In this document: positions 1 through 42,879 of the stretch, piece by piece
Layout: the number at the start of each line of letters is the position of its first letter
Position numbering within the stretch: the stretch's first letter is position 1
From: a virus
Virus record (IMG/VR): IMGVR_UViG_3300044699_000148
Span: 1 to 42,879 of that record
Reading direction: 5' to 3' (one strand)
Length of the DNA stretch: 42,879 nucleotides
The notes under the pieces: model-generated
Told to the model about the DNA's origin: nothing
Databases searched by the model: none
The model's input: only the letters and a program-made list of their open reading frames with translations
Made by a program: the position numbers and the translations under genes

Positions 1-2
1 GG

Positions 3-182
3 TATGGCCTGCTCGGGCGGGCCGGTGCGTCGTGGACGGCAAGGCTGGTCGGCGTCGCCGAGGGCTCTACCGTGGCCTACAAGCAGGACAACGAAGCCGT
101 GCCGACGGTGCTCTGCAATTGCCCGATCGAATCATTTCGGGACCTGGTTGCAAGAACAAGCCGCCTGCGCCGCGAACCGTGA
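3..182 (+). CDS. C-terminal end of an unknown phage protein (partial)
   Basis: Reading frame 3 is open from the window edge to a TGA at 180-182 and gives about 59 residues containing GRAGASWTARLVG and YKQDNEAVPTVLCNCPIESF. It lacks a start codon because the gene begins outside the window. Composition looks like a genuine protein, whereas the overlapping frame-1 reading is rich in Arg, Ser and Pro as expected of a shadow. It lies 23 nt upstream of the nucleotide kinase gene on the same strand, so it probably belongs to the same transcription unit. I do not recognise the family. Confidence 0.5.
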   Translation, partial: YGLLGRAGASWTARLVGVAEGSTVAYKQDNEAVPTVLCNCPIESFRDLVARTSRLRREP

Positions 183-205
183 AGTAGTCTCTCCTCACAC
201 CCCCA

Positions 206-827
206 ATGAAGATTCATCCTCATCAACGGCCCGGCGCGTTCCGGGACGGACAGTCTGGCGAAACGGCCTTCGCGAAGTTCGTCCAGGACATCGACATGAC
301 GGCCGAGGTCGTCAAGTTCGCTGGCCCACTGAAGGAGATGACCGCACCGGCGCGTTCGGTCTCCCCGAGCCACCACGACTCCCAGAGAGAGTCAAGGGCC
401 AAGGACCGGCTGCAGTGAAGCCTTGTTTCGGCTCCAACCCCGCGAAAGCTCTCTACATCGGCATGAGCGAATGCTGATGAAGCCCCCTAGGTTCGGCCAT
501 AGGACATTTTTCGGTCCGCATGCTCCGCGGACGAGATCGAGCCTTCTGGAGAAGATCCCGGCTCGAAGACGGAGAATTCCCCGCGGATTTCTACCTCGTG
601 TCAGACCTCCGGATTTCGCCCCTGGCCCAGGCCGTCGTCGACCGCTTCGGTGCCGAGAACATCATCCTCGTCGGCTTCGGCGCGAGGGCTACGACTTCAC
701 CGGGGATTCCCGCGGCTACATCAGCATTCGGACGTCCGCGCCTGGAGTTCGATCTCGGTCCAAATCTCTCCGAATGAGTGACGTCGTCAGTCGCCTGTTC
801 GTCGTGGCGCAGGGGAGGCGAGCATGA
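206..827 (+). CDS. Deoxynucleoside monophosphate kinase, frameshifted
   Basis: Phage dNMP kinases phosphorylate dNMPs to dNDPs for phage DNA synthesis. Stitching frames gives the expected order: a P-loop FILINGPARSGTDSLAK right after the ATG at 206 (213-260), then FVQDIDMTAEVVKFAGPLKEM, an AFGL motif, ALYIGMSE, and DFYLVSDLRISPLAQAVVDRFG followed by GYDFTGDSRGYIS near the end. At least five single-base indels break the frame in 620 bp. The first comes within three codons of the start. The usual GPPRSGKD loop reads GPARSGTD here, so the P-loop Lys is replaced by Thr. That may be a read error or a real change. The TGA at 825-827 overlaps the next ATG at 824 (ATGA). Confidence 0.6.
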
Positions 828-1241
828 AACTCTACGTCGCCGGCCCAATGTCCGGACTCCCTGGCTCAATCAACCAGCCTTCGATCAGGCACGACCGCCT
901 GCGTGAGATGGGCTATGTGGTCATCTCCCCTGCCGAGAAGGATCGGGAATGGGGGCAGGATCCCGACGCGGCCCGCACCGGCCGCAACAGTCTCCACATG
1001 CCCGACGTCATGCGTTGGGACTTGCAGCAAGTCCTGGCCTGCGACGGGATCGTTCTGCTGCCCGGCTGGGAGAACTCACCGGCTCCCGCCTGGAGCGAGT
1101 CGTCGCAGAGAGTTCCGGCCGGTTGGTCTTCGGCTGGTCCATGCAGAGTCGTCTGGTCGAACTCCCGCCCTGGGATCACGAGATCATCTACAAGCCGGGC
1201 CGAAGGGCCGCTACGCACCCACTGGTCGAGGGGACGTCTGA
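824..1241 (+). CDS. DUF4406-like (nucleoside deoxyribosyltransferase fold) protein, frameshifted
   Basis: The start MKLYVAGPMSGLPG and the run VMRWDLQQVLACDGIVLLPGW are hallmarks of the DUF4406 family, small phage and bacterial proteins related in fold to nucleoside 2-deoxyribosyltransferases. Their substrate is not established. The reading moves to another frame near 1080 (SGSRLERVVAESSGRLVFGW, the expected C-terminal helix region) and again near 1195. It ends at a TGA whose last base is the A of the next ATG (TGATG at 1239-1243). Its position beside a dNMP kinase fits nucleotide metabolism. Length is about 138 residues once corrected, normal for the family. Confidence 0.65.
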
Positions 1242-1661
1242 TGCTCGTCTACCTTGGATGCGACCTGGCACCTCGGACAACATGGCCCTCGCGGCCATCC
1301 ACCCGAGCGGCTCCATCGAAGTGGCCCTCTGCGGCACCACGAAACCTGCGGAGGCGCGAGATCGGGCCTCAAGCGCGCGACAGAAATTTCGCGGGCGTTC
1401 TCGAAGCTGCTGCTCCCGCAGTTCTGCCCCGCCGTCTGGCCATGGAGTGCAGTGCTCCCGACCCAACGATCCGAGGCGGACAACATCATCGACCTGTCGG
1501 CGTTCGTCGGCATCGCGCTGGCCACAATCAGGTGCGGATGGGCTCGACCCCGCTGGAAATCTTCCTCCCGACCCCGGACGAGTGGAGGGAACGTGCCGAA
1601 GCACGTCAAGCAGAACCGGATCGTGGCCCTGGCCGGACTGAGCCATGTCCAGCACGCCTGA
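1241..1661 (+). CDS. RuvC-like resolvase-family nuclease, frameshifted
   Basis: Combining the three frames gives a start MLVYLGCDL, then NMALAAIHPSGSIEVALCG, RAFSKLLLPQFCP, an AMEC(S) stretch, ADNIIDLSAFVGIALA, and TPDEW with NVPKHVKQNRIVALAGL. A first strand ending in Asp, a central strand ending in Glu, a (N)DLI..A..G helix and a W-x-G-x-VPK motif are typical of phage RuvC-like Holliday-junction resolvase homologues. Those proteins cut branched DNA. At least three indels break the frame, so catalytic residues cannot be verified. The end is uncertain: 1661 is the stop of the frame carrying NVPKHVKQNR, and it overlaps the next ATG at 1645. This is an inference from a motif pattern, not a clear match. 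Confidence 0.45.
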
Positions 1662-1883
1662 TAATGGCGCGCATCCCGTGCCGAAGGATCTAGGGAAGTT
1701 TCAGAAGACTTCGTCCGCCAAGGCGAGCGACGTCATCGAGCCATCGTGCTCGCGCAGTGGGCCAAGGCCCGCGCCGCCATGCGCGATACCGTCCGATCGG
1801 CCCTAGCCAAGCCGGCTCAGCAAGGTAGACTTCTGGACCGGCCGTTCGATTTCCGCGCGGCCTTCTCTACACATCAGAGGTAG
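1645..1883 (+). CDS. Small basic protein of unknown function, frameshifted
   Basis: ATG at 1645 gives MSSTPDNGAHPVPKDLGKF and a lysine-rich segment. After an indel near 1740 the frame resumes as AIVLAQWAKARAAMRDTVR and ends LLDRPFDFRAAFSTHQR before TAG at 1881-1883. The corrected product has about 79 residues: a polar N-terminus, then an Ala/Arg-rich helix. It lies 4 nt before the next start codon, so the two are probably co-translated. I do not recognise it. Confidence 0.45.
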
Positions 1884-1887
1884 TTCG

Positions 1888-2388
1888 ATGGCTCTCCTGC
1901 GTCAGTTTCTTTCCACGGTCGGCGACGGCACTGGCACCATCAATGGTGCGGTCGATGCCAGCTCGGTCAACGTCAATCTCAAGCTGCTCCCCGCCTCCGG
2001 GCGGGAGTATCGGGTCGACTCCCTGACGGTCTTCGTCGAGGACAACGCGGCCCTCGTCGGCGACGCCTTCGCGGCGCGACCATGACGAACGGCATGCGCA
2101 TCCAGGTCCTGACGGCAGCGACGTGGAGACCTTCGCGGTCGACTGCGGCCTCGCGATCAAGCGGCTCGCCGACTTCCTTCAGCTCGGTGCGCTCCAGTCT
2201 GGTGACGGCACCCAGCTCGCGGCCGGCTCCACGAAGTTCGCCGTCTACAAGCTGACGTTCGCGTCGCCTGTCGTCCTGAACGGCAGCACGCCGACCCGGC
2301 TCAACGTCCTGCTCCGCGACAACCTGACCACGGCCGTGACGCTGAAGTTCCTGGCCGAGGCATCGCTCGCGGCCAAGCGACGGCCTGA
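1888..2388 (+). CDS. Putative virion-associated protein, frameshifted
   Basis: ATG at 1888 starts MALLRQFLSTVGDGTGTING and continues with a beta-rich sequence (NVNLKLLPASGREYRVDSLTVFVEDN). After an indel near 2080 the frame resumes with METFAVDCGLAIKRLADFLQ and VYKLTFASPVVLNGSTPTRLN, then LRDNLT. The true stop is probably TGA at 2386-2388 after GIARGQATA. The pattern (RQF..GDGTG at the N-terminus, a C-terminal FA..P..L..G..L.V.L.D.L strand pair) resembles conserved phage proteins of about 170 residues found near head genes. A role as a capsid-associated or accessory protein is inferred from position only. Confidence 0.5.
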
Positions 2389-2392
2389 TCCG

Positions 2393-3258
2393 ATGTGGAC
2401 CCGGGCATTCCAGGTAGCCTGCGCCTGCTGCAAAGCTGACGGCGCAAACGTGCCCGAGGTCGAGGCTGTCATCCAGCTCCTCCTCCCCTGGTGCGCGCGG
2501 CCTACGAAGAGATCGTGACCGACGTGGTGGACCAGGGGGTGGACCTCCTGCTGGACAACGACTCCCTGACGGACGAGGCGCTGGCCCTGCTCCTGGCGGC
2601 CTATACGGCCCAGGCAACGCGCCGCGGGCTCCGGCCTCTGTCGGTTGCCGCGACCCGGACCGTCCAACAGGCGGCCCTGTCCCTCGCCCCAGGGGCCGGC
2701 GCAGGGGTTGCCGCCAGTGCGGCCCAGCAGCTCCTGCTACAACTGGAGGCCCTGATCGAGCGCGCAGTCCTGGAGTCGGTCCCCACGGCCTCCAGGATCG
2801 CCGGGGCCACGGCGTTCGCCGGGAAACGGCCCGGAGGCCGTCCTAGCCTCCCGGGCGGCGCTGGCCGAGGCCCTGGACGTGCAGGCTGCCCTCCTGCCCC
2901 TGCTCGACGCCTGGGCCTACCAGACCTTCAACGCCGGGGCCGTGCGCGCAGCCGCTGCCCGAGGCGAAAACTTCATCCAGCTCGTGGCACAGATTGACAA
3001 CAAGACCACGAACTTTTGCCGGCTGGTGAACGGCCGGGTCATCCCGATGGCCCGCGCGCTCGCGCAGCTTCAGCGGATCTCGGACGCCGTGGCGGCCGGG
3101 GACGTCAACGCCCTGATTGCTGCCGCCCCGTTCCACCCGAACCCGTCGCAGGCGACGCTGGAAGAGGTGAACGCGATCCTGGACGCGGGCGGGCTCGCCC
3201 GTTCCACCACCGCTGCCGCACGCGAAACGTGCCGGTTCGGCTGCCGGTCGCGAGCTAA
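2393..3258 (+). CDS. Phage head morphogenesis protein, SPP1 gp7/MuF type, frameshifted
   Basis: MuF-type minor head proteins bind the portal inside the capsid and assist head assembly and DNA ejection. The C-terminal half carries the diagnostic pattern: NKTTNFCRLVNGRVIPM, and after an indel a final RPFHHRCRT, the PPFHxxCR motif of this family. The N-terminal half is helical (AAYEEIVTDVVDQGVDLLLDN, LLLQLEALIERAVLESV). Indels near 2490, 2825 and 3200 split it over two frames. The corrected length of about 288 residues fits a single-domain MuF. The stop TAA (3256-3258) interlocks with the stop of the convergent gene (TAG at 3257-3255). The family normally follows portal directly; here portal is 21 kb away. 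Confidence 0.75.
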
Positions 3259-3477
3259 GGAACCTGCGGCGGATCTACCATGACCGAAGTTCTCGCATAC
3301 GAGAACGCGGTCTGGATCGACTTGATGGCTCGCACCGACCACGCGCCGTCACCCATCAGGTCCCTGGCCCCGATGGCCGCCTGGACGAGTAGGGCGCGAA
3401 GGTCCGCGATCTTCTGAGCCTGGGCGGGGAGACATCGCGGCCTCGAAGCCGGCGACAATTTCAGGGTTGCTGAGCAT
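3255..3477 (-). CDS. Small helical protein, possible Acb2/Tad1 hairpin family (anti-defence)
   Basis: ATG at 3475-3477 opens MLSNPEIVAGFEAA. After an indel near 3430 it continues AQAQKIADLRALLVQAAIGA, then GAWSVRAIKSIQTAFSYART and ends MVDPPQVP. The corrected product has about 73 residues and is predicted as two or three helices. The late motif, in which residues before a long helix end in (L/I)QT(A/G)F.(Y/A)A.(R/T)S(V/I)..P, recalls the Acb2/Tad1 hairpin proteins. Those proteins sequester cyclic nucleotide signals of CBASS or Thoeris defence and often sit next to tail-fibre genes. The similarity is recalled by eye and short. It could instead be an unrelated small helical protein. It begins 2 nt past the stop of the collagen-like fibre gene. 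Confidence 0.35.
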
Positions 3478-3478
3478 A

Positions 3479-4330
<852 letters not shown>

Positions 4331-4351
4331 ACGCGGACGCTCTACAGGAGA

Positions 4352-4909
4352 TCAGTCCTTGTAGACCAGGATGATCGAACCGGCGTAGAGGCTGTAGTCG
4401 CCGCCCGCGCCCGAGGTCATCGCCACGTTCGTCCCGTCGATCGCGACGAGGATCGAGTGCGCGATCGTGTCCGCCAGCATGCCGCCCTGCGAGAAGCAGA
4501 GGTGGTTCGTGCCGTTGGTGAGCTGGATCACGCAGCCGACGATCTTCGACGGGGTCGTGATGCCGTGCGCGGTGTTGACCGTGCTGGCGTTCGGGCCAGC
4601 GGCCACCGTGAGCACCTTGCGGAGCAGGACGTCGGTCAGGAACGTCGCGGCCAGGGTCTGCGGGCCGGCGACGATCGCCAGCTCGGCTTCCATCGCGGCC
4701 TGATGAGTCTCCAGGTCGTCGATATCACCCTCGGCGGCCGTGACGGCCGTCTCCAGGTCGGTGGCGCGGTCCAGGAGGCCGGTCGTGGCGGTCTCGACCT
4801 CGTCCTGGAGCGTCTCGACATCGGCGGTCAGGGCTGCGATGTCCGGGGGAAGCTCCGTGTCGATGTGATCGCGGACCTTGTAATCAGGGGAAAAGGGGCC
4901 AATGGCCAT
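4352..4909 (-). CDS. Coiled-coil fibre protein sharing a tip domain with the collagen fibre
   Basis: Intact 185-residue frame. Residues 1-25 hold an acidic, Pro-containing start (MAIGPFSPDYKVRDHIDTEL). Residues about 25-80 are a heptad-rich coiled coil (DVETLQDEVETATTGLLDRA). The rest is a beta-rich globular domain with NTAHGITTPSKIVGCVIQL and the final GGDYSLYAGSIILVYKD. The last segment matches the end of the collagen-like fibre (GDYSSYSGHVIIEF), so the two probably share a receptor-binding or trimerisation tip. The start follows a 72-nt gap with a likely promoter, and an AGGA lies 10 nt before the ATG. Confidence 0.65.
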   Translation of the reverse strand: MAIGPFSPDYKVRDHIDTELPPDIAALTADVETLQDEVETATTGLLDRATDLETAVTAAEGDIDDLETHQAAMEAELAIVAGPQTLAATFLTDVLLRKVLTVAAGPNASTVNTAHGITTPSKIVGCVIQLTNGTNHLCFSQGGMLADTIAHSILVAIDGTNVAMTSGAGGDYSLYAGSIILVYKD

Positions 4910-4962
4910 GTTGTGTTGTCCTAGCTAGTGGTTGAAGAAAAGTTTGCTTGCAAGGCGGATGA

Positions 4963-4992
4963 AGTATACCACGCCCGCCGATCAGACGTCCA
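4963..4992 (-). promoter_or_regulatory. Candidate promoter for the terminal fibre genes
   Basis: On the minus strand TGGACG (4992-4987) lies 18 nt before TATACT (4968-4963), which is itself preceded by TGG, an extended -10 element. The start codon at 4909 is about 46 nt downstream of the expected start point, so this transcript would have a short leader. The -35 part overlaps the last codons of the upstream fibre gene. It would drive the two fibre genes and the small helical gene to 3255. Confidence 0.4.
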
Positions 4993-5968
4993 GCACCTCA
5001 AGGTAGAACCTCGCAACGTCGCTGACACAGGCGGTTCCGCCCGCGGAGCCCCCGTTGGTCATCCACATGATGGGGCACATGAAGCTGCCGGACGGCGGAA
5101 GGTTGGTGTTGATCTGCCCCGACGTGGTGTTCCCGGAGCCGAGGTTGACGACGTAGTAGTCCAGCGTCGCGCCACCCGGCGCAAGGTAGAAGAAGGCGTC
5201 GTAGACCGTGGTGGTGTCGCGCGACGGGAAGTTCGACAAGAGGTCGGTCCCAGTCGAGCTGCCGCTCGCGTCGTTGGTGATGATCTGCAACGTGGTGCCC
5301 GCGGCAGTGCAACCGATGCCGAAGCAACTGGTGAACCCGGTGCTGATGGGATCCACGGTCGCAGCCGGGACCACGATGTTGGTGTGCATCCCGTGGAAGT
5401 ATTTCAGGTTCGTCGGGGTGGCGTTCACCGCGAAGCGGATCGACACGAACATCCCGTTGTCGCTCAGGGCGAACTGGTAGGTGCCGTGGGTCTCCGACAG
5501 GGAGTTGTCCGCCGTCGCGCTGGTCAAGCGGAAGATCCCCGGGATCTTCGTATGGATGTTCGTGGTGGCCCGCGACACCGTGCTGGAGTTGGCGTTGGAG
5601 GTGCTAGAGAACGTCCCACCCCCGCGCCAGATGGACGTCGTCGAGCCCGCGCCCGTGCTGATGACTTCGCACAGCCACTCGAAAATGTGCCGCCGCGCGA
5701 AAGCGGGCTGCACAAGATTCAGCGTCCCGGCCTCGTTGATCCACGCCGGCAGGACCATCCGCGCTGCGCAGCGAAGAGGACGTTCTTCCCGGTCGCGGGG
5801 GTGGACGGGTTGGCGATCTGCCCCATGAGCAGGCTGTCGCCGGGGGGTGAGCTGGTTGGTGGACTTGTCGTAGGCCAGCGCCGACTCCGCGCCGAGCACG
5901 ACACCCCCGTCGTTGTATTGGACTTGCTTGTCCGAGCCCGCCGCCTGTCGGATTGGGATGTAGGTCAT
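4982..5968 (-). CDS. Tail fibre-like protein
   Basis: The start MTYIPIRQAAGSDKQVQYND followed by GVVLGAESALAYDKSTNQL is the common N-terminal motif of phage fibre proteins (GSD.QVQ.NDGG...). The frame is nominally open for 328 residues, but residues about 42-70 are garbled. A parallel frame from 5719 to 5904 supplies LLMGQIANPSTPATGKNVLF, so two compensating indels near 5843 and 5755 hide the true sequence. The remainder is a Ser/Thr/Gly-rich beta domain (WRGGGTFSSTSNANSS, ATLDYYVVNLGSGNTTSGQI) ending ARFYLEVLDV. It is likely a fibre or baseplate appendage with a carbohydrate-binding type fold. The receptor is unknown. Confidence 0.6.
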   Translation of the reverse strand: MTYIPIRQAAGSDKQVQYNDGGVVLGAESALAYDKSTNQLTPRRQPAHGADRQPVHPRDREERPLRCAARMVLPAWINEAGTLNLVQPAFARRHIFEWLCEVISTGAGSTTSIWRGGGTFSSTSNANSSTVSRATTNIHTKIPGIFRLTSATADNSLSETHGTYQFALSDNGMFVSIRFAVNATPTNLKYFHGMHTNIVVPAATVDPISTGFTSCFGIGCTAAGTTLQIITNDASGSSTGTDLLSNFPSRDTTTVYDAFFYLAPGGATLDYYVVNLGSGNTTSGQINTNLPPSGSFMCPIMWMTNGGSAGGTACVSDVARFYLEVLDV

Positions 5969-5972
5969 AGGA

Positions 5973-7097
5973 TCACACGATATGCCAGTTGGAGCCGTCG
6001 CAGTAGAGGGAGGCGGACATCAGGGCCACACTCAGGTCGAACGTGGCGGCACCGTCGATCGTCTCCGAAGAGTCCCCGTCGAGGGTGATGGTGCCGGATG
6101 CTGTCCGCTTCACGATCATGATGCGGCCAGCGCCGTAGGTGGCTGCGGCCGGAAGGGTCAGCGTGTAGGTCGTGCCGCTCGCAATCACGACATCGGTGAA
6201 GTCCCCGATGGTCCCGACGCCGGAGAGACTCTCCTGGGTCAGGGCCGGGGGGCGGGAGCGGATCTCGGCCACGGCGGACCAGTTCGAGCCGTCGCTGACG
6301 AGCTTCACACCCTCCAGCGTCTGGCGCAGGACGTAGGTCAGAGAACCGTCGATGGTCTCCGAGGCGTCCGCGTCGATGGTGATGTTGCCGCTCGACGTCC
6401 GCTTGACGTAGAGTTGCCAGCCCGCGCCGACCGTGGCCGCAGCCGGGAGCGTGACGGTGTAGGTGGTGCCGGAGCAGAGGGCGAGGTTGGTGGCCGCAGC
6501 AATCGCCCCCGCAGCCGCGATGCTCTGGATGATGAGCGAGCTGCCGCTGCCCGAGCCACCGAAGGAGAACCAGTTGGAGCCGTCGCAGATCAGCACGGCC
6601 GACGCGAGGCTGGTCGACAGCAGCATGGTCGTTGCCCCGTCGATCGTCTCCGAGGCGTTCCCGTCGATCGTGATGGTGCCCGAGGAGTTCCTCTTGATGT
6701 AGAGCACCCGGCCGGAGTTCCCGGAGGCGGCCGGCAGGGTCACCGTGTAGGTGGTGCCACCGCAGACGATGACGTCGTCGTAGTCCTGGACCGTGGCGAG
6801 CGCGGAGATGGCCCTCTCGTAGAGCGGCTGCGCCCCGCGGACGATCTTCCACGCCGACCCGTTCGAGTAGTAGAGGGTCTTGCCGCGCACCGAGTGGTTG
6901 ACCCACGCAATGCAGTCCTGGTAGCTGGCCGCCGCATACTCCGTGGCGAGCGTCGTCTCGGTCAGCGTGGTCGACTCGTCGTCCTCTTGGATGCAGATGG
7001 CGAGCGGCCGGTTGAAGACGAGTTTGAAGTCGTCGTTGACGACGGAGTCCCAGGCTTGCTGGCCGTTGACGAGGGCGGTGCGGGTGGGGCGGCTCAT
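5973..7097 (-). CDS. Tail fibre protein with three internal repeats
   Basis: Intact frame of 374 residues whose ATG overlaps the TGA of the tail hub gene (ATGA). The N-terminal 100 residues (NGQQAWDSVVNDDFKLVFNR, TLYYSNGSAWKIVRGAQPLY) resemble the attachment domains of phage fibres. Residues about 103-176, 198-273 and 297-374 are three copies of a roughly 75-residue beta-rich unit. Each has a G.TYTVTLPAA strand, a (Y/I)VKR..SG.ITID turn, SETIDG and a closing CDGSNW. Such repeats usually build a stacked fibre shaft or tandem lectin-like knobs. Position directly after the hub fits a central or side fibre. Confidence 0.65.
   Translation of the reverse strand: MSRPTRTALVNGQQAWDSVVNDDFKLVFNRPLAICIQEDDESTTLTETTLATEYAAASYQDCIAWVNHSVRGKTLYYSNGSAWKIVRGAQPLYERAISALATVQDYDDVIVCGGTTYTVTLPAASGNSGRVLYIKRNSSGTITIDGNASETIDGATTMLLSTSLASAVLICDGSNWFSFGGSGSGSSLIIQSIAAAGAIAAATNLALCSGTTYTVTLPAAATVGAGWQLYVKRTSSGNITIDADASETIDGSLTYVLRQTLEGVKLVSDGSNWSAVAEIRSRPPALTQESLSGVGTIGDFTDVVIASGTTYTLTLPAAATYGAGRIMIVKRTASGTITLDGDSSETIDGAATFDLSVALMSASLYCDGSNWHIV
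5976..6791 (-). repeat. Three degenerate 225-nt coding repeats in the fibre gene
   Basis: The three protein repeats described for the fibre gene are visible as diverged DNA copies. Markers are the SETIDG codons near 6649, 6349 and 6061, and the DGSNW codons near 6580, 6284 and 5987. Copies are diverged enough that recombination between them should be rare. They look like old tandem duplications rather than a recent assembly artefact. Confidence 0.6.
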
Positions 7098-9891
7098 ACT
7101 TTCGTGAAGGTCTGGGTGTTAGTGTCCGAGGAGAAACCTCCGCGGAGCTGGGTGATGCGGAACTTCAGGGTGGCCGGGTCGGCACCGAAGTCCGTGACCC
7201 GCTGGGCGTTCGTGTAAGTATACGTTGCCGTGGCTTGATTGAACTGCCGAATCACGGTGTTGGTGGAGTTCAGGATCTCCACCAGGAAGTCACCCTCCGG
7301 GGTCTGGTCCGATGCGGCCGAGCCTGCGCCCTGGAAGCCTGCGCCCGATCCGACCGTGCGCGGGGTGAAGTAGTCCCACCGGACCACGAAGTCGGAGCCG
7401 TCCACCCAGGTCGTCAGGTTGACGTCGATCCGGATGTTGGCCGGCGTGATGGGGCGGATGCCCTTGCCGTAGAGGCCCAGGGCGATGCTGGGGGCCTCGG
7501 TCAGTGGGAGCTGCCCACCGGAGCCGAAGGGCTGCGTCTTGGCGTAGATCGTGACCTGGGGCTCCAGGAGCACGTCCTGGATGACGAGGCCATCGTCGTT
7601 CTCGACGATGAAGACGTAGTCGCCCGGGCCGAAGTCGTCCTGCGGCGTGTCGTAGCGGGCGCGGATGATCCCGTCCAGGGTGTAGACCCCGCCGCCGACG
7701 GCCGTGATCTTCTTCAGGTAGCAGATTTCGTAGGAGCCCGTGGCCGGGTCCACGAGGATCGCGAGCTGCCGGCCGTTGGTCCAGGACGTCAGATCGGCCG
7801 ACAGGTCCAGGACGTCGTCCACGTCAGGCCCGACGAACGTGAACTGGTAGTTCGTCGCGGGCTGCTGGAAGTCCATGGCCGTCATCGGGTCGATGAGGAT
7901 ACCGCCCGCCATGATCGACAGGTCCCGGCCCTGCATCGTGAACGTGGTGTCATCACGCGAGATGTGGAGGTCAGCTCCGACCACGCCCTCGTCGTCGCGG
8001 ATGCGCGGGATGATGAGCGTGATGTCCTGCTGGCCATTGAGCAGATACTCCGGCACCTCGACGATCGCGGCCTGCGGGTCCGGGTCGGTGGGCGTCGGCT
8101 CCGGCTCCGGGAGCCCCGGGTTCTGCTGGAACTCGGTGAGGGGGGCACCGTAGTAGTCGGTGACCACCTGGAGTTTGACCTCGCCCGAGAGCGGGTCCGC
8201 CTCGACCGTGAGCAGGCGCAGCCGCTCGTCCAGGCCGTCGGCGTAGATCGCCGAGCCGGGGATCAGTTCGCGCGTCGAGCGGTTCGACGGGAACACGACC
8301 TGGGCTCCCCCGGCCAGGGCCTCCTGCTGCCGGCGCTCGGCCATCACGCCCGCCGTCTGGTGGTTGATGGTCGAGATGATCTGCTGGACGTCGGTCCGCT
8401 GGACGCCGGTCTCGTTCGCCTCGCCGTCGTTGTCCGAGCCGATCGTCGTGTCCTCGAACTGGTGGTCGCGGTCCTTGAAACTGTAGGCCACGTTCGTGAT
8501 GCCCAGCGGCCCGTGCTGCACGGAAATTTCCGGCAGGCTGGTCTGGAGAGCCGACGAGACGACGGGCAAAGTTCCGACCGGCTCGCGGATGGGGACGAAC
8601 TTCAGGAGCCCGGTCGTGTAGTCCGTCGAGAGGAACACGCCCAGGTCGATGAGCATGCCGCCCACCAGTTCCTGGTAGGTGGTGCCGTCCTGGCCCACCA
8701 CGGAGCACCGCATGTCCTCGGACACGCACAGCTCGCCCAGCTCCTCCAGCGAGTCCATGTCGAAGCGGTCCTGGTCGAAGTTCAGGCCGTAACCCTCGTC
8801 CTCGAACAGCAGCTCGGCGATGATGTGCGCCGCGTTGAGGCCGTCGTCCGCCGCCTCGGTGTAGCCCTGGAGCTGCCCGTCGTTCGTCGTGCCCGGCCAC
8901 GGCCACGTCCAGGTAGAACTGGGTGTAGTAGTCGTAGCGGTAGACGTCTTCACCGAAGACCGTGTAGAGGAACACGGGGTCGATGCGCAGACTCGGTGCG
9001 CACGAGGGTCACGTCCTGGTCGGACATGCCCGTGTGGCTCGTCAGGCGCAGCAACTGGTCGGGCTTGAACTGCGACGAGATATTGCCGGCGAACTCGAAG
9101 TAGCCGACGTTGGCCGCGCCGGGCACCACGTCGAACGGGGGCGTCGCGATGTTGCCGTCCAGCGTCCGCGTCGGCTCCATGTAGGCCGGCGTGTTCGTCA
9201 GGATCGTCGACTGCGGACGGCACTCGATCTCATACTCCAGCGTCGGCCAGATGGCCGCGCCGGCCCCGAGCCGCTTGTTCGTCCACTCGACGTAGCAGAC
9301 GCCGGGCCAGCCGGCTGGTGACCGTGACGCGCTCGGCGTCACCCGAGGAACGTGTTGACCGGCTGGTCGAACTCACCCCAGAAGATCCGGAAGCTGCCCT
9401 CGTTGCCGAGGTCGATCGTCGAGCCCGACGGGTGGGACTCTGCGGTGATCGGCCCGATGAAAAGATCCTCGCCGTTCTGCGTGACCTTGTGCAGCTTGTG
9501 CGCCGGCCCCATGCACAGAATGTGCCAGCCGTGCTCGACGTAGACGGTGGTCTTCGGGCCGGCGAACAGGGAGCCCTTGCCGCCCGGCTGCTTCTCCTTG
9601 CGCGTGTAGCGGCCACCGGCCCAGGCGAAGATGCAGCCCATCTTGCGGCGACCGATCAGGCGCGGGATGTAGGACCCGCGCTGAGGCGATGGTCGTGACC
9701 CGGTCGTCGAACTTCGGCTTCTGCTTCGCCGCCAGCAGCTTGCCCGCGATGTAGCTCAGGGCGATCGACAGGATCAGCAGGCCGATCTGTGCCCAGCCGT
9801 GGAAGACCTCGGGGGTGGCCTCGGGCTGGCGCGTGAACCAGTCCCAGGCGCAGGCCCCGGTGAGTCCGATTGCTACATGGATCTTTTTCAT
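7094..9891 (-). CDS. Large tail hub / tail tip protein (GTA gp15-like), frameshifted
   Basis: Stitched from several frames, the product is about 930 residues. It starts MKKIHVAIGLTGACAWDWF with a membrane-like helix (LLILSIALSYIAGKLL, about residues 38-53). Then come SYIPRLIGRRKMGCIFAWA and VEHGWHILCMGPAHKLHKV, the entry into the hub domain seen in gpJ and GTA megatron proteins. The central and C-terminal parts (IRDDEGVVGADLHISRDDTT, ATGSYEICYLKKITAVGGG, IRARYDTPQDDF, then a fibronectin-like end) match the phage tail_3/GTA hub architecture. Indels lie near 9682, 9345, 9300, 8985 and 8890. It follows DUF2163 and NlpC/P60 genes as expected. It forms the tail tip and carries the fibres. Confidence 0.75.
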
Positions 9892-9910
9892 GCCCAGCTC
9901 TCGCGGTCGG

Positions 9911-10397
9911 TCATGCGGAAGACACGAAAAAGTGTAGCAGAGGTGGGCAGGAAAAGGCCGTGAAATGAACCTTACTTGCGGACGCCTGCCAGACGGTGTT
10001 CCGGTATGGCCCCACGATCATCATGTGGCCGGGGCCTCCCTCGGCCGGGCCGACCACCAGGATGTCGCCGGGCTCGGTCTCACCGGAGGTGACGGTCTCG
10101 TGGTTCGGGTAGCGGCGCATGATGTCCCGCATCACCGAGAACGAACCCAGGCGGTCGTGCATCGAGGCGTCGGCCTGCGCGCAGGGGCAGGGGAGTTTCG
10201 CGCCGGCAATACAGCTCGTCGAGGACGGCGCAGCCGAAGCGGATGCAGTCCACGCCGCCCTTCGGGCCGCGCACGTTCTGGCCGGGGGCGTATGGCGTGT
10301 TCTCCCACGACAGGAGGATCCTCTCCAGGCGCGACAGCCAGGGTGCATCGACACGCCTCCACTGGAGCGGCATGCGGACTAGACGGAGGCCGCTCAT
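9911..10397 (-). CDS. NlpC/P60-type tail peptidase, frameshifted once
   Basis: ATG at 10397 overlaps the stop of the DUF2163 gene (ATGA). The product starts MSGLRLVRMPLQWRRVD and reaches GVDCIRFGCAVLDELY, where Cys51 is the expected nucleophile. An indel near 10190 moves the frame. It then continues MHDRLGSFSVMRDIMRRY, GETEPGDILVV and GPGHMMIVGP, which holds the catalytic His. The corrected length is about 162 residues. In siphophages and gene transfer agents this enzyme sits between the DUF2163 protein and the hub. It is thought to cut peptidoglycan cross-links during DNA entry. Confidence 0.8.
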
Positions 10398-11236
10398 GAA
10401 CTCTCGAAGATCGGGAGGTAGCCCGGCATGGCGAAGCCCGGCCCGTTGAAGTTCTCTTCTTTGTTGTAGCGGGAGCGGCACGTCTCGACGGACTTGTCGC
10501 ACCCGGAAGAAATCAGCACCGTGACATTGAGCCACGATGCCGGCGGCTGGCGCACGAGCACGAACGTCAGAGGGTCCGAGTCGTTCCAATCCCTAATCAT
10601 GATCCGCAGGCCGGCGAAGGTGAAATAGCCGCGGTGGAAATATTTCGGGTCCGGGTTGGTGTGCCCGGTGACGTTCACGGTGACGGTGCGCCCGTCGATC
10701 GACGTGAGGGTGGCGAAGAACGAGTTCACGCCGAGACTCATGTCGACGCCGCAGCGGCCATCGCCCAGGGCGTTGCCGCACTGGATGTTGGCCGGCTTGC
10801 CCATCGCCGTCATCATCTGGGCCTTCGGGGTCTTGGCCGTCAGCTTGACGTTGCCCTTCCGGCCGTTCACGTTGCGCGTGGCCAGCACCACGTCGCCCTG
10901 GAACGTCGTGTAGCGCGTCGTGGCCACGGCCGCGTCGTTCGGTCGGTTGATCTCGTTGACGACCACGGACACCTTCGCGTGCGGCAGCCCGCTCGTCATG
11001 TCGGTCAGGAAGCCGTCCTCCAGCGACATTTCGACGGTCAGAGTCGAATCGGAAAGGTCGCCCGTGTTTGTCGGGATCCGGACCTCCATCGAGGGACGGG
11101 GATCGTAGACGACTCCCTCCAGCTCGATCTGCGAGGTCCAGTCGGTGTAGGCCGCCGTCTCCGTTCCGTCGTTCCAGGTGAAGAGGACGAGCTGGTAGCT
11201 CAGTTTCTCATTCTGCTCGATGGCTTGGTCGGTCAC
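10394..11236 (-). CDS. DUF2163 / phage BR0599-family tail hub protein
   Basis: Intact 280-residue frame. A GTG start at 11236 overlaps the TGA of the upstream gene (GTGA). The N-terminal domain (YQLVLFTWNDGTETAAYTDW, GVVYDPRPSMEVRIPTNTGD) matches DUF2163. The C-terminal part has the cysteine pattern of the BR0599 family (IQCGNALGDGRCGVD, then GCDKSVETCRSRYNKEENF and a final PGYLPIFE). In gene transfer agents the equivalent protein is a tail-tip hub subunit beside the peptidase. Paired cysteines suggest a bound metal cluster, known for that family. Confidence 0.85.
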   Translation of the reverse strand: MTDQAIEQNEKLSYQLVLFTWNDGTETAAYTDWTSQIELEGVVYDPRPSMEVRIPTNTGDLSDSTLTVEMSLEDGFLTDMTSGLPHAKVSVVVNEINRPNDAAVATTRYTTFQGDVVLATRNVNGRKGNVKLTAKTPKAQMMTAMGKPANIQCGNALGDGRCGVDMSLGVNSFFATLTSIDGRTVTVNVTGHTNPDPKYFHRGYFTFAGLRIMIRDWNDSDPLTFVLVRQPPASWLNVTVLISSGCDKSVETCRSRYNKEENFNGPGFAMPGYLPIFESS

Positions 11237-12867
11237 GTCGTCTCCTCACCCTCGTCCAGGGTCTCGGTGATCTTGAAGCGGAACTTGCAAACTTCCAGCG
11301 TCTGCCAGTCCTCCTCGAACTCGTCGTCCACCAGTCGGGACTTCCGCATGCGGGCGATGCGGCGGATGTCCGCCAAGTCCAGCGAGGGCAAGTCATCTCC
11401 CGACGTCGTGACGCGCCAGACGGTCGTCAGGTCCTGGATCGTGTTGACGCGGCGGGCGTGGATCGTGCCGTCGTTCATCTCGATCCCGATGTAGTCCAGG
11501 TCAGTCGCGAAATCGTAGAACTCACCAAGCCGGTCGATCTCGATGAACGTCGGGTCGAGGGCGATCGGCGTCCAGAGATCCTCTTCGTCCATGACCCAGA
11601 AGGCGCGGCCCCGACCGCGAGCCCAGTCCAGGAACTGGATGACCCTCCAGGCGTCCTCGCGGTTGGTCATCAGGAACTTCCACTGCGTCAGTTGCTTGTA
11701 GCGGTAGTCGTTCGGGTCGACGACGTTGCTGCGACCGCGGCCGAACTCGCTACCGTCGCGGGCGTAGCTGATCTCGACCCCGCTCTCGAAGTTCTGCTCT
11801 TGGTTGTAGTTCAGGATCGGCAGCCCTTCCAGGGTCGCCAAGTCCAGCGGCGCACCGTAGCGGGTGGCCGGCAGCGTATTGGCACCCAGCAACTCGGAGA
11901 CCTCCAGGGTCCAGGTGACCGTGTGGTGGGTCTGGAAGGTGACCGCGGGGCGAAGCACAATCTCGCAGTCGATCAGCGGGTAGACGGAGAATTGGCCTTC
12001 CGTGAAGCTGAGGGGAAGGACGTCCTCCAGCACGAGGTGATCGTCGTGGATCTCCTCGATGATCCCCGTGGCCAACAGGTCCATCGACACAAAGTTCCCC
12101 GGCAGGTGGGGCACGATCAGCACCCGGCCGCCCGTGAAAAATCGCCGGAGCGTGGTGTCGCACCAGACAGAAGTTTGCCCGAGCGCGGAGTCCGCGGTCC
12201 CGACCGACTCGTCGCAGTAGAGCGGGAACGGCACCTGGGTGTTCGTCAGCTTCTTCGCGTTGACGATGAGCCGGTCGATGATCTCCCGCGTCGTGTTCAT
12301 GTAGACGGCGGACATCGTGCGGCGCGGCTTGTCCCGCAGGCTGCGGCGCTCCTCGGCCCCGGTGATGGGGCTGGAGGTGACGTCCGTCAGGTAGGCATTC
12401 CGCAGCGACAGGCCGGACTCCCACGAGTGGATGAACACCTCGTAGTTCGCTGGCAGGTTGAGGGGCGTAGGCCCTGCGGGCGGGCGCGGGTAGAGGACTT
12501 CGATCCCCTGGCGCGTCAGGCGGACGGCTCCGGTGCCGTCGTCGGGGTCGACGAGAGCGTCGGCCTCCATACGGAAAAGACCGACAAAGGGAGGCGGCGA
12601 GTAGACAACTTCCACACCCTGCCTCGTGAGGCGCGTCGCCCCGGTCCCGTCGTCCGGGTCGGCCAGAACTTCCGCCTCGAACCTAGGAAGCAGAACCGTC
12701 GGCGGCGGGGTGTAGAGAACTTCCACCCCCTGGCGCGTCAGCCGGGTCGCGCCCGTCCCGTCGTCTGGGTCGGCAAGCACCTCTGCCTCGATGCGTGGCA
12801 CAGAGACCACGGCACCGGGTTGGAGGAGGACTTCGATCCCCTGACGAGTGAGACGGGAATCGGACAC
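11233..12867 (-). CDS. Distal tail protein with four N-terminal RLTRQGVEVL repeats
   Basis: Intact 544-residue frame. A GTG start at 12867 is preceded by GAGG about 7 nt upstream. Residues 5-115 are three 37-residue tandem repeats (RLTRQGVEVLYTPPP... EAEVLADPDDGTGAT), with a fourth partial copy to about 135. The body (VFIHSWESGLSLRNAYLTDV, DCEIVLRPAVTFQTHHTVTW, YKQLTQWKFLMTNREDAWRV, DWARGRGRAFWVMDEEDLW) resembles distal tail proteins that precede DUF2163 in this module, the place of gp12/DUF2460 in gene transfer agents. The repeats resemble the RVTRQ.VEVL segments found in phage virion proteins. Their job, perhaps docking of fibres, is unknown. Confidence 0.65.
   Translation of the reverse strand: MSDSRLTRQGIEVLLQPGAVVSVPRIEAEVLADPDDGTGATRLTRQGVEVLYTPPPTVLLPRFEAEVLADPDDGTGATRLTRQGVEVVYSPPPFVGLFRMEADALVDPDDGTGAVRLTRQGIEVLYPRPPAGPTPLNLPANYEVFIHSWESGLSLRNAYLTDVTSSPITGAEERRSLRDKPRRTMSAVYMNTTREIIDRLIVNAKKLTNTQVPFPLYCDESVGTADSALGQTSVWCDTTLRRFFTGGRVLIVPHLPGNFVSMDLLATGIIEEIHDDHLVLEDVLPLSFTEGQFSVYPLIDCEIVLRPAVTFQTHHTVTWTLEVSELLGANTLPATRYGAPLDLATLEGLPILNYNQEQNFESGVEISYARDGSEFGRGRSNVVDPNDYRYKQLTQWKFLMTNREDAWRVIQFLDWARGRGRAFWVMDEEDLWTPIALDPTFIEIDRLGEFYDFATDLDYIGIEMNDGTIHARRVNTIQDLTTVWRVTTSGDDLPSLDLADIRRIARMRKSRLVDDEFEEDWQTLEVCKFRFKITETLDEGEETT
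12478..12855 (-). repeat. 111-bp coding tandem repeats (3 full, 1 partial)
   Basis: Three copies of a 111-bp unit plus a partial fourth encode the 37-residue repeats at the N-terminus of the distal tail protein. The segment coding DPDDGTGA recurs near 12755, 12645 and 12535 at exact 111-bp steps. Copies differ mostly at third positions and in the Pro-rich linker, so they are older than a simple recent duplication. The fourth copy loses the DPDDGTG part and runs into the protein body. Confidence 0.75.
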
Positions 12868-12870
12868 GGG

Positions 12871-13910
12871 TTAGACCTCCGTGACGTCCACGATGCCGAG
12901 CTGGCCACCGTCCAGGGCGGTCTTCGTCCAGGCCGCTGCGGCGACCGGATCCTCGTCGAACGGGACGATGAACATGCGGAGCGTCTTCGAGTCGACGTCG
13001 AACTGCGCCGAGTCCGCGGTGGAGCCCCCGCTGGTGCGGAAGCGAACCGTGCAGCCGCGGGCTCCCGTGGAGAACATGGCGGCCGTCGGGAACACCACGA
13101 CGGCGTCGAGCGTGCCGTCGTCGGCCAGTTCGGTCAGGTTGCCGAAGGTGTAGAGGTCGACGTCCCCGTCCGTGTTCGAGCTGACGTAGTCGGTGTCGTC
13201 CGGCGTGCCGGCCGTGTCGTCCACCAGCGTGGAGTGCGTCGAGCCGGTGCTCGGGATCCACTGGCTGGAGGCTCCGTCGCCGTCCGGCAGGATTCCCATG
13301 ACCACCTTGTCGCCCATGAAGTCGTCATGGACGCCCCGGTGTCGTCTGCGATCACGATGTCGTCGAACCGGCACACCGCACCGCCCCAGTTGAACTGGAA
13401 GATGCTGGCCCCGTCCGCGCCCGTGTCGGCCGTGTTCTCCGAGCCGTCCGAGAGCAGCGAGACCCCGTCGACCTTCAGCTCGTAGGCTCCGTTCGCGCCC
13501 GTGCGCACGGTGGCCTTGAACTCGATGTAGTGCCACTGGTGGCCCTGGATCTCGATGCTGGTCGCCAGCGTCGTGGAGCCCCGCTTGACGGCGATCTTGA
13601 AGGTGTTCTCCGTGGTCCCGGTCGAGAACGCGAGCGAGAGCTGCGCCGTCGCGGTGTCGTCCATGAGCGTGACAGTGCTCGCGCACGTCGTCGCGTTCAT
13701 GTAGTAGCCGAAGCCGATGATCCAGACGTTGGAGTCTGCCGGCACGAGCGGCCAGGACGTCAGCGTGTGGTTCGTCGCCTGCGCGGAGGCCGAGCCGGCC
13801 TTGCGGGGAGCGGTGAAACTGGTGATCGCCCCGGCCAGCGTCTCCCAGGCGCGAGCGAGATAGGTCCCGGACTGGCGGGTCTCGAAGCCCTCCAACATGC
13901 GAATGGCCAT
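12871..13910 (-). CDS. Lectin-like (concanavalin/LamG-type) tail protein, paralogue B
   Basis: ATG at 13910 shares its last base with the upstream stop (TAATG). The start is MAIRMLEGFETRQSGTYLAR. The middle, with ENTFKIAVKRGSTTL, HYIEFKATVRTGANGAYELK and CRFDDIVIADDTG, is the jelly-roll pattern of concanavalin A-like domains. An indel near 13328 changes frame, after which it continues SQWIPSTGSTHSTLVDDTAG, YTFGNLTELADDGTLDAVVV and ends GQLGIVDVTEV. The corrected length is about 346 residues. It aligns along its whole length with the neighbouring gene at 13910-14918. Role inferred: a glycan-binding or structural subunit of the distal tail. Confidence 0.65.
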
Positions 13911-14918
13911 TACGACACCTTCTCCACGCCCAGTTGCATTCCGTCCAGGTCCGCCACTTCCCACGGCAGGCCATCGTCGGGGCTGTTCTCGATGACCTGG
14001 GTGTAGCCGCGCACGGGCGTGCCGTTGACGGTGTGGGTGGCCTCGTCGTAGTTCACGCCGGCCTCGCGGATCTTCACACGCACGCCGGCGGTGCCAGTTG
14101 TTTCCATTCTCAGGTCGCTCGTGACCATGATCCCCGCGATCGGGCCGTTCAGCAAGCCGGTCAGGTTCGCGTATTCGTAGAGGTCGATGTCCCCAGGGCT
14201 CACGCCGCGGTTGTAGTCGGTGTCGGTCGGGCTCGTTGCCGAGTCGTCCACGTTCGCAGCGTTGTTCGTGCCGATGCTCGGTGTCCAGGCGTTCGTCGCG
14301 CCCTCGGCCGTCGGAGGATCCCGCGGACTGCGGAGTCCCCGAGGAAGTCGTCGTTCTGCCCGCCCTGGTCGTCCAGGATGTAGATGTCGTCCCAGAGAGT
14401 GTTCGTCGAGGCCGACGAGAAAGAGATCACGTCCACGCCGTCGGTGGCCGTGTTCGCGAGGTTCACCATCGAGCCCGAGAACTCCGTGACTTCGTCGATG
14501 CGCAGCTCGTAGACGCCATCGGTGCCGTCGCGGGCAGTGACCTGGAGTTCGACGTAATACCAGACGCCGAAGTCCAGTTCGGTCGGGCCGGTCGCGATCG
14601 TCGTGGCACCCCGCTTGAGCACCCAGACGTAGCCCGCACCCGAGGACGTCGGGACGATCTTGCACTGCTCCGACGCGCCGGACAGGAGCGTGACGGCCGT
14701 CGTGGGACGGATGTGTTGATCTTGAACCCGAAGCCGATGGTCCAGGTGTTCTGGAGTCCGAAGCTGGGCGTCGTCAGGATCAGCGAGCTACCGCTGCCGG
14801 CACTGCCGAACAGTCGCCCCGTCTGAACCGAGAGCGTGCCCGACCCGACCGCATACTTGCGGGCGAGATAGGTCATGCTCTGATGGATCTCGAACCCTTC
14901 CGTCCACTTGAGTGCCAT
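13910..14918 (-). CDS. Lectin-like (concanavalin/LamG-type) tail protein, paralogue A
   Basis: ATG at 14918 gives MALKWTEGFEIHQSMTYLAR, directly comparable with MAIRMLEGFETRQSGTYLAR of the next gene. The jelly-roll part (MLKRGATTIATGPTELDFG, YYVELQVTARDGTDGVYELR, LWDDIYILDDQGG) and the end (WTPSIGTNNAANVDDSATSP, IDLYEYANLTGLL, ADLDGMQLGVEKVS) match it element by element. Indels near 14700 and 14330 split it over three frames. The tandem pair is a gene duplication. Two diverged lectin-like proteins may widen receptor range or form a hetero-oligomer, which is inference. Confidence 0.65.
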
Positions 14919-14938
14919 GCTGTTCCTAGTGTATCTCG

Positions 14939-17796
14939 TTACTGGCCAAGCATCGCCTTGAGCGATTGCTTGTTTTCGTTGATGAAGTCCATGAAGGCCG
15001 CCTTGCCGCCCTTGAGGAAGCGATCCACGGCCTTGTCGTTGCCGACGATGAAGGCGGGCATGGGAGCCCCGACGGTCGTCCCCGCCGTGACTCCGGCTGC
15101 GGCCTGCTGAGCTGCCGCCCCGCTCGCGACGAGACCACCATCGGCGAACGCCATGCGCTGGGTGCGGCGGAAGCTGCGCGAGCGGTTGGCCAAGCCGGCC
15201 AGCTCGCGGAGGGCCATCGGGTCGACCATGCCCTCGTTGATCGCGTCCAGGACGTCCGCACCGTAGTGGGCAACCGTGCCGGCCTTGTGGACGAACTCGC
15301 CGGGGGTGAGCCACGCAGGCACCGTGTCGGACGCCGGCACACTGGCCGGGCGCGGGAGGACGTAGGGGCCACGCTTCGGGCCGACCGGGCCACCCTCGGC
15401 GAACCCCTCGACGAAGCCACCCTTGTTCGCGACCGTCCCGCCGCCGACCGAGCCGACGCCGATGTTGAGCAGAAGTTTCGCCACCGCGATCTGGGTCAGC
15501 GTGGCGATAATTTGTCGGGCCAGCGACTGGAGGAAGCGGGCGAACCTTTCCTTGAAGCTGGTGTCGTTGGTCGGGTCGAAGGCGTCCACGATCGTGTCGG
15601 CCACGAACGAGCCGAACTCCGAGATGGCCGACTTCATCAGGTTCAGCCCGGCCTCGGTCAGGTCCGCCATGTCGAGCAGGGCGTCGCCAAACTCGTTCAG
15701 GTGGCCTTCGCGACCAACTTGGCGCGGGCGCGGGCGTCCTGCTCGGCCTGTGCCTGCTCGGCCGGCGTCTGCTCGGGGATCAGGTCGAAGGCCGCCTTCT
15801 CATCCGCGGTGAGCTTGGCAGCCCCAGCAGTCAGATCGGGCGTGACCGGAATCGGATCGGAGCAGCCGCCAGAAGTCCGGTGATGTCCGCGACGAGCCCC
15901 TTGACGAAGTCCTTGGCTCGCTCGAACCGATTGCGGGTTTCCTCTGCCGGAGTTTGCTGCGTCCCTGAAGCGACGAGGTGTCCGGAACACGACCAGACTT
16001 GACGGTCTCCTGTTCGGCCTTCAGTGCGGCCTGCGCGGCAGGAATGATGCTCTGGAGAATCTGGAGACGCTTCTCCAGGTTCCGGTGGTGATGGCGTTGC
16101 GATCACCCTTGTCCAGCTTCTCCTGGATCGAGAGCTGTTCCTTCTGGAGATCCAGCAGGTTCTGACGCAGGCGCGTCTCCAACGACAGCTCGTTCGCAGG
16201 CGAGGCAGCCTCCTTGGTCTGCTTGGCCTTCTCCACGTCCTCCGCGATCTGCCGCCACAGTTCGGCGAGGGGGAACACAGCCACCAGCAGGCCGTCCAGG
16301 GCGTGAGCAGCAGCCTGGACGTGGCGATGAGCGTGTCGATCGTCGTGGTGATCGTGCGCAGCGGCAAGAGCAACGACGAAATAGCGATGTGGACCGCGCC
16401 GAACGCCGCGCCGAAGAGGGCGATCGAGGTGATGAAGCTGCCCAGGATGGCAGAGAACTTGACGAGGTCCGCGCCAGCAAAGAGTTCGCGGAACTTGGAG
16501 GTGATCGCGGAGAAAGCGTTGATGGCCCCCGCCACGAAGCCAGAGACGACTTGACCCAGGCCGCGGAAGAAGTCGCCGAGGCCCTGGGCCGTGCTGGAGG
16601 ATCTTGTCGAAGCTGATCTGCTTCGCGTTCTCGCGGATGGTCTTGACAGCGTCGGCCATTCCGTCGAAGACGGCGGCCAGCACCTTCACGGCCTGCGGGC
16701 TGGGCAGCAGCTCGCCGAACGCGGTGCGGTCGGTGAAGAGATCGAAGACGTCCAGGAGGGTCGTCCGGATCTCCTCGAAGAACGGCTTGATGGCCTCGCC
16801 GGCCGTGAGGCCGATCGCTGCCCGGGCGCGTCGGAACGAGCCGGAGAACGTCCCCGCTGCACGCTCGCCGGCCAGCTCGAACGCCTTGAACCGGGCGTCG
16901 AGGAACCCGAAGAGGCCGTTCACGTCGTTCTTGGCGCGGCGGATGTCGTCGGGCCGGATGCCGAGAGCGGTCGCGATGCGCGTCGTGCGGGCCTGGATCG
17001 TGCCCGTGAGCAACGCGCGAATTTCTTCCGAGAGCTGGTTGGTCGGCACGCCGATCGCGCCAGCCGCCTGGGACACCGAGATGGCCAGCTCGCGGATCTG
17101 GTCGATGTTGAACCCGGCCTTCAGGCCCGGGGCCAGCGCCACCTGGAAGGTGTTAGACAGCTCCTCGAACGTGGCCGTGGTGCGCAGCGTCGCCTTGCGC
17201 AACTCCTCCACCTGCTTCTTTGAGACCCCCAAGGCGATGTTGAACGCCTCCGGTCCATCGACCAAGTTGCCGTTCTCGCCCACCACATCGGTGACGGCCG
17301 TGAGCAGGCCGGCGATTCCCGTCTGGGCGGTCTCCAGCTCCTTGTTGAAGTTGAGCCGGCCTCGACTAGACCGCGGAACGCGCCCTGCACGTTCTGGATC
17401 ACGGCAAGGCCCGCGCCAACGCCGATGATGTTGCGCAGCGTGAAGACGAGCCGGTTGCCGGCCGACGTGCTGCTGTTGATGGAGCGGCGGAAGTTGTCGA
17501 GCGGACCGCGTCAGGCCGCCCATGTCCCGCTGGTTCGCGAGGATGTTCGTGTTGCGACGGGCGAAGAAGTCGAACCTCTGCTGGTCGAGCGCAGCGCGGC
17601 GCTGGGCAGCGGCAACCTCTCGTTGCTCACGGGCCTGGGCGCGTGCTTCCTGGGCGCGGGCGCGGGCCTCGCGGGAGGCAGCGGCTTGCTGCCGACGGAC
17701 CAGGTCGATCTGGCGGTTGAAATCCTGGAGCGGACCAGTGAACTGGTCCTGCACATTGAGGACCCAATTCAGACCACCAGTGTCGAACCCGGTCAT
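14939..17796 (-). CDS. Tape measure protein, frameshifted
   Basis: Starts MTGFDTGGLNWVLNVQDQF at 17796, where TGATG couples it to the chaperone stop. The N-terminal 100 residues are an Ala/Arg/Gln coiled coil. The middle includes LNFNKELETAQTGIAGLLTA, LRKATLRTTATFEELSNTFQ, REL AISVSQAAGA and LSEEIRALLTGT, the tape-measure core. A hydrophobic segment follows (LGSFITSIALFGAAFGAVHI, about 16,370-16,430). The C-terminus ends in FKERFARFLQSLARQIIATL, a Gly-rich ANKGGFVEGFAEGGPVG segment and KAAFMDFINENKQSLKAMLG, typical of lambda-like tape measures. Indels lie near 17490, 17360, 16600, 16290, 16080, 15960, 15850 and 15700. About 950 residues predicts a tail near 140 nm by the usual 1.5 angstrom per residue rule. 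Confidence 0.85.
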
Positions 17797-18109
17797 CAGA
17801 AGCCTCCCGCCACGCCGGCCGCGTTGAGGACAGCAAGGAACCTATCGGTCCCCTCGACTGGGTCGGGCTTCGGCTCCCACTGCTTCGTCAGCTTGCTCAT
17901 GCCTTCCTTCGTTCCCTGCGCGGCCATCATGGCCGTCCAGGCGTCCTCGTATTTGTGTCGGCGCTCGACTCGCGTGACCACCTCGCCCAGGGCGAAGAAG
18001 GACAGCGCGTCCATGTCCAGCACTGCATCCATCGACTGGCCGGTCACCATCGTAACCTCTAACACACTCTCTTCTAGGTCTCTCCAGGCGTCTTTGTTCA
18101 CGCCTTGGG
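17796..18109 (-). CDS. Tail assembly chaperone, frameshift extension (T-like)
   Basis: This frame is open from above 18233 to 17796 and lies -1 relative to the frame of the upstream chaperone that ends at 18098. Its useful part runs AQGVNKDAWRDLEESVLEVT, DMDALSFFALGEVVTRVERR, YEDAWTAMMAAQGTKEGMS and ends GVAGGF. In siphophages such as lambda the two chaperones before the tape measure are made as G and a -1 frameshifted GT fusion. The same geometry is present here. The slip site is probably near the GTG CCC AAG GCG codons just before the first stop. The heptamer is not canonical, so an indel error cannot be excluded. Confidence 0.55.
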
Positions 18110-18717
18110 CACGAGCTGCGGCCCGACCAGCGATTCGGGCTCGCTGGGCTCGCCGCTCAGATTGCTCACGTCGGAGGTCGGCGACACGGACGAAACCCTT
18201 TCGCGAAGCAGGCTCGCAGCTTGCTTCAACCACGTTCGGACCAAAGGGCCGAACACCTCCGCGTTGGCTTTCGCAACGCCCGTCAGCATCTCGACGATGA
18301 TGCCGAAGTCCAGTCGGCCAGGAACTCCTCGATCTCCGGAACGGTGGGCTTCCGCTTGCAGACGCCCCGCATGCTGTCCATCAGAACCTTGCCGATCAGC
18401 AGCCGGTTCTGGTCGGCGAAGATGCCGTCCAGGGCCTCCTGGATGGCCTTGTTGGACTGCTCTGCGCGCACCTTCGCCATTTCTGGCGTGATGGCCATTT
18501 CCTGGATCACGCGCGAGGGCGTTCCATCCTTGTTCTTGGTGTCCTCCTGGAACCGGGAGACGTCGTTCCGGTTGCCCTTGAACAGGCTCATCACGGCCTT
18601 GGAGATCGGTCCGACGGCGGACTTGAGCTGGAACAGCACTGGGAAGGAGCAGGACCAGAACTCTACTTGCTGGTCACTGACCTGGGAGAAAACTGTCTTC
18701 GACTTGAACAGGCTCAT
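18098..18717 (-). CDS. Tail assembly chaperone (G-like)
   Basis: ATG at 18717 gives MSLFKSKTVFSQVSDQQVEF, then MSLFKGNRNDVSRFQEDTKN, ITPEMAKVRAEQSNKAIQEA and RKPTVPEIEEFLAD. An apparent indel near 18310 moves to a frame reading DFGIIVEMLTGVAKANAEVF, LVRTWLKQAASLLRERV and ending LVGPQLVPKA at 18098. The corrected length is about 206 residues. It sits between the tail tube and tape measure genes, where chaperones coating the tape measure are always encoded. The assignment rests on position and the overlapping -1 frame more than on sequence. Confidence 0.55.
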
Positions 18718-18736
18718 GGTATCGGGGTTGGGAATG

Positions 18737-18761
18737 AAAAGGGCCGGTCTCTGCCGGCCCT
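18737..18761 (-). terminator. Rho-independent terminator after the tail tube gene
   Basis: On the minus strand the stem AGGGCCGG pairs with CCGGCCCT around a 6-nt loop, and TTTT follows at 18740-18737. It lies in the 80-nt gap between the tail tube stop (18798) and the chaperone start (18717). A terminator here would lower expression of chaperones and tape measure relative to the abundant tube protein, as seen in other siphophages. Confidence 0.75.
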
Positions 18762-18797
18762 CAATCCTACCACATTGTCCCGTTCTGGGACGTCGGA

Positions 18798-19646
18798 TTA
18801 CGACGCGCCGGTCGTGCGGACCGTCAGGGTCTCGCCAGTGACTGCGTTCGCCTGGGCCGTGCCCTTGAAGGACATCAGCGAGAACTCGTCCGAGATCAGG
18901 CCGAAGTCCGCGTCGGCGGCCACGCTGACCGAGTGGAACGTGAACACGCGAACCTCGTCGCCGTTCGCCGGGTTGACCTGGACGAACTCCAGCGCGTAGT
19001 CCTCGTTGCTGCCTTCGAGGGCGGCCATGTCCTGGATCTTCGCCGGAGCCGAAGCGTCCGCCGAGGAATACCAGCTCAGGTTGTCACCGTCGGCGACGCC
19101 CGCGGCGTCCGCGTGGATGAACACGATACCCGCCTCGTAGTCGATCGTGTATTCCGTGGTCGCGACGGCCATCATGGTCGTCTCGTTGTAGATCGTGATG
19201 CCCGAGAAGCCGTCGGAGAACGAAGCCCGCACCAGGGAGTCCTCGTCGCGGAGGATATACCACTGGCCCTGGACCACGTCACCGTCGAGCGTCAAGGTCT
19301 GCTTGTCGCCGACCGCGCCGACGCCGGCCACTGCCGGGTTGGTGGTGCTAGTGTTCTCGCCCGTGAAGAACAGCGCCAGATTCTGCTGGCTGACTTCGTC
19401 GAGCTGGAAGTTGAAGCTGATCTCCTGGGAGATCGTGACCCGCTTGTCGGTGACCTTGAGGCCGCGCCGCGAGCTGAAGTGCTTCAGCTCCTCGGTCGTC
19501 ATCGTGATCGTGAACTGCGGGCTGTTGCCCAGGTCGCGGAAGCCGAGCGGCAATCCGGTGGTCGCGTCCAGCAGGGCGAGGCGGACAATGCCGCGTCCCA
19601 GGACGTAGTCGTTCGTGTTGGCTGCGCCAGTCGTGTTCAGGCCCAT
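18798..19646 (-). CDS. Major tail (tube) protein
   Basis: Intact 282-residue frame from ATG at 19646 (MGLNTTGAANTNDYVLGRGI). It has the tail-tube signature: RLALLDATTGLPLGFRDLGN, FTITMTTEELKHFSSRRGLK, KRVTISQEISFNFQLDEVSQ and QNLALFFTGE. The rest is beta-rich and ends LTVRTTGAS. It is placed after connector and completion genes and before the terminator and chaperones, the standard siphovirus order. It should polymerise as stacked hexamers forming the tail tube. Confidence 0.85.
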   Translation of the reverse strand: MGLNTTGAANTNDYVLGRGIVRLALLDATTGLPLGFRDLGNSPQFTITMTTEELKHFSSRRGLKVTDKRVTISQEISFNFQLDEVSQQNLALFFTGENTSTTNPAVAGVGAVGDKQTLTLDGDVVQGQWYILRDEDSLVRASFSDGFSGITIYNETTMMAVATTEYTIDYEAGIVFIHADAAGVADGDNLSWYSSADASAPAKIQDMAALEGSNEDYALEFVQVNPANGDEVRVFTFHSVSVAADADFGLISDEFSLMSFKGTAQANAVTGETLTVRTTGAS

Positions 19647-19661
19647 TGGATTCTCTCAGTA

Positions 19662-20102
19662 TCAGGAAGGGGTCAGTTGTGCGTTGAAGCGGAAGGTGGC
19701 TCGCATTCCCGTCGCCGGCTGACCCTCGGGCGGCGGCTGGTATGCAGCACTGGTCAAGATCAAAGTGACCTGTTGGTCACGCCCCGCGGACCGATCCCGG
19801 AGGATGACCGGCGGAGATTGCATCAAAGATCGCTCGAATCGACCGAGCGAAACGTGTCCCGAGAAACTCAGCTCCAGCCTCCAGGCCCAACCGGATCGGT
19901 CGAGCAGGAAACTTCGGCGGTCGCGCGAGATTGAAAAGTCGGCAGTTTCCGCGTGCGCCGTCACGGAAGCCGGCGAGCCGGCCTCCTCCAGGATCGTCAT
20001 GCGGCCCTGGACGTATTCCACCATCGGGAATGCCTGGGCGGCGACGTAGTCCACCAGGGCGTTCTGGATCAGCGGCTCGTAGTCGACGACGGTGGCGGTC
20101 AT
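19662..20102 (-). CDS. Tail completion / terminator-like protein
   Basis: Intact 146-residue frame. ATG at 20102 overlaps the upstream TGA (ATGA). The start MTATVVDYEPLIQNALVDYV is a helix of the kind found in tail terminator proteins. A beta-rich body follows (QGRMTILEEAGSPASVTAHA, WAWRLELSFSGHVSLGRFER, QVTLILTSAAYQPPPEG) ending FRFNAQLTPS. Position immediately before the tail tube gene supports a tail terminator or completion role. Sequence similarity alone is not decisive. Confidence 0.5.
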   Translation of the reverse strand: MTATVVDYEPLIQNALVDYVAAQAFPMVEYVQGRMTILEEAGSPASVTAHAETADFSISRDRRSFLLDRSGWAWRLELSFSGHVSLGRFERSLMQSPPVILRDRSAGRDQQVTLILTSAAYQPPPEGQPATGMRATFRFNAQLTPS

Positions 20103-20698
20103 TCGTCCACCTGGATCTCATCGTCGAGGATGAAGTTTCCGTCGAACTCGCCCGGGTTCAGGCTGAACGGGACCTGCTGGTCCGCGCCGATGAAGGTCGA
20201 CATGCCGAGGACCGGCTTCGGATCGACGTCCTGTTGCGTGTAGGCTTGCACGACCTCGTCGTCGCCCAGCTCGATCTCGCCGGCCATCAGGGCCAGCCAG
20301 TTCTCGACCTGTGCCTCGATGCGCTGGCGAATGTCCAGGAGGGTTTCGCGGTCCATGGACCGGAAGGCACCCTCGTTGTTGTAGGCTTCCCTGGCGTGGC
20401 CGGAGGCGTCCATGAAGACGACCGGGAGCCTGTCCACCAACTGAAGGCGGACCAGCTCGACCTCGCACAAGTTCCCGACGAACCGCTTCATCTCGTCGTC
20501 GGTCGTGGGATCCTCGACGTTGTCCGTCTCCAGGATGGCCTGGATGGTCGACGCGCCCAGCCGCTGGTAGAACCGGACGCGGGCCATACGAACCCCCTGC
20601 TCGACGATGGCGCGGGCGTCCGGGCTGCGCACGTCCGTCAAACGGAGTGCGGCCAGGAGCGCGTCCATGCTGTCCAGGAACAGGGGTTCGGCGGTCAC
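20099..20698 (-). CDS. Head-tail connector protein
   Basis: Intact 199-residue frame with a GTG start at 20698 that overlaps the upstream stop (GTGA). It is largely alpha-helical: LDSMDALLAALRLTDVRSPD, ARVRFYQRLGASTIQAILE, NLCEVELVRLQLVDRLPVVF, RQRIEAQVENWLALMAGEIE. Its acidic, beta-like end is DDEIQVDE. Size, helical content and position between capsid and tail tube genes fit the gp6/gp15-type adaptor ring under the portal. Confidence 0.55.
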   Translation of the reverse strand: MTAEPLFLDSMDALLAALRLTDVRSPDARAIVEQGVRMARVRFYQRLGASTIQAILETDNVEDPTTDDEMKRFVGNLCEVELVRLQLVDRLPVVFMDASGHAREAYNNEGAFRSMDRETLLDIRQRIEAQVENWLALMAGEIELGDDEVVQAYTQQDVDPKPVLGMSTFIGADQQVPFSLNPGEFDGNFILDDEIQVDE

Positions 20699-21027
20699 TT
20701 GCTACGTGGGGTCAGGTCGTATTCGCCACCGATCGGCGGCGGGGTCTCGTTGCCGATCGGAGACTGGGCACCAGCTTCGAACACGATGAACCCGGTGTCC
20801 ACCATGTTCTGGAACTTGGTCTGGCCGTTCGTGTCCTTCGTGTTCTGGAGGTAGTCCACGAAGCCAGACGGCAGCGGCTTCGGGTTACCCTTCTCGTCGA
20901 AGGGGCCGTAGGTCTTGGGCGGGTCGCAGGTGAAGACCACCCGGCCGTCCTTGCCTGTGCCGCGCTGCCTGTTGGTGATCGGACCGCGGATGGTCCGACC
21001 CTTGCTGACGAAAAACTGTTGAGTCAT
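20695..21027 (-). CDS. Small head protein of unknown role
   Basis: Intact 110-residue frame from ATG at 21027: MTQQFFVSKGRTIRGPITNR, GKDGRVVFTCDPPKTYGPFD, YLQNTKDTNGQTKFQNMVDT, ending GGEYDLTPRSK. Its stop overlaps the GTG of the connector gene. It is conserved in position in head modules directly after the major capsid gene, but I cannot assign a family. A strong hairpin (21043-21078) precedes it. Confidence 0.6.
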   Translation of the reverse strand: MTQQFFVSKGRTIRGPITNRQRGTGKDGRVVFTCDPPKTYGPFDEKGNPKPLPSGFVDYLQNTKDTNGQTKFQNMVDTGFIVFEAGAQSPIGNETPPPIGGEYDLTPRSK

Positions 21028-21042
21028 GGGGTTCTCTCTGTT

Positions 21043-21078
21043 GTCTCACTCCGGGACGATTGTGTCCCAGAGTGAGAC
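21043..21078 (-). other. Strong inverted repeat downstream of the major capsid gene
   Basis: A 9-bp perfect stem GTCTCACTC/GAGTGAGAC, one C-A mismatch and a further 5-bp stem GGGAC/GTCCC enclose a 6-nt loop. It lies 17 nt after the capsid stop and 15 nt before the next start codon. Neither strand shows a T-run after the stem, so it is not an ordinary terminator. It could stabilise the 3' end of the capsid message, serve as an RNase III-type processing site, or attenuate downstream translation. Confidence 0.6.
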
Positions 21079-21095
21079 TACCACACGAACCGGGC

Positions 21096-22178
21096 TCACG
21101 CCAGCACGGTGACGCGCTGGATCGAGCCGGGCCGGCGGGGCCACGGCAGCGGGTTGCTCTCGACGAGCATCCACATCACGCTCGGATCTTCCTGGATCCA
21201 CTGCTTGGCGAACCGCTCGCCGACGAACTGGCGGCCCTGGAGGGCGGTCAGGTCGTGGATCGGACCGAAATACATCCGGTTCTCCGCGGCGGGGCCGTTG
21301 TGCAAGAAGATGACCTTCTTGTCTTCGATCAGGGCGTAGCTGGAGCCACTCGGCAGGACGGTCTCACGGCCGTATCGCCAGCAGCGCACGCCGCAGAACT
21401 CGCCCAGGAGCAGAGCACCGTCGTCGCGGAACTGGGCCGCGAGGTTGAGCGCACCGGCGTTCATGCTGTTCGGGCTCGTCAGGAGGAAGCGGACTTCCTC
21501 GTTCGCCATGAAGGCTTGGGCCGCAGAGGCCGACATGATGCAGTCCGTCACGCCGAGGCCGACCTCGTCGCTGGCGATCTCCTGCGCGTTCATGAAGTCC
21601 TGCGAGATCAGCGCATCCACATCGTCCCACTTGGTCGAGAGCGTGTAGGTGTTGCCCGCGGGCATGTCGTAGGTGACCGTGAAGACCTCTTGCTCGTCGG
21701 CCGAGTAGGACAGCGTCCCACGCAGCGCCTGGGCGCAGAGGTATTCGATCGACTCGGCGATGCCGTCCGACAGGACTTGCGCCTTGCGCGCGATCTCCTG
21801 CTCCGCGGCCGAGGCAACCTCGCCGCCAGCGGGGAAGATGCTGAAGCCAGGACGACGATTGTCCATCAGCTCCGAGGGCTCCAGGTGGATCTTCACGCGG
21901 ATCTTCGGGGGCTTGACCGTCTGGAACTCCTGCTCTCCGCCCTTCATCTCCAGCGCCATGCCGTTCTTGCGAACGAACGGGGCCATCTTGCGGCTGCGGG
22001 TCAGGATGCCGAGTTCCATCTTCTCGGTCTCCTTGCTCTCGTGGGAGCCGAAGATCATCTTCTGGAGGAAGACGTTCGGGCTCTTGATCTCGTTGACGAC
22101 GCCGGTCAGGGACGACCAGTGGAGGACTTCCACCGTCTCGGCCTTGCACAGCTCATAGAAGTTCTTGCCAAGTTGCAT
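21096..22178 (-). CDS. Major capsid protein (phage capsid protein E / lambda gpE type)
   Basis: Intact 360-residue frame, MQLGKNFYELCKAETVEVLH at 22178. Features of the gpE-like HK97-fold family are visible: an N-terminal helix region, NVFLQKMIFGSHESKETEKM (the fL...F motif), LGILTRSRKMAPFVRKNGMA, IRVKIHLEPSEL, a spine helix near VASAAEQEIARKAQVLSDGI, and a late CGVRCWRYGRETVLPSG. It sits after the protease and decoration genes, the usual order. It builds the icosahedral shell. Confidence 0.88.
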   Translation of the reverse strand: MQLGKNFYELCKAETVEVLHWSSLTGVVNEIKSPNVFLQKMIFGSHESKETEKMELGILTRSRKMAPFVRKNGMALEMKGGEQEFQTVKPPKIRVKIHLEPSELMDNRRPGFSIFPAGGEVASAAEQEIARKAQVLSDGIAESIEYLCAQALRGTLSYSADEQEVFTVTYDMPAGNTYTLSTKWDDVDALISQDFMNAQEIASDEVGLGVTDCIMSASAAQAFMANEEVRFLLTSPNSMNAGALNLAAQFRDDGALLLGEFCGVRCWRYGRETVLPSGSSYALIEDKKVIFLHNGPAAENRMYFGPIHDLTALQGRQFVGERFAKQWIQEDPSVMWMLVESNPLPWPRRPGSIQRVTVLA

Positions 22179-22222
22179 TGCAGTTCTCTGTAGGGGGTTG
22201 GGTGTGGTTGGTCAGTTCAGGA

Positions 22223-22663
22223 TCACGGGATCACAGCCGCGAGGCCGACCACGTCGATGCCCTTGTAGCGCAGCGTCTGTGCCTTGAGGGCGACATCCAG
22301 CTCCGCTTCCGAGGTGCCGCCAGCGCCGCCAAGGACGGCCCTGATGGCCGTCGTGTTGACGTCGTCGCGGTGGACACGGCCACGATAGAGGACCACGACC
22401 AAGACGTCGTCCGTCTCGTCGTCGCTCTGCTCCGTGCCGTAGAGGAAGCCCGAGATCACGCCACGGCCGTTCGCGCCGGCATCCTCGTAGACGCACCATT
22501 GGTTCGTCGAGGTGTCGAAGGCGAGCGGGGTGCCGATCGGGAGTTCCACGGGCTCGCTGCCCGCGTTGTCTTCGAGGTGGACGACCTTCGTCGCCAGGGC
22601 CTCCAGACGGGGATGAGCGCCACGCGAGGCGCTGCTGAAGAGTTCGTTGCTGCCGAGTGCCAT
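22223..22663 (-). CDS. Head decoration protein (lambda gpD-like)
   Basis: Intact 146-residue frame from ATG at 22663. The central part (VELPIGTPLAFDTSTNQWCV, NGRGVISGFLYGTEQSDDE, TDDVLVVVLYRGRVHRDDV) has the pattern of gpD-type decoration proteins. Those have a beta-tulip fold with a (V/G)..G.L..... and a late VLV.RG.V strand. The C-terminal helix carries AELDVALKAQTLRYKGIDVV. Position between protease and capsid supports this. It stabilises the expanded capsid by binding at three-fold sites. Confidence 0.7.
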   Translation of the reverse strand: MALGSNELFSSASRGAHPRLEALATKVVHLEDNAGSEPVELPIGTPLAFDTSTNQWCVYEDAGANGRGVISGFLYGTEQSDDETDDVLVVVLYRGRVHRDDVNTTAIRAVLGGAGGTSEAELDVALKAQTLRYKGIDVVGLAAVIP

Positions 22664-22704
22664 TGTTCTATCCGGTTAGTTGTTGGTGGTTGGTGGTGAA
22701 GGTC

Positions 22705-23990
22705 TCAGCGGCCGAGAACCTTGTTGATCTTCGCGCCGAAGGCTCTTGCCGGACTTGAACAGGTCCGTCTCGGTCTTCGCGCTGGGGGCAGGGCGTGCTC
22801 TCGCCGCCCGCTGGTTCGAGGCGGCGGGGGCCTGCGGGGCTGCGGGAGCTGCCGGCGAGGCCTTGGCCACGACGTAGGCTTCCAGCTTCGCCACGTCCTC
22901 GGACTTGCTCATGTCGAGCGAAGCCAGGAACAGCTTCTCCTTGTGCGCCTGGATGGCCTTCAGGTCGAGAGGGTCGCCCTCGAAACTTGACCTCGGTCTT
23001 CGCGACCGGGGCGGCAGGGGTGGCGGGGGCGGCAGGGGCCTTCGGGGCCACGGCCTTGGTGATCGCTTCGAGGAGCTGCGCGTCGCGAGCATCCAAGAGC
23101 GCCTTGAGTTCGGCTTCGGTCATCGTTTCCAAGATGGAGGTGGATTTGGCGATCGGCTCGACCTCCGCGAGACCGAACAACGAGAGCCCAGCGATGCGGC
23201 CGTCTTTGACGGCCTTCCGCAGTCCGGGATCAGAGATTTTGATGAGCATGCCCCAGGCGTCAGTGGCGTCCACGGGCGTGCCGTAGTTGTCCACCCAGCC
23301 CTGGAAGCGTGGGTCGCCCTTCTGCACGATGAACGTCTCGGCGACGCTGGCCTGATCGGCCTTCAGGACCACGAGATCGTGCTCGATGTCGAGGTGCGCC
23401 CCGTTCGCGACGAAGTCGTGGCCATCTGCTTCACGACCGTGCGCGGCGCGACGTCGCCCTCGGTGTCGACTGCCCCGTTCTCCTCAGGGCACGTAGACGA
23501 GGCCCATCAACAGGCCCTCTTCCTCGGCGACCTTGAACAGCATCGAGAACTCGACGCGGCCACCCGACTTCATCAGCACGGGGCACTTGTTGCTCCGCGC
23601 GAGACCAGGGAGACGTGGGTCACCTTGGCATACTTGATGCGTCGCTTGGCCTTCTCCGGGGGCATCCGGGACGGCCTTCGCGAGTGTGCTCTTGGCCGCC
23701 TCGTCGAGGGTCGACGGATCACGGACCGTGTGCGTGTGCCCGTCGGCCGCGCCGATCGTCACCACGCCCGCTGCGTCCTGGACCCAGGGGTGGGAATGAC
23801 CATCGCCGTCCGCGTCCAGCGCGTAGGTCGACTCCCCGCCCGGGCCGTCCGCGAGGTCGATCAGGTGGGTATGCCCCTCCACGTTCGACAGCAGGACCGG
23901 CTTCTCCAGCGGATACTTCTTCGCGACCCGCGGAGCAGGCGTAGCAGCGGCCACGGACTTGCGGAGAAGGCTCTGGATGAAGCGGATCAT
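22705..23990 (-). CDS. XkdF-like prohead protease/scaffold, frameshifted
   Basis: Starts MIRFIQSLLRKSVAAATPAP at 23990. Residues 38-90 hold three H-x-H motifs (EGHTHL, DGHSHPW, DGHTHTV). After an indel near 23650 come RRIKYAKVTHVSLVSRGANK and VEFSMLFKVAEEEGLLMGLV. After another near 23480 the XkdF protease region follows: ENGAVDTEGDV, LKADQASVAETFIVQKGD, QGWVDNYGTPVDATDAWGML and GRIAGLSLFGLAEVEPI. The tail (TEAELKALLDARDAQLLEAI, Ala/Pro linker) looks like an internal scaffold. After an indel near 22735 it ends FGAKINKVLGR at the TGA 22707-22705. The family processes the prohead, and protease plus scaffold in one chain is common. Confidence 0.75.
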
Positions 23991-24002
23991 GCGACTGCCA
24001 GA

Positions 24003-24031
24003 ATGATACTTTGTCCCAAAAGGAGACGCAA
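24003..24031 (-). promoter_or_regulatory. Candidate minus-strand promoter of the head-tail operon
   Basis: TTGCGT (24031-24026) and TATCAT (24008-24003) are separated by 17 nt on the minus strand. The start codon of the protease gene lies 12 nt beyond the -10 box, so the leader would be about 5 nt. It shares the 72-nt divergent gap with the portal promoter. Confidence 0.45.
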
Positions 24032-24039
24032 GTGAGTCC

Positions 24040-24075
24040 GGCATACTTTCTGCATGTGGTATGCTTTCAACATGT
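24040..24075 (+). promoter_or_regulatory. Tandem 18-bp repeat with -10 box at the portal start
   Basis: Two adjacent 18-bp copies, GGCATACTTTCTGCATGT (24040-24057) and GGTATGCTTTCAACATGT (24058-24075), match at 14 of 18 positions. The second copy places an extended -10 (TGG-TATGCT, hexamer 24060-24065) 6 nt before the portal ATG at 24072. The first copy places CATACT 6 nt before an in-frame ATG at 24054. Either the two copies are alternative leaderless starts or they bind a regulator. No ribosome-binding site is visible. Confidence 0.45.
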
Positions 24076-25510
24076 CCGACACTCCCCCGGAAGCCACGAA
24101 AATCATCCTCCCCAAGACCATCGGCCCGGACGGCCCAACCGCCGATCAGAAGGCACAGATCGCGACCTTCCGTCACGTCGTTCGAAAGCTGGTCCCGGAG
24201 ATGGAAGGGAACCTCTCGCTGATGGATTCGCTTCTGACGGGCCTCAAGAAGGGGGTCGTGGAATCGGAGCCGACCAACGCGCCGACCTACGCCGGCATGA
24301 AGGGGATCCCCTTCAACTACGACGCCGCGATGCGCCTGAAGCTGCACAACGTCCACCACTCGACGTGCGTGGACACCAAGAAGCAGTCGCTGGTCGGGCT
24401 GGGCCACACGGAGGGCTCGCGGGCCGACGAAGTTCTGGACCCGATCTGCACCCTGACCTGGGCGGTGCTCCGCTCGAAACTTGCGGATGACTTCGCGAAC
24501 CTGGAGATTTGCTACATCGAAGTTGTGCGCGACGGCGACAAGATCGTCGGGCTCCACCACATCCCGGCCGTAGACGTCCGCTATGTGGTTGAGCAAGACC
24601 TCGTGAATCACTACTACGAGATCCGCGGCGGGAAGGTGGAGTCTCTGGCGTCCGCGACAAACTCGACGGTGATGGCCCCGTTCGGGCAGCTCAAAGAGTT
24701 CCTGACGCGGCACGGTTCGCTGGTCGCGGGCCGCAAGATCAGCGAGGTCATCGCGATCATGAACCCAACCGCGCAGTCGCGCTACTACGCCGTGCCCTCG
24801 TGGCTCGCGGCCGTCGCCGACATGGAGCTGAACCAGGCCGTGCGCCAGCACGTCTACGACTTCCACGTCAACCGAGGCGTGCCGGAGTTCTTGCTGTTCC
24901 TCACGGGCGGGCGCGTGGACACGAAGACGTGGGCCGCGATCGTCGAGGCCATGCAGGCATACGTCGGCGTCGGCAACAGCCACAAGTCGTCGGCGTTCAA
25001 CGTCGTCGGCGAGGACATCGAGGTCAACCTCAGCAGCTTGAATCGAACGATGTCATCAAAGGCGACTTCTACCGCATGATGACCGAGGCCCTGGCGACCA
25101 CGATCGTGTCGGCCCACCGCGTGCCGCCGATCCTCGCCGGCATCCTGATCCCCGGGAAGATGGGCGCAGCCAACGAGCTGCCGAACTCCATCATGGCGTT
25201 CCAGACGCTGGTTATCGGCCCGATGCAGACCATCTGGCAGAGCATCCTCGGCGCGACGCTCGGCGGAAAGTTCAACGGGGGCCTCGGCCTCAAGCCGAAG
25301 GATTTCGAGTTCAAGTCCATCGTGGATGCGATGGCTGACGGGCTCCAGAAGCTGAACCCGCAGAAGGGCGCGGCCGACACCCTGGGCGGGATGCGGTCGA
25401 CCCTGCCCGAGGCGGCTGCCGAAGGCCGGAACCTGAACGACGGCGTGAAGAAGTCGCGGGCGGCCCGGCTGACGGCACTGCTCGGTGAAATCCTCGCGGA
25501 AGATCAGTGA
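24072..25510 (+). CDS. Portal protein, frameshifted once
   Basis: The start MSDTPPEATKIILPKTIGPD at 24072 is preferred over the in-frame ATG at 24054. Reasons are the -10 box spacing and the absence of any ribosome-binding site for either. The body has portal features: LKLHNVHHSTCVDTKKQSLV, LEICYIEVVRDGDKIVGLHH, IPAVDVRYVV, AVPSWLAAVADMELNQAVRQ, VYDFHVNRGVPEFLLFLTGG. After an indel near 25,045 it continues DFYRMMTEALATTIVSAHRV, PPILAGILIPGKMGAANELP and TLVIGPMQTIWQSILGA. That is the LTP..IAG.......S...E....F....I.P pattern of phage portals. The product is about 479 residues. It forms the dodecameric DNA channel. It lies on the opposite strand from terminase and capsid. Confidence 0.85.
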
Positions 25511-26085
25511 CGATGAACTGGGACGATCCAGAGCAGGTCCGAGCCTATAATGCGACCCGTTATCAGGTGCGCCGAGAAGAGATCCTGGCGAAGAAGGAAG
25601 CCCAGCGAAGGGCCTGTGGGATCCAGGCGAAGATTCGTAGGACCATCTGCCCCAAGTGCGGATCTTGTGACCTTGACAAGCGAAGGCGCTGTCGACCCTG
25701 TCATGCCCTTACTAACAAGATGGCGGCAAGGGCCAATCCTGAGCCGAACCGAGCGAGAGTGGCTCGATGGACGAAGTCCGATCTTGTGAAGGCACGAGAA
25801 TCCGGCCGAAGGGGAGAGAGGAAATATCGAAAAACTCACCCATGGGTGGGCCGCGAAAAAAGGGCTCGTCGTCGGGCACGGATCAAGAACGCCATACCGG
25901 CAGGCCGCGAGAAAGATCCGCGAGTCGCAGCCATCTATCGTGAGCGGGACGAACTCCTAAAGCGGGGGCAGGACGTCCACGTCGACCACATCATCCCCCT
26001 GTCGAAGGGCGGACTCCACGTCTACGAGAATCTCCAGATTCTTCCGGCCATAGAGAATCTTCGGAAAGGAGCAAAGATCCTGTGA
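25507..26085 (+). CDS. HNH endonuclease with N-terminal zinc ribbon
   Basis: 192 residues from GTG at 25507, which overlaps the portal stop (GTGA). A four-cysteine cluster CPKCGSCDL...CRPC (about residues 48-65) suggests a zinc ribbon. The C-terminus has the HNH core VHVDHIIPLSKGGLHVYENL, then QILPAIENLRKGAKIL, in the common DH..P...GG....NLQ......N..K pattern. The middle is very basic. It may be a free-standing homing nuclease inserted in the packaging and head genes, or a packaging-associated HNH. A second HNH gene lies beside the large terminase. Confidence 0.8.
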   Translation: MTMNWDDPEQVRAYNATRYQVRREEILAKKEAQRRACGIQAKIRRTICPKCGSCDLDKRRRCRPCHALTNKMAARANPEPNRARVARWTKSDLVKARESGRRGERKYRKTHPWVGREKRARRRARIKNAIPAGREKDPRVAAIYRERDELLKRGQDVHVDHIIPLSKGGLHVYENLQILPAIENLRKGAKIL

Positions 26086-26585
26086 GCATCGCGACTGACT
26101 TCATTCGTGCGAGGGTTGCCCAACAAGCACTTGATCTGGCTCGAAATGCTTGTGAATCGAGGACGTTGAGAGCAGCACTGAGGGTCGTGCTGACCCCAAC
26201 AGGTTTTAGGTTGGTTTGTCCGCCCTACTGGGCTCGTTTCTTCCATGATGGTCGCGGGCCAATGCAGGCCCGGTCTGGACACAAGCTGGTCTACTACAAG
26301 AACCCCGCGAACGATCCTCGCATCCAGGGCGGCCACCCGGTGACCCTGTCGCAGCGCAAGAAGCTGTCGCGGTTCGAGTTCTACCGCGACTGGAGCGCCG
26401 GCCTGCTGGTGGTCGTGGACGACGTCGGCCCGGCCGAAGGGAAGCCCTTCATGGGCGAGGAGCTGACGGCGAAACTTGAGCCCTTGCTCCGCAGCGGGAC
26501 GAAGGCGATCTTGCAGAAGTTGACGCGCGAGGAGCTGGGCGCGAACTTCCGCGTGAAGGTCACGACGACCTTCCCCCGCCCCTAG
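26082..26585 (+). CDS. Uncharacterised protein in the portal operon
   Basis: Intact 167-residue frame from GTG at 26082, overlapping the HNH stop (GTGA). It has a helical N-terminus (ATDFIRARVAQQALDLARNA), a conserved-looking CPPYWARFFHDGRGPMQARS segment, YYKNPANDPRIQGGHPVTL, and a C-terminal helix pair ending VKVTTTFPRP. The WARFF..GRGP motif suggests a tail-completion or neck protein, because several such proteins carry an F..GT/GRG..M..R element. That link is weak. It overlaps the stop of the convergent peptidase gene by 4 nt. Confidence 0.6.
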   Translation: MSIATDFIRARVAQQALDLARNACESRTLRAALRVVLTPTGFRLVCPPYWARFFHDGRGPMQARSGHKLVYYKNPANDPRIQGGHPVTLSQRKKLSRFEFYRDWSAGLLVVVDDVGPAEGKPFMGEELTAKLEPLLRSGTKAILQKLTREELGANFRVKVTTTFPRP

Positions 26586-26896
26586 TCGATCCGCACGGCG
26601 ACGCGGTAGACCTCCGCGTAGGCCACACCCCAGAGCGGCCCGTGGTCGTCCAGGTCAGGATGCTCCGTGGTCCAGCCGAAGGCGTGCGCATACTCGTGGA
26701 CCAGGGCGTGCCACTCCAGGGTCGGCCCTAGTTTGTAGCCCAGGACGATCTCGAAGGAGCAGCCGGACTTCTTGCGCTCGACGAGCGAGCACTGGCCGAT
26801 GTCGTCCTTCAGGTGGCGCATCCGCACACGCACCGGGTGGGGAGTCGGAAGTTGTGCCCTGAGCGCAGCCAACATTCTTGCGGTTCGACTGCGCAT
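26582..26896 (-). CDS. Small zinc metallopeptidase-like protein (SprT-like)
   Basis: Intact 104-residue frame from ATG at 26896, with TGAGGAACCT just upstream as a ribosome-binding region. HALVHEYAHAF at residues 63-73 is an HExxH zinc motif. The following LDDHGPLWGVAYAEVY resembles the third-ligand region of SprT-type proteins (HG..W/F). Function in a phage is unknown. It may process a structural protein or act on the host. It is at the end of the minus-strand terminase-to-phosphoesterase operon. Confidence 0.65.
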   Translation of the reverse strand: MRSRTARMLAALRAQLPTPHPVRVRMRHLKDDIGQCSLVERKKSGCSFEIVLGYKLGPTLEWHALVHEYAHAFGWTTEHPDLDDHGPLWGVAYAEVYRVAVRID

Positions 26897-26903
26897 AGGT
26901 TCC

Positions 26904-28214
26904 TCACACTTCCAGCATCTCTTCGCGGGCGATCTGTTCCTCGGCCGTCACTTCCCAGACGTGGTCACGGAAGGTAGCGACATTCTCGCCGATGTTCACC
27001 GGCTCGACCTGGACGTGACGCATGTGCGGGAACAGGTGGACGACGATGAACTGCATCCCCCAACCACTTGCCTCGATCGGCCCCGGAATGTAGCCCGCGC
27101 CGACGGCCCGCGGCCACGCCATGCAGCCCGTCTGATACCAGCGCAGGACGCCGGTCGCGAGCGAGCCGCCCGAGATGACGCGCTCGTCATGGAGGTGACC
27201 ATTGGTGCCGAAGGTCATGAACTTCCGCATGTGGGCGATCGGCGCATCCTTGCCGCACAAGAAGCCGTGGACGGTGGTCCAGAACGGGCGGCCCTGGGCG
27301 TCGTTCAGCGTCTCCCAGTTCTGCGCGATGTCGTTGGCCCTCATCGCACTGGAGGGGTTCAGGAAGCTGGCGCGGGCCACGAGGCCCACCTTCAGCTCGT
27401 CCAGGGCGAACTGTTCGTGGAAGCGGTTGCTGCGGATCGAGGCGTAGATCGGGGCGGCCTCGGCCATCGCGGTGATCCACCGGATGTCGTGGTTCCCGAG
27501 GATCCACTTCATGTCGGCCTGCTCGCCCGCGGCCTCGCGCGTGTCGCGCATGAACTGCGTCCAGATATCCGCCTCGTCCTGCACCGAGAGGCAGAAGTGG
27601 CCGGGAAGCTGGCGGTGCCGCGAGAGGGCCGGAAAGTCTGGGCCGTCTCCGTTGAAGCGAACACCTTGCGGCTTCACGATGCTGTTGACACCCATCCATA
27701 CCCGGCGGGCGAACGGGTCGATGAACTTCGAGTGGAAGTCCGAACCGATCGTGAGTGAGATGCTTTGCAGCGACATGTCGAGCGTGTCGTAGGCCCCGTC
27801 CCAGGGCTTCACGAACTTGTCGGCATACGCCATCACCATCTGGGCGCGGTGCGTCTTGCTGATGTTCCGCTCGACGGTCTTCACCGCGAGCGTCGGCTCG
27901 ATCTTCGCGTCCCGCTTGAACTGCTCCCATGTCCCGATCAGGACCGTGACCAGGGCCTCGGAGTAGTGGCCCAGTTCGCGGTAGCGGCGGCGCGAGGCAC
28001 TCGGGCCGAGGATGTTCCGCGGAATCGCAAAGACACGGCGAAGGTCTTCGCAGAGCAGTTCGCGGACCTCGTCTGCGAGGCTCTTGTCGGCACGCACCTT
28101 CTCGATCAGCTCTTTGTTGGCGGCACGACTATCGGCCGCTGCGATCATCATGGCGGCGATCGTCTCTTCGCGGACTTGGGAGGCAGACTTCTTCGGCTCT
28201 GAGGGTTCGATCAT
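26904..28214 (-). CDS. Calcineurin-like metallophosphoesterase
   Basis: ATG at 28214 (MIEPSEPKKSASQVREETIA) is chosen over the in-frame GTG at 28259. That upstream start would lie inside the preceding gene, and a TATGCT box sits 6 nt before this ATG. Residues 1-150 are helical, and the domain from about 155 has all metal-binding motifs: SDFH (158-161), NGDG (188-191), WILGNHD (237-243), and GHLHDE (339-344). The product is 436 residues. The fold hydrolyses phosphodiesters or phosphomonoesters. The substrate cannot be read from sequence. The long helical N-terminal region suggests a binding domain, and HTH-like DNA binding is possible. Confidence 0.75.
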   Translation of the reverse strand: MIEPSEPKKSASQVREETIAAMMIAAADSRAANKELIEKVRADKSLADEVRELLCEDLRRVFAIPRNILGPSASRRRYRELGHYSEALVTVLIGTWEQFKRDAKIEPTLAVKTVERNISKTHRAQMVMAYADKFVKPWDGAYDTLDMSLQSISLTIGSDFHSKFIDPFARRVWMGVNSIVKPQGVRFNGDGPDFPALSRHRQLPGHFCLSVQDEADIWTQFMRDTREAAGEQADMKWILGNHDIRWITAMAEAAPIYASIRSNRFHEQFALDELKVGLVARASFLNPSSAMRANDIAQNWETLNDAQGRPFWTTVHGFLCGKDAPIAHMRKFMTFGTNGHLHDERVISGGSLATGVLRWYQTGCMAWPRAVGAGYIPGPIEASGWGMQFIVVHLFPHMRHVQVEPVNIGENVATFRDHVWEVTAEEQIAREEMLEV

Positions 28215-28228
28215 GGGAACAGCATATC

Positions 28229-28786
28229 CTACTTTGCGAGCGGAAGTCCGACGATCCACTGGTCGCCCGGCTCCTCGACGAAGGTTTTCAGCACCGGCAA
28301 GTGGGCCGTGTCGACCCGGTTGAAGTCCGGCATGACAAGGACCGTGGGCCTCCCACCGACGATCTTCGACGCCCCGAGGAGGTATCCCGGAGTGAGAACA
28401 AACAGCACCGGCTCGTCGGACTGCGGCACCAGGATCATGGTCTCGTCCTCGGTGAAGAGGAGGTGCTCCCGGAGCATCCTGGTGCTCTCACCGCAGACGG
28501 TGCGCAGGAACTGGATCCAGGCCGTCCCAGATTTCGCCGGTCCGGCCATCACGAGCTGCAATCGGTCCGGGTGGCAGCACGCAGTCCAGAGGCACGCGGC
28601 TGCCATGGCCCGCCAGTTGTCCGGGGCTCCGGTCAGGGAGCAACGGGCGTAGCCGCGCTGCACGGCCTTCAGGAAGACGTGGGCCGGCTCACTGATGCGC
28701 CAGGGCGTTCCGCCGATGAGCTGGCAGAAGCCGATGATGTCCTGGCGGTATTCCGTCCAGTCCATTGGACGACCGAAGATCGCCAC
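28229..28786 (-). CDS. Terminase-ATPase-like protein with degenerate P-loop, unknown role
   Basis: Intact 185-residue frame, GTG start at 28786 with GAGG 6 nt before it. After a helical start, LQLVMAGPAKSGTAWIQFLR (about residues 76-95) looks like a Walker A strand and helix, but Lys is not followed by the usual Ser/Thr pair in register. Later TVLVMPDFNRVDTAHLPVLK could be a Walker B-like strand lacking DE, and DQWIVGLPL resembles the strand after it in terminases. The product may be a degenerate ATPase domain working with packaging. It could also be an unrelated P-loop-like protein. Neighbours are the phosphoesterase and a membrane protein. Confidence 0.45.
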   Translation of the reverse strand: MAIFGRPMDWTEYRQDIIGFCQLIGGTPWRISEPAHVFLKAVQRGYARCSLTGAPDNWRAMAAACLWTACCHPDRLQLVMAGPAKSGTAWIQFLRTVCGESTRMLREHLLFTEDETMILVPQSDEPVLFVLTPGYLLGASKIVGGRPTVLVMPDFNRVDTAHLPVLKTFVEEPGDQWIVGLPLAK

Positions 28787-28789
28787 GGG

Positions 28790-29029
28790 TCACCTCGTCG
28801 TGATGCGGTCCCAGAGCCACGCTGCACCGAGGCCGATCCAGGCCGTAGTCGCGGCCCAGAAAAACTTCGAGCGCTGCTTCTGTCGGTCCTGGAGTAGGGC
28901 CACGTCCTGATGCACCTTCGCATCCTCGACCACATGGACCTTGAGGTCCGCCTTGATCTCCTTGACGTCTTCCGCTACGCCAGCCAGGAGGGTCCGCAAT
29001 TCGGCGAGTTGCACTTGAAGTTGACTCAT
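28790..29029 (-). CDS. Coiled-coil membrane protein, XhlA/holin-like
   Basis: 79 residues: a heptad-rich N-terminal helix (VQLAELRTLLAGVAEDVKEI, then LKVHVVEDAKVHQDVALLQD) and a single C-terminal membrane segment, FFWAATTAWIGLGAAWLW, with a positive tail RITTR. This is the layout of XhlA-type cell-surface and lysis-associated proteins, which help holins. Two lipoprotein genes lie immediately upstream, so a lysis role is plausible. No endolysin gene was recognised nearby. Confidence 0.55.
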   Translation of the reverse strand: MSQLQVQLAELRTLLAGVAEDVKEIKADLKVHVVEDAKVHQDVALLQDRQKQRSKFFWAATTAWIGLGAAWLWDRITTR

Positions 29030-29032
29030 CGG

Positions 29033-29209
29033 TCAGATCCCCAGCAAGATCATCAGGTAGGAGAGGAGATTCTCAACGTCCGCACCCAGCCCGACGAGCA
29101 TGTCGGGAATGGTGGCCGGAGCGATAGCCGCTGCCGTGTTCGGAAGCACGCTCGCGCAGCCCCCGCAGAGGAGGAGCGCCAGGACCGCGAGGCTCTTACG
29201 ATTTCGCAT
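29033..29209 (-). CDS. Small lipoprotein, spanin candidate
   Basis: 58 residues from ATG at 29209. The N-terminus MRNRKSLAVLALLLCGGCAS is a lipoprotein-type signal with a Cys at 15 or 18. A Pro/Ala linker follows, then a hydrophobic C-terminal helix (LLSYLMILLGI). Its start lies 14 nt inside the end of the upstream lipoprotein gene. An overlapping pair of envelope proteins beside an XhlA-like protein resembles spanin pairs. Here both look lipidated, which is not the classic Rz/Rz1 arrangement. Confidence 0.5.
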   Translation of the reverse strand: MRNRKSLAVLALLLCGGCASVLPNTAAAIAPATIPDMLVGLGADVENLLSYLMILLGI

Positions 29210-29557
29210 CGAGCTGCGCCTGCACCTTCGCGAGTTGCAGCTCCAGGTCTTTGCGGTTCTCGGCCGACTCGGCGTGCTTCTCGTCGAGGGCCTTCGCCTT
29301 GCGGCGTCCGGCCTCAGCCGCGAGCCAGCGATGATGAGACTCAGGTAGTTCATCTTCTCGACGGCCGAGAGCTTGCCGTCCCCGTCCAGGTCGGCCTTCG
29401 CGCGTGCCTCGGCCTGGATCCTCTTCAGGGTCTCCAGCTCCGCGTCCACGTCCTGGAGGGCCTGGGAGACGGCGTCGAGCTTCTTGTTCTGTTCGAGTCC
29501 TTGCAGGTAGCCGCAGGACGGGAGGACCAACAGTAGAGACAGTAGGAATGCTCGCAT
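29196..29557 (-). CDS. Lipoprotein with canonical EF-hand and coiled coil, frameshifted
   Basis: ATG at 29557 gives MRAFLLSLLLVLPSCGYLQG, a lipoprotein signal with Cys15. Residues 26-52 are a coiled coil. Residues 56-67 (DLDGDGKLSAVE) form a complete EF-hand calcium loop with D, D, D, S and E at the ligand positions. After an indel near 29330 the helix continues EAGRRKAKALDEKHAESAEN, LELQLAKVQAQLDAKS and stops at TAA 29198-29196. The corrected length is about 120 residues. A periplasmic coiled coil anchored by lipid fits a spanin, and calcium binding would be unusual. A TAAACT box lies 6 nt before the ATG. Confidence 0.55.
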
Positions 29558-29561
29558 GTGG

Positions 29562-29777
29562 TTAGTTTACAACGGAGTTGCCCCAAGAAACACCCCCGCC
29601 GCCCGACTTTCGCTTCGGGGTGAACACCTGGACGATGTCGTCGCCCTGGGACGGGCGGGTGGACCGCACCTGGATCAGGGGCTTCTTGGGTTCCTGGGGA
29701 GCGCGCGGCGTGTCCAGTTTTTCTGACGTGGAACTGGACATCCTGGAGTGGAACACCTGCCCCTCCCCCTGGGTCAT
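29562..29777 (-). CDS. Small polar protein downstream of large terminase
   Basis: 71 residues from ATG at 29777, which overlaps the large-terminase TGA (ATGA). The sequence is polar and Pro/Ser-rich (MTQGEGQVFHSRMSSSTSEK, RAPQEPKKPLIQVRS, GDDIVQVFTPKRKSGGGG), probably disordered. I do not recognise it. Coupled translation to terminase is the main reason to call it real. Confidence 0.5.
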   Translation of the reverse strand: MTQGEGQVFHSRMSSSTSEKLDTPRAPQEPKKPLIQVRSTRPSQGDDIVQVFTPKRKSGGGGVSWGNSVVN

Positions 29778-31078
29778 GATCGCCGGGAAGCCCGGCAGGC
29801 GAGCGCCAGGGAGCAGACAAAATCATCATGCTGACCACTAGGGGCGCTCGCCTTTTTCCCGTCCTCGGACCACCCATACTGTAAGAGTTGGTCCCGAAGA
29901 GAAGGACAGAGCAGCCCAGTTGGTAGCCGGATCTTTTTCTGTTCCAACAAGCCCCGGAGGTTGACGATCATCTTCATCTTGGAGGTGGGGGTGAACACCA
30001 CGCTGCGAACATAGATGCCCATGTTCCGCGCCTGTTGGATGATGGGCTCGCCGATTCCCGTTCCGTCTGTGATGACGTCCTGAATTCCGTATCGCTGCTG
30101 ATCTCGAAGGATTAGATCGAGCTGGGCATCGACCGGCATCTTGTGCATCCTCCGCACGAACACGACCTTCGCGGCCGGCGAGGAGTTCGCGAAGCCTAGC
30201 GGTGCCCGCACGATGATGTGAACCGAGGAGTCTCGCTTGAGCCCGAGATCAAGCCCGGAGTAATATTCGCCAGCCGGGTTGGGCTCCTCCCACTCCTCGA
30301 TCACGCAGCACTGATCGATGATCTCCGGTTCAAACACGCAGCCCTCGGCCGACACTGGTTGCCCACCAAGTTCCTGGAGAAAGTCCTTCGTAGCCATCGT
30401 CTGGAACTCCTTCTGGATCTTCGGATCCTGAAAACCCCCGGGAAACATCACCGAGTTGGTCCACGTAGGGAGGTTGATCGCGATGGCTCGCCCTCCGGGA
30501 TTCTTCTTGGCTGTCCGGTGGAGCTGGACGAACCAGCCGGACTGCCCGCGGGGCGTGGAGATCGCCAGGAGCTTGCCCTGACGGTCGATCAGTCGCGTGC
30601 GTAGCTGAGACTCCCACACAGAATCGTGGATCTCGGGGTCGCTGGCCTCGTCTATGACCATTAGATCAACCGCATAGGCGGCGAGGCGGGCCTTGCCCTT
30701 CGCGCCCTGGGTCGTGCGACGCATGATGCGGGTGCGTCCCCCTCCGAAGTTCTTCATCTCGATCACGCCATCATTTCGATCGAGACGAAAGTTCTTGCCA
30801 TGCACCTTGGCCACGAGCGTCGTCACCATGTCGAAGATAGCATCGGCCACCTTCGTGCTCGGCGCAACGCACCAGATCATGGTGTCTGGCCGTGGCTGCA
30901 TTGCGGCCCAGATCACTTCATGGGCTGCCGCTAGGGTCTTCCCGAATCTTGAACCTGTCATTGCGATGACTTGGTCGATTCCGGGCGTATCCATCGCCGC
31001 GTGAATCTGGGCCTGTCCCTCGTGAGCAAAATAGCCCAGGGATTCAAAGAACTTCCTCTTGTCCAGAACCTTGCTCAC
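29774..31078 (-). CDS. terL: Terminase large subunit
   Basis: GTG at 31078 is preferred to the TTG two codons earlier: GGAG is spaced 6 nt before it and it overlaps the upstream stop (GTGA). The 434-residue product has Walker A GSRFGKT at about 42-48, MIWCVAPSTKVADAIFDMV, adenine-binding region and Walker B LMVIDEAS, motif III STPRGQSGW, and an RNase H-like nuclease domain starting YYSGLDLGLKRD. That domain continues IQDVITDGTGIGEPI and GQHDDFVCSLALAC, with Asp residues as metal ligands. It packages DNA into the head through the portal. Confidence 0.92.
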   Translation of the reverse strand: MSKVLDKRKFFESLGYFAHEGQAQIHAAMDTPGIDQVIAMTGSRFGKTLAAAHEVIWAAMQPRPDTMIWCVAPSTKVADAIFDMVTTLVAKVHGKNFRLDRNDGVIEMKNFGGGRTRIMRRTTQGAKGKARLAAYAVDLMVIDEASDPEIHDSVWESQLRTRLIDRQGKLLAISTPRGQSGWFVQLHRTAKKNPGGRAIAINLPTWTNSVMFPGGFQDPKIQKEFQTMATKDFLQELGGQPVSAEGCVFEPEIIDQCCVIEEWEEPNPAGEYYSGLDLGLKRDSSVHIIVRAPLGFANSSPAAKVVFVRRMHKMPVDAQLDLILRDQQRYGIQDVITDGTGIGEPIIQQARNMGIYVRSVVFTPTSKMKMIVNLRGLLEQKKIRLPTGLLCPSLRDQLLQYGWSEDGKKASAPSGQHDDFVCSLALACRASRRS

Positions 31079-31581
31079 AGCCAACTCCGTCGCTCTGCGA
31101 CTTCTTGCTCGGTAGGTTGTCGATTGCTCTTGCTAGCATTCGTCGATCGGTCGACGATCCGTAGGTTGGCGTATACGTCAAGCCCGCGAGGGTCATCTGT
31201 CTTCCTCGGCTTCAGCGGGAAGATGTGGTCGATGGCTACATCATCGCCTTGAAGACGAAGCCAGTCGGCGATCTCGTGAAGGGCCAGCACACGTAGGTCG
31301 TTTCTAGCCCAAGGCGGGCAGGCGTGGAGTTTGATAGTTCGACGGCGCTGGGTCTGTTCGGCCGCGTGCGCTGGGTTACGGCGGGCTAGGATCTCCTCTT
31401 TATTGGCGAGGTAGTGGGCGGCCTGCTGAGCCCTGATTGTCTCTCGTTTAGCAAGGTAGTCGGCGGCCTGCTGAGCCCTGATCGTCTCTCGATTGGCGAG
31501 ATAGTGGGCAGCCTTCTGGGTGCGAATCGCATCCTTGTTGACCTGCCGGTAGACAGCGTCCTCTTCCTTGGTCCTTACCAT
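31075..31581 (-). CDS. HNH endonuclease with tandem KRETIRAQQAAxYLA repeats
   Basis: Intact 168-residue frame. Residues about 15-70 hold four imperfect 16-residue repeats (K.AIRTQKAAHYLANRE, TIRAQQAADYLAKRE, TIRAQQAAHYLANKE, then EILARRNPAHA), forming a long basic helix probably used for DNA binding. The C-terminus carries DVAIDHIFPLKPRK and GLDVYANLRIVDRSTNASK, the HNH pattern with a spacer different from the other HNH gene. It immediately precedes terL. HNH proteins beside terminase are required for cos packaging in some phages, but free-standing homing nucleases of this repeat type are also common. Confidence 0.75.
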   Translation of the reverse strand: MVRTKEEDAVYRQVNKDAIRTQKAAHYLANRETIRAQQAADYLAKRETIRAQQAAHYLANKEEILARRNPAHAAEQTQRRRTIKLHACPPWARNDLRVLALHEIADWLRLQGDDVAIDHIFPLKPRKTDDPRGLDVYANLRIVDRSTNASKSNRQPTEQEVAERRSWL

Positions 31582-31583
31582 CT

Positions 31584-31880
31584 TTACCGCTCTACCACGG
31601 TGATCGCCGGCGGTTCTCCGCTGTAGGGCAGACCTAGGGGCGCGTCATCGTCATCGAAGACAGCGTATTCGAGGACTTCCTCGTCGCTGAAAATCTCGGT
31701 GTCGGTGGCCATCATCAACTCGTAGGACAGGATCTCCAACCGCTCGCGGACCTTCTGGAGATTCGACGTCGAGCGAAGGCCCTTGCAGATGCGGTCGATC
31801 TCGTAGACGGCGTTGACGGTGAGTTGGTGGCGGGCACGATCTGCTTTGGAGATGATGTTCATGATGTGGAAGAGAACCAC
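31584..31880 (-). CDS. Uncharacterised protein between small terminase and HNH genes
   Basis: 98 residues from a GTG at 31880 with GAGGGACC 7 nt before it. An internal ATG at 31862 is the alternative. Helical sequence (LTVNAVYEIDRICKGLRSTS, VRERLEILSYELMMATD) ends in an acidic tail (EIFSDEEVLEYAVFDDDDAP). The family is not recognised. The strongly acidic end could interact with the nuclease or terminase. Confidence 0.55.
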   Translation of the reverse strand: MVLFHIMNIISKADRARHQLTVNAVYEIDRICKGLRSTSNLQKVRERLEILSYELMMATDTEIFSDEEVLEYAVFDDDDAPLGLPYSGEPPAITVVER

Positions 31881-31889
31881 AAGGGTCCC

Positions 31890-32483
31890 TCATGTGTCGG
31901 AAGAATCCAAATTGGTCTCATCCTGGGATTCGTCGTCGCTCAACATCCCCGGCATGCTAGGAAGGTCCGGCGGGGCCGCGATCTTTGTCCGATCCAGGAT
32001 GAAGGGTTTCGCCTCATCTCCCCCTTCCGTGGAGACCTCACCCAGCAGCTTCTGCATCCGACCGATGATGTCCCCCTCCTGACCCTGGCCCATGCCGAGA
32101 GCATCGCGGCGGGCCTTCCGGCACGACTCGTTGATCTTGAAGAGGGTCGCGGGGCTGCACCTGTCCTGCTCGATGGCCTCGGCCAGCTTCCGGTCGGTCA
32201 GCTCGATGAAGGCCGACAGGGCGGTCACGTCGCGGGTGTTGAGGCCGGCCACGTCGCCGACGAGTTCCTTCTGGGTCTGCTTCGCGGCATCCTTGGCGAT
32301 GGCGGCGATGCGCTGCATCCAGCCCCCGGCGACCATGGCGCGACACGCGGCCTGGATCGACACGCCGGCCTTCTGGGCCAGCCACGATGGATTCCTACCT
32401 TCGCCCTGGGCGACGTAGCTGTGAAAATGCTCCTCCACGCGGGCAAACTCTGGGTTCTCGAAGTAACTATCTGGCGGGACCAT
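31890..32483 (-). CDS. Terminase small subunit candidate
   Basis: 197 residues from ATG at 32483. An N-terminal helix-turn-helix is visible (NPSWLAQKAGVSIQAACRAM, about residues 34-55). It is followed by helices used for oligomerisation (LNTRDVTALSAFIELTDRKL, LFKINESCRKARRDALGM) and an acidic, flexible C-terminus (SDDESQDETNLDSSDT). Architecture and position two genes upstream of terL match small terminase subunits that recognise packaging sites. Other helix-turn-helix phage proteins are possible. The start is 9 nt from the palindromic -10 box. Confidence 0.55.
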   Translation of the reverse strand: MVPPDSYFENPEFARVEEHFHSYVAQGEGRNPSWLAQKAGVSIQAACRAMVAGGWMQRIAAIAKDAAKQTQKELVGDVAGLNTRDVTALSAFIELTDRKLAEAIEQDRCSPATLFKINESCRKARRDALGMGQGQEGDIIGRMQKLLGEVSTEGGDEAKPFILDRTKIAAPPDLPSMPGMLSDDESQDETNLDSSDT

Positions 32484-32492
32484 GGTGTGGGA

Positions 32493-32500
32493 AGTATACT
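32493..32500. promoter_or_regulatory. Palindromic AGTATACT acting as a bidirectional -10 box
   Basis: The palindrome lies in the 25-nt gap between divergent start codons. On the plus strand TATACT is 8 nt before the ATG at 32509. On the minus strand TATACT is 9 nt before the ATG at 32483. Neither gene has a ribosome-binding site, so both messages would be leaderless or nearly so. Because the -10 boxes coincide, the two promoters should compete. Confidence 0.5.
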
Positions 32501-32508
32501 CCATTACC

Positions 32509-32874
32509 ATGAGAGTTCGCGTCAACCGGGATCATAACCGGCACAGATGGACCGTCCAGCACGAGGACGGCCGCCGCATCGGGCACTGCATCGGGCTCCT
32601 CCTGGAGGACGTCGTCTTCGAGACCCAGGGGCCGTCCGGATGGGCGATCGGCACCCTGGTTTCGTGGGGCGACATGGCCGTCGACCCGAAGTTCGCGGAG
32701 CGCCTCGAAGCCAGAATTGTCAACTACGTGCAGGCCAGTGGCTACAATTTCCACCCGGTGGGGTTCAAGGGTGGGGAGTTCTTCGTCTACGGCGCGAAGA
32801 TCACGTCGGCGACGTGGCTCCGGGTCCTGGGCCGGGAAGCGGAGTGTGCGGGCGCTCGGTCGTCGGCACCGTGA
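32509..32874 (+). CDS. Uncharacterised protein divergent from the packaging operon
   Basis: 121 residues from ATG at 32509 (MRVRVNRDHNRHRWTVQHED). An in-frame ATG at 32482 would bring MVWEVYSIT but overlaps the minus-strand start. The sequence is mixed alpha/beta (GHCIGLLLEDVVFETQGPSG, VNYVQASGYNFHPVGFKGGE, FVYGAKITSATWLRVLG). No family is recognised. It is the only plus-strand gene between 26.6 and 35.9 kb. Its last 74 nt overlap the convergent gene; an indel may have lengthened one of them. Confidence 0.55.
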   Translation: MRVRVNRDHNRHRWTVQHEDGRRIGHCIGLLLEDVVFETQGPSGWAIGTLVSWGDMAVDPKFAERLEARIVNYVQASGYNFHPVGFKGGEFFVYGAKITSATWLRVLGREAECAGARSSAP

Positions 32875-33136
32875 ACTGCCGCGACAGTTCGCGAAGGTAG
32901 TCGTAGGCGTTGAAGCGGATGAAATGCTTGTTCACTCGCACCAGTCCCTGGATGCGGTGATAGTAGTCGAACTTCAGAGCTGCCTTCTCTTCTGGTGAGA
33001 TCACCTTGGCGTAGTCCTCTCCGTTGACGAAGTAGGAATAGCAGGGCTCTGAGCCACCCATCGCCGGCCGCTCCTCCTCGACCTCCAGGCCGATCCGGCC
33101 GCACGGGAAGCGAACTTGGGTGATCTTCATGGTCAT
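32801..33136 (-). CDS. Uncharacterised phage protein
   Basis: About 111 residues from ATG at 33136, which overlaps the upstream stop (ATGA). It begins [20 protein letters not shown] and continues GGSEPCYSYFVNGEDYAKVI, KFDYYHRIQGLVRVNKHFIR and YDYLRELSRQF. The Pro-rich end (PHTPLPGPGPG) may be read-through after an indel, because it overlaps the convergent gene. No family recognised. Confidence 0.5.
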   Translation of the reverse strand: MTMKITQVRFPCGRIGLEVEEERPAMGGSEPCYSYFVNGEDYAKVISPEEKAALKFDYYHRIQGLVRVNKHFIRFNAYDYLRELSRQFTVPTTERPHTPLPGPGPGATSPT

Positions 33137-33390
33137 CGTTCCCTCACCGTGATGTAGTGCCAGTCGCCGCCCGTCATGATGTCCTCCATCTCGATGTAGT
33201 GCCAAAACCCCTCGTCGTCCCGGGCGTAGAAGTGGAGGAGGTAGGGGCCGTCCCAGACGGGCTCGAAGCACATCGAGAAGATCACTGCGCCGTAGGTGTT
33301 GCTGACACCCGTGATCTCGTAGAACTGTGCCTTGAGGTTCCCGGCGACGAGCAGGGCAAAGACAGCGAGAGAGCGAAGTAGTGACATCAT
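33133..33390 (-). CDS. Small secreted or membrane-anchored protein
   Basis: 85 residues. Tandem ATGs at 33390 and 33387 begin [20 protein letters not shown], a signal peptide or signal anchor. The mature part ([57 protein letters not shown]) is rich in aromatic residues and likely beta. The first ATG overlaps the upstream stop. Export to the periplasm or envelope is inferred; function unknown. Confidence 0.55.
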
Positions 33391-33671
33391 GAGTTTTCTC
33401 CAGCGGCGCGGACAAATCCTGGGACCTTCGTCTTGTAGACGTCTCCGTTCTGGGCTCGCTTGATCTCCTCGTAGGGCGCGGCGAGGCGGCGATACAGCTC
33501 CAGCTTCGCGCATTCCAGGACACCGATGCAGTCGTTGATGGCTCGTAGTCAGGACCCGTGACCTCGGTGATGTAGCGGTCGAGGATGGAGGTGATGACGA
33601 AGTTCAATTCCCCGGGATTTCCGGGCAGAAGGGTCGCGAGCTTGCGGTTCTTCGGGTTTGATGTAGGGCAT
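33387..33671 (-). CDS. DUF6899-like conserved phage protein, frameshifted
   Basis: ATG at 33671 gives MPYIKP. After an indel near 33645 it reads [20 protein letters not shown]. After a second indel near 33545 come [20 protein letters not shown] and [17 protein letters not shown]. The corrected length is about 95 residues. The arrangement MPYI..., GELN(F/Y)VIT, IGVLE.AKLE.YRR..APYE and QNGDVY is a widely conserved small phage protein of unknown function that often sits among early or nucleotide-metabolism genes. Confidence 0.65.
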
Positions 33672-33673
33672 GG

Positions 33674-33781
33674 TTATTTCCAGAAGTGTCGGTTACGGTG
33701 GTTGTCGGATCGGGGGACTGGGCTCCAGACGAGGAAAGAGACGACTACAGCCCAGATGAGGAGGAGGCCAAGATCACTCAC
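33674..33781 (-). CDS. 35-residue single-span membrane protein
   Basis: GTG at 33781 overlaps the stop of the next gene upstream (GTGA). The product VSDLGLLLIWAVVVSFLVWS has one membrane helix and a basic tail (VPRSDNHRNRHFWK). The chain of stop-start overlaps supports it as a real gene. Role unknown. Confidence 0.45.
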   Translation of the reverse strand: MSDLGLLLIWAVVVSFLVWSPVPRSDNHRNRHFWK

Positions 33782-33900
33782 GCGAAGCCCCGGACGGCCG
33801 CGTAGGTGATGATGATGGCTCCCCAGAGAGCGGTTGCGAAGAGAATGGACCACCGGATGCCGGTTCGCATCCGGTCCGGACGGTGGATGGGGTGGATCAC
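33778..33900 (-). CDS. 40-residue single-span membrane protein
   Basis: GTG at 33900 overlaps the stop of the upstream gene (GTGA). The sequence starts VIHPIHRPDRMRTGIRWSIL and has one membrane segment (WSILFATALWGAIIITYAAV) before a short tail RGFA. With the 35-residue gene it forms an overlapping pair of tiny membrane proteins, which could interact. An ATG at residue 11 is an alternative start. Confidence 0.45.
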   Translation of the reverse strand: MIHPIHRPDRMRTGIRWSILFATALWGAIIITYAAVRGFA

Positions 33901-34233
33901 GTCGGCACCACCTGACCGTTCTCGTCGATTCGGGCTTCGCCCCGACGGATCGCGGCCTTCAGTCGCCGGAGGATAAACTTCGGGCCGGCCGTCAGCACGA
34001 GTTGGTTCGACTCGCGGGTGACGACCGTGACTGTCTTGGTTTTGGGCTGGATCCCCTTCTTGCGGAAGAGGTTCTTGAAGCGGTCGAGCACCGAGGGTGG
34101 GATCTTGACGGTCCGTTCCTCGGTCCACTCGCGGACGATGTTCTTGTAGGTGTCGGTCGAGTGGACGTCGGGGAACTGGTCGGCGACTTTCTGGGCAGCC
34201 GCGTCGCAGGGCTTTGGCTTTCTTGTTGCGCAT
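33897..34233 (-). CDS. Small basic protein of unknown function, frameshifted
   Basis: ATG at 34233 gives MRNKKAKALR. After an indel near 34205 it runs AAAQKVADQFPDVHSTDTYK, NIVREWTEERTVKIPPSVLD, RFKNLFRKKG, TVVTRESNQLVLTAGPKFIL and RRGEARIDENGQVVPT. The corrected length is about 112 residues, rich in Lys/Arg. A nucleic-acid-binding role is possible but not shown by a motif. Confidence 0.5.
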
Positions 34234-34235
34234 GG

Positions 34236-34435
34236 TTAGAAGGGATTGAACTTCGTGGCCCGTGAGGTCGACCACGAGAAGGTGATGTAGAAGAACGGGA
34301 GGTGGATGTGGACGAACCTGATCTGTTGGTGTGACTTCGGGAGGGTCATCGTGTGGAACGAGATCCCGACGACTAGGTGTGTCGGAAGGAATGAGACGCC
34401 CCGAGGGGTGTTGACAGGAGACGGAAGGCTTTCAT
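34236..34435 (-). CDS. Small protein of unknown function, frameshifted
   Basis: ATG at 34435 gives MKAFRLLSTPLG. After an indel near 34395 it reads VSFLPTHLVVGISFHTMTLP, then IRFVHIHLPFFYITFSWSTS and ends ATKFNPF at TAA 34238-34236. About 65 residues, rich in aromatic and beta-branched residues, likely beta-strands. It is spaced 4 nt from the stop of the gene upstream. It is not found as a single open frame, so confidence is moderate. Confidence 0.4.
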
Positions 34436-34439
34436 GGCC

Positions 34440-34793
34440 TCACAGCAACCTCTTCGCGGCCTCGATCACGTCCATGATGGCCTTGATCAGGACGGGTTGG
34501 GCTTCCTGCCACGACCACCGTCGGTTTGTGCAGACACGGATCGTCTCGAAGGCGTCGTCGATCGCGAGGTAGACGGAGGTGCCAGAGATGACTCCGGACG
34601 TCGCGAACTGGAGGGCCTGCAAGGAGGTGAGGACGAACTCCGGGACCTCGGTCCACTTCATCCGTCGGTTGACGATGTGTCGGAGGTTGTTGTCGACGAA
34701 CCTCTCGGCCGTGGTGCGAGAGTCGTTGGAGGTGACGTCGATGACGGGGGCCATCGCGAGGACGTTGAACTTGGTTTGGGTTGCTGTGGTCAT
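34440..34793 (-). CDS. Uncharacterised protein
   Basis: Intact 117-residue frame from ATG at 34793 (MTTATQTKFNVLAMAPVIDV). It has helical stretches AERFVDNNLRHIVNRRMKWT, SLQALQFATSGVISGTSVYL and QPVLIKAIMDVIEAAKRLL. No family recognised. The start lacks an obvious ribosome-binding site and follows a 21-nt gap containing GATACC. Confidence 0.55.
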   Translation of the reverse strand: MTTATQTKFNVLAMAPVIDVTSNDSRTTAERFVDNNLRHIVNRRMKWTEVPEFVLTSLQALQFATSGVISGTSVYLAIDDAFETIRVCTNRRWSWQEAQPVLIKAIMDVIEAAKRLL

Positions 34794-34814
34794 TGTTGAT
34801 GATGAAAGAAGGTA

Positions 34815-35202
34815 TCACGCACTGCGCGCGTCGGTCAAGCAAATGTGCAAAAAGCGTCGTGCCGAGATCCCGAACTCCGCGGAGCACTTCTTGACGAGGT
34901 CGATGCAGCCGGCGACTTCTGCGTCGAACTCATCACCAGAGGTGACGACTGGTTTCGGAGCAGTGAGGAGTTCAGCCTCGACGTCGGCGGCGACCTTTGC
35001 TCGGACCTCTTCCATCTGTTCCTCGTCGGGTATGCGAGGTTCGCGGGAGTGCGCCATGGGTGAGCTGTGCGGCGAAGTGTCGGACCTGGACGTAGTTCAG
35101 GCCGGTCTTCACGGCGACCTTGTGTGCGTTCTGGTCGAACTCGACGAGGCGGACGACGACCTCGGCGTAGACGCGGGCGTCCCAGTTGCGGTGGCGGGCC
35201 AT
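34815..35202 (-). CDS. Helix-turn-helix DNA-binding protein, probably frameshifted
   Basis: ATG at 35202 gives MARHRNWDARVYAEVVVRLV. Then DQNAHKVAVKTGLNYVQVRH forms a helix-turn-helix (about residues 25-46) of the type with N-x-x-K-x-A-x-x-T-G-x-x-x-x-x-V-R. After residue 55 this frame turns Arg-rich, while an overlapping frame from 35057 reads REPRIPDEEQMEEVRAKVAA, DEFDAEVAGCIDLVKKCSAE and ISARRFLHICLTDARSA. One gene of about 128 residues with an indel near 35040 is the simplest reading. Two separate genes are possible. It may be a regulator or a packaging-site binder. Confidence 0.45.
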
Positions 35203-35517
35203 CAGAGGGTCCTCCCCATCATCGCGTCGAGTTTCGCGATGGCGGCGCGTTGCTGTGGGCTGGGTTCCTTGGCCGGTCTGGTTGGGGGCACAGGAAGTTT
35301 TTCAGGGCTCGACCTTCGGCGGCCCTCAAAGCCTGCTTGGTCTCCTGGCCGTGAGTCGATCCCAGAAGTCGCAGGGCTCGACGAGCTTGACGTCGAGCTT
35401 GTATCCACTGTAGAACCAACCCAGGATCTCCTGACGCTGCTCCGGTGTCAGACGGGGCCACAGCTCGGTGAAGCGAATGAGGCGAGTCTTGCGGTTTTTG
35501 TTGTGTTTGATGGTCAT
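35202..35517 (-). CDS. Uncharacterised protein at the start of the small-gene operon, frameshifted
   Basis: ATG at 35517 gives MTIKHNKNRKTRLIRFTELW, then LTPEQRQEILGWFYSGYKLD. After an indel near 35340 it continues in the frame reading GFEGRRRSSPEKLPVPPTRP, SPQQRAAIAKLDAMMGRTL and ends TGA, overlapping the next ATG (TGATG). About 104 residues. No family recognised. It is first in its operon and is preceded by TATGCT 5 nt before the ATG and a perfect inverted repeat. Confidence 0.45.
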
Positions 35518-35522
35518 GCAAG

Positions 35523-35543
35523 AGCATACACCATGTGTGGTGT
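35523..35543 (-). promoter_or_regulatory. TATGCT box and 6-bp inverted repeat upstream of the small-gene operon
   Basis: The inverted repeat ACACCA-TGTG-TGGTGT (35528-35543) touches a minus-strand TATGCT (35528-35523) that is 5 nt before the ATG at 35517. A palindrome overlapping a -10 box is a typical repressor site. With so short a distance the transcript would be leaderless. Confidence 0.4.
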
Positions 35544-35930
35544 GAGGGAGTAGATTTTCGATTTTTCTTGGCGAAGGAACCGGGGGAGGTTCTGGTCGCC
35601 GAACCCCCACGTAGCCGTCTCACTTCGAGATTCTCGGCCTCGAATGCCTGGCACTTGGCACGTGGTGCGCATGCGCCCATGTTATGGGATGTATGCAAAC
35701 CCCCATGCTATGGTCCACAACAATCGGTTTCTGCGACACCTCTATAGATCCTACATCTTCTCTTATGGTATACCCTATTACTCCCATACTAAGGCTATAT
35801 CCCCCTATCCTGTATCCTTCTCCTCTCTAAACTGGTGAATAGTTTTGTTGTATTGTTGTTTCTTCGATACCATGGAGGATTGCGGTATGCCAAGCTCCAA
35901 CAAAACGCAGTGTAAAGAACGGCATCAAAA
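35544..35930. other. Non-coding, partly AT-rich region with several palindromes (phage edge)
   Basis: No convincing gene. From 35,544 to 35,720 it holds the palindrome GCGCATGCGC (35667-35676), the inverted repeat CCCAT-GTT-ATGGG (35676-35688) and a second CCCATGYTATGG copy at 35702 (26 bp away). From 35,730 to 35,920 the sequence becomes AT- and pyrimidine-rich, unlike anything else in the window. A 7-bp inverted repeat GCATCAA-AA-TTGATGC (35922-35937) sits at the change to high-GC bacterial DNA. It could be a phage regulatory or origin region, a genome end, or an assembly junction. Confidence 0.5.
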
Positions 35931-35933
35931 TTG

Positions 35934-36127
35934 ATGCGCGCTGAGGCCGACCGCTCGGCGACGCTGCTCGTCCGCGAGGGGATCGTGCCGGACGAGTTCA
36001 TTCGCGCTCGCGCGCACGCAGTCGCGCCACCGCGACGAGCAGGAGGAGCGCTTCGCCAATGCTCAAGCTCGACATGGTCGAGCACGTCATGTCGCTTGCC
36101 GGCGAGGAGGTCTACGACGTCGAGTGA
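35934..36127 (+). CDS. Small bacterial-type protein or gene fragment, frameshifted
   Basis: ATG at 35934 gives MRAEADRSATLLVREGIVPD, then FIRARAHAVA. A neighbouring frame supplies HRDEQEERFAN and a last frame LKLDMVEHVMSLAGEEVYDV before TGA at 36125-36127. Codon use is strongly GC-biased, like the genes to the right. It may be a short gene or the 3' part of one cut at the junction. No family recognised. Confidence 0.3.
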
Positions 36128-36213
36128 CGCCTCGAACATCCGTTGCCGGGTGCAACTCCCCGGCCGGTTGCTCGTTCCAAGGTCATGGCCGCCCTCCCGC
36201 TCCCCACGCTCGC

Positions 36214-37766
36214 ATGCCGGTCGCGACGCTCGTGCTCGCCGTGGCGCTGCTCGCCAGCGGCGGCGCCGTGCGCCGGCGCGGAGGTGATCGCCTCGTCCTC
36301 GGCAGCGGCTTCGAGGGCGGGCCGGCGCTCGCGAGCGACGGGCGGCTGGTCGTCGGGGAGCTGCGCGGCAACGGCGCGCTCATCGTCCTCGCGATCGACC
36401 CGCGGACTGGCACGGCCACCGGGCTCGCCGCCTCTCCCCCGCTCGGCGATCCGCTGACCTACAACGTCCTCGACGTCATCGAGGACGGGCCGGCGTCGTG
36501 ACGTCGTCGCTGCGGCGCTTCCGCGAGGCGGACCGGCCCGCAGTCCGGTCCCGAGCAGGACGTCCCGGTGCCGAAGGGCAGCCGCGTCTCGACGCTCTTG
36601 CCCTTCGCTGCCCGTTGTCGGCGTGCGCGCGCCGTCAGGCGTTCTCCGACCACGACGCGGCGGGCGGCGACGGCTTCGTCGCGAGCATCGGCGGCGAGTG
36701 CGGCCCGACGAGCACCGCCGTGTGACGATCCGCCACGCGAGCGAGGCACGCTTGACGATCCCGGTCGCGCCGGAGACGTCGCCGTTCGCCGGCGAGCCGC
36801 CCACGCCGAACATCAAGCTGCTGCGCGCCGCCGGGCCGATGGTGTCCTGGGTCGAGGAGCACCACGACCCGCGCGGGGGGCGTCCTGCGCACGGTCGTGG
36901 TCGCGCGCGGGGCCACGGGCCAGGTGCTCCTGCGCGCCGTGCTCCCCGCGTGTCCCCGGCGCAGATCGGGCTGGGACCGCGACGGACCCGTCGCGTTCAC
37001 GGGCTGGTCTGCTCGCTCGGCACCGTGTCGCCCGCGGCGCCGATGGTGCGCGACGTTGCGGCTGCCGCCCAACCTCTGCCCGTTCTCGCGTAGCTCGCGG
37101 TCGCTGGCCGTCGCCAGCGGGCGGATCGTGTTCGGCGCTTCGACGGGCTACGCGATCGCCGACTTGCAGGGCGCGGCGCCGTCCGCTCGCGGAGGCGCGG
37201 CCGCGCGCGGGCAACGTCGGCTCGCCGGTCGCCTTCGACGGTCGCACGGTGTGTTCGTCGTCGATCCTCGACTGCTTCGCCGACCCACCTGCGCGCCATC
37301 GACGCGGACCTCGCGGCCGCGCCGCTGCCGACCGCGCGGCAGCTGCCGAAGGTCCCGTGCCCGCTGCGCCGCTCGGGCTCCGGCCGCGTCCTGCGGCCGC
37401 AAGCGACGGCCGCGTGCGGATCGCACTGCGCTGCGAGCACGGCTGTCGCGGGACGCTGCGGCTCGTCCAGCAGCGCGCGGGCCGGCGCGAGCGGCTCGTC
37501 GGCGAGGCCGCGTATCGCGCACGCGCCGGGGCCGGTCTCGGTGCGCGTCAGGCTCGCCCCGTACGCGCGGCGGCTCGCCGGCTGCCCCGGCGGCTTGCGC
37601 GCGAACGCGATCGTGTTTGCGTCGCGCACACGCGGGAAACCTCGGGTCGCGCGGGCTCGGCGCCTACCGGATTCGTGTCGGGCTCGCCGTGCCGGCGCAC
37701 GGGCGGGCCGCCGTTCGCGAAGGCGCGCCGCGGTCCGCGGCCGTAGCTGCCGCGCTCCGACGATGA
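36214..37766 (+). CDS. Secreted beta-rich actinobacterial protein, heavily frameshifted
   Basis: ATG at 36214 starts MPVATLVLAVALLASGGA, a signal peptide. Then come DRLVLGSGFEGGPALASDGR, LVVGELRGNGALIVLAIDP and, over at least eight indels, DHDAAGGDGFVASIGGECGP, TIPVAPETSPFAGEPPTPN, LAVASGRIVFGASTGYAIAD and NVGSPVAFDGRTV. These (LASDGRLVVG, VAFDGRTVF) suggest propeller-type repeats. The end, VRIALRCEHGCRGTLRLVQQ, VRLAPYARRLAGCPGGLRAN and YRIRVGLAVPAHGRAAVREG, is the Ig-like tail common in Thermoleophilia secreted proteins. About 517 residues when corrected. Function is unknown. Confidence 0.45.
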
Positions 37767-37834
37767 GTTTCGCCGCGCGGCGCGGTCTTCAGTTTCGTGC
37801 ACAATCTGCGGACGACCTCAGGAGGCAGCTGGAC

Positions 37835-38917
37835 ATGACCGAGCTTCTCGTCTCGACGCGCAAGGGCCTGTTCGTGCTCGAAGGCGAGCCAGGCGCAGGA
37901 TTCGAGGTGGCGGCGCGCGCCGTTCGCCGGCGAGCCCGTCGAGTACGCGATGCGCGATCCGCGCTCGGGCCGCCTGCTCGCGTCGGTGACGTCCGCGTTC
38001 CACGGGCCGAAGATCTTCTTCACCGACGACCCGGCGGCGAGTGGAGCAGACGATGGCCTCGCGCTGCCCAAGGGCGGCGACGAGGCGCTCGCGCGAGATC
38101 TGGCTGCTGAAGGCCGCGCAGGACGACGAGACGGTCTACGCGGGCGGCGACCCCGGCGTCCTGTTCGAAAGCCATGACGGCGGCGCGAGCTGGGAGCTCA
38201 ACCGCGGGCTGTGGGAGCAGCCGACGCGCGGCTCGTGGCAGGCGGGCGGCGGCGGGCTGTGCCTGCACTCGATCGCGCCGTGGCCGGGCGACCCCGATCG
38301 CCTCGCGATCGCGATCTCGGCCGCCGGCGTGTGGCTGTCCGACGACCGCGGCGAGACGTGGCGGCGCGGCAACAAGGGCATCGTCCCGGGCTACATGCCC
38401 GAGGAGGTGCGCGAGGAGTACCGACGACCTGTGCGTCCACCACCTCGAGCGCGCGCCGCTGCGACCCGAGCGGCTGTTCATGCAGTTCCACGGCGGCGTC
38501 TACCGCTCCGACGACGTCGGGCGAGTCGTTGGATCGACATCGCCGCACGGCCTCTGCCAGGCGACTTCGCCTTCCCCCTCGCCGTCGACCCCGCCGACCC
38601 CGACTAGCGCGTTACGTGATTCCGATGAACGCCGACACCGACCGCGTCACCGCGGGCGGCTCCGCGTCGTAGGTCTGGGAGACCGCGCGTCGCCGGCGCG
38701 AGCTGGACGGCGCGCGGTGCCGGGCCTTCCGGACCGCGACGCGTACCTGACGGTGCTGCGCCTCGCCTTCACCACCCGCTCGGCAGGGCGACTCGCTCGA
38801 GCTGTACTTCGGCGCGGACGTCGGGCGACGTCTACGGATCCGGCGACGCCGGCGCGAGCTGGGTCGCCGTCCGCCGACCACCTGCCGCCCGTGAACTCGC
38901 TCACCGCCTCGGCCTGA
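37835..38917 (+). CDS. Sialidase/BNR-propeller family protein, frameshifted
   Basis: ATG at 37835 has AGGAGG about 9 nt upstream. MTELLVSTRKGLFVLEGEPG opens a propeller of the exo-alpha-sialidase or WD40/YVTN/BNR family. Across indels it gives VTSAFHGPKIFFTDDPA, LFESHDGGASWELNRGLWEQ, GLCLHSIAPWPGDPDRLAIA, VWLSDDRGETWRRGNKGIVP, LFMQFHGGVYRSDDVG and FAFPLAVDPADPDSAYV. The S.DGG.SW and SDD.GETW strings are BNR Asp-box repeats. No signal peptide, so cytoplasmic. True sialidase activity is not shown; many members have none. About 360 residues. At least eight indels. Confidence 0.65.
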
Positions 38918-38990
38918 CCGCGCATCCGCCGCGGCGTCGAGCCCGCCGGAGCTGAGCCCCCGGCCCGGTTACCGGCGGCGGGGCGAGGCG

Positions 38991-41900
38991 TCAGGGGTGA
39001 CGGTGCGCCTCGCGGTCCAAGCGCGCGCCGGCCGTCGGGGTGAACGTCGCGGTCACCCGGGTGCGCAAGGCGCCCGGTGCGGCCGCAGCAGCCGCAGCCC
39101 CGAGTGCGGTCGGCTTGAGCGTCACGCGCAGGAAGGCCGGGGCCGCGGCGACGAGGCGGTGGACAGCGCGCGACGACGCCGAGACTGGTCGCGCGGCGGC
39201 CAACGACGCTCACGTTCCCGCGCCGCGGCAACCGCACGCTCACCTTGGCGCGACCGGTCAGCGAGCTGGGCACGATCGACGTGATCGCAAAGCGGATGGA
39301 CCGGGCGGGGCGGGCGGGTGGCGGTGGTGGCGCGGGGGTCAGCGGCGGCGGTGCGTTGGCGATCGTGGCCGTTGAACTGCGACGGCGAGCACAGGTTCGT
39401 AAACGGGCCGGAGCTGTGCAGGAAGACCTGGAAGCTCTCGGGACCCTCGGCAGTGCCGTCGCGCGCCAGCGGTACCCCGATCGTCGGCGAGCCCGCGCCG
39501 CTGCCGATCGTCAGCGTCCCCGTGGCGGTGAGTGTAGTCGATGCCGCAAGCGCCGTCAGCGGGCTCTCGTCGTATAGCCGACCGACCCCCGCCGCATTTG
39601 CTCGTTGCGCGTCCACCACCGATGACCGCGACGCCGTCCGGCCTCGCTGAAGGACCCGCTCCCGGCCGCGAAGCTCACCGCGCTCGCGACGATCGACGGA
39701 CTCGACGCTCGCGTGCGTCACCGGCCGGCGGTCAGGCCGCCGTCATGCGAGCCAGCCGCCGTCGTTTACGGCGAGGCAGCCGGGTTCGAAGCGCAGCTTG
39801 TCGGCTCCCGGCCCGCCCTTGTGCGTGGTGGTCACGGTCGTCGACGGGACGAGGCCACAGGACATCATCGCCGTTGCCGCCATGAAACACGAGCTCGCCG
39901 AGCGTGTCGACGTCCGGCAGGCCCGTCGAGGTCATGACGTTCCGGACCGTCGTTGCCGGCCACCGCCGAGCTTCTCGGTCGTGCCGACGTCCAGGCTGCG
40001 CGAACGCCCCGGTGCCCGAGCGCGCGACGCGCAGCCGCGAAGCGCTCTCGGTCGCGCTGAAGCTGTCCGCCCACGGCCCCCCCGCATACCGTTGACCTGC
40101 AGCCGATCGACGCCCGCATCGCCATCCAGCGTGTCGTTGCCGTCACCGTTGTTTCCACGCGATATAGAGGTCGTCCCCGGCGCCGCCGCTCACGATGTCG
40201 GCCCCGCCGGCGGGCGCGCGATCGTGGTCCGCCCCGCCCTCGCCGCGCAGCGTGTCCGCACCGCTCGAGCCGACGAGGCTGTCGCCCGCGGCAGCGCCGC
40301 CGTTCACACTCCGTAATTGCCGACGATCGCGCCGAAGCCCGTGGCGCTGCCCGGCGCGGCGACCGCGGCAGCGCTCGGAAGCAGCTGCCCGCGCAGCGCG
40401 CCGTCAGGGAACGTCGTGCTGTGCACGTTGACGTAGACCCGCCCCGCCGAGCAGCGCCGCCGTCTGCTGCGCCGGCAGCACGACGTTCGTCAGGCTGGGC
40501 CGTGAAGCCGGTGCCCGAGCGGCAAGGGGCCCACCAGCGCCGCGAGGTCGACGACGACCGGCCCGTTGGCTCCGATCGCTGCGCTTTGTGGAGGTGAAAG
40601 CCCGAGATCGTCGAGGTATTCGAGGTTGGCGACGTCGAGCTCGATGTCGAACGTCCCCGTCGCAGCTGTCGTACGCGAGCGCAGCCGTTCGGTCGCGGGC
40701 GACCGTGGTCGGCGGCACCTCTTGGTCTGAGCCCAGCGTCGCCGTTCCGCGTCGTCACGGTCGAGAGCCGAGGTTCGCCCGCACGGGGCTCGGTATACGC
40801 GGAGTAGTCGATCTCGCCGCCTTCGTGGCTGCGGTCGAGGCGTGCCGCTGAGCCCGGCGGCCGACCGCGACCGGACGACGGGGGCCGCTGAACAACGTCG
40901 AGAGATTCTCGGTCGTGTCGAAGCTCATCAGCATGCCGCCGGTGGCAGAGCCCATGTTCTGGCCGGGCCCGATTTGCCACGAGCCCGCGCCGTAGACCTT
41001 GTCGGAGCCTGGTCCGCCGCGCATCTGGCCGGCGGTGCCGAGCAGAGTCAGGAACTGGAAGGTGTCCGCGCCGTCGAAGCCATGCAGCTCGATCTTCTTG
41101 GCTGCGTCGCCGGGCATGGCGACGTAACAGGCCGTCGTCGCCGCCACGCCCGACGACCGAGACCTCTTCGGTGCCGCCGAGGGTCGAGCGACGAGAACGT
41201 GCTGGGGGCGATGCGGTCGAGGTCGATCCGCGTCGCATGCACCCGGAGTGAGAAGTTGTCGCCGACCGGGCCGTCTGAGCCGTTTGGCCTGGACGCGATC
41301 GTGTGCCGGCGTCGCCGTCGATGACGTCGGTTGTCCGTCGCCGTCGCTCCAGGTGATGAGTGTTCGTCGGCGCCAGCCCGCCGGCGACCGTGTCGTTGCC
41401 TGGCGCACCGGCACGATCGTGTCCGCGCCGTGTCCGCCGCCGAGGATGTCGTTGGCGAGGTTGCTGGCGACGATGCTGTCGCCAGCCGACCCGCCCGTCA
41501 CGTTCTCGACGTCGGTGACTCATAGCCGGTAGCGGTGCTGGTGCCGAGCGTATCGACGAACGCGCCCCCGGCAACAGCTGCCCGCGGATCGCGCCGCTCG
41601 GAAACGCCGGCCGTGTGGACGTTGAGATACGCGCCGCCACCGAGCAGCGCGGCCTCGAAGACGGCTGGCAGTGTGACGCCGGTGCGGCTGAAGGTGAAGC
41701 CGCCGCTGGCGTTCGGCGTCTAGCGTGCCGGGCAGGAAGTCCAAGCGCACCGGCCCGTTGACGGCCGACTGGCGCGGTGTGGATGTGAAAGCCCGTCACG
41801 TCGATCGCCAGCGCGAGATTCGAGACGCTGAGGTTTCGATGTCGAAGGTTCTGCGTCGCCGGTGTCATAGACGACCGTCCCCAAACCGCTGGCCGCGCTG

Positions 41901-42840
41901 GACGTGGCGGGTGACTCCTGATCGGCGGTCAGCGTGCCGCCAGCCCGGCGCTCGCGCCTGAGGTCGACGCTCACCGGCGTCGTGTAGGCGGCCCGTAGGA
42001 CAGCCGATCGCTGCCACCGGCACCAGGCGAACGGCCCGTCGTTGAGCCGTCTCACCATCGCCAGCGACAGCACGTTTCGCGCCGCTGCCACCGTTTGACA
42101 GCGATCGCCACCCCGACCCGAGTCATCGGCGACCGACACGCTCTCGGTCGGCGTCGTTGCCGAGGTTGATCGTCAGGCTGCGGGTCGGATGGACGTGAGA
42201 CGCCGTCGTCTCAAAACGTGCCCGCCGCGCTGCGCAGCTGCGACCATCGCGGCTTGGTTGGCGGTGTCCGTTTCATCAAGCACCGTCAGGTTGTCGCCAT
42301 CGCCCTGCGGGACGTCGAAGACGAGATCCGCGACGGTCCCGCCGAGCGTCACGGGTTCGAAGGTCGCGAAAAGCGATCCGTGTCCCGTCGAGCACGATCG
42401 TGCCGTCATGGCCATGACCCGGGACGATCGCGCGTGAACGTGACACCGTCCGCGGGCAAAGCGCCCGCCGACGACCTCAAGACCGTCACACCCGCGCCAC
42501 CCTGCTGCGCGCCGGCCGTCGAAGGACGACGCCGTCGGGCGCGGGGGTTGCCGGCGCTGGAGTCGATGCGCCAGCGTGTCGTTACCCGGCGATCCCGCGA
42601 GTCTCGATCCGCCCATCCGCACCGACAGCGGGGCTCCGTGTCGCACGCCCGCGCCTCGTTAGCCGCCGCACCGCACCCCCGGGATCGGCCGCAGCGTCAG
42701 GACGCGGTCAGACCCCGGCGACGACGACGTTACCTCCCGTCGGGCCTGCTCACGCTCGACGCCGAAGCGCCCGCGACCTGCCGCCAACGCGCCCAGCAGC
42801 ACGGCGACGGAGAGGACGGACTGGCCCGGTTCTTGGCCAT
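38991..42840 (-). CDS. Very large secreted CHRD / calcium-binding-repeat / Calx-beta protein, heavily frameshifted
   Basis: Read from 42840, MAKNRASP leads into VLSVAVLLGALAAG, a signal peptide. Successive frames then give FEPVTLGGTVADLVFDVPQG and LTINLGNDAD. A first CHRD domain follows (LALAIDVTGFHIHTAPVG, VRLDFLPGTLDA), then calcium-binding repeats (DSIVASNLANDILGGGHGAD, NDTVAGG, DVIDGDAGT). A second CHRD domain near 40,600 has ISGFHLHKAQRSE. Further repeats and a Calx-beta-like strand set follow near 39,450 (LTATGTLTIGSGAGSPTIGV, GTAEGPESFQVFLHS). It ends in an Ig-like tail, VHRLVAAAPAFLRVTLKPTA to TATFTPTAGARLDREAHRHP. Corrected length is near 1,280 residues. Probably a calcium-dependent cell-surface or matrix protein. 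The break count is too high to exclude two genes. Confidence 0.5.
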
Positions 42841-42879
42841 GCGGCGACAAGCTATTGCTTTGTGCGTAATGTTACAAAT

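Follow-up and report, generated by a model that had tools for sequence, protein, structure and literature searches.

Can the 25 nucleotides between two divergent start codons hold the promoters of both genes, and how would the transcripts be translated when neither start is preceded by a ribosome-binding site? The question is raised by a junction in the 42,879-base virus record IMGVR_UViG_3300044699_000148 (positions 1 to 42,879, hereafter the window), where the terminase operon and a 121-aa gene are read away from each other. We propose that this gap, at 32484–32508, is probably a bidirectional promoter serving both, and that both mRNAs are predicted to be leaderless or nearly so.

Results

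Genomic setting and the relative used for comparison

The window carries siphovirus head, tail and packaging genes, most of them on the minus strand, and the GC content of its phage part is about 58–67%. The junction was compared between the window and one relative, the IMG/VR contig IMGVR_UViG_3300017605_000995 (57,637 bases, 57.6 kb; G001, also listed as L005), which a scan using three aligned major capsid protein sequences as query recovered; its two ends abut in the gene order of the window. Scanning viral contigs with single proteins (TerS, the plus-strand gene product, TerL) gave no match, nor did a nucleotide search against phages with the window; GTDB genome scans found neither a host nor a prophage, and in the more distant TerL relatives L015–L018 no homologue of TerS or of the plus-strand gene was detectable.

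Some properties of the record itself should be noted. Over 35900–42879 the GC content rises from about 60% to 71–75%, the coding signal is poor and similarity to G001 is missing; the corresponding interval of G001 is occupied by different genes over about 22 kb. A chimeric contig or a replaced segment could account for this. The portal gene (24072–25510) is divided into two frames (335 and 144 aa) as against a single 479-aa frame in L002, and, compared with G001, a number of tail genes are broken up too, which suggests frameshifts or sequencing errors in the window record.

The divergent genes and their start codons

The genes concerned are the following:

32509–32874, plus strand: divergent partner gene of 121 aa with no assigned function; 68% identical homologue in G001
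31890–32483, minus strand: probable small terminase subunit (TerS) of 197 aa, at the head of the packaging operon; homologue directly before TerL in G001
29774–31084, minus strand: large terminase subunit (TerL); phrog_2, E=2.6e-26; 63% identity to G001

Homology and the codon-position pattern indicate that both divergent genes are real. Their homologues are divergent in the relative too, with 55–56% identity on the terminase side; differences between the plus-strand gene and its homologue fall mostly at the third codon position (39/25/64 for positions 1 to 3), and its coding model score is 26. The 121-aa protein had no match in Pfam, PHROG or phage tblastn, and its structure model is weak (pLDDT 52). 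The minus-strand gene is likely the small terminase subunit, judging by the position of its homologue before TerL and by an all-helical model of low confidence (pLDDT 55); family-model searches gave no confident family match, and a PDB fold search with the model returned nothing below E=1. In the window, TerS and TerL are separated by two small ORFs (31075–31880) that G001 lacks; one of them gives a weak HNH endonuclease signal and may be a homing-type endonuclease that was inserted here. At the other end of the plus-strand gene, its 3' end overlaps that of the convergent minus-strand upstream gene by 74 nt (32801–32874), and a similar overlap is found in G001.

From the window alone, other in-frame starts could be considered at 32482 (plus strand) and at 32504, 32510 and 32525 (minus strand), all of which the comparison with G001 excludes. 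There, an in-frame TAG stands immediately upstream of each aligned ATG and precludes any earlier start, and the similarity between the window and G001 proteins begins at ATG 32509 and ATG 32483. A first, sequence-only reading of this DNA had stated that a start further upstream in either gene would overturn it; these stop codons and alignments rule such a start out. Its claim that neither gene has a ribosome-binding site agrees with the Shine-Dalgarno duplex energies at the two starts, −0.1 and +0.7 kcal/mol, within a window whose background median is −2.5 kcal/mol and whose genuine Shine-Dalgarno genes reach about −6 to −10 kcal/mol. Other genes of the window carry clear Shine-Dalgarno sequences, and both modes of initiation thus appear to be in use.

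Overlapping −10-like boxes in the gap

Within and around the gap we recognize the following elements:

32493–32500, both strands: palindrome AGTATACT, comprising two overlapping −10-like hexamers; 1 copy in 42,879 bases against 0.01 expected in shuffles
32495–32500, plus strand: TATACT, −10-like box for the 121-aa gene, 8 nt before ATG 32509; G001 ortholog TAGCAT-N6-ATG
32493–32498, minus strand: TATACT, −10-like box for the terminase operon, 9 nt before ATG 32483; G001 ortholog TAGAAT-N6-ATG
32481–32486: CATGGT, left arm of an outer inverted repeat, including the minus-strand start codon
32506–32511: ACCATG, right arm of the same repeat, including the plus-strand start codon

The palindrome with its two TATACT readings, the spacings of 8 and 9 nt and the 25-nt gap had all been described in the sequence-only reading, and they are exact. 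The two hexamers overlap by 4 bp. Their first T lies 14 and 15 bp before the start codons, which is off-peak for leaderless TANNNT boxes, the standard being N6, with the first T about 12 bp upstream of the start (PMC3160421), and a spacing of 8–9 nt is somewhat long if initiation is to be strictly leaderless. The A located 3 nt before each ATG is a plausible +1, which would give leaders of 0–3 nt. The window boxes are not extended −10s, and no −35 element at normal spacing is present on either strand of the window junction; TTGACG at 32525–32520, considered as a −35 for TerS, is ruled out by its 21-nt spacer.

At the orthologous junction of G001 the gap between the start codons is 14 nt and reads, in window orientation, CAT GGTAGCATTCTACC ATG. 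The letters of AGTATACT are not conserved there, but the layout is: two TAGNAT boxes, each exactly 6 nt before its ATG (first T 12 and 12 bp upstream), overlap by 2 bp. Both are extended −10s, with TGG before the hexamer, and the T of this triplet is supplied by the start codon of the opposite gene. What is shared with the window palindrome is the arrangement of overlapping −10s on two strands and not the sequence. Overlapping −10 elements on both strands, the mark of a bidirectional promoter, are found in both genomes, together with what characterizes TA-led leaderless genes, namely a TANNNT about 12 bp upstream by its first T and no Shine-Dalgarno sequence.

Probable leaderless starts elsewhere in the phage group

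Similar boxes precede other genes of the window:

24060–24065, plus strand: TATGCT, 6 nt before portal ATG 24072; L002 TATGAT-N6-ATG, G001 CATACT-N6-ATG
28221–28226, minus strand: TATGCT, 6 nt before phosphoesterase ATG 28214; L002 TAGACT-N6-ATG, G001 TACACT-N6-ATG
29564–29569, minus strand: TAAACT, 6 nt before ATG 29557; G001 counterpart (53845) TAGACT-N7-ATG
35523–35528, minus strand: TATGCT, 5 nt before ATG 35517 of a 63-aa ORF; candidate site, read from the window sequence

The outer bases of TANNNT are mostly kept across relatives while the inner bases vary, and an earlier portal ATG at 24054 is missing in L002. With three further genes carrying conserved boxes and no Shine-Dalgarno sequence, leaderless initiation is probably a habit of this phage group. 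TATRCT is followed by an ATG 5–9 nt later in five of its eight occurrences in the window (P=2e-5, for a motif chosen post hoc); the unselected genome-wide enrichment of TANNNT at a gap of 6 is weak (P=0.06 in the window, P=0.006 in G001).

Two observations belong beside this list. The gene at 29033–29557 encodes a lipoprotein-like N-terminus (MRAFLLSLLLVLPSCGYLQ); it has its own TANNNT-N6-ATG, and in G001 too a TANNNT box precedes the ATG of its counterpart. Between the portal gene and its neighbour there is a second divergent junction, which in G001 (L010 1389–1419) measures 29 nt and contains AGTATGATACACT, with −10-like boxes on both strands; in the window (23990–24072) it is 81 nt wide and the boxes are separate.

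An inverted repeat over the start codons

The combination CATGGT-N0..30-ACCATG has a single occurrence in each of the two genomes, at this junction in either case. As RNA, the repeat is predicted to fold over the AUG (window, z about −1.7; G001, z about −5.3), and such a hairpin could block translation of read-through RNA by burying the start codon. The repeat may equally be a by-product of the start codons and −10 boxes, since the G001 dyad is largely forced by the two start codons and the two symmetric extended −10s. We regard the following proposal as possible, if doubtful: the 20-bp G001 palindrome CATGGTAGAATGCTACCATG, in which each start codon provides the T of the opposite promoter's TG, would be a minimal dual start unit packing two start codons and two extended −10s (TGG-TAGNAT), and its hairpin would restrict translation to promoter-initiated mRNAs, tying terminase synthesis to the junction promoter.

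Alternative readings of the junction

In the sequence-only reading, the packaging operon and its divergent partner shared one polymerase site. The divergent pairing, the overlapping −10s and the (near-)leaderless starts are backed by the comparison with G001, but the terminase mRNA could also arise by read-through or from an internal promoter. The palindrome would then drive the 121-aa gene alone, and the terminase operon would be transcribed as a leadered mRNA, either by transcription running on from the minus-strand genes upstream, no intervening terminator having been found, or from a minus-strand site that a consensus scan detects inside the plus-strand gene, 40 nt upstream:

32531–32558, minus strand: TGGACG-16-TATGAT, sigma70-like promoter facing the terminase operon

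TATGAT occurs only once in the window. This site, however, falls within codons whose Asp-His-Asn is conserved and reads TATGGT in G001, the resulting leader would have no Shine-Dalgarno sequence and its AUG would lie within the hairpin, and G001 retains TAGAAT-N6-ATG before the terminase gene. We consider this explanation unlikely, and less likely than a shared bidirectional promoter, against which there stand nonetheless the internal site, the reliance on one relative at the junction, the weak unselected enrichment of TANNNT and, in the window, the spacing of 8–9 nt instead of 6 and the lack of extended −10s and of a normally spaced −35.

That a short A+T-rich gap formed the palindrome by chance, one strand or both being without function, would accord with the lack of sequence conservation and with the window taken alone, in which shuffling the gap bases yields the two-strand TANNNT geometry with P=0.018 (1.8%) given the composition. 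The same shuffling of the orthologous 14-nt gap, where an independent and better-spaced version is found, gives P=0.0007 (0.07%). A genome-wide search for CAT-N10..34-ATG with TANNNT 5–9 nt before both starts returned one match per genome, each at this orthologous junction, as against 0.1 and 0.18 expected in Markov-simulated whole genomes. A chance origin is in our view decidedly unlikely.

Very improbable is the last alternative, that the dyad CATGGT...ACCATG, with the AGTATACT that it encloses, is primarily an operator for a dimeric protein such as TerS or a phage regulator, its −10-like letters being incidental or secondary: the outer repeat is unique and its position is conserved in both genomes, and TerS proteins often bind DNA close to their own gene, but the inner sequence is not conserved, the forced bases account for most of the G001 dyad, and no regulator was found, the structure models being too weak for a DNA-binding fold to be recognized.

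Discussion

We thus favour a bidirectional promoter in the gap, and from the sequence we infer the following course of events. A sigma70-type −10 on each strand, with a 4-bp overlap, would allow polymerase to bind in either orientation but never in both; leftward transcription would yield the terminase operon mRNA and rightward transcription that of the 121-aa gene. Both mRNAs would begin at or within about 3 nt of the AUG and would be translated as leaderless mRNAs, without a Shine-Dalgarno sequence.

The mutual exclusion that the sequence-only reading had envisaged needs to be divided in two. Because the boxes overlap by 4 bp in the window and by 2 bp in G001, two polymerases are not expected to occupy the junction together, and steric exclusion on the DNA follows. 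Regulatory exclusion does not, as illustrated by five tested E. coli bidirectional promoters, which show no competition at basal activity, this being too low, and compete only when one direction is strongly activated (PMC12825309).

In the bidirectional promoters of E. coli and Salmonella (Warman/Grainger; PMC12825309, PMC10268837), a −10 element that is inherently symmetric serves both strands. The phage junction resembles them in having one −10 region readable on both strands, with one polymerase at a time, and divergent start sites predicted to lie 15–26 bp apart; the favoured separations in E. coli and Salmonella are 10, 18 and 23 bp (PMC12825309, PMC10268837), and those predicted here are about 21 bp in the window and 15 bp in G001. 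It differs in belonging to a phage, and in that both products are protein-coding and apparently leaderless. With the TA-led leaderless genes (PMC3160421) it shares a TANNNT 12–15 bp before the ATG, no Shine-Dalgarno sequence and a high-GC genome, whereas here two starts share overlapping boxes on opposite strands. In the divergent restriction-modification promoters of EcoRV and CfrBI (PMC5333194) the core promoters likewise overlap, so that polymerase cannot bind both; EcoRV, however, has a C-protein regulator and a C transcript that is not leaderless, while at the phage junction no regulator homology or operator was found (with low-confidence models).

The kind of promoter is therefore known; what appears new is its compactness, the predicted leaderless use on both sides and a layout conserved without its sequence. 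Among the papers searched for leaderless genes together with divergent or bidirectional promoters, none describes a phage example; this points to novelty without proving it. If our reading is true, leaderless mRNAs on both sides allow a divergent promoter for two genes to shrink to a 14-nt interval between the start codons, and bidirectional promoters would extend to phage packaging genes. The junction would also constitute a natural and very small test system for the choice of polymerase orientation and for leaderless translation.
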